A stretch of 43,811 bases of DNA from a virus: the IMG/VR virus record IMGVR_UViG_3300025115_000023, positions 1-43,811 of that record. One strand, 5' to 3'. Positions 1-43,811 of the stretch are shown here, piece after piece (positions within the stretch are counted from its first letter, which is position 1; each line of letters starts with the position of its first letter). The notes under the pieces were generated by a model. That model searched no databases. It was given only the letters and a program-made list of their open reading frames with translations, and was not told the origin of the DNA. A program made the position numbers and the translations under genes.

Positions 1-468
1 GACACTCTGCTTCGGGAGAAGACACGCAGAGACACAATCAAGGAACGGATAAATGCTGGTCCTGTCCTTGATCGTTTTTTCGCAAGTGTCCCTGAGTATA
101 AGTTAATTCGCGCTCTGCGCGATGTTTTTCCGATGGTGTCTGGGTATGTCGGTCTAAATACGGCTATAACTTGCGCTATAGGGGGAGATGGTAAAATAGG
201 ACATTTGTTTGAGACTTTGAAGTTTCGGATATTCGATACTAACCAGTACGTATGCAACAAAGGTCGGTATATAAGTGGAATACTGGGAGATCCCTACCGT
301 GAACTGTATACACAATGGTCGCCTTCAGAAGTAGAAACGACGTACTATGCCGCCTCTTATTTGTCACAGGATGTCGTAAACGGTATGCGTTTCCGCATAG
401 ATAGAGACATCGCTAATGGCGGAACGTGTTTCTACAATCCGTATGAAGTATTGGCGATGCTTGTCTAG
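1..468 (+). CDS. Hypothetical protein, 3' part (paralog of the 254-aa protein at the right end)
   Basis: The reading frame is open from base 1, so the 5' end is outside the window; 155 codons and a TAG stop are present. It aligns without gaps or with tiny gaps to residues 99-254 of the protein at 42803-43567, sharing blocks such as GDPYRELYTQW, PSEVETTYYA and the C-terminus PYEVLAMLV. Most nucleotide changes are synonymous, which implies both copies are or were under selection as proteins. No known domain is recognised. An internal ATG at 133 exists but is not the real start, because homology extends upstream of it. It is followed by a structured RNA element and a 46-codon gene, the same order as in the right-hand copy. 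Confidence 0.75.
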   Translation, partial: DTLLREKTRRDTIKERINAGPVLDRFFASVPEYKLIRALRDVFPMVSGYVGLNTAITCAIGGDGKIGHLFETLKFRIFDTNQYVCNKGRYISGILGDPYRELYTQWSPSEVETTYYAASYLSQDVVNGMRFRIDRDIANGGTCFYNPYEVLAMLV

Positions 469-508
469 TTCCCTATAAATCGTAACCCTTAGAAGGGTAC
501 GTAGGGAA
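469..508 (+). promoter_or_regulatory. Bulged RNA hairpin element, copy 1
   Basis: Directly after the TAG stop the sequence folds as: outer stem TTCCCTA (469-475) with TAGGGAA (502-508); five unpaired bases TAAAT on the 5' side; inner stem CGTA/TACG; one bulged A; then CCCTT/AAGGG closing a two-base loop. Copies at 42751 and 43568 keep the TAAAT bulge and bulged A while changing stem bases in a compensating way. It sits just upstream of the purine-rich ribosome site of the next gene, so a cis-acting translational or RNA-processing role is inferred. Confidence 0.6.
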
Positions 509-529
509 AAAGGAAAAAGGAAAAACAAA

Positions 530-670
530 ATGATCGTACAAGTGGTGGACGTATTTGGTCGAACATACGTAATGAGAATAAATGTGGAAAGTGAGGATTT
601 GGCCGTTTCCATAGCTAAGGAAAGCGCTCGAAAAATCGGCTTCCGCATTCACTCCGTGACGGTTAACTAA
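530..670 (+). CDS. 46-aa hypothetical protein (duplicated)
   Basis: A short complete gene, ATG to TAA, preceded by the purine-rich tract GGGAAAAAGGAAAAAGG as ribosome site. The product starts MIVQVVDVFGRTYVMRI and ends IGFRIHSVTVN. It looks like a small alternating beta/alpha fold with no signal peptide or membrane segment. The copy at 43627-43767 differs at only a few residues, mostly through silent changes, which supports it as a real gene. No family is recognised. It lies between the duplicated larger gene and the 164-aa gene and is probably co-transcribed with both. Confidence 0.7.
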   Translation: MIVQVVDVFGRTYVMRINVESEDLAVSIAKESARKIGFRIHSVTVN

Positions 671-684
671 GAAAGGAAAACAAG

Positions 685-1179
685 ATGGAGAGTATACAAG
701 TAACACTACGGAAGATAGCAGAACCGCCGTTGGCGACTGTAATTCGGCAAGCGTTTTCCGAGCGCCCACCGTATAGTGCACGAGCAGAAACAACAACAAC
801 GTGGCAGAGGTTACAATCCGTAGCCTCCGCCGCCGCTAAATCTTCTGCGGGATATGTTCCGTGGGAGAGGGTTAACGACGAGATTGCTGCAACGTTTTTT
901 GTCGTTGAGTTAGCGACAGCAAGGAACATCTCTGGATATTCGCCGCGTTGGTATGGAGAGACCACGTACTACGTCGTGTCTAATGCGTCCCAGTTTCGAA
1001 TTCTTTGTTGTCAACATGCCGGCGGCCGTGAAGCAACGTGGGGTTTTCGTTCTCCATTGTGTTACGGGGAACCTTCTACGGAAGATAAGTGGTCAGTCGT
1101 TGAAGCTATTCCAATGCTGCTTCCCATGCAGGGGGCTCCTTGGCAGTGGGCTATTGAAGAGGATTGCACAGACGGTTAA
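685..1179 (+). CDS. Hypothetical protein (164 aa)
   Basis: ATG start preceded by AAGAAAGGAAAACAAG, giving a well-spaced AAAGG ribosome site. The N-terminal half is Ala/Thr/Ser rich; the C-terminal half has several aromatic residues and two adjacent Cys (ILCCQH). No membrane segment or known motif is seen. Its first ten codons recur at the extreme right end of the window, where the second copy is cut off. The stop codon falls in a 25-base sequence that is also present at the end of the preceding gene but read there in another frame. Confidence 0.7.
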   Translation: MESIQVTLRKIAEPPLATVIRQAFSERPPYSARAETTTTWQRLQSVASAAAKSSAGYVPWERVNDEIAATFFVVELATARNISGYSPRWYGETTYYVVSNASQFRILCCQHAGGREATWGFRSPLCYGEPSTEDKWSVVEAIPMLLPMQGAPWQWAIEEDCTDG

Positions 1180-1198
1180 CTAAGAAAGGAAAACATCC

Positions 1199-1528
1199 GT
1201 GGCAATGAACTATCTGGAATTGGGGCCAAGCCCAATTGAAGAAGAGTGCGTACAATTAGATCCAAACAAAGACTATATCTCTGACATGAAAGCAGAATGT
1301 AGACGTTTCAAGGCGCTTCTAGACAGGACGTTTCCTAATTACGCTGAGAACCATGCGTGTTTCGCCGTCAAGCGTTTTGAACACGACTTCGGAACGTACT
1401 ATGAAGTCGTGATATTTTACGACGAAGACGACGAAGAAAGTGAAGGTTTCGCTTACGAAGTAGAAAGAAATATTCCCTTAAGGTGGGACAGCGTAGAGGA
1501 AAATATTCCCTTAAGGTGGGACAGCTAA
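1199..1528 (+). CDS. Hypothetical acidic protein with duplicated C-terminal 11-mer
   Basis: GTG start (an ATG follows two codons later) with AAGAAAGG upstream; 109 residues. The product is acidic, with the run DEDDEESE in the C-terminal third. The last 22 residues are two copies of an 11-residue unit, VERNIPLRWDS then VEENIPLRWDS, made by an in-frame 33-bp tandem duplication; the stop codon follows directly. No known domain. The TAA overlaps the ATG of the next gene (TAATG), indicating translational coupling. Confidence 0.65.
   Translation: MAMNYLELGPSPIEEECVQLDPNKDYISDMKAECRRFKALLDRTFPNYAENHACFAVKRFEHDFGTYYEVVIFYDEDDEESEGFAYEVERNIPLRWDSVEENIPLRWDS
1460..1525 (+). repeat. 33-bp tandem duplication
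   Basis: Two adjacent 33-bp units (1460-1492 and 1493-1525) differ at only two or three positions near their 5' ends. The length keeps the frame and duplicates the last 11 residues of the protein. This looks like a recent slippage or unequal exchange event. Confidence 0.9.
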
Positions 1529-1698
1529 TGATCGTGCAGTTGTGTTTTACGATAAATCGGGTGCTTGTGTATTGTCAGGTCGGACCCGAAGAAATAGAAT
1601 GGGACGCTCCTAAAGAAGAGTACATTGTCCGAGGTAAAGACATACTCGAGGATATTCCCGAGTACATTCAAAACAAGCTGAAAAATAAAACGGCGTAA
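1528..1698 (+). CDS. 56-aa hypothetical protein
   Basis: The start ATG overlaps the stop of the preceding gene as TAATG, so it is probably translated by reinitiation. The product begins MIVQLCFTINRVLVYCQVG and has an acidic, charged second half ending KLKNKTA. Longer open frame exists upstream of this ATG, but only by reading through the preceding gene out of frame. No recognised family. Confidence 0.6.
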   Translation: MIVQLCFTINRVLVYCQVGPEEIEWDAPKEEYIVRGKDILEDIPEYIQNKLKNKTA

Positions 1699-1738
1699 AC
1701 ACACAAACCTCTAAATACAGTTCAAAAAGGAGAGAGCT

Positions 1739-1750
1739 ATGAAGATATAA
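1739..1750 (+). other. Three-codon minigene ATG-AAG-ATA-TAA
   Basis: The sequence AAAAAGGAGAGAGCT before the ATG is one of the better ribosome sites of the window, yet the reading frame ends after Met-Lys-Ile. It lies about 40 bases before a terminator hairpin. It may be a leader peptide of an attenuator, a regulatory minigene, or the relic of a deleted gene start; the sequence does not decide between these. Confidence 0.4.
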
Positions 1751-1790
1751 ACACTTATAAAAACTGACCAATGTCGCTTCGGGAAAGAAA

Positions 1791-1834
1791 GCGGCGTCGT
1801 TCCTTGTCTTTTAAGGAACGGCGTCGCTTTTTTT
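1791..1834 (+). terminator. Rho-independent terminator
   Basis: Arms 1791-1805 and 1813-1827 pair over 15 positions, two of them G-U wobbles, around a 7-base loop; seven T follow immediately. A competing small hairpin (CGCTT 1775-1779 with AAGCG 1789-1793) shares three bases with the 5' arm, so an attenuation switch is possible. Confidence 0.85.
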
Positions 1835-1860
1835 GTTAAAAACTACAAGGGGATAAAGAA

Positions 1861-2238
1861 ATGCGAAGATCAGTTAATCACATAAGCACCATCGTAAAGT
1901 ATATTACAAGCAGAGGTATACTTCCGTTTGATGAAACTGCACTGTTTAATGTTTTGTATGAGACGATGGAGCTTGCAGACGCTTTTACTTTAAATAAAAC
2001 AAAAGCAGAGATAAAAGCAGAAAGAGAGGCGATAATAGGCGTAGTAGCTACTTATAATAAGAATGTACGGATTAAGGAGCCTATAGAAATAATTAAGCTA
2101 ATTGACAGCTTAATGTATGCTTGCGGAACATGGCCGCCATTTATCAGGTCGCAAGCATACTTTGTTTTGAATTACGCGAGGGAGAAAACTGTGCAGGATA
2201 TTCCACAATATCAAACAGCAGAATGGGCAATAGAATGA
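1861..2238 (+). CDS. Hypothetical protein (125 aa)
   Basis: ATG start with AAGGGGATAAAGAA upstream, first gene after the terminator. The product appears mostly alpha-helical, with an internal charged helix (KTKAEIKAEREA), and has no membrane segment or known motif. Its TGA stop overlaps the ATG of the next gene in an ATGA arrangement, so the two are translationally coupled. Function unknown. Confidence 0.65.
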   Translation: MRRSVNHISTIVKYITSRGILPFDETALFNVLYETMELADAFTLNKTKAEIKAEREAIIGVVATYNKNVRIKEPIEIIKLIDSLMYACGTWPPFIRSQAYFVLNYAREKTVQDIPQYQTAEWAIE

Positions 2239-2501
2239 ACATAAAACAATATCTTAGATACTTTTGGGGTTGCGACAGCAGTAAGTCAGTGTTAAAAACA
2301 GTGCAACGGATATACTTAGTAGAGAGGGCTTCAGTAGTAAACGAAGAAACACCTTATGCAAGCCGTTGGCATTGCAATAACTGTCGCGGAAATACCTGCC
2401 GGCACGTCAGAAGGGCTAAACAGTACGAAGCTATTACAACAACTTATCAGATATCGTTGATCCTATTAGCTTTAGGCATAGCTCTACTTTTGTTGCGATA
2501 A
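2235..2501 (+). CDS. Small Cys-rich, C-terminally membrane-anchored protein
   Basis: The ATG overlaps the previous stop (ATGA), giving 88 residues; the upstream in-frame ATG at 2121 lies deep in the preceding gene and is rejected. The middle contains W-H-C-N-N-C-R-G-N-T-C-R-H, a CxxC plus CxH cluster that could bind one metal ion. The C-terminus is a single hydrophobic helix of about 17 residues (ISLILLALGIALLLL) followed by Arg, typical of a tail-anchored protein with the Cys domain in the cytoplasm. No family recognised; an early membrane-associated host-takeover role is only a guess. Confidence 0.6.
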   Translation: MNIKQYLRYFWGCDSSKSVLKTVQRIYLVERASVVNEETPYASRWHCNNCRGNTCRHVRRAKQYEAITTTYQISLILLALGIALLLLR

Positions 2502-2515
2502 GGAGAAAAACATTA

Positions 2516-2800
2516 ATGGCGACTCATCAATTTACAGCAACAGCAGAATGGTTTAGCACAGCTTTGCAAACGAAAATCATCAAGATGCAGTCTAAAGAGC
2601 CTATCGTAAAAGGAGATACAGTAATAATCTATGCGCCTTCTGATACGATCTCTCTAAACGGTAATAAAATACTGGCGACTGTTGAAAAGGTTGGAGATAT
2701 AGCAGCTTATCTAGGCACCGGAGGTACTCTAGTCAAATTAAGAGATGTAGTGGTGCTTCCTTTAGCACATCCAAAAAATGCTAACATTGAGGGTGAATAA
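2516..2800 (+). CDS. Hypothetical protein (94 aa)
   Basis: ATG preceded by AAGGAGAAAAACATT. The product begins MATHQFTATAEWFSTAL and the rest looks beta-rich, with a possible small barrel (GDTVIIYAPSDTISLNG). It ends ten bases before the tRNA gene. No known family. Confidence 0.6.
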   Translation: MATHQFTATAEWFSTALQTKIIKMQSKEPIVKGDTVIIYAPSDTISLNGNKILATVEKVGDIAAYLGTGGTLVKLRDVVVLPLAHPKNANIEGE

Positions 2801-2809
2801 CCCTCAATT

Positions 2810-2883
2810 GCCCTTGTAGCCCAATTGGCAGAGGCAACAGACTTAAAATCTGAACAGTGTCGGTTCGAATCCGATTAAGGGCA
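2810..2883 (+). tRNA. tRNA with UAA anticodon (Leu, UUA codon)
   Basis: A full cloverleaf can be drawn: seven-pair acceptor stem GCCCTTG with TAAGGGC, D arm with TTGG in the loop, anticodon arm with loop C-T-T-A-A-A-A (2842-2848), five-base variable loop, and T arm GTCGG-TTCGAAT-CCGAT. Discriminator base is A and no CCA is encoded. The anticodon TAA at 2844-2846 would read the Leu codon UUA, which the phage genes use heavily. The variable loop is only five bases, whereas Leu tRNAs normally have a long variable arm; what charges it is therefore uncertain. Confidence 0.85.
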
Positions 2884-2901
2884 CACGGAGGTAAAAGAAA
2901 A

Positions 2902-3285
2902 TTGGAAACAAACTGTATTAAAGTGTTGATTGACATGGCGACTATCTGTTATCCAGTTGAAAGTTGCTATATCAAGTTTACCCGAGGGATCCGCTATGTC
3001 CCTAACGAAGGTTGCGGACCCTTCACAGTTTTTCTTACGATGAAGGATGCAGCTAATTGGATACAGTCGACTAAAAACCATACCTTCAAGAGAGGAGGTG
3101 TAACAATTGAAAAAGCTTATGGTGAAAATCTTAGAGGAAAGGGGGATCTTAAAGAGATAGCTGTTTGGAAAAAATGGCCAGAAGCATGGTCTTTTATGGG
3201 CCGTCCTGTTGGCACTATTCTGTGGGAAAATATGCCAGAAGGGACGTTCTTAGTTGATGCAATAACACTACAGGAAGGGAAATAA
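2902..3285 (+). CDS. Hypothetical protein (127 aa)
   Basis: The frame is open back to 2857 but that GTG lies within the tRNA. The chosen TTG start has GGAGGT nine bases upstream; the next in-frame ATG is at 2935. The product is Trp and aromatic rich in its second half (AVWKKWPEAWSFMGRP). A short internal AGAGGAGG is part of the coding sequence. No known family, and no membrane segment. Start choice is the main uncertainty. Confidence 0.6.
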   Translation: METNCIKVLIDMATICYPVESCYIKFTRGIRYVPNEGCGPFTVFLTMKDAANWIQSTKNHTFKRGGVTIEKAYGENLRGKGDLKEIAVWKKWPEAWSFMGRPVGTILWENMPEGTFLVDAITLQEGK

Positions 3286-3287
3286 AG

Positions 3288-3563
3288 ATGCTACACTACG
3301 TAGTAGTAGGTGCAAAGATAGTACAAGTTTCTGAAATAAGATGTGTAGATGGCATTTGTGTTTACACACTTCCACGTGGAACAGTCACTAGACAATGCGT
3401 TGTTCAGGATGTTTTTAAATCCAGAATAGAAGCGATAGAAAAAGCTATTGAAAACGCAGAGCGGTTGCAAAAAATACATATAAAGCGGCTTATTAAAGCC
3501 AGAGAAGCTGCTATCCGGTACCAAAATTACATACAAGCCTACCATAAGGAGTTAGGGATATGA
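3288..3563 (+). CDS. Hypothetical protein with C-terminal coiled coil
   Basis: ATG start two bases after the previous stop, with AGGAAGGGAAATAAAG upstream. The N-terminal 45 residues look like a small beta barrel (YVVVGAKIVQVSEIR...), and the C-terminal half is a charged helix with heptad character (EAIEKAIENAERLQKIHIKRL). The gene at 3645 has the same two-part architecture, so the two are likely distant paralogs in a locally duplicated array. Function unknown. Confidence 0.65.
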   Translation: MLHYVVVGAKIVQVSEIRCVDGICVYTLPRGTVTRQCVVQDVFKSRIEAIEKAIENAERLQKIHIKRLIKAREAAIRYQNYIQAYHKELGI

Positions 3564-3631
3564 CGCAAGTACAAATGTTAAAAGTAACTAAAGACGTAGT
3601 ATTTCATAAAGAAAGAAACTCGCTATCTTAA
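3560..3631 (+). pseudogene. Truncated duplicate of the 3953 gene fused to the tail of a 3645-type gene
   Basis: The first 16 codons or so (MTQVQMLKVTKDVVFHKE) match the N-terminus of the gene at 3953 (MTQAQMLKVTKNVVFHKE). The sequence then switches, at a shared AAAGAA, to a copy of the last part of the gene at 3645: bases from about 3609 onward match 3921-3955, including the same Shine-Dalgarno and GTG start region. The resulting frame has only 23 codons. It is best read as a scar of tandem duplication and microhomology deletion; it could still be translated. Confidence 0.75.
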
Positions 3632-3644
3632 GGGAGTTAACATC

Positions 3645-3956
3645 GTGACGATACAAGAGGCTTCGAAGCTTTCTAAAGATGACGTAGTTTATGTAACTAC
3701 TGAGAAAGGCTTGATGGTACATCAAGCCCTAGTCTTAGAAAAGATGCTACATTTGGGAGGCGTGTATTGTTGTTGGAACAATCGAAGTGTCCTGAATTTG
3801 ATACCTGCTGAGTGGATATTTCATACTCAACAAGAGGCAAAAGAAGCTACTATAGCTTTGACAAAAATGGCTATATCCAAGCTAACTGCGCGTATCAGAG
3901 ATATTGAGAAAGTTCGATCAAAGAAACTCGCTATCTTAAGGGAGTTAACATCGTGA
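3645..3956 (+). CDS. Hypothetical protein (103 aa), beta N-terminus and helical C-terminus
   Basis: GTG start with AAGGGAG nine bases upstream. It begins MTIQEASKLSKDDVVYVTTE; the N-terminal part looks like a small barrel, with a Cys-Cys-Trp segment, and the C-terminus is a basic helix (KLTARIRDIEKVRSKKL). The architecture resembles the protein at 3288. Its TGA overlaps the next start as GTGA. Function unknown. Confidence 0.65.
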   Translation: MTIQEASKLSKDDVVYVTTEKGLMVHQALVLEKMLHLGGVYCCWNNRSVLNLIPAEWIFHTQQEAKEATIALTKMAISKLTARIRDIEKVRSKKLAILRELTS

Positions 3957-4255
3957 CGCAAGCACAAATGTTAAAAGTAACTAAAAACGTAGTATTTCAT
4001 AAAGAAGGAGAATGTGTGATAGCTTTTGATGATGGGTTTCCTAGAGCTATAGGAAATGAATGGGTCATTGTAACGATGAATAAAATGGAAGGTACAATAG
4101 TCGTAAGAAAGATACGGCGGCAGGACAGAAATAGTAATAAGCCGCCACACATCGAGATGATTACACCACAAAATATGTACCGATGGCATCCTGAAAACGG
4201 ATGTCCACAAATTAAGGAGGCTTTAGATGCACTGGGCATGGGTACAGCCGTATAA
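3953..4255 (+). CDS. Hypothetical protein (100 aa)
   Basis: GTG start overlapping the preceding stop (GTGA). N-terminus matches the truncated copy at 3560. A basic stretch KIRRQDRNSNKPP lies in the middle. No known motif or membrane segment. The end overlaps the next gene by 29 bases. Confidence 0.6.
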   Translation: MTQAQMLKVTKNVVFHKEGECVIAFDDGFPRAIGNEWVIVTMNKMEGTIVVRKIRRQDRNSNKPPHIEMITPQNMYRWHPENGCPQIKEALDALGMGTAV

Positions 4256-4568
4256 AGACGCACAAAGATGCCACGTTCTAAAAGAAATCAAAAACGGAGT
4301 AGCTTTTACATTCTGTGGGCAGAGGTATTTCACTTTTGTAAAAGCCGCGCCTCATACTGATAAAGCATTTGGTGTAAAATGTACCAGATGCATTACTCGA
4401 ATGGAAAGGTTGTACCTTTTAGCTACGGGAGAGGGGATACCAGAATATGTCAAAAAGCGTTTACTTGCGCCGGACGATTTTGAACTTGACACTAAATCAA
4501 ATACTTATGGTGATTCAAATCTTGGAGTTGTATACACCAAGGACGAAATCGGAAGACTACTTAGTTAA
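4227..4568 (+). CDS. Hypothetical protein with CxxC pair (113 aa)
   Basis: ATG with AAGGAGG about seven bases upstream, overlapping the end of the previous gene by 29 bases. The product has a Cys at FTFCGQRYF and a CTRC pair around residue 52, which could form a metal site. The C-terminal part (YTKDEIGRLLS) is charged. Function unknown. Confidence 0.65.
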   Translation: MHWAWVQPYKDAQRCHVLKEIKNGVAFTFCGQRYFTFVKAAPHTDKAFGVKCTRCITRMERLYLLATGEGIPEYVKKRLLAPDDFELDTKSNTYGDSNLGVVYTKDEIGRLLS

Positions 4569-4653
4569 AGACTTACTGAGTAAATTCAAGGTTAAGGCTA
4601 GACAAATATATAGCCCTGAAGAGGTAGAAAATAACGAGGATCCTAATACGTAG
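4507..4653 (+). CDS. Small hypothetical protein (48 aa), start uncertain
   Basis: The 3' half, after the stop of the overlapping gene at 4568, encodes a charged peptide (SEDYLVKDLLSKFKVKARQ) ending NNEDPNT. An ATG at 4507 is chosen; an ATG at 4447 and TTG codons at 4522 and 4528 are alternatives, and none has a convincing ribosome site. Long overlap with the upstream gene makes it doubtful. Confidence 0.35.
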   Translation: MVIQILELYTPRTKSEDYLVKDLLSKFKVKARQIYSPEEVENNEDPNT

Positions 4654-4661
4654 ACATACGT

Positions 4662-4725
4662 GTGTGTATTTGTGTGTCTTGTTTTTTCTTGTTCTATGTG
4701 GTATAATAGGTGCACAAATACACAC
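4662..4725. promoter_or_regulatory. Perfect 13-bp inverted repeat flanking a promoter
   Basis: GTGTGTATTTGTG (4662-4674) and CACAAATACACAC (4713-4725) are exact reverse complements. The left arm ends just before the -35 box, and the right arm covers the expected transcription start. Arm centres are 51 bp apart, close to five helical turns, so two protein subunits or dimers could bind the same DNA face. A repressor-operator function is inferred. Confidence 0.65.
4679..4707 (+). promoter_or_regulatory. Sigma-70-type promoter of the methyltransferase gene
   Basis: TTGTTT (4679-4684), 17-bp spacer, TATAAT (4702-4707), with TGG directly before the -10 box giving an extended -10. Expected start near 4714, about 44 bases before the ATG of the methyltransferase gene. 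Confidence 0.8.
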
Positions 4726-4757
4726 TATTTCCGTGTAAAAACAGAAAGGAAAAGGGA

Positions 4758-5582
4758 ATGGAACTAACTAAAGAGGAATTACGCGAAATTGCTGTAAACG
4801 TATTGCAATTAAAGCCCGAAGATGAGGATCCGTTTGCTTATGGTGGAATGAGCGAACCTTACAAACTTTATCAGGGCGATAACCTAGCCGTCATGCGTGG
4901 CTTACCGTCTGAATCAATTGACTTGATTTACATTGACCCGCCTTATTTTTCACAAAAAAATTACGGCGATTTCGATGACCGTTGGAAGTCAATGCAACAC
5001 TATCTTGATTTTATGGTTGAGCGGTTGAAGGAAATGCACAGGCTTCTAAAGCCAACAGGTAGCATTTACGTTCACCTTGATTGGCACGCCGTCCATTATG
5101 TGAAAGTTGAAATGGATAAGATTTTCAATTTTCAGAATGAAATAATATGGTCTTTCGGTCTTGGCGGCAGTAGCCCAAAAAGATGGTCAAGAAAGCACAA
5201 CACAATTTTATTTTATACCAAGTCTGAAAATTATACTTTTACTCCGATAATGACACCCGCCAAATCGAATAGGCTTGCAGGTAAAAATAAAAAAATGGAT
5301 AGTGTTTGGGCAATACCGTCAATAAATAATATGGCGAAAGAAAGAATTGGTTACGCCACACAGAAACCAAATGAACTCATGGAACGCATTATCTTGGCTT
5401 CATCGAATGAAGGCGATTTAGTTGCCGATTTCTTTTGTGGCTCTGGTAGTTTTATCAAAAAGGCACTTGAACTTGGCAGGCGTTGTATAGGGTGTGATGT
5501 GAGTCCGAAAGCGTTGGCTCTGGCTCACTGCCCAACAAAGCGTCCACCTGACGAAAAGCCCGTCAGCGTTATAAATCAATAA
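4758..5582 (+). CDS. Site-specific DNA methyltransferase (N6-adenine or N4-cytosine, N6_N4_Mtase family)
   Basis: Transfers a methyl group from S-adenosylmethionine to the amino group of adenine or cytosine in DNA. The 274-residue product has the catalytic DPPY at 60-63 and the SAM-binding motif F-C-G-S-G at 226-230 with a downstream acidic Asp (CIGCDVS); this order is that of the beta group. TQKP at 201-204 is typical of the family. The region between (about 135-195) is short and would hold the target-recognition part, so the target cannot be predicted. Start ATG has AGAAAGGAAAAGGGA upstream; an upstream GTG at 4710 precedes the transcription start and is rejected. No restriction enzyme gene is adjacent, so it is an orphan, probably protecting phage DNA. 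Its 3' end enters an attC-like palindrome. Confidence 0.93.
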   Translation: MELTKEELREIAVNVLQLKPEDEDPFAYGGMSEPYKLYQGDNLAVMRGLPSESIDLIYIDPPYFSQKNYGDFDDRWKSMQHYLDFMVERLKEMHRLLKPTGSIYVHLDWHAVHYVKVEMDKIFNFQNEIIWSFGLGGSSPKRWSRKHNTILFYTKSENYTFTPIMTPAKSNRLAGKNKKMDSVWAIPSINNMAKERIGYATQKPNELMERIILASSNEGDLVADFFCGSGSFIKKALELGRRCIGCDVSPKALALAHCPTKRPPDEKPVSVINQ

Positions 5583-5623
5583 GTTGTCTGCGGGCTTTTC
5601 GCAGGTAACGCAAACCGTTGGGC
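5530..5623. repeat. attC-like imperfect palindrome (integron cassette recombination site candidate)
   Basis: Ends are GCCCAAC (5530-5536) and GTTGGGC (5617-5623), fitting the R boxes RYYYAAC and GTTRRRY of integron attC sites. Inside, GCGT/ACGC and ACCTG/CAGGT pair, separated by unequal numbers of unpaired bases. Then come CGAAAAGCCCG/CGGGCTTTTCG (11 bp) and CAG/CTG, with bulged A (5551) and T (5563) on one side only. Total length is 94 bp. Position at the 3' end of a single gene, overlapping its stop, is where attC sits in gene cassettes. No matching left boundary was found. Confidence 0.5.
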
Positions 5624-5645
5624 GGCTCGTGCAAAAGGAGTAGAA

Positions 5646-5816
5646 ATGCAATTGAAAATAGTTTGCCACGTTTGCAATAGTGAGTTGAGAGTTTTGAGCG
5701 TACAGCATAACGAAAAAATAACAGGGTGCCATATCTTTGTACCCCCGTGTTCAAAGTGCGCCGCCCAATTTTGGTATAGTGCCCGTATATCGTGGATACG
5801 GCGATACTTTTGGTGA
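5646..5816 (+). CDS. Small zinc-ribbon-like protein (56 aa)
   Basis: ATG with AAAAGGAGTAGAA upstream. Two Cys pairs, CHVC at residues 7-10 and CSKC at 35-38, spaced as in a single zinc ribbon, and an aromatic basic C-terminus (WIRRYFW). It follows the attC-like site by 22 bases and could be in a second cassette or belong to the phage backbone. Likely binds nucleic acid or a protein partner; precise role unknown. Confidence 0.65.
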   Translation: MQLKIVCHVCNSELRVLSVQHNEKITGCHIFVPPCSKCAAQFWYSARISWIRRYFW

Positions 5817-5869
5817 AGCGATTGCGCAATGTCTTATTCTTGCTAGCCAAAAAGAAAAGGAGTTGAAAA

Positions 5870-6151
5870 ATGTCTGACTTAGCAGTAAAGGAACGACGCT
5901 TTAAGGTTGTTACTGTTGATCCAAAAGCTATTGTACGTATGCTCGGTATGGGAGTAGGAGAAAAGGTTGAAGTTGTAGAAACTGATATTCCAGATGATGC
6001 CTTGATTAGCGAGCCACATTATCAAGCCCATAACGATACATGGATTTTCCGTGTTGCGCATATGTCGTTTGATCCTGTGCCTGTTGGACAGTTAGTTATT
6101 GCCTGTCTTAATGGGCCGCTTTGGCTTCATAGTCCAAGTGAGGAGGAATAA
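5870..6151 (+). CDS. Hypothetical protein (93 aa)
   Basis: ATG with AAAAGGAGTTGAAAA upstream. Beta-rich small protein (RFKVVTVDPKAIVRML...KVEVVETDIP), ending in acidic residues SEEE. It lies one base before the DUF932-like gene, so the two are probably a pair. No known domain recognised. Confidence 0.65.
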   Translation: MSDLAVKERRFKVVTVDPKAIVRMLGMGVGEKVEVVETDIPDDALISEPHYQAHNDTWIFRVAHMSFDPVPVGQLVIACLNGPLWLHSPSEEE

Positions 6152-6152
6152 A

Positions 6153-7148
6153 ATGGGGCATCAAATTCTGGAGCATGATAATATAGCTTGGGTGCAGGAA
6201 CCACCTTGGCATAAATTAGGTGTAGGGGTTCCTAAGCATATGACAGCCTCAGAAGCCATAGTTTTGGCTAAATTAGACTGGCCTGTTAAGAAACACAGGC
6301 TTTACTTCAAACATGAAGGCCATATGCAATTAGTAGAACAAAACTTCGCATTAGTTAGGGAAGACATTGGCCTCCCCCTGTCTATTGTTGGAGATAACTA
6401 CGTTCCTGTCCAAAATAAACAAGCGTTTGATTTTGTGGACGATATTCTCGGGGATCCAAATGGGCCATTTATTGAGGTAGCGGGAAGTCTTAATAATGGT
6501 CGAGTAGTATGGATACTTGTGAATTTGAATATGGTAATTGGCATTTGCAACGCCGATTATATCAAAACGTATCTTCTATTTGTAAATAGGAATACGGGAA
6601 AACACGCAACAGAGTGTTTTCGGACTAGAGTACGTGTAGTCTGTAATAACACACTCGAAATAGCTAATGCTAGTACCGATGTAAAATATCGGCATAGGCA
6701 TATTCGACAAATTCAAAAAGAAGATGCATCTATCGTTAGAGAGATGTTGAATATTTCTCTAGAAGAAACAGTAAGCTTGACTGAAATTTTTGGCAAGTTT
6801 GCTGAAACACCAGCGTCTTCTGACGAAGTTGAAAGTTTCATAAACGATGAAGTTTTACCGTACCCAAAGCCCTGCACAGAAATAGGGACGAAGAGAATAA
6901 ACTCACACAGGTTAGATGTAAAGTATCTAATCAATAATGGGTGTAACAATCAAGTAGCTAAAGGAACATGGTGGCCCGTCTATAACGGTATAGTTGAATG
7001 GGCCGATTGGGTAAAACCTGCCCCGAAAGGAGATAGTAAAAAGGCTACATCTATGGGCGCAGAAGATGCGCGGATGCACTCAATTTGGTTTGGACCTATC
7101 GCAGAATTCAAACAAGATGTTTTCAGAAAGGTACTAGCTCATGTCTAA
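6153..7148 (+). CDS. DUF932 / phage-plasmid-like protein (TIGR03299 type)
   Basis: 331 residues. The N-terminus, with PPWHKLGVGVP, then a segment on switching from one lysine- and tyrosine-rich strand to another (LDWPVKKHRLYF), and the later VRVVCNNTLEIA, match the pattern of the DUF932 family found in phages and plasmids. Family function is unknown, though members often sit with replication or recombination genes as here. The ATG has AGGAGGAATAAA upstream; longer frame starting at 6099 runs into the preceding gene. The end overlaps the nuclease gene by eight bases. Confidence 0.85.
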   Translation: MGHQILEHDNIAWVQEPPWHKLGVGVPKHMTASEAIVLAKLDWPVKKHRLYFKHEGHMQLVEQNFALVREDIGLPLSIVGDNYVPVQNKQAFDFVDDILGDPNGPFIEVAGSLNNGRVVWILVNLNMVIGICNADYIKTYLLFVNRNTGKHATECFRTRVRVVCNNTLEIANASTDVKYRHRHIRQIQKEDASIVREMLNISLEETVSLTEIFGKFAETPASSDEVESFINDEVLPYPKPCTEIGTKRINSHRLDVKYLINNGCNNQVAKGTWWPVYNGIVEWADWVKPAPKGDSKKATSMGAEDARMHSIWFGPIAEFKQDVFRKVLAHV

Positions 7149-8130
7149 GCATGTTTCGTACAGTGAAATGCAAGCATGGAAAACGTGTAGGCAAAAGTGG
7201 TATTGGAGTTATGGTTTGCAGCTAGAGCCATCCGATATAAAAATGCCACTGCTTTTTGGACAGGTAGCTCATGCCGCTTTGGATACTTTCCATAGAGGCG
7301 AAAACTGGGAAAAACAGATCGAAAGAGCGCTTGAACAAATTACTGTAGAAATGGATGCACGGCTTACAGGTTTATGCGGGGAGGAAAAGAACAGTATCGT
7401 TTCTCCTATGTTAGCTGAATTGGCTGATATTTACGGTGCAGTAAAAAGAGTAGTTGATTATGAAACTGCTCTAAATATTCGGGTAATACCTGAACACCGT
7501 TTTGAAGTAGACCTGCTTCCCGATGTCAAGTTGATTGGATATATTGATGGCATAATAGACAAGGGTCCTACAGTTTCTTTGGTAGAATACAAGTTTGTTA
7601 AAAGGTTCTATCAAGAAAAGTCGTGGGATATTGCAAGTCAGGTACCCATTTATGAGTGGGCAATGGAACAGGAGGGACGAAAAGTAGAGTACACTTCGAT
7701 AATAGAAGTACTACGCGATGGGCCAAAAGAGCCAGAAATTCTAAAGAACGGTACAGTATCGCGAAGAGCCATAAATACAGATTGGCTAACATACAAGCGT
7801 GCTGTAATAGAGAATGGAGAAAACCCAAACAATTATGAAGACATGAAAGAAAAGTTGGCTGATAGGGTATTCCTCAAGGATACGCCTATCATTCGAAATT
7901 CTAAAAGTAGAGCCCTGTTTGTGGAGCAGCTAAAGGGTGTAGCTAGAGAAATAGTCTCAGAAGGCCACGCTATCTATATGAACGATAACCTGTTAACGTG
8001 TTCATGGTGTCCTTTCTATGAGCTATGCATGGAAACGGGTAGAGGGAGAGACTATACGAATTTGGTGGGTACACTATTTCAACTAAGAAAGAGAGAAAAT
8101 CGCAATGACACTACCGATCTACAAAATTGA
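7141..8130 (+). CDS. PD-(D/E)XK nuclease, RecB/Cas4-like with Fe-S cysteines
   Basis: 329 residues. Motifs follow the RecB nuclease pattern: GQVAHAALD with His44, IGYIDGIID with Asp136, VEYK with Glu149 and Lys151, and a following Gln167 (SQVPIYEW). Cys16 plus Cys287, Cys290 and Cys296 (CSWCPFYELC) have the spacing of the iron-sulfur cluster in AddB, Dna2 and Cas4. Expected activity is DNA end resection, giving single strands for the neighbouring Sak4-like and SSB-like proteins. It overlaps both neighbours, consistent with coupled translation. Confidence 0.9.
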   Translation: MSKHVSYSEMQAWKTCRQKWYWSYGLQLEPSDIKMPLLFGQVAHAALDTFHRGENWEKQIERALEQITVEMDARLTGLCGEEKNSIVSPMLAELADIYGAVKRVVDYETALNIRVIPEHRFEVDLLPDVKLIGYIDGIIDKGPTVSLVEYKFVKRFYQEKSWDIASQVPIYEWAMEQEGRKVEYTSIIEVLRDGPKEPEILKNGTVSRRAINTDWLTYKRAVIENGENPNNYEDMKEKLADRVFLKDTPIIRNSKSRALFVEQLKGVAREIVSEGHAIYMNDNLLTCSWCPFYELCMETGRGRDYTNLVGTLFQLRKRENRNDTTDLQN

Positions 8131-8830
8131 GGAAAGTGGCGGTCACCTGATAAAAATGCTGATTTATGGACCACCTGGGGTTGGTAAAACAACATTAGCA
8201 ACATCTGCTCATGAAGACAGCAGGTCTTCTCCTGTCCTAGTCTTTAATATTGAGGGCGGATTGTTGTCGATTTCAAACAAAGGCGTTGACGTGTTTGACT
8301 ACAAAAACTGGAGTAATGTAAATGATCTATTACGGTTTTTGGTGTCAGACGCTAATAAGTACAAGACATTGGTCGTTGACAGTCTGTCTGAATTGCAGGT
8401 TAAGAATTTGGAACAGGTTGTAGATACGGCTGTAAAGGGTTCTAATCGGCGTAAAAGCCAAGACGACATTTGGCAGGACGATTACGGTACGTCGACCAAT
8501 CAAATGCGTCGTTTTGTTAGAGCTATTCGTGATTTGCCAATGCATGTAATAATGACATGTCACGAATCATCTTTAGAAAAGGAGGGTTTAACTTCAACCT
8601 ATCCTGCTTTAACTCCAAAACTCCGAGCTTCTGTAATCGGATATATGGACATTGTGGGATATATGTACACTAAGGAGGTGTCTAATAATGTAGTTAGGCG
8701 TTTGTTGTGTCAACCTACAGGTAACTTTGTTGCAAAGGATAGGACACCTGGAGGAAGATTAGGCGTAACGATGGACAAGCCGACAATGAAGTCTATTCTA
8801 AACAAAATCACAGGAGAAAAAGATGCCTAA
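8105..8830 (+). CDS. RecA-fold ATPase, Sak4-like annealing protein (AAA_24)
   Basis: 241 residues with Walker A GPPGVGKT at 22-29 and Walker B around TLVVDSLSE near 88-96. The sequence pattern, including IMTCHESS (sensor region) and the YPALTPKL segment, is that of phage nucleotide-binding proteins of the AAA_24 group, which includes the Sak4 core-only RecA-type recombinases. Sak4 proteins promote single-strand annealing together with an SSB; an SSB-like gene follows and a nuclease precedes, which fits. A later ATG at 8156 would cut into the fold and is less likely. Confidence 0.85.
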   Translation: MTLPIYKIEESGGHLIKMLIYGPPGVGKTTLATSAHEDSRSSPVLVFNIEGGLLSISNKGVDVFDYKNWSNVNDLLRFLVSDANKYKTLVVDSLSELQVKNLEQVVDTAVKGSNRRKSQDDIWQDDYGTSTNQMRRFVRAIRDLPMHVIMTCHESSLEKEGLTSTYPALTPKLRASVIGYMDIVGYMYTKEVSNNVVRRLLCQPTGNFVAKDRTPGGRLGVTMDKPTMKSILNKITGEKDA

Positions 8831-9302
8831 GGTAACGTTTGACCCATTTGATGATGTACAAGAAGTGGCAGAAGGTCCATTATCGGATCTGCCTGGGAAC
8901 GATAATGAGGCTTTTGAAATTGATTTGTCAGAAGCTTTTAATACTATCGAGCCTGGGGAATATCCCGGATTTCTTTCAAAGCTAGAACAGCAAGTTTCTA
9001 AGAACAACAATAAGATGTGGGTATTTACCCTACGTCTTATTGCTCCAATCAATCGTTCTTTGACGCTGTACACAACGATTACAAAGAATTCGTTGTGGAA
9101 GCTCGCTGAGTGTTTGGAAGCGTTGGGTGTAAGCATTGAAGGCGTGGTTAAGTTTACTCCTAACGATGTACTCGGTAAGGCTGTAATCGTAGAAGTAGAG
9201 GAGGATATCTATGAAGGTAGAGTAAAGCCTAAGATTGCGCGACTTAAGAAGCCCGACGAAGCAACGGTGTTGGCTGTCGAGCTTGACAAATCTACTAAGT
9301 AA
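8823..9302 (+). CDS. SSB-like protein (DUF669 type)
   Basis: 159 residues. After an acidic N-terminal segment, EPGEYPGFLSKLEQQVSKNNNKMWVFTLRL has the shape of the DUF669 family, phage proteins thought to act as single-strand binding proteins, with a following beta-barrel core. The C-terminus is Lys-rich (LDKSTK) and lacks the acidic tail of bacterial SSB. The next gene encodes a separate acidic peptide. It overlaps the Sak4-like gene by eight bases. Confidence 0.7.
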   Translation: MPKVTFDPFDDVQEVAEGPLSDLPGNDNEAFEIDLSEAFNTIEPGEYPGFLSKLEQQVSKNNNKMWVFTLRLIAPINRSLTLYTTITKNSLWKLAECLEALGVSIEGVVKFTPNDVLGKAVIVEVEEDIYEGRVKPKIARLKKPDEATVLAVELDKSTK

Positions 9303-9320
9303 AAAAAAAGGAGTTGTAAA

Positions 9321-9467
9321 ATGGTTGACGAAGTTGAAACAGAGGTTGATGAATTAGAAGAAGAAGTTAACGATGAACTAGAAGAGGAAGATGAGGAAGA
9401 CGAAGAGGAAGAGGAGGAAGACGAGGAACTAGACGAAGACGAAGAAGATGAAGAAGACGAAGACTAA
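9321..9467 (+). CDS. 48-aa extremely acidic peptide
   Basis: ATG with AAAAGGAGTTGTAAA upstream, a clear ribosome site. Of 48 residues 38 are Asp or Glu, and there is no Lys, Arg, His or aromatic residue; the others are Met, Val, Leu, Thr and Asn, with hydrophobic residues spaced in the first 20 positions. Codons for Glu and Asp are mixed, so this is not a simple trinucleotide expansion. Placed right after the SSB-like gene it might act as a DNA mimic or as a detached acidic tail that binds replication or recombination partners. This is inference only. Confidence 0.65.
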   Translation: MVDEVETEVDELEEEVNDELEEEDEEDEEEEEEDEELDEDEEDEEDED

Positions 9468-9519
9468 CTAAAATAAGAGCCTGCCGGCGGGCCTTATACA
9501 CCGGCAAGGAGAATTTAAC

Positions 9520-9924
9520 ATGAAACCCGCATATATTGGCGCCGCCATTATTCAGTACATACTAGACAAAGACATGCTGTGTTATGCAAGTTTAGAGAGT
9601 TGCACGGATAAGATCGAACTAAAATTCTACGCCAATTCGCAGGAAAACTTGATACCAATAAGGCATGTTATAGGGGATGTATGTAGAAAATTGAAAATTT
9701 TACCTTCCGTGTGGAAGAAGGGTTTTTCTGATTTACAAAAATGGTGGGTATATACTACAAATGTTGGCGATCTATTGATTACTGTTTATGGTATTGCGGA
9801 TAGTCCGCCAACATGTACCGTCGAATATGTTGATGTACCCTATGAAGTTCCAGAAATGGTTCCAACAGGTGCAATGGTTACTAAGATACTTAAGAAGGCC
9901 ATTGTGCATTGTAACGATGAGTAA
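9520..9924 (+). CDS. Hypothetical protein (134 aa)
   Basis: ATG with GGCAAGGAGAATTTAAC upstream. Mixed alpha/beta protein with an aromatic centre (LQKWWVYTT). No recognised motif. A short hairpin with arms TGCCGG and CCGGCA lies in the gap before it. It precedes the helicase gene by 11 bases and probably shares its transcript. Confidence 0.65.
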   Translation: MKPAYIGAAIIQYILDKDMLCYASLESCTDKIELKFYANSQENLIPIRHVIGDVCRKLKILPSVWKKGFSDLQKWWVYTTNVGDLLITVYGIADSPPTCTVEYVDVPYEVPEMVPTGAMVTKILKKAIVHCNDE

Positions 9925-9935
9925 GGTAGTAATAA

Positions 9936-11204
9936 ATGCTTAGAGAATATCAGAAAGAGGGGATAAAACGTCTTGTAAGAGGAAGTATTATACTTGCAGA
10001 CGATATGGGCTTAGGGAAAACAGTACAGGCCGTCTATGCTATTGAAAGTTTTCGTAGACGGTTTGGTAAAGTTAAAGTGCTTGTAGTGTGTCCTTTAACA
10101 TTACAAAGTGTCTGGCTAAAACATCTCGCGGAATGGTGTGATCAAATCCCATTCATAGTTACTTCAACAGGGAGATTTATAAAGAATGGAGTAACGATTA
10201 CACACTATGAAGCTCTTTCTAAGTTGAAGGAGGGAGCGTGGGATATTATAATAGTTGATGAAGCTCACAAAATCAAAAACAGAAAAGCAAAAAGAACTAA
10301 AGCTGTAACAGCTATAACAAAAGATGCTGGTTTTGTTTGGTTGTTGACAGGCACTCCGATTATGAACAAAGTCGAAGAAGTATGGACTTTGTTACATATC
10401 ATTGATAGGGAACTGTACGGTTCGTATTGGAAATTTGTGCAGACATGGGGGACTGTAAGACAGGGGAGATACGGTTGGATAGTAGAAAAGGAACCAAGAA
10501 ATCCAGCCTTATTTGCTTTAGAATTAAAGCCGTATGTAGTGCGTAGAACAAAAGAAGAAGTGTTACCACAGTTACCGACACTTAGTAAAGTTGTCATAGA
10601 TACTCCTATGACAGCTAGACAGGAGGAATTACATAAGAAGTTCCTTGAAGAATTTAAGGCAGAAGTAGGGGAAGAGATTATCTATGCCCCCTATGTAATA
10701 AGTCAGCTGTTAAGAACACGGCAAGTAGCGATATCTCCACAGTTATTGGGTGATGAAGATATAGGAAATAAGATCCCAGTAGTACTGGATATGATAGAAG
10801 GTGGAAACGAAAGCCACATTGTGATATTCAGTCAATGGACTAGTGTGTTGAAGTTATTAGCACAACATCTTTCTAACTGTCATATTTTGTGTGGTGAAGT
10901 CCCTGTCGATAAAAGAGATGACGTTATTACAAAATGGAGAGAGAAAGGAGGAAACCTATTATTGACATTAGGTGTAGGGGGCGTAGGTTTAACTTTAACA
11001 GAGGCTTCAGTTTGTATTAGGATGGACGAAGCTTGGACGCCTAGTGATAATGACCAAGCCGTTGCTAGAATACATCGTATAGGGCAAACTAAGCCTGCAA
11101 TGGACTACCTGATACGTTCAGAAAATTCAGTCGAGGATTATGTTAAAGACGTATTAGGCGGTAAAGACCGTATGATAAAAGCCATCATGGAGAGGATAAA
11201 ATGA
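9936..11204 (+). CDS. SNF2-family DNA helicase/translocase
   Basis: 422 residues with the superfamily 2 helicase motifs in order: Gln-motif-like LREYQKEGI at the start, Walker A DDMGLGKT at 22-29, DEAH at 108-111, LTGTP around 138, and in the second domain GVGGVGLTL and the arginine-finger motif VARIHRIGQ near 383-391. This compact single-polypeptide form is common in phage replication modules, where it probably remodels or translocates on double-stranded DNA. It sits between the recombination genes and the polymerase. ATGA overlap joins it to the next gene. Confidence 0.95.
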   Translation: MLREYQKEGIKRLVRGSIILADDMGLGKTVQAVYAIESFRRRFGKVKVLVVCPLTLQSVWLKHLAEWCDQIPFIVTSTGRFIKNGVTITHYEALSKLKEGAWDIIIVDEAHKIKNRKAKRTKAVTAITKDAGFVWLLTGTPIMNKVEEVWTLLHIIDRELYGSYWKFVQTWGTVRQGRYGWIVEKEPRNPALFALELKPYVVRRTKEEVLPQLPTLSKVVIDTPMTARQEELHKKFLEEFKAEVGEEIIYAPYVISQLLRTRQVAISPQLLGDEDIGNKIPVVLDMIEGGNESHIVIFSQWTSVLKLLAQHLSNCHILCGEVPVDKRDDVITKWREKGGNLLLTLGVGGVGLTLTEASVCIRMDEAWTPSDNDQAVARIHRIGQTKPAMDYLIRSENSVEDYVKDVLGGKDRMIKAIMERIK

Positions 11205-11473
11205 ACCCACGAGTAAAGGTATTAAGAGTAGCACCTGAGTTGTTTGTGTTGTTTGCGAAGGCATCTAAAAATAAAGGATACTTTCTGAAAATTAAGAATT
11301 CAGAAGTTCCGAATGATGCTAAGATTATCGAAGTTACTTACGATAATCTGCGACAAAGTTGGGTTATTGTTTTGGAAAGTAAAGAGTTTCCAGAAATTGA
11401 GTTAGGTCAACCGCTAGAGGAAGTAATTGTTGAGCTTGAGGCGGTAGAAATAGAGGAAAATACATGCTCGTAA
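11201..11473 (+). CDS. Hypothetical protein (90 aa)
   Basis: Start overlaps the helicase stop (ATGA) and the end overlaps the polymerase start by ten bases, so it is part of a tightly coupled set. Predicted beta-rich with an acidic C-terminus (EEVIVELEAVEIEENT). No family recognised; a replication accessory role is suggested only by position. Confidence 0.65.
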   Translation: MNPRVKVLRVAPELFVLFAKASKNKGYFLKIKNSEVPNDAKIIEVTYDNLRQSWVIVLESKEFPEIELGQPLEEVIVELEAVEIEENTCS

Positions 11474-13149
11474 ATGATATAAAAACATACAGAGAAGAGA
11501 TTGAAAAGTTCAGTAAATGTGGTACTGTAATTGTTGATACAGAAACTACGGGATTAAATCCCTTCAAGGACGATCATATTGTGGGCGTATCTTTAGGTAC
11601 GCCCATAATAGAAGATAGTGTCTACTCGGTATATATACCTTTTCGACATCAGAAGGGTACAAATATACCACTGGAACTAATACCTGAATTAAACAAAGTC
11701 TTTAGTGGAAATAAAAAAGTCTTAGGGTGGAATTTGAAATTCGATAATCATTTTCTACGAAGAGACGGAGTAGACATCGGCACGCAGTTATATGATGTAA
11801 TGTTAGCGGCGCATTTAAGTAATGAAAACAATGCACCGTTTGCACTAAAAACTCATGCGGCTAAGTATTTTGGTAAAGAGGCTGTGACAGCTGATGAAGA
11901 ATTAAAGAGACTGCTAAGAGGCCGTAAAGAAGGTATTGGAGAATTAGATCCTAGTCTTGTTTCTGATTATGCGGAAGCAGATGTTGCTTTACCGTGGAAA
12001 CTGTTTCGTAGATATAAAGCGGTTCTTGAAAAAGATGATGTATACAACCTGTTTATGGAAATCTGCGAATACTCTAAAATTGTGACGAATATAGAACAAC
12101 GTGGTGTATTAGTAGATTTCAATGAATGTGGAAAAGGCATAAAGCTATGTATGGAAAAACTTACAGAGCTACGTGCTAATATAGATAAAATCCTCGGTAT
12201 CCATATAAACCTAAATAGTCCGCAACAGATTTGTAGGGCTTTAGGTTTAAAAAGTTCTGAAAAAACTGTGTTAGAAAAATCATCTTTACCAGTTGCACAG
12301 ATGATCTTAGACCACAGACATTGGCACAAATTACTCAACACATTCTATACTGCCGCAGTAGACATGGCAGACCCTAGTTTTAGGGTACACCCCAATTTCA
12401 ATATTCATGGAACTGTGACAGGTAGACTGTCTTGTAAAAGCCCTAATATGCAGGCTTTTCCTAGAGAGGGCGAGTATAGCCATGTAAGAGGAGTTATTGT
12501 AGCTCCAGAAGGCTATTCTTTAATAGCGGCTGATATAGATCAAGCTGAGCTAAGGATGTTAGCGCATTACTCTCAAGACGTTACATTGCTAGATGCGTAC
12601 AGAACAGGTAAAGATATACATCAAGAAGCCGCAAATAAACTAGGCATTGACAGGTTTTCTGCTAAGACTTTGAACTTCGCTATCATATACGGCGCAGGTT
12701 CTTACAAAATAGCTAAGTTGTTAGGTATCTCGTTAGAAAAAGCAGAAGAAGTGCTAGCTAGATATGCTAAAGTTTTCCCAGGCGTGAAAGCTCTGTCCTA
12801 CAAAATATGCGAAACTGCTGAAATTTATGGAAGAATTCGTATGTGGAGTGGGAGATTACGGAGATTTCAGTACAAGTCGGAATGTTACAAAGCCTTGAAT
12901 TCACTAATCCAAGGCGGCGTAGCTGAAATAGTAAGAACCGCTACAATGCGTTTACATCCGCTCCTGCCCGAAGATGTTCATATTGTATTGCAGATACATG
13001 ATGAACTGTTGTTAGAATGTCCAGACAGTAAAGTGGATCAGATTGTTCCAATTCTAAAGCAAGTAATGCAAGATTGGTCGTTCCGCATACCTATTAAAGT
13101 CGATGTGAAAGTGGGAAAATCATGGGGGCAAATGGTAAAACTATCTTAG
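11464..13149 (+). CDS. DNA polymerase I-type (family A) with 3'-5' exonuclease
   Basis: 561 residues. Proofreading exonuclease motifs: VDTETTGLNP with Asp25 and Glu27, GWNLKFDNHF with Asn90 and Asp94, and DYAEADV with Tyr169 and Asp173. Polymerase motifs: A, DIDQAELR (357-364); B, R397-x3-K401-x3-F405-x3-Y409-G410; C, QIHDELLLE with His512-Asp513-Glu514. No 5'-3' exonuclease domain. The residue equivalent to E. coli Phe762 is Phe. This is the replicative polymerase of the phage. The resolvase gene begins within its last 28 bases. Confidence 0.97.
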   Translation: MLVNDIKTYREEIEKFSKCGTVIVDTETTGLNPFKDDHIVGVSLGTPIIEDSVYSVYIPFRHQKGTNIPLELIPELNKVFSGNKKVLGWNLKFDNHFLRRDGVDIGTQLYDVMLAAHLSNENNAPFALKTHAAKYFGKEAVTADEELKRLLRGRKEGIGELDPSLVSDYAEADVALPWKLFRRYKAVLEKDDVYNLFMEICEYSKIVTNIEQRGVLVDFNECGKGIKLCMEKLTELRANIDKILGIHINLNSPQQICRALGLKSSEKTVLEKSSLPVAQMILDHRHWHKLLNTFYTAAVDMADPSFRVHPNFNIHGTVTGRLSCKSPNMQAFPREGEYSHVRGVIVAPEGYSLIAADIDQAELRMLAHYSQDVTLLDAYRTGKDIHQEAANKLGIDRFSAKTLNFAIIYGAGSYKIAKLLGISLEKAEEVLARYAKVFPGVKALSYKICETAEIYGRIRMWSGRLRRFQYKSECYKALNSLIQGGVAEIVRTATMRLHPLLPEDVHIVLQIHDELLLECPDSKVDQIVPILKQVMQDWSFRIPIKVDVKVGKSWGQMVKLS

Positions 13150-13523
13150 CTGTAGACCCAGGAAGTACAACAGGCTTTGCACATTACAATGGTAAAATAA
13201 TTGAGCCGTATACAGCTACGTCGTTGTCCGAAGTAATAAGTATATGCAATTCTTTATTAGATAGAACAGATCTAGTGTTGATAGAACGGTTTATATCAAC
13301 ACCTAAAATGGGAATACATTCAGCTTATCCAGCTATAATAATCGGCGCCGTTGAAGCTTGCTGTATTATGCGCAATGTACCCTATGAAATTAAGATACCT
13401 GCGCATCGACTTGTAGCTACTCCTGGGGATGTATATCAAAAAACGAATTTGAAAAAGGTGTTTAATAGACACGAACTAGATGCGGCAAAGCATATAGTAG
13501 CGTATCAAATGATGGAGAAGTAA
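13122..13523 (+). CDS. RuvC-like Holliday junction resolvase
   Basis: 133 residues of RNase H fold. N-terminal AVDPGSTTGFA supplies Asp12, LVLIERF supplies Glu55, and HELDAAKHIVAY near the C-terminus supplies Asp120, the usual acidic set of RuvC-type nucleases. It would cut branched DNA made during recombination and replication before packaging. It overlaps the polymerase gene and is one base from the primase-helicase gene. Confidence 0.85.
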   Translation: MGANGKTILAVDPGSTTGFAHYNGKIIEPYTATSLSEVISICNSLLDRTDLVLIERFISTPKMGIHSAYPAIIIGAVEACCIMRNVPYEIKIPAHRLVATPGDVYQKTNLKKVFNRHELDAAKHIVAYQMMEK

Positions 13524-13524
13524 T

Positions 13525-15162
13525 ATGCTTAATTATGCTTTGGCGTATTTAGAAAAAGGTTGGTCAGTTATACCTGTAAAACCCGATAAGCGGCCTTACA
13601 TTAGGTGGTCCAAATATCAAAAAACAAAACCTACAAAAGAAGAAGTTACTGATTGGTGGACGCAATGGCCTACAGCTAATATCGCTGTAGTTACAGGCAA
13701 AGTTTCTAATCTGTTGGTAGTAGATATAGATGGCCCAACAGATTTAACATTACCTGCAACACTTGTGTCTAAGACAGGAGGTGGCGGTAGGCACTACTTT
13801 TACAGCACCGATGAAGTTTTACCAAACGCGGTGCGTATAGCTAAAAATGTAGATATCCGAGCAGAAGGCGGCTATGTGATTATACCGCCTAGTATTCATG
13901 CTTCGGGAAAAGCCTACACTTGGAACAATAAAAATACACCTGCTACCTGTCCAAGCAGTATTAAAAGAAAACTGTTAGATAAAGTAGTTGCTGTAGGGAC
14001 ACGTAACGACTCATTGGCTACTCTTGTAGGACGCTTATTACGTACCGGACTAGATGAAAATGTAATTATCGATACAGCTTTAAGCTGGAATGTAAAGAAT
14101 TGTAGCCCCCCTCTAAAAGAAGATGAAGTGATTACGACTGTTCGTTCTGTTATAAAAACAGATAGCCGTAATCATCCAAAAAAAGCTAAGGAAGAGAATT
14201 TCAATGTTGTAGATTTCAAGACAGTTGCTAGCCGTTATTCAGAAGGCCCGCAGTGGGATATTGAAGATTGGCTACCTAAATCAACATTGGGTCTGGTTGT
14301 AGCGCCCCCAGGTACTTTTAAAACTTGGGTGCTATTAGACTTAGCGCTATCCATTGCTACTGGAAAAAAGTTTTTAGATAGCGTACCTGTATTAGATACG
14401 GGCAAAGTTCTAATTATTCAACAAGAAGACCCGTTTCCATTGTTGATATCTAGGATAACTCAAATACTAAAATTGAAAGAACCTGACGACTACTCTTTTC
14501 AAGCTCCTCCCGACCTGTCTAACATAGTTTGGCATACCGACAGAGTGCTGAACTTTGCTAACCAATCAGCCGTAGACGGCCTGTGTGATTATGTAGTTAA
14601 GAATAAAACAAAACTCATAATCATAGATCCGTTATACTCTGTAATTGAGACAGATGATTACATGGCAAAAGGCGCGCAACATATGTTGATTTTCAAACAG
14701 TTGCGCGACAAGTATGGTGTATCGTTTATGATAGCACACCATACTAAAAAGAGGGTTGATAATGTACGAAGCAGGGATGATGCGTGGGGAAGCCAGTTTC
14801 TAAATGCTTGGCTTGAGACTGGCTGGCAAATTCGTCCTATGACAGATATGACTTCAAGTGTTTATTTTCATAGACACTTTAAATCATCAGGCACAGTAAA
14901 ACCTGTCACTCTAGAATTCGATATTACAGAGGATGCATACAATGTAACTATCGAACAGGGTGTAGACATTGTTAGAGTGGACGATAAACTTGCTAAGCTG
15001 GTGGAGATCATTACGAAGAACAAAATAAAAACTGTTCGCGAAGCCGTTACTTTGTTAGGTGAAGGTAACCCAGGAACAGTTAATAGATTGTTAAAAGCGG
15101 TCGGGGCAGTTAAGGGGGAAGACGGGTACTACACGATTGTGAAATACGATAGCTTTGTCTAA
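13525..15162 (+). CDS. Bifunctional primase-polymerase / RepA-type helicase
   Basis: 545 residues in three parts. Residues 1-140 are a Prim-Pol domain with VVDIDG (Asp67, Asp69), GGGGRHYFYS (His90) and NVDIRAEGGYVIIPPS. Residues about 155-212 resemble the PriCT helical linker (RNDSLATLVGRLLR). Residues from 240 form a RecA-fold ATPase of the RepA/AAA_25 group, with Walker A APPGTFKT at 260-267, Walker B LIIIDPL and a MIAHHTKK segment. One protein thus primes and unwinds, completing the replisome. Start has GGAGAAGTAAT upstream. The stop overlaps the stop of the convergent tail gene. Confidence 0.9.
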   Translation: MLNYALAYLEKGWSVIPVKPDKRPYIRWSKYQKTKPTKEEVTDWWTQWPTANIAVVTGKVSNLLVVDIDGPTDLTLPATLVSKTGGGGRHYFYSTDEVLPNAVRIAKNVDIRAEGGYVIIPPSIHASGKAYTWNNKNTPATCPSSIKRKLLDKVVAVGTRNDSLATLVGRLLRTGLDENVIIDTALSWNVKNCSPPLKEDEVITTVRSVIKTDSRNHPKKAKEENFNVVDFKTVASRYSEGPQWDIEDWLPKSTLGLVVAPPGTFKTWVLLDLALSIATGKKFLDSVPVLDTGKVLIIQQEDPFPLLISRITQILKLKEPDDYSFQAPPDLSNIVWHTDRVLNFANQSAVDGLCDYVVKNKTKLIIIDPLYSVIETDDYMAKGAQHMLIFKQLRDKYGVSFMIAHHTKKRVDNVRSRDDAWGSQFLNAWLETGWQIRPMTDMTSSVYFHRHFKSSGTVKPVTLEFDITEDAYNVTIEQGVDIVRVDDKLAKLVEIITKNKIKTVREAVTLLGEGNPGTVNRLLKAVGAVKGEDGYYTIVKYDSFV

Positions 15163-15196
15163 TCCCACGGAGAATACCACGTATTTCCACAATCGT
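15133..15196. terminator. Inverted repeat at the convergent gene junction, possible bidirectional terminator
   Basis: Arms 15133-15148 and 15180-15196 are complementary over 16 pairs with a single extra base in the right arm, around a 31-base loop. The arms lie in the 3' ends of two convergent genes. No T-run follows on either strand, so termination may need another factor, or the stem may block read-through or antisense pairing. Confidence 0.5.
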
Positions 15197-16409
15197 ATGA
15201 AACTAAATGGTACACAATCCCATTACCTTTAAGAATAAAGGGCGCAACGAAGATATCATCTATATTTACGATAGATATGTCTTCTATGTTAGACCCGTAT
15301 TCTATTCCTCCAACGATATCCCAATTGTCTCCACGATCTAATGATCGTAAAAACGCATAGTTACCTAAAGTTTGTAGGATAAGGACTAAAATAGCACCGA
15401 GCCTATTTGTAGCGCATCCTTTAACGGTTGCGGTATAACCAGTATCTATTCGTAACGCCGTACTCCAATCATCGGGGTACGGTGTTTTTTTATAATACAC
15501 CTTTCCACTACGGTTATAGAAAACACCGTATTCTGTTTTGAAAAATGCTCCAGCTGCGCTATTCCTATCTCCAGTATCTATTGTTTCCTCAGTATACCAT
15601 ACAGCGCCTTCATTATCTCTACAAATACCGTGTAAGATATCTATAGATGTTTCTTTCATAGGGTTTAGAGCTTGCACACTACTTAATGATGCTGATGGTA
15701 TAGTTCTACGACGACGCGTTATAGTGCCTGAAACTTTAGAATTACCTTCTAAAGCAGTAGCTATAGTCTTTAAAGTCGCAGAAGGGGCGTTTAAGTTGTG
15801 ATTACCTGTATAGCGTAGTAAACCAGCCAAACCTACTAATAACGCAGGAGCTATATTTAAACCCTCTACAGCACCGGATGTAGTTATTTCATATTGTATA
15901 GTTATAGCTACCGTATCAATAAAATACGTAGCTGTTCCGGTATTAGAAATAACATCTATACCTAACTCTAATTCTATTGCTGAATTATGGGCACTATAGA
16001 TTTCTGGAATGGGTAAAGTTAATCCCGCAATATCAGACCAAGACAGGGGGTCAGCCACATCAGCATCTATGTAAACAATATTACCAATATCTGCACCAGA
16101 AGATAGCAGACTAGCTCTTATTGTACGGCCTATCGATCCAGAAACAGATGCTTTTAATTTCAATGATGCTGTTACTTCATTGATTGTAGCTCCATTAGGT
16201 ACTCCCCAATCTTCCCAAGTATCTCCTACAGCTTGTGTACCTGTCTCTTTTCCAGTAACACCAGAACCTATTGTGAATTTTACACAGCCTGAGTTAGGAC
16301 TTCCATCAGAACCTTCGTAGGCAAAAGCAATAGCGGATAGTCCCCCATCCGCTAAGCCTTCACTATCGCTTACAAAAGCAAAAGTTTTTGTGACGTACTC
16401 TATGCTCAC
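15159..16409 (-). CDS. Tail fibre/tip protein with C-terminal Asp-box propeller
   Basis: 416 residues, GTG start overlapping the upstream stop (GTGA). The N-terminal 190 residues are a beta-rich domain with low Cys content (VKFTIGSGVTG..., TIRASLLSSG); the C-terminal 170 residues contain the Asp-box motifs SLDRGDNW and SYDCGNTW, the SxDxGxxW hallmark of BNR/sialidase-type beta propellers. In phage tails such propellers often bind or act on surface glycans. It is the last gene of the late operon, the usual place of a receptor-binding protein. Confidence 0.7.
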   Translation of the reverse strand: MSIEYVTKTFAFVSDSEGLADGGLSAIAFAYEGSDGSPNSGCVKFTIGSGVTGKETGTQAVGDTWEDWGVPNGATINEVTASLKLKASVSGSIGRTIRASLLSSGADIGNIVYIDADVADPLSWSDIAGLTLPIPEIYSAHNSAIELELGIDVISNTGTATYFIDTVAITIQYEITTSGAVEGLNIAPALLVGLAGLLRYTGNHNLNAPSATLKTIATALEGNSKVSGTITRRRRTIPSASLSSVQALNPMKETSIDILHGICRDNEGAVWYTEETIDTGDRNSAAGAFFKTEYGVFYNRSGKVYYKKTPYPDDWSTALRIDTGYTATVKGCATNRLGAILVLILQTLGNYAFLRSLDRGDNWDIVGGIEYGSNIEDISIVNIDDIFVAPFILKGNGIVYHLVSYDCGNTWYSPWD

Positions 16410-16879
16410 AATACTTGAATTCCGCCCTCATCAGCATCTACTACTAAAGTTTCGTCACTACCGTCTGTAGTAATACTACCAAAGTAATGATAAGAGACAG
16501 GAATATTATCCCCATCATCAGAAGCCCCTGCGGGTTGGTAGAAAATTACCATAGCGTTAAAAACACCTGCGTCTATTGCTGACCAGGTTAAATCATCGAA
16601 CGTCCATACTACCCTGTTATTAACTGTATCTAATGTCAGCGTTTTACTAGAAAGTGTCTTTCTACCAGCACCAGCAAATCCGTCGGCATACCCTGTCCCA
16701 CTTATTTCATTACCAGAAATATCGTCAAGGAAATCATCCTCTTCATTGAATATGTATCCAGTACCTACAAGCATGGCTTTGTAAGTATTGGCACTGTCTA
16801 AATCATGCACACCGTTGCATAGACCTAGTTTGAAAGTATTGTATAGTGATCCGTACATTAGGATGTTCTCACTTTCCAT
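16406..16879 (-). CDS. Minor virion structural protein
   Basis: 157 residues. The pattern YNTFKLGLCNGVHDLDS, YKAMLV, then DDFLDDISGNEISGTGYADG and a beta-rich end is that of a small virion protein family frequent in siphophages, found near tail genes. Exact position in the particle is not established. It overlaps the upstream gene by 22 bases and the downstream gene by four. Confidence 0.6.
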   Translation of the reverse strand: MESENILMYGSLYNTFKLGLCNGVHDLDSANTYKAMLVGTGYIFNEEDDFLDDISGNEISGTGYADGFAGAGRKTLSSKTLTLDTVNNRVVWTFDDLTWSAIDAGVFNAMVIFYQPAGASDDGDNIPVSYHYFGSITTDGSDETLVVDADEGGIQVL

Positions 16880-17982
16880 ATTTGCTTATGGGCTATGCCG
16901 CCGTTTAATATCAGCGGATTATAAGAAAGTGCTTGCTCTGCGCTCCAGGCATCTTTATTTCCCATTGCATGGTTTAGTCTGTACACGTTATTATCATCCC
17001 TTACATAGCTTAAGTATAACATTCCCGTATCGAGAAACACTAAACCGTATGGAGTATCTTTATCGATATTAGTTAGGTTATACTTTGTCCATTGAGTTCC
17101 TTGCTTTACAGCACTTCTATTATACCAAATAGAAAGTGTTTGATAATCGGTATTACTGTGTTCTGAACTACAAGCACATACAGTGATACCTCTAAAAGAA
17201 GCGCTAACAAGTTTCTTAACAGGCTTTACTACAGGTGGCGGAGGCGGGAATACAGTGGCACTATCAAATCTTAATAGAATATTATCTATCTTGAACTGTC
17301 CTGTTTCGTACCATGCTTTACCTGCGCCTTCATAGCCCATGCTATTCCAGTATAGGATTTTATCATAACGACTTGCATCTGCATAGGCAGGATCAGGGGC
17401 TGTAGTTAATATCCATGAAGGGCTCCAAAAACTACTTCTTACATAGAATTCTACATAAGATAGGGCACCTACAGCGCCCAAATCAATAACTATCGGTGAT
17501 GTTTCGATATAGTTTACCCAATTATTAGTACGAACATTTCCGATTGTTTTTACATTCAGTATAGGTACAGGGTCGCCACCATTTAAACTAACATCTATTT
17601 GCCAGGTAGTCGGTAAACCATTGAGTGTTAACCAACCAATTCTATCATCTGGTTGATTGTAATGATTTGGGTTCATGAAAGGCTGACAAGCCCCCCATAA
17701 ATTAGCAAATAGATCTTTGAAACTGGACATCACTAATGAAACATATGCTTTATCCCCGATAGTTATACCTATGTCACTTGAAAGAAGTATATGTGGAGAT
17801 TTATACGCTGTATATCCTCCACGATATGTATATCTATCAGGACTTAAATAGGTATAAGAAGGTACTGGAGATTGGGCACAAGGGGGAGGCATACCATCAG
17901 AATTAGATATACTGCCCCCATTCCAACCAAGTGTAGGTACCCATGCTTCGTTAAAAGTCAAAGTATGGTAGAAAGTGCCCAT
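16858..17982 (-). CDS. Tail protein with proline hinge and C-terminal beta domain
   Basis: 374 residues. Residues 1-240 form an aromatic-rich beta domain; PPPPPVVKPVKK around residue 250 is a rigid hinge; the rest (about 110 residues) looks like propeller blades (LSIWYNRSAVKQGTQW, LVFLDTGMLYLSYV). The start overlaps the previous stop as TAATG. Organisation suggests an adhesin-type tail protein; the fold assignment is tentative. Confidence 0.55.
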   Translation of the reverse strand: MGTFYHTLTFNEAWVPTLGWNGGSISNSDGMPPPCAQSPVPSYTYLSPDRYTYRGGYTAYKSPHILLSSDIGITIGDKAYVSLVMSSFKDLFANLWGACQPFMNPNHYNQPDDRIGWLTLNGLPTTWQIDVSLNGGDPVPILNVKTIGNVRTNNWVNYIETSPIVIDLGAVGALSYVEFYVRSSFWSPSWILTTAPDPAYADASRYDKILYWNSMGYEGAGKAWYETGQFKIDNILLRFDSATVFPPPPPVVKPVKKLVSASFRGITVCACSSEHSNTDYQTLSIWYNRSAVKQGTQWTKYNLTNIDKDTPYGLVFLDTGMLYLSYVRDDNNVYRLNHAMGNKDAWSAEQALSYNPLILNGGIAHKQIWKVRTS

Positions 17983-19367
17983 TAGATAGTCCTAACGGCC
18001 ATACCTTCCACTATGACGGTGCCTGCAGTTCTATTTGCAACTGTAAGACTGGTTACTTCAGTTATTAGTCTTCCAGCACAGCTAGCGGCTGTACTAAGAT
18101 CCACAACACTTCCAACAGCATCATCTAAACTTTCACTTAGTCCTGTTATTGTAGCTGTTTGAGCCGCACCGCTTCTTAAGTGTGTACTGTCATAGTATTT
18201 GTAGGTAACGGCTGTTACTTCTGCAGCAGTACCTCCACTTAAAGTAGCAGTAACTCTAGCTTGCAGCTTTCCATAAGAACCTATCAAACCTTGGATACTT
18301 AAATCCAAATCGTTTTCGTCAGAAATGGCTCCCGCTGTATATCCTGTCCCTAAAACTAGCTGGCCAAATAATCCTAAACTTTCAGGATTACCAATACCTA
18401 ACCAACTATTGGCTTCTTGAAGTGCAACGTTTTCAGGGGACAAGGCAGTTTGCAATATAACTGCATTGTTTTGAGATCCGCCTCCAATTTGACTGGTAGC
18501 ATAAGCTAATGCAAAACAAGCTGCGAACTCAGGCATCATTAACGCTTGACACCAAGAAGGCGGCTGAACATCCTGTCTCAAATCTAAGTCTGTCTTTTTA
18601 AGAAGAATTGGGGAAGCCCCACCTGACAAATACTTAGACCATGCATCGCCGGCTGTAACTGTAACATCCTGATCCCAATAATAGGGATCGTCAGCCCCAG
18701 CCCCGTACAATTGTCGGTACACCCTAGCTTTGGTAACTCCAGAAGCTACATTTCCTGTCAAACCAGAAATGACATAAGCGTTATTGATACCGCTTATAGC
18801 TACTTGGGAAGTGCCGGCTGTTGGTAAACTTTCAATATAATCATAGGCACCGACTACAGAAAGTTTTACCCTGGGAGCATTTCCAGAAGCAACAGAGGCC
18901 ATACTTCCGCCTGTTGTAGCGGTTACGGCTAAAGTTCCAGAAGGAGTTGCCGGCACAGAAGCATTTGTAGCATTTAGACGCAACAACAAAGCATCAAGTG
19001 GGTAAAGCCCCCCACCTGTAAAGTCCCAATCAGACGGTAGGCCATATTGCAAAATGTATTGTTCAATTTGTCCTATGATAAAACGCATCGCATACGATGT
19101 GAATGTATCATAACGACTATTCATTACTAAGGATGAAAGATGCTGTTGTAACAATGCCTGTAATTGGGCATTGTCTAAACCGTACACGGTACTGCCATCG
19201 CCCATAATGGCCGCCTTAGCGGCTTGAGCGTAATAAGCTAGTGTAGATGCCTCGGCGCTCGCTCCGCGCCCCAGAGGGGCATATGCACGCTTGAACCACG
19301 CCCCCAGAGCATCAGAAAACGTTAGAACGTTTTCAGCTGTTGGAAGACCAACTTTACTTTGTCCCAT
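17982..19367 (-). CDS. Tail structural protein (461 aa)
   Basis: ATG with AAAGGTTAAAAAGA upstream. The N-terminal part is Ala-rich and helical; the central part (LAVTATTGGSMASVASG..., AYVISGLTGNVASGVTKARVYRQ) is typical of repeated beta-sandwich structural domains. No enzymatic motif. Position after the large tail-tip gene suggests a distal tail or fibre component. Confidence 0.55.
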   Translation of the reverse strand: MGQSKVGLPTAENVLTFSDALGAWFKRAYAPLGRGASAEASTLAYYAQAAKAAIMGDGSTVYGLDNAQLQALLQQHLSSLVMNSRYDTFTSYAMRFIIGQIEQYILQYGLPSDWDFTGGGLYPLDALLLRLNATNASVPATPSGTLAVTATTGGSMASVASGNAPRVKLSVVGAYDYIESLPTAGTSQVAISGINNAYVISGLTGNVASGVTKARVYRQLYGAGADDPYYWDQDVTVTAGDAWSKYLSGGASPILLKKTDLDLRQDVQPPSWCQALMMPEFAACFALAYATSQIGGGSQNNAVILQTALSPENVALQEANSWLGIGNPESLGLFGQLVLGTGYTAGAISDENDLDLSIQGLIGSYGKLQARVTATLSGGTAAEVTAVTYKYYDSTHLRSGAAQTATITGLSESLDDAVGSVVDLSTAASCAGRLITEVTSLTVANRTAGTVIVEGMAVRTI

Positions 19368-19379
19368 TCTTTTTAACCT

Positions 19380-21572
19380 TTATGCTGGAATGAATTGTTC
19401 CACAGCACGAGCGGTTATTAGACTATAGCAATCCATCTCTCCGCTTATACCATGAACATTACGCATACCAACAAAGTTTTCTAGTGCTATGATAGTGAAT
19501 ACACCCGTTCGCCCTAGCGCGTACCTTTCTGAAATCAGAATTAATTGCCCCGCATATACAGAAGGATCGTAGGGAACGCGCATATGGACTATCTGAGATG
19601 GTAGACTTGCTACATATTCAGCGCTTTTCATTAGCTTATTTATGTAAGCCTCAGAAGCCCATCTACTATTTCTTTCTACCCAAGGGAACCGATACCCAAC
19701 TAAAGGCAGGTTCCAAGGAAGTTCTTTGTACACGTATAGTAATTCATTAGTGTACGCATCCTGTCCCTGAAATGCGATAGCTGTGCGCATATTTTCAACG
19801 CTATTATATACAGAAATATCGCATATATCAATAGCGTTTTGATTTGGTACATCTGAATACGCTTGAACTATAGGTAGACGCCTAGGATCATACGGCTCAA
19901 AATGGAATTGACCGGAGCTATCAAAGCCCATAATGAAAGGAACGTTATTGCCAAAATAGTCAATAACTCCCGCATCTTGTACCAAATCTTGCAATATGTT
20001 TATAGCTGTTGTTTCAGGAGTATACCTCATTCTAGGAGAATTACCTGTTCCTCTACCAAGAATGGGATAAGGGCAGTTATAACTAGCTGGGCCATAGGGC
20101 CAATAAGGAACAGCTAATTGAAATTTAGGACTTATCTGTCCTAACTCCAAAGCCATCCTTACAGCCGAATAGATGCACCACCCGTCCAGAACTACTCCGG
20201 TACCTATTGGATTTTCTAACTTACACATAAAGTCCCTTAAAGTACCTGAAACTGTTCTAACATCTATACCGCCAACTCTGCTAGTAACTAACCCTGGGGG
20301 TACACCGAATACTCCTCGCATACGTTGAGTAAACTTATATCCATTACCCGCTAACAAAATGCCACTAAACTGTCCCCATTGATCCGTATAGTAGCCATAC
20401 CTATTATTGATATTAACTTTTGCAGTGGCATACATAATACGAGCAATGTCGTCAAATATTTGAACTTCGTGACAGTTTATGACAGGAGGATATGTAGCAG
20501 GGATTTTATTAATCCATGTATTTACATTGCCCCAAACAGACGGAATATATACTGTTATGTCTGAAATACTTGGAGGCGTACTGCTACCTAAGCTATCACC
20601 AGCATCTTCTTTACTAGCTTGAACACTTAAGGTCAGTTTATTATCAGAATCTTGTGTAACAGAACTAGCTGTATTTTGAGCTACCGTAGAATTACTAGCG
20701 CCTGTGCCATTTACTGCTATCCTAGCTTCACGTAAATTTGGCACTATTCTACCAACTGAAAGAGGGCTTTTATCTATATTTAGTGCCGCATATCTTGCAG
20801 GATATACTTCTATCGAAGTCCACCCATTTTTTCCGTAAAAACGGTATTGTTCTAAAGCCGGTAACGGGGCATCGCCAGAACCATGTCTTAAAATAGTGCC
20901 ATCTATTTCTACAGATAACATATTTCTATCTGGATCGGGCTGTATTGTTAAGTGCAAGGTACGGTTGTTATTTTCTAAGTAACTTTCAGTATTACCTAAG
21001 TTCTTAGCTATAGCTACTGTTTTCCAAGCCGTACCGCCTGGTCTTTTATAGGACAGGGAGATAGGCTCACCCCAACACATATTTATTCGATAGTTACCTA
21101 ATGTTGAACCATAAGATAACTCCAAATATGCATATGCGTTAGTAGGTACATGTAACTCATTTACAGGAACTACTCCCCTACTAATGATAACTCTTCTATG
21201 GGACAGGGAAGAACCTGCAGTAGTTTCTAATACTTCCCATTCCTCTCCTACATTGCCATTTGGCATAAACAACCCGTATTTACCGGTACTGGTAGAAACC
21301 CAATCATCTTCCCAATCCCCATCTACTACAGTAAAAGCTATTCCTGTCCTACTACCTGTCCCTGTCTTATAGGTATCTTGCGCTTTTGAAATGCCTATGC
21401 CTTCTAATGCACCCACGTCTTTCTTATAACGTCCAGTAACCCCAGAACCGCTTTCTGCATTAATTTGCGGTGCTAGAGTTTGCCACACAATAGGTGGACT
21501 TATTTGCCAATCATCTGCCGCTGGCATAGCGGCAATGTCTAACAATACTTCAGGCCAAAGATCTGCTGGCAT
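19380..21572 (-). CDS. Large tail-tip protein (730 aa)
   Basis: The first gene after the tape measure, where siphophages encode distal tail and tail-associated proteins. N-terminal 250 residues are a carbohydrate-binding-like or Dit-like beta domain; residues about 330-720 resemble a hub domain with many aromatic segments (RYGYYTDQWGQFSG, VPYWPYGPASYNCPYP, YKELPWNLPLVGYRFPW). No lytic enzyme motif seen. Assignment rests mainly on order and size. Confidence 0.6.
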   Translation of the reverse strand: MPADLWPEVLLDIAAMPAADDWQISPPIVWQTLAPQINAESGSGVTGRYKKDVGALEGIGISKAQDTYKTGTGSRTGIAFTVVDGDWEDDWVSTSTGKYGLFMPNGNVGEEWEVLETTAGSSLSHRRVIISRGVVPVNELHVPTNAYAYLELSYGSTLGNYRINMCWGEPISLSYKRPGGTAWKTVAIAKNLGNTESYLENNNRTLHLTIQPDPDRNMLSVEIDGTILRHGSGDAPLPALEQYRFYGKNGWTSIEVYPARYAALNIDKSPLSVGRIVPNLREARIAVNGTGASNSTVAQNTASSVTQDSDNKLTLSVQASKEDAGDSLGSSTPPSISDITVYIPSVWGNVNTWINKIPATYPPVINCHEVQIFDDIARIMYATAKVNINNRYGYYTDQWGQFSGILLAGNGYKFTQRMRGVFGVPPGLVTSRVGGIDVRTVSGTLRDFMCKLENPIGTGVVLDGWCIYSAVRMALELGQISPKFQLAVPYWPYGPASYNCPYPILGRGTGNSPRMRYTPETTAINILQDLVQDAGVIDYFGNNVPFIMGFDSSGQFHFEPYDPRRLPIVQAYSDVPNQNAIDICDISVYNSVENMRTAIAFQGQDAYTNELLYVYKELPWNLPLVGYRFPWVERNSRWASEAYINKLMKSAEYVASLPSQIVHMRVPYDPSVYAGQLILISERYALGRTGVFTIIALENFVGMRNVHGISGEMDCYSLITARAVEQFIPA

Positions 21573-23852
21573 TTAATTAAAATCTCCGTAGGTACTTTCT
21601 ACTTCTTTACCTGAAAGCATACCCCACACTCTGCCGGAAACTTCCCCAGGCCTCTTCTTAGAGTTACTCCCTTGAAGGGCACCTAAAATTTGCTCCAGAA
21701 GGCGCTCTATTCTGTTAGTATTACCGCTGCCTGATAAACCTTCTGTCATACTTCTAGGCCCTATATCTAGATCGCCTACAATGCCTTTAACAAAATCATC
21801 CTGTTGCATTAAATGGGCTCCGCTAACAGCGCCCATAGATCTGCCAGGATGCCTCATACCATACAAATTCATAGCGGCTAATTGAATACTGTCATAACGA
21901 CCAAAAGCCGCTGGCCTACCGGCACTCATTGCAGGTAATCTATTTTCTATTCCTTCTGTTAAACCTGCAACACTTCTTGCGATACCTGTACGTAGGCCCC
22001 ACATTTGCTGAGTTAGTTCTAACTCTCTTTCTTCTGATAGTTCTCCTGAATTTCTTAATCCCGTAAGACGTGCTTGTACAGTACCGAGTTGGCTACGCAT
22101 TAAACTGATAGACTGCAGTTCTACTCCAAACTTTAGGCCAGGAGCATAAGGAAGCGTTTGTAAAATACTACGCATCCCTTCAAGTCGTGTCATTGGAATA
22201 TCATAATCTACAACGTCTTCTTGTGATTGACGTAGTTTCGTGGCCTCTCTTTTCTCGGCCCAACTTTTAGCATATGCTAAACTGTCTCTACCGTCAGGCA
22301 TAGATGAAAGATAGCCCATTTGGTTTTCGTAGGCTTGTTCTAAAGCGGTACCGGACCCTCTTACTTGATAGCCTGCAAAACCTATTTCTCTTTTGGACAT
22401 CCCTAGAATACCGGCAGTAGCAAAAGTCTGCACTCTAGACATAGGGAGGGTCGAACCTCTTTCTACATTTGATTGTAGAAATTGGTGCGTCCCTAACGGT
22501 CCGAAAGTAGTTAAGACATCTGCAATGTTTCCACCAGTTTCTGGTAATGATGCGTAGATAGGGGCTATACGTTGTATAACTTCGGCGCCTGCCCTATCAT
22601 CAGGATACCTTTCAAAAACTCGCCTAGTTATAGCCTCAGCTAATGTTTCTTTCCCTTTGGTTCCTTTAAACCATTTAAGTGTTTGAGCATAATTAACTGC
22701 GCTATCCGCCATTGTAGGCATATGCCTAGAAGGATCTGAGAAATTAATGAAATTAGGTATTTTAGCGTCACCAACAATACCCATAGGATCAAAGCCTGCT
22801 GTCATTAAAGGCGCGGCTAGTGTAGATATAGAAGCAGTTAAAGCAGCTTCACCTACACGGCGTATATTTGATCCCTGCAATATACTCGCATGAATATATT
22901 TAGCTGTGCCTATAGCCCATTCATTACTTCGACGATAAACTTCATCGGAAGCACTATTTGTTAAAGCTCCTGGTATACCTTCACCACTAGCAGGTGAAAG
23001 CATAGCATGTCCATGTATAACTCTTTCAGCCCGAGAAAAACTTTCATCCGCAAATAGTCCAGCTCCCCCAGTTAAAGAAGCTAACAAATTAGCTTCTCTC
23101 TGTGCAGGTGCTGAAATGAATTCTCCTATAGCTCCTCCTACCATAGCCATACCAGCGGCTAAAATAGGGTTAGCTGTTAAAACTCCTAAGCCGGCACCTA
23201 CTAATGTACCTAAAGTTCTGCCACGAGCCGTAGGATTTATATTTCCTGTAGATATTTCATTAGCCCATGTACTGAAAGTTTGATAGCCTGCAATACCTAA
23301 ACCAGCACCTAAAGCTCTACCGTATCTACTAGTCATTAAATTCTGCAAAGGTCCAAAGATACCGCCACCAGAAGGCGACGATGCTCTAGAAGGTTGTTGT
23401 GAAGATTGAATAGCAGCGGCAACATCAGCCACATTTATAGGCGGTGTATAAGCCGCACCTGCCGCTTGTGCTTCTGTAGCCGCTATGGAAGGAATAGCTG
23501 ATACTATTCCTGTAGTTCCACTTAAATCTCCTACAGACTTTATTACTCTGCCAAAAGCACCTTGCCCTGCATGAATACCGCCTATAACAGCCTTTGTAGC
23601 TTGCTCAGATGTAGGAGTAGTACCAGAAACTGAGGCTGAAGTTTGCAAAGCACTTAAAGCACTTTGCGCGCCCTGTACCCCCATGTATTCTTTTAATGCA
23701 GAGCGGTAGTTTGGGTCGCCGGTAGCTTTATCTCCTAAACTTACAGTTAAGGAAGATAACTGCTCTTCTAGAGCACGTGCTTTATTGCTCAATGCGTCTA
23801 AAGCTGCATTGGCGTCTGTAATATCTAGTTGAACTTTTATTTGACTAGCCAT
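21573..23852 (-). CDS. Tail tape measure protein
   Basis: 759 residues directly downstream of the tail-assembly chaperone pair. The N-terminus is a coiled coil (ANAALDALSNKARALEEQL), followed by Ser/Thr/Ala-rich stretches and a glycine-rich hydrophobic segment around residues 180-270 (LGAGLGIAGY, VGAGLGVLTANPILAAGMA) that could cross a membrane during DNA ejection. At roughly 1.5 angstrom per residue the length predicts a tail of about 110 nm. No peptidase or transglycosylase motif recognised. Confidence 0.85.
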   Translation of the reverse strand: MASQIKVQLDITDANAALDALSNKARALEEQLSSLTVSLGDKATGDPNYRSALKEYMGVQGAQSALSALQTSASVSGTTPTSEQATKAVIGGIHAGQGAFGRVIKSVGDLSGTTGIVSAIPSIAATEAQAAGAAYTPPINVADVAAAIQSSQQPSRASSPSGGGIFGPLQNLMTSRYGRALGAGLGIAGYQTFSTWANEISTGNINPTARGRTLGTLVGAGLGVLTANPILAAGMAMVGGAIGEFISAPAQREANLLASLTGGAGLFADESFSRAERVIHGHAMLSPASGEGIPGALTNSASDEVYRRSNEWAIGTAKYIHASILQGSNIRRVGEAALTASISTLAAPLMTAGFDPMGIVGDAKIPNFINFSDPSRHMPTMADSAVNYAQTLKWFKGTKGKETLAEAITRRVFERYPDDRAGAEVIQRIAPIYASLPETGGNIADVLTTFGPLGTHQFLQSNVERGSTLPMSRVQTFATAGILGMSKREIGFAGYQVRGSGTALEQAYENQMGYLSSMPDGRDSLAYAKSWAEKREATKLRQSQEDVVDYDIPMTRLEGMRSILQTLPYAPGLKFGVELQSISLMRSQLGTVQARLTGLRNSGELSEERELELTQQMWGLRTGIARSVAGLTEGIENRLPAMSAGRPAAFGRYDSIQLAAMNLYGMRHPGRSMGAVSGAHLMQQDDFVKGIVGDLDIGPRSMTEGLSGSGNTNRIERLLEQILGALQGSNSKKRPGEVSGRVWGMLSGKEVESTYGDFN

Positions 23853-24413
23853 CGTTTAGATCCAATGCCTCTAGATGTTGTACTACTAAAGCGATGTCTG
23901 GTGACAGATAGTAAAGAGGCGGATACCACTCAAGTTTATTCCGCCTCGACCACCACACTTTTACAGCAGGATGCAAGTTATCCCATTCTATGTGTTTATC
24001 AGCTACGCTTGGGAGAATATCTCTGGCTTGTCCTTCAATAACTTCGAGAAAAAAGGGTTGGTAATCCAAGATGGAAATACCATCGCCTCTATTCTAAGCC
24101 GGATATTCTCAGCAAGAACGGGATGTAGCGTTTGAAAACCGTCCATTGTTAGGGGGACAGGGAGATCCCAGTTTTCAAGATAACCTACCGCTGTAGCGGC
24201 TCCACGAAGTGCTTCATCTTTTTGTCCAGTAGAAAGCCACATAAGCCTTTCTACTTCTTGACGATGCTTTTCCTGAATAGGATCCTTGAGTGTAAAGGTA
24301 TATTCCTTTAACTCTTTCTTATCGGCTCTTAAAACATCTTCCACAGCCACAGGTAATTTGTCAAATACGAATACTTGACCCTCATCTTCCAATACTTTCA
24401 AAGTGAACTTCAT
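23845..24413 (-). CDS. Tail assembly chaperone, frameshifted long form (G-T type)
   Basis: The frame at 24069-23845 has only a TTG at its beginning and overlaps the end of the preceding gene. A -1 shift at the slippery tract 24048-24057 joins the two, giving a fusion that continues FFLEVIEGQARDILPSV and ends EALDLNDG. By analogy with lambda gpG-gpGT, the short form coats the tape measure and the extension recruits tail tube subunits. The extension keeps acidic and aromatic character (HIEWDNLHPAVKVWW). Confidence 0.8.
24003..24413 (-). CDS. Tail assembly chaperone, short form (G type)
   Basis: 136 residues starting MKFTLKVLEDEG; the longer frame from 24458 overlaps the tail tube gene stop and is rejected. 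AAGAAAGGG lies about 12 bases upstream. Charged, mostly helical protein located between the tube gene and the tape measure, the standard position. It ends in TAG shortly after the slippery tract. Confidence 0.8.
   Translation of the reverse strand: MKFTLKVLEDEGQVFVFDKLPVAVEDVLRADKKELKEYTFTLKDPIQEKHRQEVERLMWLSTGQKDEALRGAATAVGYLENWDLPVPLTMDGFQTLHPVLAENIRLRIEAMVFPSWITNPFFSKLLKDKPEIFSQA
24048..24057 (-). other. -1 programmed frameshift site
   Basis: On the coding strand the tract reads CCCTTTTTTC. In the upstream frame it is divided C-CCT-TTT-TTC, so both C CCT TTT and T TTT TTC fit the X XXY YYZ slippery rule. The new frame matches the downstream open frame exactly. Confidence 0.8.
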
Positions 24414-24432
24414 TTTTATTAGCTGCCCTTTC

Positions 24433-25284
24433 TTATGCGGCTGTAACAGGGATAGCACCCGTGGAAGAATTGATTAAGGTGTAGGCATGAATTTTATTGC
24501 CTAAACCCACAGAACGAATACGTCTTGGAACATCAAGGTTTAAATTTACAGTTAACGTTATCTGCAGAACATCTGACGAATCGTATATTCTGATAGTCAT
24601 TGTACTAGTAGGAACAACGGCGGCTTTGGAAGAAAATTCTAATTCCAAAGTTCCGCTAATCTGGCCCGTTGAAACTCCGCTAGGATATCTAGACCTATTT
24701 GAAAACATATCATAGGACTGAGGGCACATCAAATTAAGGCGCCATGCCCTTACCAATTCTGCAGTAGAATTATAATCTACAGCGGCGGCGTCATATGCTA
24801 GACCTGCATCAGCTTCCCCTGTCCCAGTAAAAACAGTAACTCCTGCGCTTGTTGCGGCTATACCGCTAAATTCTACGCCTAGCGGTCCACCTGCCGCATT
24901 ATGACTTAAAGACAAGCCACCTACTCTAAATGTATCATAGACAGTAGGAGCACTTTCTCCAAGCTCAACAAGTTTAGCGGCAAACACGTCGGTGTCAAAG
25001 TTAGCGTCTCTAGTTAGAAGCATGGAATTAATCAAATCGGCTGTAAACCAGCTAGGTTTGGCGATTGTTCTAACAGAGATACTTGGCGTGATTTTACCAC
25101 GCACAATGATACTAGGCCCTGTTGCTTTATTAACGACAGGCATATATGTATCATTATATGGAGCTTCAGGCGCCGCCTCCATATAGGGGATTAAGACCTC
25201 TTCATTATCTAATAAAGGTCCGTCCCCATCTATCTTCTTCAGATACATATAACCACGATACCCTTTGATAACATTTGTGCTCAT
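24433..25284 (-). CDS. Major tail tube protein
   Basis: 283 residues, beta-rich with Ala/Thr/Ser abundance, a phi13/lambda gpV-like general pattern: N-terminal strand segment (GYRGYMYLKKID), central sandwich and a C-terminal strand (YTLINSSTGAIPVTAA). Located between the tail terminator gene and the chaperone gene, the invariable place of the tube gene. Assignment is by order, size and composition rather than a sharp motif. Confidence 0.75.
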   Translation of the reverse strand: MSTNVIKGYRGYMYLKKIDGDGPLLDNEEVLIPYMEAAPEAPYNDTYMPVVNKATGPSIIVRGKITPSISVRTIAKPSWFTADLINSMLLTRDANFDTDVFAAKLVELGESAPTVYDTFRVGGLSLSHNAAGGPLGVEFSGIAATSAGVTVFTGTGEADAGLAYDAAAVDYNSTAELVRAWRLNLMCPQSYDMFSNRSRYPSGVSTGQISGTLELEFSSKAAVVPTSTMTIRIYDSSDVLQITLTVNLNLDVPRRIRSVGLGNKIHAYTLINSSTGAIPVTAA

Positions 25285-25862
25285 GCCAATTCTCCTACGT
25301 GTATTAGATGTGCTGATGGAACTTCGATTAGTCCACCAAAGTCTTTAAGCGTAATGCCTTTACGTACCGATTTAATTCTACAGTTTAGTAATGCGTCATA
25401 ATCCGGATCTGTAGAGTGTTCTCTACTTGTCAACGTTATATCTATGTTATCCGGATCATTGAAAACCCGCCTTCGTAGATGGTCGCATATTCTAGCAACC
25501 GCGAGTTCTCTTGTAGTTGCTTGCGTCTCTGCATTGGTATCTGGAAATTCGTCAGGATGTATATACACAAAGATATTTGTACTTACTTCTTCCCTCATTC
25601 CTTGTGTATCGTTGTGCGGTGTAAAATACCTAGAAGAATTAATATCAGTTCCGTCTTGCTCCCCTCCACCGATAATACTAATTCTACTTGCTGTCAAACG
25701 CATAGGATCACCTAATACTATTTGATCAGCACTAAAAACTATAGGCGTGAGAGCGTCTCTGTCTAAAGCAGAATTTAGATCAGTCAAACTATTAGTAATC
25801 AACGTTTGGATTGCTAATAATCTGGCTTCATCTAAGCCAGGAAGATCAGTTGAGTAGCTCAT
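25281..25862 (-). CDS. Tail terminator/completion protein
   Basis: 193 residues, starting four bases into the end of the gp10-like gene (ATGA). Mixed alpha/beta with FVYIHPDEFPD and SREHSTDPDYDALLNC segments. Its place between the head-tail closure genes and the tube gene fits the tail terminator. Sequence alone does not prove this. Confidence 0.6.
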   Translation of the reverse strand: MSYSTDLPGLDEARLLAIQTLITNSLTDLNSALDRDALTPIVFSADQIVLGDPMRLTASRISIIGGGEQDGTDINSSRYFTPHNDTQGMREEVSTNIFVYIHPDEFPDTNAETQATTRELAVARICDHLRRRVFNDPDNIDITLTSREHSTDPDYDALLNCRIKSVRKGITLKDFGGLIEVPSAHLIHVGELA

Positions 25863-26338
25863 GTTAAAGAAATCTCCGCCCCTGAGCCAAATGTTTCCCG
25901 TATAAGCTCATTTGCTTTTTCTATTGTATCTGGACCTACTTCATACAGATTATAAACTGCATGACCTGGATGATTTACATATTTCAGTGCAACATATCCA
26001 CCCATTTTTTCCCAATAGAAATATAAACATTTAGCAGTTCTAGGCGTTATAGAATGTCTCTTAGATCCTGTTTCTAAAAGAAACTTAGCGTAAGGTATGA
26101 TAGATGTATCAACACCTACCGTTAGAGTATTTCCCTCAATTGCAAAAATGTTTCCTGATGCGCTACGTTGGGTCATTGCATTTAGCAGTTTCCCAGTTCT
26201 AGTTTTTAAACTAGACTTTTCATAATTACTTCGCAATGCAGGAAGTATTATTTCTTGACCTATTTTTTCTAAGGTATGCTCAATAGCATTTTGCAATACC
26301 CTTTTTTGTCTTTCTAAATCTTCAGAGAGTGTACTCAT
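25859..26338 (-). CDS. HK97 gp10-like head-tail / tail completion protein
   Basis: 159 residues with a helical N-terminus (LERQKRVLQNAIEHTLEKIGQ), the RTGKLLNAMT segment and YAKFLLETGSKRH..ITPRTAKCLYF, the pattern of the HK97 gp10 family in which the central loop follows TGS/TGT. Start overlaps the preceding stop (ATGA). These proteins close the neck or connect head and tail. Confidence 0.75.
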   Translation of the reverse strand: MSTLSEDLERQKRVLQNAIEHTLEKIGQEIILPALRSNYEKSSLKTRTGKLLNAMTQRSASGNIFAIEGNTLTVGVDTSIIPYAKFLLETGSKRHSITPRTAKCLYFYWEKMGGYVALKYVNHPGHAVYNLYEVGPDTIEKANELIRETFGSGAEISLT

Positions 26339-26694
26339 ACTCTAACGCCCACAGCCCACAATATTGCTGTATCCCCACTTATAGCGTGTTCACCTTGTGT
26401 AGCTACACGATATTGTACACCCCCATGAGTAATTGTATCAATTGCTTCTTTTATATCAGCGTCTGTTTCGAATATAAACAAATGACCTTCAGTCTCATTT
26501 ATATTCAAATCAGCTTCTAATCTTATACCTACTACACCGGCCATACCTAAATGTTGCGCCATACTCTTTACAGTCGTAACAGTAGGTGGCCCCCCTACAA
26601 CAGAAGGTCGACGTGTTATTACTACATCTTCTCCAAATCTTCTAACCATTTGAGAAGATATGCTTGCACAGTGCGTACCTAATGAAATGGACAT
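26335..26694 (-). CDS. Head closure (stopper) protein
   Basis: 119 residues from MSISLGTHCAS; the ATG overlaps the preceding stop as TAATG, and the longer frame from 26739 runs into the previous gene. Beta-rich with DVVITRRPS, GHLFIFETDADIKEAID and GVQYRVATQGEHAI, compatible with a gpII/SPP1 gp16-like stopper. Order supports this role. Confidence 0.6.
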   Translation of the reverse strand: MSISLGTHCASISSQMVRRFGEDVVITRRPSVVGGPPTVTTVKSMAQHLGMAGVVGIRLEADLNINETEGHLFIFETDADIKEAIDTITHGGVQYRVATQGEHAISGDTAILWAVGVRV

Positions 26695-27362
26695 TATCTC
26701 ATATACCTTCGTATCACAGTTCTGAAATGATCGTCCCATCCAGTTAACGTACTAGCAAATGCAGAAGTTCCAAATGTAAACTCGTTAATACCTAATTGAA
26801 CTTTCTGTACGCCGCCCGTTATTTTACCGGACAGGACAGGGACTATTCCTGCCGCCGCTCTTTCTAGAACTGCGTTCCAAACATCATCAGGTATTTCTGA
26901 ACCCCAACCCCAATCGGCTTCTATAACTACTGATTGCGGTGGCCCCCAGATTGGAACAATGAATTCTACCGCTTCATACGGAGTACCGTCAGAAGCCGCG
27001 TTTACTGGACGAAGGTAGTATTGACTATTTTCAGAAAGTGTAGTACCTTCGTATGTGTCAGTACGTCCAATCTTTAATTCTACAAGATTGGTAAAGCCGT
27101 TATCTACTACTAAGATATTTCCCCCGCCTCTTATAGGAAATAGCGGAGAAGCCGTTCTCTTAGTATTAGGGCCAGGAGGATCAAAGTATCTAGTTTGAGT
27201 TTCTGCTAGAAACGGCATACGCCCTGTTCTTTTTTCTAATTCAGCTACAGCGGCACCTATTCTATCAGGAGCTACAGTTATATTATCAGTAGAAGCAATT
27301 AATCCTGTATCTACTAGAATAGTAAGTAGATCGGAATGTGTTGGCCATGCAGTATGTCCCAT
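26694..27362 (-). CDS. Head-tail connector (adaptor) protein
   Basis: 222 residues. N-terminal helices (AVAELEKRTGRMPF), then RYFDPPGP and beta segments, and WNAVLERAAAGIVPVL, the arrangement of gp6/gp15-type adaptors that bind under the portal. It is the first gene after the adhesin-like block and starts the neck and tail cluster. Confidence 0.65.
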   Translation of the reverse strand: MGHTAWPTHSDLLTILVDTGLIASTDNITVAPDRIGAAVAELEKRTGRMPFLAETQTRYFDPPGPNTKRTASPLFPIRGGGNILVVDNGFTNLVELKIGRTDTYEGTTLSENSQYYLRPVNAASDGTPYEAVEFIVPIWGPPQSVVIEADWGWGSEIPDDVWNAVLERAAAGIVPVLSGKITGGVQKVQLGINEFTFGTSAFASTLTGWDDHFRTVIRRYMR

Positions 27363-28718
27363 TTATGATACCGCCTTAGTTACATCAGATACTACTCGAA
27401 TAGTTCCGGTACATAGCGTACTAACTAATCCATTAGTATCCAGCATCTGAACATCGTAGCTATATATACCGACAGGTACTGCATTAAATGCCGCTACTTT
27501 TACTAGTATACTTATATCTCCAGCATCTTCATCATCTATTGTTAAACTACCGTTTGCTGGAGTAGCATACGAAACACCGTTTAATCTCAACAATCCATCA
27601 GCTTCTGTTATCTGTATAACAGCGGAAGTATCTGCATCCTCTACACTATTTTTTACAGTAAACCATATTTTGGATTGAAGAGCTAACGAGCCTAATCCTG
27701 TTATGGAAGCCGCGAAAGTATCTCCACGCAATACTACGATGTTAGATGTAGAGTAAGTAGTAACTACTACAGAAGGATTAGTGAGACTGCGAACCCCGCT
27801 AGTATTCCCCCACACAGTATTTCTAATTTCAGTAGGAGTAGTGCTCCCTTGAGCTAACTGTGCTACAGAACCATCTACTGCAGAAGTTTCTTCTGTATCT
27901 TCAGTAACAAATTTTGCTAAGGCAGACTTTGCTATTTTATCCGCAGTAATGGCTTCATCTTTTAACATTATACCTTCATTGCTGTATGTAAGATGCCAAG
28001 CTATCCACTCATAAACCGGACGAGAACAGATCATTACGACATCATTTACATCAATGAATTTACCAGAAGGCGCGCCGCCATAACCAACTGTAGCATGGGT
28101 TGTATGGTCTACAAAACTAGTAATTTCAACCATATTACCTTGAAGACCATCAACTGTAATTCCGCCGGAATAGAGCACAAGCATATCTGAATAGCCTTCA
28201 AAATATGCTCCAGTCCCTAAGCCGCCAAATTCCGGAACATCGATAGTACCTGTACCTACTCCATGTGTTTCTGAAGATACCTTGCCCGTAAATACATATC
28301 CTGCACGAGCAAGTTTACTCCAACCGTTATCTGCTTGAGACAGGGGAAACGCCGTGCTTTCATCGTATTTAGAAGCGGCAATAGCGTTATCTGCCAAAGT
28401 TACACCTGGGATATCTTCATCTTCGGTTGGATACAGGGTTTGCACAAACGGTAATGCGTCTGCATTTGTAACTGTAATTTTAACAATTACAGTATCGCAA
28501 TTCATTTCATCAGCAGTTATATCGATATAACCAGTACCGGATGTTTGTATTTCAGTAGCTTCATTTGTAGCATCAGCAAAATTCCCACCGTCTTTTGATA
28601 ATTTAGTTTCCATACCGGTCCAACCTTCAATTAAAACACCGGTATTTTTACGTATATCAAAAGATAGCCTAAAAGCTACATTCTTTTTCGGTACAGGTCG
28701 TCCATCAGAAGCGGCCAT
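27363..28718 (-). CDS. Virion fibre/adhesin protein with BppU-N-like domain
   Basis: 451 residues. The N-terminal 100 residues (FRLSFDIRKNTGVLIEGWTGMETKLSKDG region) form a beta domain common in phage structural proteins. The C-terminal 110 residues (GDTFAASITGLGSLALQSKIWFTVKN through GIYSYDVQMLDTNG and RVVSDVTKAVS) have the pattern of the N-terminal domain of baseplate upper protein BppU, a beta-sandwich used to attach receptor-binding proteins. Its location between head genes is unusual. Confidence 0.6.
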   Translation of the reverse strand: MAASDGRPVPKKNVAFRLSFDIRKNTGVLIEGWTGMETKLSKDGGNFADATNEATEIQTSGTGYIDITADEMNCDTVIVKITVTNADALPFVQTLYPTEDEDIPGVTLADNAIAASKYDESTAFPLSQADNGWSKLARAGYVFTGKVSSETHGVGTGTIDVPEFGGLGTGAYFEGYSDMLVLYSGGITVDGLQGNMVEITSFVDHTTHATVGYGGAPSGKFIDVNDVVMICSRPVYEWIAWHLTYSNEGIMLKDEAITADKIAKSALAKFVTEDTEETSAVDGSVAQLAQGSTTPTEIRNTVWGNTSGVRSLTNPSVVVTTYSTSNIVVLRGDTFAASITGLGSLALQSKIWFTVKNSVEDADTSAVIQITEADGLLRLNGVSYATPANGSLTIDDEDAGDISILVKVAAFNAVPVGIYSYDVQMLDTNGLVSTLCTGTIRVVSDVTKAVS

Positions 28719-28720
28719 TT

Positions 28721-29479
28721 TTATATTCTCCCAGGTGTAAATAACCCTTGCGGCGACTTGCGCCAGAATAAAACACCAGCGGTTGCAGGCACGCTGTAGA
28801 ACACGCGACGGTGCGGCATGATGATGCGCGGTTGATCTGTATAGGTAGGCGTGTTATATAGCGTTTGGGTGTATTTACCTTCGAGGTCTAATACTGCCAA
28901 TGAAGCGTCCCCCCACAACGGGTAGAACGCTACAAGATTTGCTTGTCGAACAAGTGGCGGCCAGACACCACGAGAAAGCGTATACACTTCGGCGGCTGTT
29001 AATGCTACGTTGTAGATAGCCACCAATGCAACTGATCCATTGAAATACCGGCCCGCGTCTCGTGGCCCAAATCTACCGATGGTTGTAAACTGTGGTGCCG
29101 CGATTAGTGGATCATTGACGGTGTTTGTACCGCTGTTGCCACCATTCAAGTACATCGTACGGCTTGTATCGCTGGCAAACACACCACAAAGGTGATTCCA
29201 AGTATTCGCCGTAGGAGATGCCGTTGCGAATGCAACTTTGGCGACATCACCATAGTTCGCCCACATAGACGGCCTATCTGTAAAATACGAGAAACCGCGT
29301 TGGCCAATGGACCATCCGCCGTGCCAGTTACTCAGCCTGCCGAGGCAGACCACGCAGTAATCCACACCGGTTCCTGCTACGGGTTTATACCAGCACGCAA
29401 GAGTTAACGGCAGGGCAGTTACTACTGCCCCTGTGCGTTGCGCATACTGACTACTTGCTGAGGCCAACGTCATTGCCAT
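28721..29479 (-). CDS. LamG/concanavalin-like domain protein
   Basis: 252 residues; residues 20-170 show the LamG jelly-roll pattern: PLTLACWYKP, NTWNHLCGVF, RTMYLNGG, TTIGRFG, FNGSVALVAIYNVALTAAEV. Such domains bind sugars or surface proteins. The DNA here is about 52-55 percent G+C, clearly above the flanking genes, suggesting recent acquisition together with the next gene upstream in the operon. C-terminal PQGLFTPGRI may be an attachment tail. Confidence 0.8.
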   Translation of the reverse strand: MAMTLASASSQYAQRTGAVVTALPLTLACWYKPVAGTGVDYCVVCLGRLSNWHGGWSIGQRGFSYFTDRPSMWANYGDVAKVAFATASPTANTWNHLCGVFASDTSRTMYLNGGNSGTNTVNDPLIAAPQFTTIGRFGPRDAGRYFNGSVALVAIYNVALTAAEVYTLSRGVWPPLVRQANLVAFYPLWGDASLAVLDLEGKYTQTLYNTPTYTDQPRIIMPHRRVFYSVPATAGVLFWRKSPQGLFTPGRI

Positions 29480-29480
29480 T

Positions 29481-29972
29481 CTAGGTCTCTCGTAGCTCTA
29501 TGGCGTGCAGTTCGGCATCACCTGCTGCATCATCCGAAACTGCATCTCGCGTTATTTTGAGCCGGAACAGTTCGCCTTTCGCCACGCTGTCCATATCGGC
29601 CCCATCGGTAAATGCGACGCTCACAATATCAACGTATCCACTCGTTCCAGGAACAGTCGTATCGTCAACGCTGTTCACGGCGGCGAAATCGTCGGCATCA
29701 ATGTCTAACTGCTGATCCCCAATCCGTTCAAATGCTACGTCCCAATCCACCGTGTTTGCAATAGCTGAACTCATCGAGTAGTGAATGTAAACCGTAATTC
29801 CACCACCTGCGTAGTGTTGAGGCATGACCCCGCTAAATACAGCACTCTCGTTGGTCGCCGCATCGAAATCTAGCACCGGATGTAGATTGCGAACGTCGAG
29901 CGTAGCGTAGTTTGCACTCGGCGGCTCGTTGTCATATGGAAAAAATGTGCAGAGTGTGTTACCGCTTGCCAT
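29481..29972 (-). CDS. Virion structural protein associated with the LamG gene
   Basis: 163 residues from MASGNTLCTFFPYDNEPPS; AGGAGGT lies five bases upstream of this ATG, so the ATG at 29987 is rejected. Beta-rich, with GGITVYIHYSMSS and a Val/Asp-rich centre. Similar proteins often accompany LamG-type genes in environmental phages. G+C is as high as in the LamG gene. It overlaps the end of the preceding gene by 14 bases. Confidence 0.6.
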   Translation of the reverse strand: MASGNTLCTFFPYDNEPPSANYATLDVRNLHPVLDFDAATNESAVFSGVMPQHYAGGGITVYIHYSMSSAIANTVDWDVAFERIGDQQLDIDADDFAAVNSVDDTTVPGTSGYVDIVSVAFTDGADMDSVAKGELFRLKITRDAVSDDAAGDAELHAIELRET

Positions 29973-30237
29973 CGCGCACCTCCTCAACCCCAGTCGCTGC
30001 AGCTTGTTCTGCTAGTTTAGCCAGTACAACTCGTTGTATTAGATCTTGTTTTTGGACTGCTGAAAGGAATATACGCGATTTTTCAGGCAGGATTTCATCT
30101 AACCAAGAAAGACTTTTCTCCACCCAAATCTCAATAGCCTGTATAGTGGCTTCAAGATCAAGCTTGCTTACGGTAATTACTTCCCTCCTGCTTGAAAGAT
30201 CACGTTGATATTCTGCGTTTAATGCTTTGATGTCCAT
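29959..30237 (-). CDS. Small helical protein next to lysis genes (92 aa)
   Basis: MDIKALNAEYQRDLSSRREV and the remaining sequence are charged and helical, with no membrane segment and no signal peptide. It lies two bases after the amidase gene and carries an AGGAGGT in its 3' end that serves the next gene. Possibly a structural scaffold or lysis accessory; function unknown. Confidence 0.55.
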   Translation of the reverse strand: MDIKALNAEYQRDLSSRREVITVSKLDLEATIQAIEIWVEKSLSWLDEILPEKSRIFLSAVQKQDLIQRVVLAKLAEQAAATGVEEVRDGKR

Positions 30238-30239
30238 GC

Positions 30240-30803
30240 TTAAATCCTCAACTCTTTTATCTTAAATTGAACTATAGCCGAAACAACGGCCTCAGCCCAT
30301 TTAAGCCTATTATCATGCCGCCGTAGCCAATTAGCGTGTGCCGGATTATCTATAAATAAAGGCTCACATAATACACCGCTTCGCTTACATCCATTTATGC
30401 AAGCAAGCCCTCTATCGCCTTTATTTAAGGATAATATCTTTGTACTGGAGATTAGTGTAGAAAAACAACGTCTATACTCTTCAATCAAGTGTTCTGCTAA
30501 GTGTATAGACTGCGAGTTATTCGTAGCATATTCTACCAAGGAATAATTTCCATTACCTGCATTTAGATGTAGTGATAACCCTATAGCACCAAGACTATTA
30601 CACTCATCTATCCTAGAAGAATATGCTCTCTTTCTTTTATTCCTAGTCTCGGATGAAATTATATGACACTCAAAACCCTTTTTTAATAGGAGAGATTTTA
30701 TAGCTACGGCATGATTATATACTAAGTCTTTCTCTACTAAATCTCCCCATGTCGCGCCGCTATCTAAACCGCCATGCCCAGGCATTAAAGCTATCGGTAC
30801 CAT
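30240..30803 (-). CDS. N-acetylmuramoyl-L-alanine amidase (Amidase_3), endolysin
   Basis: 187 residues. Zinc-site pattern of Amidase_3: His10 in MPGHGGLDSGA, Glu24, His79 in GLSLHLNAG, and catalytic Glu147 in VLCEPLF. The enzyme cuts the amide between muramic acid and the peptide stem. It has no cell-wall binding domain and no signal sequence, so it needs the holin for export. Overlaps the previous gene stop by one base. Confidence 0.92.
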   Translation of the reverse strand: MVPIALMPGHGGLDSGATWGDLVEKDLVYNHAVAIKSLLLKKGFECHIISSETRNKRKRAYSSRIDECNSLGAIGLSLHLNAGNGNYSLVEYATNNSQSIHLAEHLIEEYRRCFSTLISSTKILSLNKGDRGLACINGCKRSGVLCEPLFIDNPAHANWLRRHDNRLKWAEAVVSAIVQFKIKELRI

Positions 30804-31126
30804 TACTTATCTTCCATCTTAATGAGAACACCATCATAAAATACTTTAACAACGTTCTCCTCTATTTCTCTCCAAACTTCTGGCACCATAGAAGGACCAA
30901 CTTTATTAACTACTTTCGCCCAAGTATCTAAGTCAACAACAATCCCTTCATCCATAAGAGCTTTGTGCCATACAGCTTCTCTAGAAGGCAGTAACTTCGA
31001 AATAACTTCACACCATCCTGCAAGAGCTTTTTCAGGAAAGTGTAACCATCGTTCTTTTAGGTATTTTCTAACACCTAAAGGACCGAACCAGCCAACCCCA
31101 ATTTTGAAAAACCTGTATTCTATCAT
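30803..31126 (-). CDS. Hypothetical protein in the lysis cassette (107 aa)
   Basis: Lies between the holin-like and amidase genes with no gap. Trp-rich N-terminus (GVGWFGPLGVRKYLKERWLHFP), mixed alpha/beta, no clear membrane helix. The position suggests a role in lysis or its control; no family recognised. Confidence 0.55.
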   Translation of the reverse strand: MIEYRFFKIGVGWFGPLGVRKYLKERWLHFPEKALAGWCEVISKLLPSREAVWHKALMDEGIVVDLDTWAKVVNKVGPSMVPEVWREIEENVVKVFYDGVLIKMEDK

Positions 31127-31333
31127 TTACTCATCCTCTCTTTTTTGTTCTTCTTTAGGGCCTTTACTACCGAAACCGTTAGTAAATTTGCCTACCATGA
31201 AGCCGGCAAATAATGTAACGATCGTTAAAAACCCTTCGGCTCTGTCTTCAGGACATAGCGAATATCCTAACATAGCTAAAGCCGTGAGAAGCCCCGCAGT
31301 GACATATTGAATTGAATGGAAGCTTAAGCGCAT
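31127..31333 (-). CDS. Holin-like membrane protein
   Basis: 68 residues from the ATG that overlaps the previous stop (TGATG); AAAAAGGAAAAGTTG lies upstream. Two hydrophobic helices, about residues 10-26 (YVTAGLLTALAMLGYSL) and 34-50 (GFLTIVTLFAGFMVGKF), and a charged C-terminus (KGPKEEQKRED), the plan of a class II holin. Neighbouring amidase supports this. Confidence 0.75.
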   Translation of the reverse strand: MRLSFHSIQYVTAGLLTALAMLGYSLCPEDRAEGFLTIVTLFAGFMVGKFTNGFGSKGPKEEQKREDE

Positions 31334-31686
31334 CAACTTTTCCTTTTTATTTTATAGCCCAACATGCATCCCGTTAACTGTACAGTATTACCTACTCCTG
31401 TTACGTATCGACCCCCACCATAGATTTCATCGGTATGTACAGCGGGCCAAGTAGTACCAGCATCACCGGCCATGTTTTTAAGACGCTCAATCATTCTAAA
31501 ATAGAATGAAAGTTTTCTATCAAACACGCCTTTACGAGGATATCTTACTGAAGACATCATACTATCACCAATACCAAGTATATCTACCGTTTCTGCTGAT
31601 GCGCCAGTAAGCATAGATTGTGCGACACGAGAAAGTTTTTCCCGAAACGGCGTAATACCTGCAACATTAGTGATAGTGATAGCCAT
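31333..31686 (-). CDS. Probable truncated SGNH/GDSL hydrolase (head-spike remnant)
   Basis: 117 residues. The segment FREKLSRVAQ then VDILGIGDSMMSS resembles the beginning of phage GDSL esterase-like spike proteins, with the GDS block around residues 40-42. Later SGNH blocks (GxND and DxxH) are absent, and the protein ends soon after. In related phages and gene transfer agents a full-length hydrolase follows the spike-base gene, which is also the case here. Loss of the C-terminal part is inferred. Confidence 0.5.
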   Translation of the reverse strand: MAITITNVAGITPFREKLSRVAQSMLTGASAETVDILGIGDSMMSSVRYPRKGVFDRKLSFYFRMIERLKNMAGDAGTTWPAVHTDEIYGGGRYVTGVGNTVQLTGCMLGYKIKRKS

Positions 31687-31970
31687 TAGTATAATCCTAT
31701 AATACCGGTAGCGGCTGTACCTGTAGCATACACTCGTTTTACTCTAACTGGAAGAACACCTAGCGGAGCATTACCAAAAGTAACTGTATCGCCTGCCCAT
31801 GTAGTTACTTTTACATCTCCTGGGGAACCGATATACAACGCTAATGCCCAAACTGGTAAATCTACACCATCGTTTGGTGTAACAGCGTAAGCATGAGCGG
31901 GGGGATCAACAAAGCTGTTATTACCTAGTGGTCTATCTGGATAAGGAAAGGTGTATTGAGGGGAGTTTAT
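31686..31970 (-). CDS. Spike base protein (RCAP_Rcc01079-like), no canonical start codon
   Basis: The frame is open from a TGA at 31982 to a TAA that overlaps the next ATG. The product, with LGNNSFVDPPAHAYAVTP, ALALYIGSPGDVKV and VLPVRVKRVYATGT, has the pattern of the small spike base protein first described in Rhodobacter gene transfer agent. No ATG, GTG or TTG exists in frame before the middle of the gene. ATA at 31970, seven bases after GAGG, is used here as the left limit; an ATG at 31983 would reach the frame only by a +1 shift at CCC-T. A one-base sequencing error is also possible. Confidence 0.6.
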   Translation of the reverse strand: MNSPQYTFPYPDRPLGNNSFVDPPAHAYAVTPNDGVDLPVWALALYIGSPGDVKVTTWAGDTVTFGNAPLGVLPVRVKRVYATGTAATGIIGLY

Positions 31971-31981
31971 AACCTCCCCTC
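31958..31981. repeat. Perfect hairpin over the start region of the spike base gene
   Basis: GAGGGGAG (31958-31965) and CTCCCCTC (31974-31981) pair perfectly around an eight-base loop. On the coding strand the 5' arm contains the ribosome-binding sequence GGGGAGG, so the hairpin would hide it. No T-run follows. Confidence 0.65.
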
Positions 31982-31994
31982 ATATTGCTACAAA

Positions 31995-32465
31995 CTACGG
32001 CTCATTAAGAACTACTGGAGTAGCTCCGTGCCCACCTGCGGCTGTTGCTTGCGTAACAAACGCATGTGAAGGAAGGTGCTTAATAACGACGATACCGTCA
32101 ATTGGCGAATTCTGCGTAGTACGCTGATATACCACTCGCCAATAACGCTTCTTAGGTTTGAACACATCGTAACAAACCATCCTGTTATCCTTGTTATCGG
32201 AAACATCGGTAACAGTTTGTGATGTGCCCGTAACATCTGCTGCATCCGATAGAGCGCTATTATCTCCTGACTGTAACTTAACGGTCAAAACATTAGCCGC
32301 TGTACCGTTACCTCGAAGAAACATAATCGTCAAACCGGCGTATCCCAAAGTATCAATGATGCCGCTATTTACTGCAGCACCATCCTGACCCGTAGCCGCT
32401 TGATAATTAGTCCCATCGACAGTGATACGCTCAAGCAACGCACTCTTGGTTAGATTACGTACCAT
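31995..32465 (-). CDS. Capsid-associated structural protein (156 aa)
   Basis: Immediately after the major capsid gene. Beta-rich with ALLERITVDGTNY, MFLRGNGTAANVLTVKLQSGD, RYWRVVYQRTT, the general pattern of small phage proteins that decorate or accompany the capsid. ATG start 12 bases after the capsid stop. Exact role unproven. Confidence 0.6.
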   Translation of the reverse strand: MVRNLTKSALLERITVDGTNYQAATGQDGAAVNSGIIDTLGYAGLTIMFLRGNGTAANVLTVKLQSGDNSALSDAADVTGTSQTVTDVSDNKDNRMVCYDVFKPKKRYWRVVYQRTTQNSPIDGIVVIKHLPSHAFVTQATAAGGHGATPVVLNEP

Positions 32466-32477
32466 GACACGCTCCTT

Positions 32478-33830
32478 TTATGCAGAAACCTTCTGGATCT
32501 TCATCTTCCAGGGTTCTGCGACATCGCCACCAAATCGAATTCTGCCCAACGCAACAACTTGATTAGTCTCAGCGTAAAGCTCTCTCAGAATTTGGATAGA
32601 GAACCCGATACGCTCAACCATATAGTATCCCGTTAGATCACCAAAGATGATAGGATATGCGCTCGCCGCAACATCCGGCATAAACGCAGACCAATCATAA
32701 GGGTAACCTAATAGATCCGGTGGACGAAGCGTAACAGATAAACCGCTATCCTGCATACCCATACCGAATAGATAACGGCCATCACCATCCTTAAGCTTAC
32801 GAACAGCCTTTGAAGTACTTGTCTTGTTAAAGACAAAACGACAATTACTGTCATATTGCTCAGGTACAGCAAAACCGAGATCTACCAAGCCATCGGCAGT
32901 AAGTAGATTAGCATCACCAGTATTAACGGTAGCAGGTTCATCGGTACCGTTCGGATTTTGAAGAATACCGGAAGGCTGTCCAACGCCTGTACCGTTCAAA
33001 ATCATGTTATCGTACAGCAAGTCGATCGTTTCGCGGAACTTATCGGCTATATAAGCATCAACATTAAGCGCCGCATCTTCCAGCATATTAACTGTAAGCG
33101 GGCAACTCAACATAGCCGTAAAGACGTTAACACGAAACGTACCAAACTTAGGCTCAGTTACACGATGCACCGTAGCGGATGCAGGAACTTCACCCGTCCA
33201 TGTTACGCGAATACCGGAAGTGTAGATATCGTCAGTAGCATAAACTACCTTCGGCATTAGTAAACTATCACGCATAGTTTGTAACTTAGTTACATTATTT
33301 ACTACGCGCGTAGGAGCAGGCTTTTTGCTAATTAGCGTAGCAAGGATTTGCTCAGGAACAAGGAAGCCGCCTTGATCGTCAATCCCTTCCTGCAAAACCT
33401 TAACTTCATCACTATTTAGCTTCGAAACACCGCGACGAAGATAGTTAGTAAAGGCGTTCTTATACTCTGCAGAGCGCAACGTCTTTACTTGGTTATCAGA
33501 CAAAACGCCGGCACCAGTCTGATAAACGTTATTACCTTCAACGGTAGTAACGTCATTAGGATTACGGGTTAGCCCAATAAACCCACTACCCACAGGAACC
33601 TTAGTAGAAGGATCATTGATAAACCCATCAACTGCCTTAAAATCTGCGTGAAGACCTTCGACAGTTTTACAGCTCTTGATGTCTTCGGTGATTGTCTTTA
33701 GCGCATCTCTAATAGTCGAAGCATTAGCAACATCTTCTTGCGTAATGCTATCGCCCTTATCAAGAATTGCTTTTAGTTCAGTGTTCTTCGCTTCAGCATC
33801 AGCGACCAACTTCTTAAGCTTTTCGCTCAC
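32478..33830 (-). CDS. Major capsid protein, HK97 fold
   Basis: 450 residues, GTG start overlapping the protease stop (GTGA). The first ~75 residues are a charged coiled coil (KLKKLVADAEAKNTELKAIL), the scaffolding delta domain to be removed by the adjacent protease. The mature part contains the HK97-type segments QGGFLVPEQI, VRVTWTGEVPAS-like strands, CPLTVNMLEDA and FGDLTGYYMVERIG. The main shell protein of the head. Confidence 0.92.
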   Translation of the reverse strand: MSEKLKKLVADAEAKNTELKAILDKGDSITQEDVANASTIRDALKTITEDIKSCKTVEGLHADFKAVDGFINDPSTKVPVGSGFIGLTRNPNDVTTVEGNNVYQTGAGVLSDNQVKTLRSAEYKNAFTNYLRRGVSKLNSDEVKVLQEGIDDQGGFLVPEQILATLISKKPAPTRVVNNVTKLQTMRDSLLMPKVVYATDDIYTSGIRVTWTGEVPASATVHRVTEPKFGTFRVNVFTAMLSCPLTVNMLEDAALNVDAYIADKFRETIDLLYDNMILNGTGVGQPSGILQNPNGTDEPATVNTGDANLLTADGLVDLGFAVPEQYDSNCRFVFNKTSTSKAVRKLKDGDGRYLFGMGMQDSGLSVTLRPPDLLGYPYDWSAFMPDVAASAYPIIFGDLTGYYMVERIGFSIQILRELYAETNQVVALGRIRFGGDVAEPWKMKIQKVSA

Positions 33831-34639
33831 GAATAGACCTCCGTCATTAGTTTTAGTGCGTCCGCCTCGATAGTTAGAAGTTCCTTAACGCTCGGTACTT
33901 GTGTACTGGTAAGAAACTCTAACAGTTCTTTAGACAGTTCGTCTACTTGCGCTAAAGTTTTAGCGGATAACGTTCTGCCATCTACTATACGCAGTTTATG
34001 CACATCTCGCAAGCGAGAAAGCCATGCTTTAACCGCTTCTATTGTTTCGGTGGTTTGATCAGCAAGCGTCTTGCCACCAGCATTTATTACTGCGTTGCGT
34101 TTTGTAGCGTTAAATTTCAGCGTATCTACAATGCTGCTTTCTGTTAACGCTACCATTTGTCCCTTAAAATCTGCTGATTTTATTGGGAAAACACGTGTTC
34201 TTGGCTCCGCAGGACAGGGAGTAATGGAAGCATCCAATCCCAACGGCCAACTATCTATTGATTTAGCTTTTTCTACTGAAGTCCTTCTAACTAAGTGTGA
34301 GGCTGTACCGCTAGACCACCCCAACACATTAGCTTGTGCCATTTCAAAGATAGCTTTTTCATACTCGTCACGCATTTTTAACTGCGCTTCAACCCAAACT
34401 CCTGCATCTTTTACTTGTAAAGTAGCCTCACTATCTAAGAGCCTATCGGACATAACAGGATCAAAACAGTGATCGTACCATACAAGCGTTTTCGAGTGAG
34501 GGCCGAAATTAGTATCTTTAGTAAAGAAATCGCCCTCTAAATCAGGTGTATTTTTATCACCAAAAAGCACCAGATAGCCACCTAATTTCCCATTATCAAG
34601 GGCTTTTACTTCACTACCGTAAGCTATTAAACTGTCCAT
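33827..34639 (-). CDS. Prohead protease (HK97 family, U35/S78)
   Basis: 270 residues from MDSLIAYGSEVKAL; the frame is open further to 34678 but that part overlaps the MuF-like gene. FGDKNTPDLEGDFF, VWYDHCFDP with the likely catalytic His, and VLGWSSGTASHLV with the likely catalytic Ser are family signatures. C-terminal helices from residue 170 may act as scaffold. It trims capsid delta domains before DNA packaging. Confidence 0.9.
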   Translation of the reverse strand: MDSLIAYGSEVKALDNGKLGGYLVLFGDKNTPDLEGDFFTKDTNFGPHSKTLVWYDHCFDPVMSDRLLDSEATLQVKDAGVWVEAQLKMRDEYEKAIFEMAQANVLGWSSGTASHLVRRTSVEKAKSIDSWPLGLDASITPCPAEPRTRVFPIKSADFKGQMVALTESSIVDTLKFNATKRNAVINAGGKTLADQTTETIEAVKAWLSRLRDVHKLRIVDGRTLSAKTLAQVDELSKELLEFLTSTQVPSVKELLTIEADALKLMTEVYS

Positions 34640-35205
34640 ATTCTTGGACCCTCTTCTGTCTCTGTACGTAAAGTACATTTACAGTTTGTCACACAGTCTG
34701 TATTCCCGTCTCCTGGGAACGTAGTTAACTCATCTGCTTTATATGGAGAATTACTAGCCATAATAGGACACTGCGTACAGTGATTTTCATTTGGTCCTAA
34801 GTCCCACCATATTAAAGTATTAGGTGATTGACTTGCAGCCCAAACCCTATTTACGGTGCCGTATAAAGCATGGCCATAAAGCTCTGCTCTAGCTGAAATG
34901 GCCTCAGCTGAAAGACCTCCTAAAACTACATCATCTACAAACTTCTCAAGAAACGGCAACTGCTTATTAGCCATAGCTTCACCTATCATACAATCAACCG
35001 CATTTACGGTAATAGGGTCAGTTACTAACCCCCTCCCTATATATGCAGCTACGGTATGATTTACGGCTAACAAATCAAAAGCTACTTTCACAATGTCTGG
35101 TTTGCTAGACAGTTTGAACACATCTACTAGTTTGTTATGTACGTCTTCCATCGATGCTAATAACAAAATTAGTAGTTTTTCTCTCTCTTCTTCACTACGC
35201 GCCAT
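34627..35205 (-). CDS. MuF-like minor head protein
   Basis: 192 residues. The C-terminal part WDLGPNENHCTQCPIMASN...FPGDGNTDCVTNCKCTL has the Cys/His pattern and the final CxCxL of phage Mu F-type head morphogenesis proteins. These act inside the head and are made directly after the portal, as here. Starts 11 bases before the portal stop. Confidence 0.75.
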   Translation of the reverse strand: MARSEEEREKLLILLLASMEDVHNKLVDVFKLSSKPDIVKVAFDLLAVNHTVAAYIGRGLVTDPITVNAVDCMIGEAMANKQLPFLEKFVDDVVLGGLSAEAISARAELYGHALYGTVNRVWAASQSPNTLIWWDLGPNENHCTQCPIMASNSPYKADELTTFPGDGNTDCVTNCKCTLRTETEEGPRIWTV

Positions 35206-36493
35206 TTAAAGCTCTTTTCAAAAAGTCTTTGGCTGACGCTTCCAAATTGTTTATATCTACGGTTGGCTTAACGTTGTTATTTTCCGAAGGCGTCTTTCGC
35301 AATTCATCCCCATCAGGGACAGGGGCATAATCTGCCAACAGACGGGCTTCGTTAGGAGTTAAGAAAGGCCCTCCACAAGAATTTACAAGCATCTTGAACA
35401 AATCTTCTCGTGCATCCTGCATCGCTTTTACATCTGTATAGTCCCAACCTAACTTATAGTTATAAGTATCGCTCTCAAATTCAGCTAGAATTTGAGCGTC
35501 GAGTTGAGGACCTATACGCCGATGCAGTGGTAGCAAACAAGATTTATAAGCTGCCGCGTGTGCTTCTTTATAGTTACTGTAAGTTTTACTGGAACTGGGT
35601 AACCCTACTACCATAGGATCAATGCCCCAAACTCCGCAAATCCTACTAACAGGTATATCTCGAATTTTATCTAACACCAACTGTTCAGGCGACATCCCAG
35701 GTGTTGCTATATCCACAGGTATACTCTGTACAAAAACACCACCCACATTATCCCCAGCTATTTCTTCCTGCCACCTCTGCTTAAACAATTCTCTTTGCTG
35801 TGCAGAAAGTTCATCCATTTTTTCTTTCGGCGAAACGATTGCACTCGGCACACCGAAATTTCGTAATATGGTAGCTGAAAACGTAGCCGCTTCGTTCTCT
35901 GTACAAACTTCCCGTAGAACCGCATTAAGGTAATTTATACCTCTTCTTTGATTTGTTGGATCGAGCCCCATTCGTAAATGTACGACGTCCTCAACAGGGT
36001 ACTTTATAGACTTACCATCAGGCTTGTACTCATAGTAATCTATAAAGTTATCGTTTCTCCAACGTGGTGAAATCAAATAGTGCGGTACGTAAACTACTCC
36101 TATCATCTTACCTGCGGCAGATCTTACTTTAACCCAGTAGGCTTCGCCACCTATTTTTAGGGACAGGATGGTACCAGCCCACAAAGTAGGTTCATCATAA
36201 TAAGCACACGGTTTACTAAGGAACCTGTTTATCTGGTGTTCGTAATCTACGAACATCTTATTATTTTCTCCTCTTCGTCTTACACAAAGAGGAGCTTCTG
36301 ACCATGTGTCGCAAGTCCATCTTAGACAGGCGGCCACTATGCTATTTTCCCATAGCAATCCAGCCTCTGCCCTATAGTCATATTGGGTCCCAGGCAGAGT
36401 TCTTAGCCCATAGCCCCAAAAATCGTTATAAGGCCCAAGCCCTGAGCCTGAGAATACGTGCTTTATTCTTTTAACTAAACTAATCAAGCCCAT
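35195..36493 (-). CDS. Portal protein
   Basis: 432 residues from MGLISLVKRIKHVF; frame upstream to 36523 lies within the terminase gene and is rejected. Features of the lambda/HK97-type portal family: RWTCDTWSEAPLCV, YYEYKPDGKSI, EDVVHLRMG, NEAATFSATILRNFG, and a C-terminal helix region with LTPNEARLLADYAPV, the wing-clip segment ending LTPNE common in portals. Forms the dodecameric DNA gate. Overlaps the terminase gene by ten bases. Confidence 0.92.
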   Translation of the reverse strand: MGLISLVKRIKHVFSGSGLGPYNDFWGYGLRTLPGTQYDYRAEAGLLWENSIVAACLRWTCDTWSEAPLCVRRRGENNKMFVDYEHQINRFLSKPCAYYDEPTLWAGTILSLKIGGEAYWVKVRSAAGKMIGVVYVPHYLISPRWRNDNFIDYYEYKPDGKSIKYPVEDVVHLRMGLDPTNQRRGINYLNAVLREVCTENEAATFSATILRNFGVPSAIVSPKEKMDELSAQQRELFKQRWQEEIAGDNVGGVFVQSIPVDIATPGMSPEQLVLDKIRDIPVSRICGVWGIDPMVVGLPSSSKTYSNYKEAHAAAYKSCLLPLHRRIGPQLDAQILAEFESDTYNYKLGWDYTDVKAMQDAREDLFKMLVNSCGGPFLTPNEARLLADYAPVPDGDELRKTPSENNNVKPTVDINNLEASAKDFLKRALNGA

Positions 36494-37929
36494 TCCCAAA
36501 CTCTCGTCCCACGATAGTAGCACAAATTTAATGCGTCTACATCGTCAGGACTTCGCCCTAACCTTGATTTTGTTCTATCTTTTGGTTCTACTACCCGCCT
36601 ACCTTGACTATCTACAGTATATTTAGGCGCCATTATCTGCTGTCTGATAGCTTCTTTTGCTTCTGCCGGCAACCTGCTTAAATCTACAGCCCCGTGCATA
36701 GCCTTTTCAGCTACATAAAACCATGCTTCACTTCTTTTATTAGGGTACCCACTAGGGTTAATAGCTCTAGACCCTGCGGAAACCCCAAGGAATTTGTAAT
36801 CTCCTTTTTGATCTATCACTCCGCCGCCCACACCGTCATCGTCTATTTTTACTTCTACCTTTTCCGGTGTGCTAGATACCATCCGAGCTATTTCTTTCAA
36901 CCTATTAGCTACCAAGCTAGTGCTCCATCCATTATGTGTTTCATAATGTATAGCACATGACCCTTGCCGAGCTATTATGGTTGTATAGTCGTCGCCGTAT
37001 CTAGCTACGTCACAACCTATTTCTATAACCCCATCTTCAGGTATAGGCTGTGGCTCGTTAGCTTTTTTCCATGCGTCTTCTGTCCAAACTGTATCTGTCC
37101 CTAGCGTCGGCCATCTTCCTAAAACTCTACTTTCAAAAAGAGGGCCTGGCCGATAAATTAAACCGTTCCATTCAAAATCGCCAAGTAAGCGGTCTTCGAC
37201 AGGGACAGGATCACACCATCTTTCTATACATTCCTCTACCCAGTTTAAAGTAACTGCCCCAGGAAATGGGGCTTCCTTACCTTTCTTAGCTTGGGTAATA
37301 TTAGGGTGATCGAGGGCAGATACTGTTATTGTATGGAATTTACCTTGGAGTTCTTCTTTATAAATAAAAGAAGATGGGTCCGTGGGGTTACAAATGGACA
37401 ACCAATAACAGTTTTCATTCAAAGCCATGCCGTAGGCAGCTTGCCAAAACTCAGGAGCTATGCCTACACATTCATCAAACGCTATAAAAACATGACAGCT
37501 GTGTCGGCCTTGAAAACTTTCAGCGTCTCTAGCTGTATAACCTACTGCAAAATGATCATCTGCGTCCTTCATTTTAGGTGCAGAAGGATACAAGCCCCCT
37601 GTCAGATTAGCCGCTTTAGCTTGTACTCTTATTTCTTTCCACAAAACTTCTTCGACTTGTGCAGCTGTAGGCGCTGTAGTTAAAATAACACAGGGCCGAA
37701 ACGAGTGGTAAAACCACAGGACAAGGCCAGCCATTACATGGGTCTTTCCCACACCGTGCGAGGCCTTAACAAAAACCCTTTTATGCTTGATTAAAGCATT
37801 GGCTATTTCTTTTTGTTTATACCACCAGCGTATTCCGAGCACATTGTGTGCAAAACCTACTGGATTATTGGGATACTGGCTCGCCACCAATTGCGACGTC
37901 AACCCCCTCTTCAGAAGGGTCTGTAGCAT
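36484..37929 (-). CDS. Terminase large subunit (ATPase-nuclease)
   Basis: Packaging motor. From the chosen start (MLQTLLKRGLTS) 481 residues: Walker A KASHGVGKTH about 55-64, Walker B FIAFDE with Asp152-Glu153, nuclease acidic residues at IGCDVARYGDD (Asp307 region), KIDDDGVGGG, and GRSPDDVDAL. GGAAGAGAAGG precedes this ATG; an ATG at 37998 gives 23 more residues but overlaps the small subunit gene by 134 bases. Both starts remain possible. Confidence 0.93.
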   Translation of the reverse strand: MLQTLLKRGLTSQLVASQYPNNPVGFAHNVLGIRWWYKQKEIANALIKHKRVFVKASHGVGKTHVMAGLVLWFYHSFRPCVILTTAPTAAQVEEVLWKEIRVQAKAANLTGGLYPSAPKMKDADDHFAVGYTARDAESFQGRHSCHVFIAFDECVGIAPEFWQAAYGMALNENCYWLSICNPTDPSSFIYKEELQGKFHTITVSALDHPNITQAKKGKEAPFPGAVTLNWVEECIERWCDPVPVEDRLLGDFEWNGLIYRPGPLFESRVLGRWPTLGTDTVWTEDAWKKANEPQPIPEDGVIEIGCDVARYGDDYTTIIARQGSCAIHYETHNGWSTSLVANRLKEIARMVSSTPEKVEVKIDDDGVGGGVIDQKGDYKFLGVSAGSRAINPSGYPNKRSEAWFYVAEKAMHGAVDLSRLPAEAKEAIRQQIMAPKYTVDSQGRRVVEPKDRTKSRLGRSPDDVDALNLCYYRGTRVWEWA

Positions 37930-38347
37930 TACCTTCTCTTCCGAAGATAAGTTTTCTGGCTTGCTCCAACAACTCTCCATCTGTAAGTTTGTCAACATAG
38001 TGGTTCACTTCTATAGGTTTATCCAAACCTAAAAGTCGTCTACGACTTTCGGACAGGCGGAGCCAGAGAGTAGCGGCATCCATGTCGCCATTATCTAATG
38101 CTTCGTTTAGAAACCTTTGAAGTTTATCTAAACGCTCTAGCTCTAACTGTCGGAAATCCTCTGCGGCCCAAGTCGTTATTTCTCTAATCTCCTTTAATCT
38201 AGAGGAGATTATAGAAGAGACGGCTGGCTCTGACATATCAACTTCTGCAGCTATCTGCGCAAGTGTGGCACCTTCTACCCGCATTTTTAATGCGGTTAAA
38301 GTTCTCTGAAGATGCGTTAATTTATTAGAGTTGTTTACGAGGGGCAT
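37865..38347 (-). CDS. Terminase small subunit
   Basis: 160 residues. A helix-turn-helix lies at residues about 27-50 (GATLAQIAAEVDMSEPAVSSII), followed by long helices (LERLDKLQRFLNEALDN) for oligomer formation and an acidic tail. Binds the packaging site and hands DNA to the large subunit. First gene of the leftward late operon; AAGGAGTAAAAGGTC lies upstream of the ATG. Confidence 0.88.
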   Translation of the reverse strand: MPLVNNSNKLTHLQRTLTALKMRVEGATLAQIAAEVDMSEPAVSSIISSRLKEIREITTWAAEDFRQLELERLDKLQRFLNEALDNGDMDAATLWLRLSESRRRLLGLDKPIEVNHYVDKLTDGELLEQARKLIFGREGNATDPSEEGVDVAIGGEPVSQ

Positions 38348-38384
38348 GACCTTTTACTCCTTCGTTAGCTATAATGGTACTGTA

Positions 38385-38407
38385 TCTATAGGTGTGACGT
38401 CTATAGG
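38385..38407. promoter_or_regulatory. Direct repeat TCTATAGG upstream of the late operon
   Basis: TCTATAGG occurs at 38385-38392 and 38400-38407, starts 15 bp apart, in the 100 bases before the terminase small subunit gene. On the leftward strand each reads CCTATAGA. They may be operators or alternative -10 elements of the late promoter; no good -35 is placed at the right distance. Confidence 0.35.
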
Positions 38408-38520
38408 AGGGGAAGGTATTTTCAAGGGGGCTACGGAGTTAAGGATTATCTAAAAAATAATGCGCGATTTTTTGGGGGGTGCTGCTTCATTTTTGGGTTT
38501 TTTGGTTTGGGTCCCATACT

Positions 38521-38614
38521 CAATTGCAATTGAGGCTTTGACTTTTTGGTTTCAATTGTAATTGGATTTATCCTCCAATTGTAATTGGATAGACTTCCTA
38601 TTAAATTGCAATTG
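38521..38614. repeat. Four palindromic CAATTGYAATTG repeats
   Basis: CAATTGCAATTG at 38521, CAATTGTAATTG at 38553 and 38576, and AAATTGCAATTG at 38603, with spacings of 32, 23 and 27 bp. Each is a full or near palindrome of two CAATTG halves. They lie between the divergent late and early operons, so they look like binding sites of a regulator or replication initiator. Confidence 0.75.
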
Positions 38615-38624
38615 ACTTCAGGTA

Positions 38625-38676
38625 GTAGACATCCTTCTGTGCAAAGGGAGGGGAATTCGCACAGAGGAGTGTCTAC
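38625..38676. repeat. Two-part hairpin in the divergent region
   Basis: Outer arms GTAGACA (38625-38631) and TGTCTAC (38670-38676) and inner arms TCTGTGC (38636-38642) and GCACAGA (38659-38665) are all exact complements and nested, with CC/GG pairs between. Apical loop is 16 bases. Confidence 0.6.
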
Positions 38677-38760
38677 CTGTTGAGCGTGCAAAAAAGTACA
38701 TATGTCGGGTAGTTTCCTTTGGTTTGGATATGCTACCATTAGTCATAGTCAAATAATCAA

Positions 38761-38794
38761 AACCGAACAGTCAAAAAAATGAACTGTTTCGGTT
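38761..38794. repeat. Hairpin AACCGAACAGT
   Basis: AACCGAACAGT (38761-38771) pairs with ACTGTTTCGGTT (38783-38794) over 11 positions with one bulged T, around an 11-base A-rich loop. No T-run follows, so it is not a classical terminator. Confidence 0.55.
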
Positions 38795-38820
38795 CCGTTG
38801 TCAATTCCTTGAAAAACGAA

Positions 38821-38873
38821 TAGTCTACCGGCGAACCGAAACTAGTTCCTAGTCGGTTAGACTACTCTATAAT
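38821..38873 (+). promoter_or_regulatory. Rightward early promoter with overlapping palindrome
   Basis: TATAAT at 38868-38873 forms a consensus -10; the -35 region (GTTCCT at 38845) is weak, suggesting activator dependence. Just upstream, TAGTCTA-CCG (38821) and CGG-T-TAGACTA (to 38864) form an interrupted palindrome with a small ACTAG-TTC-CTAGT palindrome inside, overlapping the -35 area: a likely operator. Confidence 0.55.
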
Positions 38874-38874
38874 G

Positions 38875-38942
38875 TTCGCGCCCGAAAGACGCGAATACGG
38901 CGTATCACAAGGTACGCCGAAGCATAGGAGCATAAACCTATG
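38875..38942 (+). promoter_or_regulatory. Leader with three consecutive hairpins, last one covering the start codon
   Basis: TTCGCG/CGCGAA (38875-38880 with 38890-38895), CGGCGTA/TACGCCG (38898-38904 with 38913-38919) and CATAGG/CCTATG (38923-38928 with 38937-38942) are perfect arms. The last stem pairs part of the Shine-Dalgarno AGGAG with the ATG at 38940. This suggests control of translation of the first early gene. Confidence 0.5.
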
Positions 38943-39296
38943 TTGACACTCAACGAAGTCCTAAGGGTCGCAAAACGTGCCGATGGCACGGAATGGGAAG
39001 TCTCAATGCGACCCGAGAATGGCGGGTACGTCGTAGTCATCAACGAAGCGGAGTTTACTAACGTTGCCGATGCTCTAGCGTTGATTTCCACCGTCAAACC
39101 TATCGAGCGTGATAATTCGAACACGCTCGAAGCACGGCGCATTGCACGACGTGCGATTGACGAAGCGGTCTATGCCCTTCCGAAGGATACGGAGGAAGTG
39201 GTAATCCGCAAGCTTGCGAAATATGCGCTCATGTTCGCTCCCGCTTCGGAGAAACCCGAACCGAAGAAGCGAACGCGCAAAGAACCCGCCGCGTAG
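38940..39296 (+). CDS. Hypothetical protein (118 aa), first gene after the divergent region
   Basis: ATG preceded by AGGAG ten bases upstream. Begins MLTLNEVLRVAKRADGTEWEVSM; mixed alpha/beta with a helical middle (LEARRIARRAIDEAVYAL) and a strongly basic C-terminus (KPEPKKRTRKEPAA), which suggests nucleic-acid binding. Codon use is richer in C and G at third positions than in the replication and late genes, a sign of separate origin. Function unknown. Confidence 0.65.
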   Translation: MLTLNEVLRVAKRADGTEWEVSMRPENGGYVVVINEAEFTNVADALALISTVKPIERDNSNTLEARRIARRAIDEAVYALPKDTEEVVIRKLAKYALMFAPASEKPEPKKRTRKEPAA

Positions 39297-39382
39297 CACC
39301 TACCCGAAGCGTCGTTACCAGAGTAGTGATTAACCGTTGACACTGCGGACCGAAGCCTACCTCTCCCGAAAGGAATAGCAGA

Positions 39383-39616
39383 ATGTCAAGACGTGATGCA
39401 TATCGCTCAGGCAAGCGTGTAGGCCGTAAGGCTTACGGTACAGACAACGCACAAGGTATCCATGATGCTCTAGTCGAATCACGCAGTCTAGATGGTAGTA
39501 AGACTCGGGCCAATCTTCTGCAAGCATTCCACGACGGATTCCTCGAAGGTTTGGACTTGCAAGGTAAGGTAACCTTCCGAAGTCGGTGGAATAAGATCGG
39601 GAACTACTCGCAGTAA
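39383..39616 (+). CDS. Hypothetical basic protein (77 aa)
   Basis: ATG with CGAAAGGAATAGCAGA upstream. MSRRDAYRSGKRVGRKAYG gives a strongly basic N-terminus; the rest is helical (ANLLQAFHDGFLEGL). The preceding 86-base gap holds no gene. Same G+C-rich codon use as its two neighbours. Function unknown. Confidence 0.6.
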   Translation: MSRRDAYRSGKRVGRKAYGTDNAQGIHDALVESRSLDGSKTRANLLQAFHDGFLEGLDLQGKVTFRSRWNKIGNYSQ

Positions 39617-39643
39617 CTCGTACCTAGGAGAGGAGTAGGCACA

Positions 39644-39850
39644 ATGCCACTAGGCACACGTTGTACGTATGATCCCACAGTACCGGAACTCCACAGAGAA
39701 CTCATGGAGTTCTGGTGGTCTAACGACGTGCAAGTACTGGAATGGTCTGCCGGAAGTTATGGCCATTCCACAGAGTGCACGTGTTGGCATTGCCGCGCCC
39801 TTGAAGAGACACGACGGAGAGGGTTCTGCAACGTTCCGGCAACCGACTGA
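39644..39850 (+). CDS. Hypothetical Cys-containing protein (68 aa)
   Basis: ATG with GAGAGGAGTAGGCACA upstream. The sequence contains STECTCWHCRALEE, a C-x-C-x2-C plus a further C near the end, so metal binding is possible; overall mixed charge with Trp-rich segment FWWSNDVQVLEW. Ends nine bases before the terminator. Function unknown. Confidence 0.6.
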   Translation: MPLGTRCTYDPTVPELHRELMEFWWSNDVQVLEWSAGSYGHSTECTCWHCRALEETRRRGFCNVPATD

Positions 39851-39858
39851 CACTCTAG

Positions 39859-39895
39859 AGCGTTCGAACAGCGCACCGTTCGGACGCTTTTTCTT
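39859..39895 (+). terminator. Rho-independent terminator of the first early operon
   Basis: AGCGTTCGAAC (39859-39869) pairs with GTTCGGACGCT (39878-39888) over 11 positions with one G-U, closing an eight-base loop, followed by TTTTTCTTT. It ends the three-gene unit that begins at 38940. Confidence 0.9.
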
Positions 39896-40019
39896 TATCT
39901 TAAAAGTGGATATCTTTATCTGCTTTTAAGTTTTTAAGCGGACGAACGCGCGTTTTATTAGTCTACTAAGTCTACTATTCAATGGTAGACAAGCGTCCGA
40001 AGCTAATTTCGGCGCATAG

Positions 40020-40125
40020 ACGCTCTAGACAGAGGAGAGTAGCTACATAGCTAAAAGTGCCCTTCGCTTGTGTCCATGGCAAGGAAGGGCATTTACGGGC
40101 ACCGTAGCTACAACGGCTAGAGCGT
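40020..40125. ncRNA. Large nested hairpin, candidate structured RNA
   Basis: Three nested perfect stems: ACGCTCTAG/CTAGAGCGT (40020-40028 with 40117-40125), GTAGCTAC/GTAGCTAC (40039-40046 with 40104-40111) and TGCCCTTC/GAAGGGCA (40058-40065 with 40084-40091), the last continued by CTTG/CAAG to a nine-base loop. Internal loops are 5-12 bases per side. No promoter is evident directly upstream, so transcription from either strand is unproven; it could instead act as DNA. Confidence 0.5.
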
Positions 40126-40175
40126 GGATTGACAGTCTACGCTCATGGCCTAGTCTACTAGTTCCGAAGCGCTCC

Positions 40176-40225
40176 TGAAGCGTTCCCAAGGGTTCATGAA
40201 GCGTTCCCAAGGGTTCATGAAGCGT
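40176..40225 (+). repeat. 21-bp tandem direct repeat
   Basis: Two exact 21-bp units (40176-40196 and 40197-40217), each starting TGAAGCGTTCCC, followed by eight bases of a third. The core GAAGCG also recurs several times between 40160 and 40340. Confidence 0.9.
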
Positions 40226-40240
40226 GTCACAAAGAACGCC

Positions 40241-40260
40241 GAAGCGTAACGTTACGCTTC
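40241..40260. repeat. 20-bp perfect palindrome
   Basis: GAAGCGTAAC followed directly by GTTACGCTTC. As DNA it is an ideal site for a symmetric protein dimer; as RNA it is a hairpin without loop bases. Confidence 0.9.
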
Positions 40261-40380
40261 TGAAGGAACAGGTACCGGAAGTGTTCCTAGAGGAACGCCG
40301 AAGCGTACCGGAAGAGACAGGTACCGAAGCGTTCCTGTAAAGACAGAGACAGGTACAAACAGAATAGACTTTCCCATTCC

Positions 40381-40420
40381 TTTATAAAATGTCTCAGGTA
40401 ACATTGAGACATTCTATAAA
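40381..40420. repeat. Long hairpin (15 pairs in 16)
   Basis: TTTATA-A-AATGTCTCA (40381-40396) pairs with TGAGACATT-C-TATAAA (40405-40420) with one mismatch, closing the loop GGTAACAT. No T-run follows. Confidence 0.8.
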
Positions 40421-40457
40421 CGAATGAAGGAAGTTCCTTTACTGTTTGACTTAGAAA

Positions 40458-40537
40458 AGTCAATTCGATTGACTCAAAAAAGTCAATTCGATTGACTTAG
40501 AAAAGTCAATCCGATTGACTCAAAAAAAGTCAATCGG
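40458..40537. repeat. 23-bp iterons with internal hairpin AGTCAATTCGATTGACT
   Basis: AGTCAAT-TCG-ATTGACT at 40458-40474 and 40481-40497, AGTCAAT-CCG-ATTGACT at 40504-40520, and half a unit at 40528-40537. Unit starts are 23, 23 and 24 bp apart, with A-rich linkers of two alternating kinds. Iterons of this size are typical binding sites of replication or partition proteins. Confidence 0.85.
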
Positions 40538-40568
40538 GAGCGGGTAGATAAAAAGCAGAGTCTGAGAA

Positions 40569-40609
40569 GGCCTGTTTTAGGTGAGAAGGGTTATTTTGTA
40601 AAACAGGCC
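40569..40609. repeat. 11-bp perfect inverted repeat
   Basis: GGCCTGTTTTA (40569-40579) and TAAAACAGGCC (40599-40609) around a 19-base loop. Confidence 0.8.
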
Positions 40610-40615
40610 GGTTTT

Positions 40616-40639
40616 GAAGTGGATTGCATAGTCCACTTC
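40616..40639. repeat. 8-bp perfect inverted repeat
   Basis: GAAGTGGA (40616-40623) and TCCACTTC (40632-40639) around an eight-base loop, seven bases after the preceding hairpin. Confidence 0.7.
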
Positions 40640-40665
40640 TTGTACGTACAGAGTGGACAGGTACT

Positions 40666-40707
40666 GTACGGCGTACAAAGACCCCGAAGGGGTCTTGTAC
40701 GCTGTAC
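40666..40707. repeat. Long GTAC-rich hairpin
   Basis: GACCCC-GAA-GGGGTC forms the tip; GCGTACAA/TTGTACGC continues it past one bulged A, and GTAC/GTAC closes it past a G-T. Flanking DNA from 40639 to 40740 has many more TGTAC and GTACA copies. No T-run follows. Confidence 0.75.
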
Positions 40708-40816
40708 GCTTGTACAGACCCACGAGTTGTACGGACGTACAGATATCTTTGTCCGGATTTAGGTTTTAGACAGGCGTCTACTAGCGTTAAAAAAAGAAAG
40801 AAAGAGGCTCCTAAGA

Positions 40817-41299
40817 ATGATAAAGAAAGTAGGGAATGAGCCGAAAGTGTCCTTGTCTAGCGCGCCCATGGGGCATATTTCTATGTCGCCAACACATATA
40901 AAGTCTACAGATTTCGCAGATTATATCCGCGAACAAAAACTCATGCCTCTCTTCTCCTACTATTGGGAGAAGGAAGGCTACGACGTTATGTACATAGATA
41001 TAAGGCACTCTGGTCCAATTTTTGTTTCAGAAGAGGAATGGGCCATTGTAAACAAAGAAACCGTCGCTGATTTTGCACGCTGTAAAGAGGGCTTCGCTAA
41101 GATACGCGCCCTCCTATGTCTTCGCCTGTTGCAATTGAGGTATTCCGCAATACCTGGAACATTCTCCCCCTGTCCCAATAAGAGGGTTTGCGCCGGTTTA
41201 GCATTAGATTTGTTAATCCGAAAAGAAGTAAAATCCATGCCGAGCAAGGAGGTTCTACAATTTGCCCAAAAATGGGCGCATTTGTTGTTAAACGATTAG
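40817..41299 (+). CDS. Hypothetical protein (160 aa)
   Basis: ATG with AAAGAGGCTCCTAAGA upstream, first gene after the gene-free region. No membrane segment; helical C-terminal half (LCLRLLQLRY..., PSKEVLQFAQKWAHLLL) and a Cys pair around CPNKRVC. The upstream frame from 40624 runs through hairpins and is not counted. Function unknown. Confidence 0.65.
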   Translation: MIKKVGNEPKVSLSSAPMGHISMSPTHIKSTDFADYIREQKLMPLFSYYWEKEGYDVMYIDIRHSGPIFVSEEEWAIVNKETVADFARCKEGFAKIRALLCLRLLQLRYSAIPGTFSPCPNKRVCAGLALDLLIRKEVKSMPSKEVLQFAQKWAHLLLND

Positions 41300-41312
41300 A
41301 AAGGAAAAAAAC

Positions 41313-41465
41313 ATGAAGTGGGTATTAGCTACCGTTCTAGGTTGGACCGTTTTCCTTTGGGCCATGCAGTATAGAGCCCAACCTTATTCATGGGCCATAA
41401 ACCTCCTGTCCGTCGTTTTTCTGGTTGTGTTCTGTTACACAATACGTGACAAAAAGGAGAAGTAA
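41313..41465 (+). CDS. Small two-helix membrane protein (50 aa)
   Basis: ATG with AGAAAGGAAAAAAAC upstream. Two hydrophobic segments, residues 3-18 (WVLATVLGWTVFLWAM) and about 27-43 (WAINLLSVVFLVVFCYT), separated by a short polar loop, and a charged end IRDKKEK. Topology would place the charged tail in the cytoplasm. Early position argues against a lysis role; function unknown. Confidence 0.6.
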   Translation: MKWVLATVLGWTVFLWAMQYRAQPYSWAINLLSVVFLVVFCYTIRDKKEK

Positions 41466-41468
41466 AAA

Positions 41469-41561
41469 ATGCTAGGTAAAAAAGAAGTAACCGTACAACA
41501 GAAGAAAACAAAAAAGAACAAAAAGGCCCAGAAGGCCAGAAAGGCTAATAAGAAATGGTAG
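41469..41561 (+). CDS. 30-aa highly basic peptide
   Basis: ATG with AAAAAGGAGAAGTAAAAA upstream. About half of the 30 residues are Lys or Arg, mainly in the second half, and there is no acidic residue beyond one Glu. It overlaps the next gene by seven bases. It could bind nucleic acids; whether it is translated as a functional peptide is uncertain. Confidence 0.5.
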   Translation: MLGKKEVTVQQKKTKKNKKAQKARKANKKW

Positions 41562-41905
41562 AACGGCTTCTTTCCTCAAGAGTACGGAAGTCATTTATCG
41601 AACGCTTTGGTGAAGACCAAGCGTTCGCAATAGAAAAAGCGGCGTTAGACCATTTTACTAACGGCGCTACGTCTTGCGCACCACAAAATGCTTCGGATGT
41701 TTTTCAGTGGGCTTTACTTGTGGTAATAGATCTCCAATGTATTTCGGAACCTAAAAGTGCTGCGTATCACGGCATAACTATTCAGCAGTCCGATTTCCTT
41801 GCGTGGTGCAGGGAACACGGAAAACTGGCGGAATATAAGGGAGAGATCCCGCCGATTTCGTTGCTTCTAGGATGTTTCGATGAATACATAGTGTCGGACA
41901 AGTAG
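41555..41905 (+). CDS. Hypothetical protein (116 aa)
   Basis: ATG lies within the end of the basic-peptide gene, with AAGGC sequences but no strong ribosome site, so coupling is likely. Predicted helical (VRKSFIERFGEDQAFAIEKAALDHF), several Cys, no membrane segment. The 90 bases that follow contain no gene. Function unknown. Confidence 0.6.
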   Translation: MVERLLSSRVRKSFIERFGEDQAFAIEKAALDHFTNGATSCAPQNASDVFQWALLVVIDLQCISEPKSAAYHGITIQQSDFLAWCREHGKLAEYKGEIPPISLLLGCFDEYIVSDK

Positions 41906-41995
41906 GCCCCCTGTCCTGTTTTACGCCGGTAACGCGTTTAACGGGACTTAATCCGTAAAGTTTGCAAAAAAATCACAAAGAAAGAGGATTACCGT

Positions 41996-42169
41996 ATGAA
42001 AACGGAAGTCGTAGCTGTAATAGTAGCTTGTGTACTTACTTTGGCACTAATGAACTGGTGCCATAGTTTGGCTAATCGCAGTGCCCGTGCTATGATTATT
42101 AGCGGAATGTGCGGGCAGCTCCGTGGAACAGCAGAATATGTTCCGTGTGTTCGTGCAGCGCTTAAGTAG
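41996..42169 (+). CDS. Small N-terminally membrane-anchored protein (57 aa)
   Basis: ATG with AAAGAAAGAGGATTACCGT upstream. Residues 4-20 (EVVAVIVACVLTLALMN) form one hydrophobic helix after a single Lys; the rest is a short soluble tail with two Cys. Signal-anchor type. Function unknown. Confidence 0.6.
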   Translation: MKTEVVAVIVACVLTLALMNWCHSLANRSARAMIISGMCGQLRGTAEYVPCVRAALK

Positions 42170-42204
42170 TTTGTAAGGCGTTAAAGGAAAGGAGCACAAA
42201 TGCA

Positions 42205-42675
42205 ATGTCGTACATAACGGATATGTACGAAGTAATGTTCCACAACGCACCGTTAGCCATACAGAAAATCAAAAAATACGTTGACACGCTTGAGGACGCA
42301 CACGGGCCTATTATTTTGGCAGGTACCGGAATGTCCGGAACTGCCGCGATAGCGGCCATAAAAGCGCACGATGCGGATAACGATTTCCGCATTTTCATCG
42401 TGCGAAAAGAACACGACGACACACATTCCATGTGCAGAGTAGAAACATCCGTGATTATTTCTGCATATAATCAGCCTGTGGTTTTTATTGATGATCTAAT
42501 TGATACGGGTGCTACACAGCTTCACGTAATAAAGCAGATTTACAAGCGTTTTACACATGCTCGATACGAGGGCACGTTTTTAATGGCACGTGGGTTTTTT
42601 CAGTCGCGGGAGGAAATATTTTTAGCCTATCCTAGCCTGGAAGCGTCAGTACGAAGGTTTGAAGTAAATCTGTAA
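42205..42675 (+). CDS. Type I phosphoribosyltransferase family protein
   Basis: 156 residues. The PRPP-binding motif VVFIDDLIDTGAT spans 92-104, with the two acidic residues and the TGxT ending of the family; LAGTGMSGTAA at 39-49 fits the pyrophosphate loop, and a flexible-loop region lies around 70-85. The enzyme would join PRPP and a base, or act as a regulator that binds PRPP. Which base cannot be told. The ATG follows a five-codon frame starting at 42200 that takes the better spacing to GGAG. It stands among small early genes, suggesting a role in redirecting host nucleotide metabolism. Confidence 0.8.
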   Translation: MSYITDMYEVMFHNAPLAIQKIKKYVDTLEDAHGPIILAGTGMSGTAAIAAIKAHDADNDFRIFIVRKEHDDTHSMCRVETSVIISAYNQPVVFIDDLIDTGATQLHVIKQIYKRFTHARYEGTFLMARGFFQSREEIFLAYPSLEASVRRFEVNL

Positions 42676-42688
42676 TAAAAAAATAACG

Positions 42689-42735
42689 GGGACGAGCGCG
42701 TCTTAAAAAGAGCCGGATCGCAACCGGCCCGTCCC
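42689..42735 (+). ncRNA. Candidate three-way-junction RNA between genes
   Basis: GGGACG (42689-42694) pairs with CGTCCC (42730-42735); inside lie TCTT-AAA-AAGA and GCCGG-ATCGCAA-CCGGC (42712-42716 with 42724-42728). It is located after the phosphoribosyltransferase stop and 68 bases before the next gene. No T-run follows, so it is not a standard terminator. Confidence 0.45.
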
Positions 42736-42750
42736 ATAAAGAAAACAGAA

Positions 42751-42790
42751 TTCCTATAAATCGTGACTTCTTAAAAAGAAGCACGTAGGG
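42751..42790 (+). promoter_or_regulatory. Bulged RNA hairpin element, copy 2
   Basis: TCCTA/TAGG(G)A outer stem, TAAAT bulge (42757-42761), CGTG/CACG stem, bulged A (42766), CTTCTT/AAGAAG with AAA loop. Relative to copy 1 the A-T pair closing the inner stem is G-C here, and the apical stem is entirely different yet fully paired. GGGGAGGAG directly follows as ribosome site of the 254-aa gene. Confidence 0.6.
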
Positions 42791-42802
42791 GAGGAGAAAA
42801 AG

Positions 42803-43567
42803 ATGAAGTTCCATACAGAAGGTTATGGAAAGCCAGAACCCGGAATTGACGTGAAAGTTCCAAATTTCGGTACCGGATTGAAGTACGAGGAGGGGGATCT
42901 TATCTACGCCTTCGACGAATTGCAAAAAGAGTTTTGGGACGAAGCGCAAACGTTGACGGTAGAAACGTTTTCTCTCGCTACTTCCGTAGTTTCGAAGGGC
43001 AGATCCGGCGGTTGGCTTACAGTTAATGGTTTGCCAGATTTAAGCGTATGGAGCGAGAATGACTACCGATTGTGGGAACTTTTCGAAATGCGGATAGACA
43101 CTCTGCTTCGGGAGAAGACACGCAGAGACACAATCAAGGAACGGATAAATGCTGGTCCTGTCCTTGAACGCTTTTTTGCAAGTGTCCCAGAGTGTAAGTT
43201 GATTCGCGCTTTGCGCGATGTTTTTCCAATGGCACTCAAGTATGATGGCCTGAATACGGCTATAACTGATGCTATAGGATGTGACGGCAAAATAGGGTAT
43301 CTGTTTGAGGCTTTGAAGTTTCAGATATTCGATACTAACCAGTACGTATGCGATAACAGAAGTCGACCTATAAGCGGGGTAATGGGAGATCCCTACCGTG
43401 AACTGTATACACAATGGGCGCCCTCAGAAGTAGAAACGACGTATTATGCTCACTCCTCCCTGTCCCAAGACGTAGTAGGCGGGCTTCGTTTCCGAATTGA
43501 AAGAGATATCGCTAATGGTATAATATGCTGCTATAGCCCGTATGAAGTATTGGCGATGCTTGTCTAG
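42803..43567 (+). CDS. Hypothetical protein (254 aa), complete right-hand paralog
   Basis: ATG with GGGGAGGAGAAAAAG upstream. The N-terminal 95 residues (MKFHTEGYGKPEPGIDVKV...) are seen only here, because the left copy is cut. Residues 99-254 match the left copy with many conserved blocks. Mixed alpha/beta; no motif, signal peptide or membrane segment recognised. The Trp-rich stretch SVWSENDYRLWELFEMR precedes the shared part. Confidence 0.75.
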   Translation: MKFHTEGYGKPEPGIDVKVPNFGTGLKYEEGDLIYAFDELQKEFWDEAQTLTVETFSLATSVVSKGRSGGWLTVNGLPDLSVWSENDYRLWELFEMRIDTLLREKTRRDTIKERINAGPVLERFFASVPECKLIRALRDVFPMALKYDGLNTAITDAIGCDGKIGYLFEALKFQIFDTNQYVCDNRSRPISGVMGDPYRELYTQWAPSEVETTYYAHSSLSQDVVGGLRFRIERDIANGIICCYSPYEVLAMLV

Positions 43568-43604
43568 TTCCTGTAAATCGTAATCCTCAGGGGTACGTAG
43601 GGAA
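43568..43604 (+). promoter_or_regulatory. Bulged RNA hairpin element, copy 3
   Basis: TTCCTG with TAGGGAA as outer stem (a G-U where copy 1 has A-U), TAAAT bulge (43574-43578), CGTA/TACG stem, bulged A, and a shorter TCC/GGG tip with a four-base loop. It precedes the same purine-rich ribosome site as copy 1. Confidence 0.55.
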
Positions 43605-43626
43605 AAAGGAAAAAGGAAAAACAGAA

Positions 43627-43767
43627 ATGACAGTGCAAGTAGTGGACGTATTTGGTCGAACATACGTAATGAGAATAAATGTGGAAAGTGAGGATCTGGC
43701 CGTTTCCATAGCCAAGGAGAGTGCCAGAAGGATCGGTTTCCGCATTCACTCCGTGACGGTTAACTAA
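43627..43767 (+). CDS. 46-aa hypothetical protein, right-hand copy
   Basis: ATG with GGGAAAAAGGAAAAAGG upstream. Begins MTVQVVDVFGRTYVMRI and ends IGFRIHSVTVN, differing from the copy at 530-670 by two or three residues, mostly conservative. Function unknown; the conservation supports a real protein. Confidence 0.7.
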   Translation: MTVQVVDVFGRTYVMRINVESEDLAVSIAKESARRIGFRIHSVTVN

Positions 43768-43781
43768 GAAAGGAAAACAAG

Positions 43782-43811
43782 ATGGAAAGTATACAAGTCA
43801 CACTACGGAAG
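43782..43811 (+). CDS. Start of a second copy of the 164-aa protein (truncated by the window end)
   Basis: Ten codons MESIQVTLRK are present, identical in protein sequence to the start of the gene at 685 and preceded by the same AAGAAAGGAAAACAAG ribosome site. The rest is outside the window. Confidence 0.6.
   Translation, partial: MESIQVTLRK

Follow-up and report, generated by a model that had tools for sequence, protein, structure and literature searches.

The origin of PLE, a phage-inducible chromosomal island-like element, is a non-coding region in which semi-palindromic iterons converge on a poly-A tract (PMC7145576). A stem-loop is proposed as the PrimPol origin of pRN1, and in RSF1010 iterons are combined with ssi stem-loops (PMC4234260). 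For phages with the widespread PolA / Sak4-like / PD-(D/E)XK / SNF2 / PrimPol-AAA_25 module, we found no mapped origin. The window analysed here, an IMG/VR virus record of 43,811 bases, encodes such a module and contains a gene-free stretch dense in hairpins and iterons (Table 1). We tentatively read this stretch, at somewhat less than even probability, as the replication origin, or a region controlling replication, of a phage genome that is probably complete and circular (or circularly permuted); it provides a compact, testable origin candidate for phages with the PolA/Sak4-like/PrimPol-AAA_25 module.

The record probably represents an entire genome, circular or circularly permuted, since a 165-aa ORF preceded by a ribosome-binding-like site reads in frame across both ends, from an ATG at 43782 to a stop at 468. 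Identical GGAAAAA x3 repeats are present on the two sides of the join (505-525 and 43601-43621). The leftward arm, from 38.35 kb, carries the late genes, with a putative terS (37865-38347, so named for its position and an HTH-like match only), terL (36484-37998), portal and major capsid. The rightward arm carries the early genes from 38.94 kb through the contig ends up to the point of convergence of the arms at 15.16 kb, and includes at 7-15 kb a replication module composed of a PD-(D/E)XK nuclease, a Sak4-like ATPase, an SNF2 helicase, a family A polymerase (PolA) and a Prim-Pol+PriCT_1+AAA_25 protein. The stretch sits 0.9 kb into the rightward arm of this divergent early/late layout, and its neighbouring genes all lie on the + strand. 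AlphaFold models of 40817-41299 and 42803-43567 from single sequences were unusable (pLDDT 38 and 30). The [G + C] content reaches about 49-59% at 39000-39850 and 40000-40350 versus 42% genome-wide, which suggests a separate acquisition of the small gene unit at 39000-39850 and the iteron block.

As the initial annotation had proposed, the stretch harbors no credible gene between a 68-aa ORF that ends at 39850 and a 160-aa ORF that starts at 40817. Its own small ORFs look spurious; the largest of them, of 71 aa with a TTG start, overlaps the gene that follows. The many perfect inverted repeats that it had reported are also borne out. Taking as perfect hairpins those with arms of at least 8 and a loop of at most 20, 39850-40816 contains 10 non-overlapping ones (13 in all), against 0.22 +- 0.45 (maximum 2) in 200 dinucleotide shuffles of the stretch and a genome-wide mean of 1.3 per 921 bp, and the top windows of the genome all fall inside it. 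When mismatches are allowed, the count is 11 versus 0.67 +- 0.70 in shuffles. The claim that the arms differ in sequence holds for the single hairpins and fails for the 23-bp array and the TGTAC-rich part (40641-40740), each of which is one half-site repeated.

The stretch is also the densest when set against about 2.2 Mb of other viral loci, where the maximum is 8 perfect hairpins per 967 bp, in coding DNA. In two related viral contigs, L016 (555-2197) and L017 with its homologue, protein-coding genes are unusually rich in perfect hairpins, at 8 and 7 per 967 bp respectively, and pairing is only partly kept between them (50 pairs the same, 1 double change, 4 G-U, 11 broken). Despite the similar count, we rejected them as comparable loci, the hairpins lying in coding sequence and being partly broken between the two. 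A short intergenic cluster of AT-rich AGCTATAGCT-like hairpins is present in a further phage, whose polymerase is distantly related (L139, 280-430). No homologue of the stretch was found in INPHARED, PLSDB, IMG/VR or GTDB, collections that may lack near records, and neither a distant blastn search against phages and plasmids, nor searches of IMG/VR and GTDB genomes for the exact array patterns, nor the proteins of the neighbouring genes searched in phages and IMG/VR led to a relative of it. Terminase relatives in IMG/VR reach at best 41-57% identity (those checked mostly have 50-68% GC), the replication module has one relative (L004/L149, 30-48% identity), and none of the relatives of either kind has a hairpin-dense gap. 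Scans of PrimPol alignments gave no close relative, and Serbin, Gibbous, MW202455, vir555 and MW202444, which have a distantly similar replication module or primase, have no such stretch.

Known elements processed identically have far fewer perfect hairpins: the 840-nt gap holding ROOL has a folding z of -5.9 and 0 perfect hairpins, RNase P -1.3 and 0, P4 ori -2.3 and 1, P4 crr -3.1 and -4.2 and 2, and the M13 intergenic region -6.2 and 2. Since neither the large RNAs nor the origins among these yardsticks reach the density of the stretch, density alone cannot choose between an RNA and an origin.

Table 1. Features of the hairpin-dense stretch and related elements of the window (coordinates of the window)
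Feature	Position	Strand	Measure
Whole hairpin- and iteron-dense gene-free region	39850..40816	.	Perfect-hairpin counts and RNA folding z
Strand-biased folded part, better on + than -	39850..40160	+	Nested long-range helices and hairpins
Rho-independent terminator of the 38940-39850 gene unit	39857..39890	+	13 bp stem, T-run
Second hairpin, AT-rich, 14 bp, 4-nt loop, then TTTTT	39899..39930	+	
Long hairpin, GTAGCTAC...GTAGCTAC closing AAGTGCCCTTC/GAAGGGCATTT	40039..40112	+	
21-bp tandem repeat, iteron-like, 3.1 copies, GC-rich, two-helical-turn spacing	40161..40225	.	Score 102
GAAGCGT motif cluster, 7 copies (8 in rest of genome)	40166..40332	.	
20-bp perfect palindrome GAAGCGTAACGTTACGCTTC	40241..40260	.	
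AT-rich, locally least stable tract, candidate unwinding element	40350..40500	.	2.6-3.7 percentile of the window in duplex stability
22-bp-arm hairpin, 91% complementary (2 mismatches), 8-nt loop; longest near-perfect hairpin	40375..40426	.	
23-bp tandem array, 3.8 copies, 46-bp super-period	40446..40534	.	Score 134
11-bp perfect hairpin GGCCTGTTTTA...TAAAACAGGCC	40569..40609	.	
8-bp perfect hairpin GAAGTGGA...TCCACTTC	40616..40639	.	
TGTAC half-site cluster with hairpin GTACGGCGTACAAAGACCCC/GGGGTCTTGTACGCTGTAC	40641..40742	.	
Further intergenic region rich in hairpins, where the late (-) and early (+) arms diverge	38348..38939	.	
Candidate origin-acting replication protein, Prim-Pol + PriCT_1 + AAA_25 (RepA-like helicase)	13525..15162	+	

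The strong terminator, the 20-bp palindrome, the 21-bp tandem repeat and the 23-bp iteron array described in the initial annotation are all present (Table 1), the latter two being the best-scoring tandem arrays of the genome. Among the functions it had listed (a replication origin, a packaging site or structured RNAs), an origin fits best, because the stretch combines two iteron arrays, an AT-rich tract of low stability and strand-symmetric palindromes, and lies close to where the two arms diverge. From left to right, GC-rich iterons (the 21-bp block, at about the 95th percentile of duplex stability) adjoin the AT-rich tract, which is followed by the second array; non-coding tandem direct repeats spaced by about two helical turns and an adjoining, easily melted AT-rich tract are what characterizes iteron-type origins. 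In the 23-bp array, TTGACT and AGTCAA half-sites alternate around an A-rich centre, which is the layout of RepA_N iterons, with inverted sub-repeats on poly-A (as defined in PMC7145576). Despite the matching layout, we do not assign the stretch to the RepA_N iteron origins because no RepA_N protein is encoded: PF06970 matches nothing in the genome at E<=10, and the same search also responded in five control genomes, with nothing over the cut-off.

Other observations weigh against an origin. The stretch contains no DnaA box, no cognate iteron initiator was recognised among the neighbouring proteins, which match no family, and the replication genes at 7-15 kb are not adjacent. It lies close to the GC-skew minimum, but this minimum is 1.5-2.4 kb to the left and is equally explained by gene direction. 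The hairpin density is atypical of known origins, as P4 ori/crr and the M13 intergenic region have only 1-2 perfect hairpins. The lack of such a stretch in the genomes with a distantly similar replication module or primase, and of any homologue that would show conservation, counts against an origin too. We propose that an initiator would bind the 21-bp iterons and/or the A-tract semi-palindromic 23-bp array, that the least stable tract between and over the arrays would open, and that the PrimPol-RepA-like helicase of the phage would load. Hairpins exposed on the unwound strands could then provide priming or assembly sites, by analogy with ssiA/ssiB in RSF1010 or the pRN1 stem-loop, and replication would start inside the stretch.

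The alternative that survives best, though on balance an unlikely one, is a large structured RNA in the style of GOLLD and ROOL, about 300-850 nt long and transcribed rightward, which would stand alone or serve as leader of the 40817 gene; the orientation of the neighbouring genes agrees with it. Folding of both strands against shuffles, suggested in the initial annotation, indicates structure far beyond chance on each. The RNA minimum free energy z on the + strand is -20.5 (20 shuffles), -13.8 (30 shuffles) or -11.3 (base-pair span limited to 150), a value that varies with shuffle sampling while the excess itself does not, and on the - strand it is about -10 to -14. All four sub-blocks are significant on the + strand. 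Among 200-nt windows the stretch is one of the strongest but is not alone: those at 13601, 36401 and 38601 score similarly (-6 to -7), and we therefore based no proof on individual local windows.

The left third also speaks for an RNA: parts of 39850-40160 have strand-difference z values of -3.3 to -5.0 (-4.2 to -5.0 for 39896-40160), more negative than in any of 55 background windows, which range from -1.9 to 3.5. There, helices pair 39854-39863 with 40020-40029 (10 perfect bases) and, nested, 39879-39889 with 39991-40001 (11), giving the terminator arms second partners downstream, and these pairings exceed those in shuffles. Mismatches in near-perfect hairpins read on the + strand are 6 G.T versus 1 A.C, a small count. 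Given this mismatch pattern and the strand differences, the left third resembles a single + strand that folds, and the remainder double-stranded palindromes: blocks of 40161-40760 have strand-difference z values of -1.4 to +2.1, the symmetry expected of DNA palindromes. The structured RNAs of the initial annotation are thereby retained for the left third only. This symmetry of the right two thirds argues against a large RNA, as do the absence of an Rfam match at gathering threshold (with none creditable at E<=10), the failure of the ROOL and GOLLD models to match anywhere in the genome (the ROOL model does work on L. salivarius pMP118), the much weaker z and lack of perfect hairpins of ROOL and RNase P under the same folding, and the direct-repeat arrays, a feature not known from RNAs of this kind. 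Moreover, a simple scan found no sigma-70-like promoter just after the terminator. The strand bias could also reflect folded single-stranded DNA, because the only yardstick with a comparable bias (z -3.6) is half of the M13 intergenic region, which is an element of single-stranded DNA. A structured RNA confined to the left third is likely enough to count as a serious rival or as a co-existing part, and the control region may give rise to the + strand-biased segment as a transcript acting as leader, primer or regulator. If the stretch is an RNA, it would represent a new large phage RNA class.

It is doubtful that the stretch is instead an early transcription-control region, in which palindromic operator arrays for phage regulators and terminators would lie between two early units. 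The half-site arrays ATTGACT/AGTCAAT, TGTAC and GAAGCGT, the terminator that opens the stretch and the 7-3-7 layout of AGTCAATTCGATTGACT, which the 17-bp dyad repeats in mycobacteriophages of Cluster O also have (PMC4351075), are consistent with such a role. On the other hand, most hairpins have unrelated arms and therefore no single regulator explains all of them, nearly 1 kb is large for an operator region, and the sigma-70 scan gave no promoter inside the stretch. A similar palindrome-rich gap between the divergent arms (38348-38939) also speaks for transcription control. The folding z of this gap is about -7 (close to -6.7 on each strand), and it contains a hairpin with 21-bp arms (38625-38676) as well as four palindromes resembling CAATTGYAATTG (38517-38616). 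The hairpin-rich character that the initial annotation had described for the stretch also extends to this second region, and is absent from most other gaps, which have little or no folding excess (some small ones around -4).

A DNA packaging site (pac/cos) or a recombination/resolution site is improbable. Hairpins are present in some packaging signals, for example that of M13, and 1.5 kb leftward of the stretch is the start of the putative terS/terL operon; however, 38348-38939 has its own palindrome array directly upstream of terS, a more usual place, and is the better candidate for an operator or packaging region, while no integrase or resolvase was found beside the stretch. Phages rarely keep 2% of unused DNA, and the gaps at 5583-5869, 9303-9519, 31687-31994 and 41300-41554 show no excess, both of which count against neutral accumulation of palindromes. 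Perfect arms with unrelated sequences do fit local template switching in unconstrained DNA (quasipalindrome mutation, a mechanism mentioned in PMC3820800), and we regard this as the least probable explanation.

Returning to the replication origin or control region, a broader version of it would fuse the origin-like block (two iteron arrays and the AT-rich tract) to a + strand structured RNA domain, with the unrelated perfect hairpins as priming sites for the PrimPol-RepA-like helicase on both strands. Such a new type of phage control element is a speculative and rather improbable extension. If the hairpins are priming sites, phage PrimPol replication would be linked to the mechanisms of RSF1010 and pRN1.

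Among described systems, GOLLD and ROOL resemble the stretch in being large, heavily folded non-coding phage segments (PMC12286853), but it matches neither model, its hairpins are perfect and mostly strand-symmetric, and it is not beside the only tRNA of the genome. The 23-bp array recalls the Cluster O dyads through its 7-3-7 dyad AGTCAAT-TCG-ATTGACT, clustered here in one array whereas the 30+ copies of Cluster O are spread over the genome (PMC4351075). Similarly to the phage, pRN1 and BIP-1 encode a PrimPol-helicase replication protein on the same element, with a large stem-loop proposed as the origin (PMC4234260). In pRN1, the helicase is of the SF3 type and one 100-nt stem-loop directly follows the replication gene, without iterons, whereas the phage has an AAA_25 helicase, many hairpins and iterons, at about 18 kb from the PrimPol gene on the circle; no stem-loop of the pRN1 kind lies at the 3' end of that gene, which ends at 15162 and overlaps a convergent gene. 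RSF1010 (IncQ) oriV with ssiA/ssiB shares with the phage iterons, hairpins, a RepA-like helicase and a primase (PMC4234260), a likeness at the level of description, and differs in that no RepC-like iteron binder was identified in the phage, where primase and helicase are fused. Finally, the PLE origin is, like the stretch, non-coding, with several repeat families near divergent operons (PMC7145576) and direct repeats, each a semi-palindrome, that converge on an A-tract, although its RepA_N initiator was not found here, the repeats differ in sequence and in the length of their arms (6-7 bp within a 23-bp unit in the phage), and the dense extra hairpins set the stretch apart.
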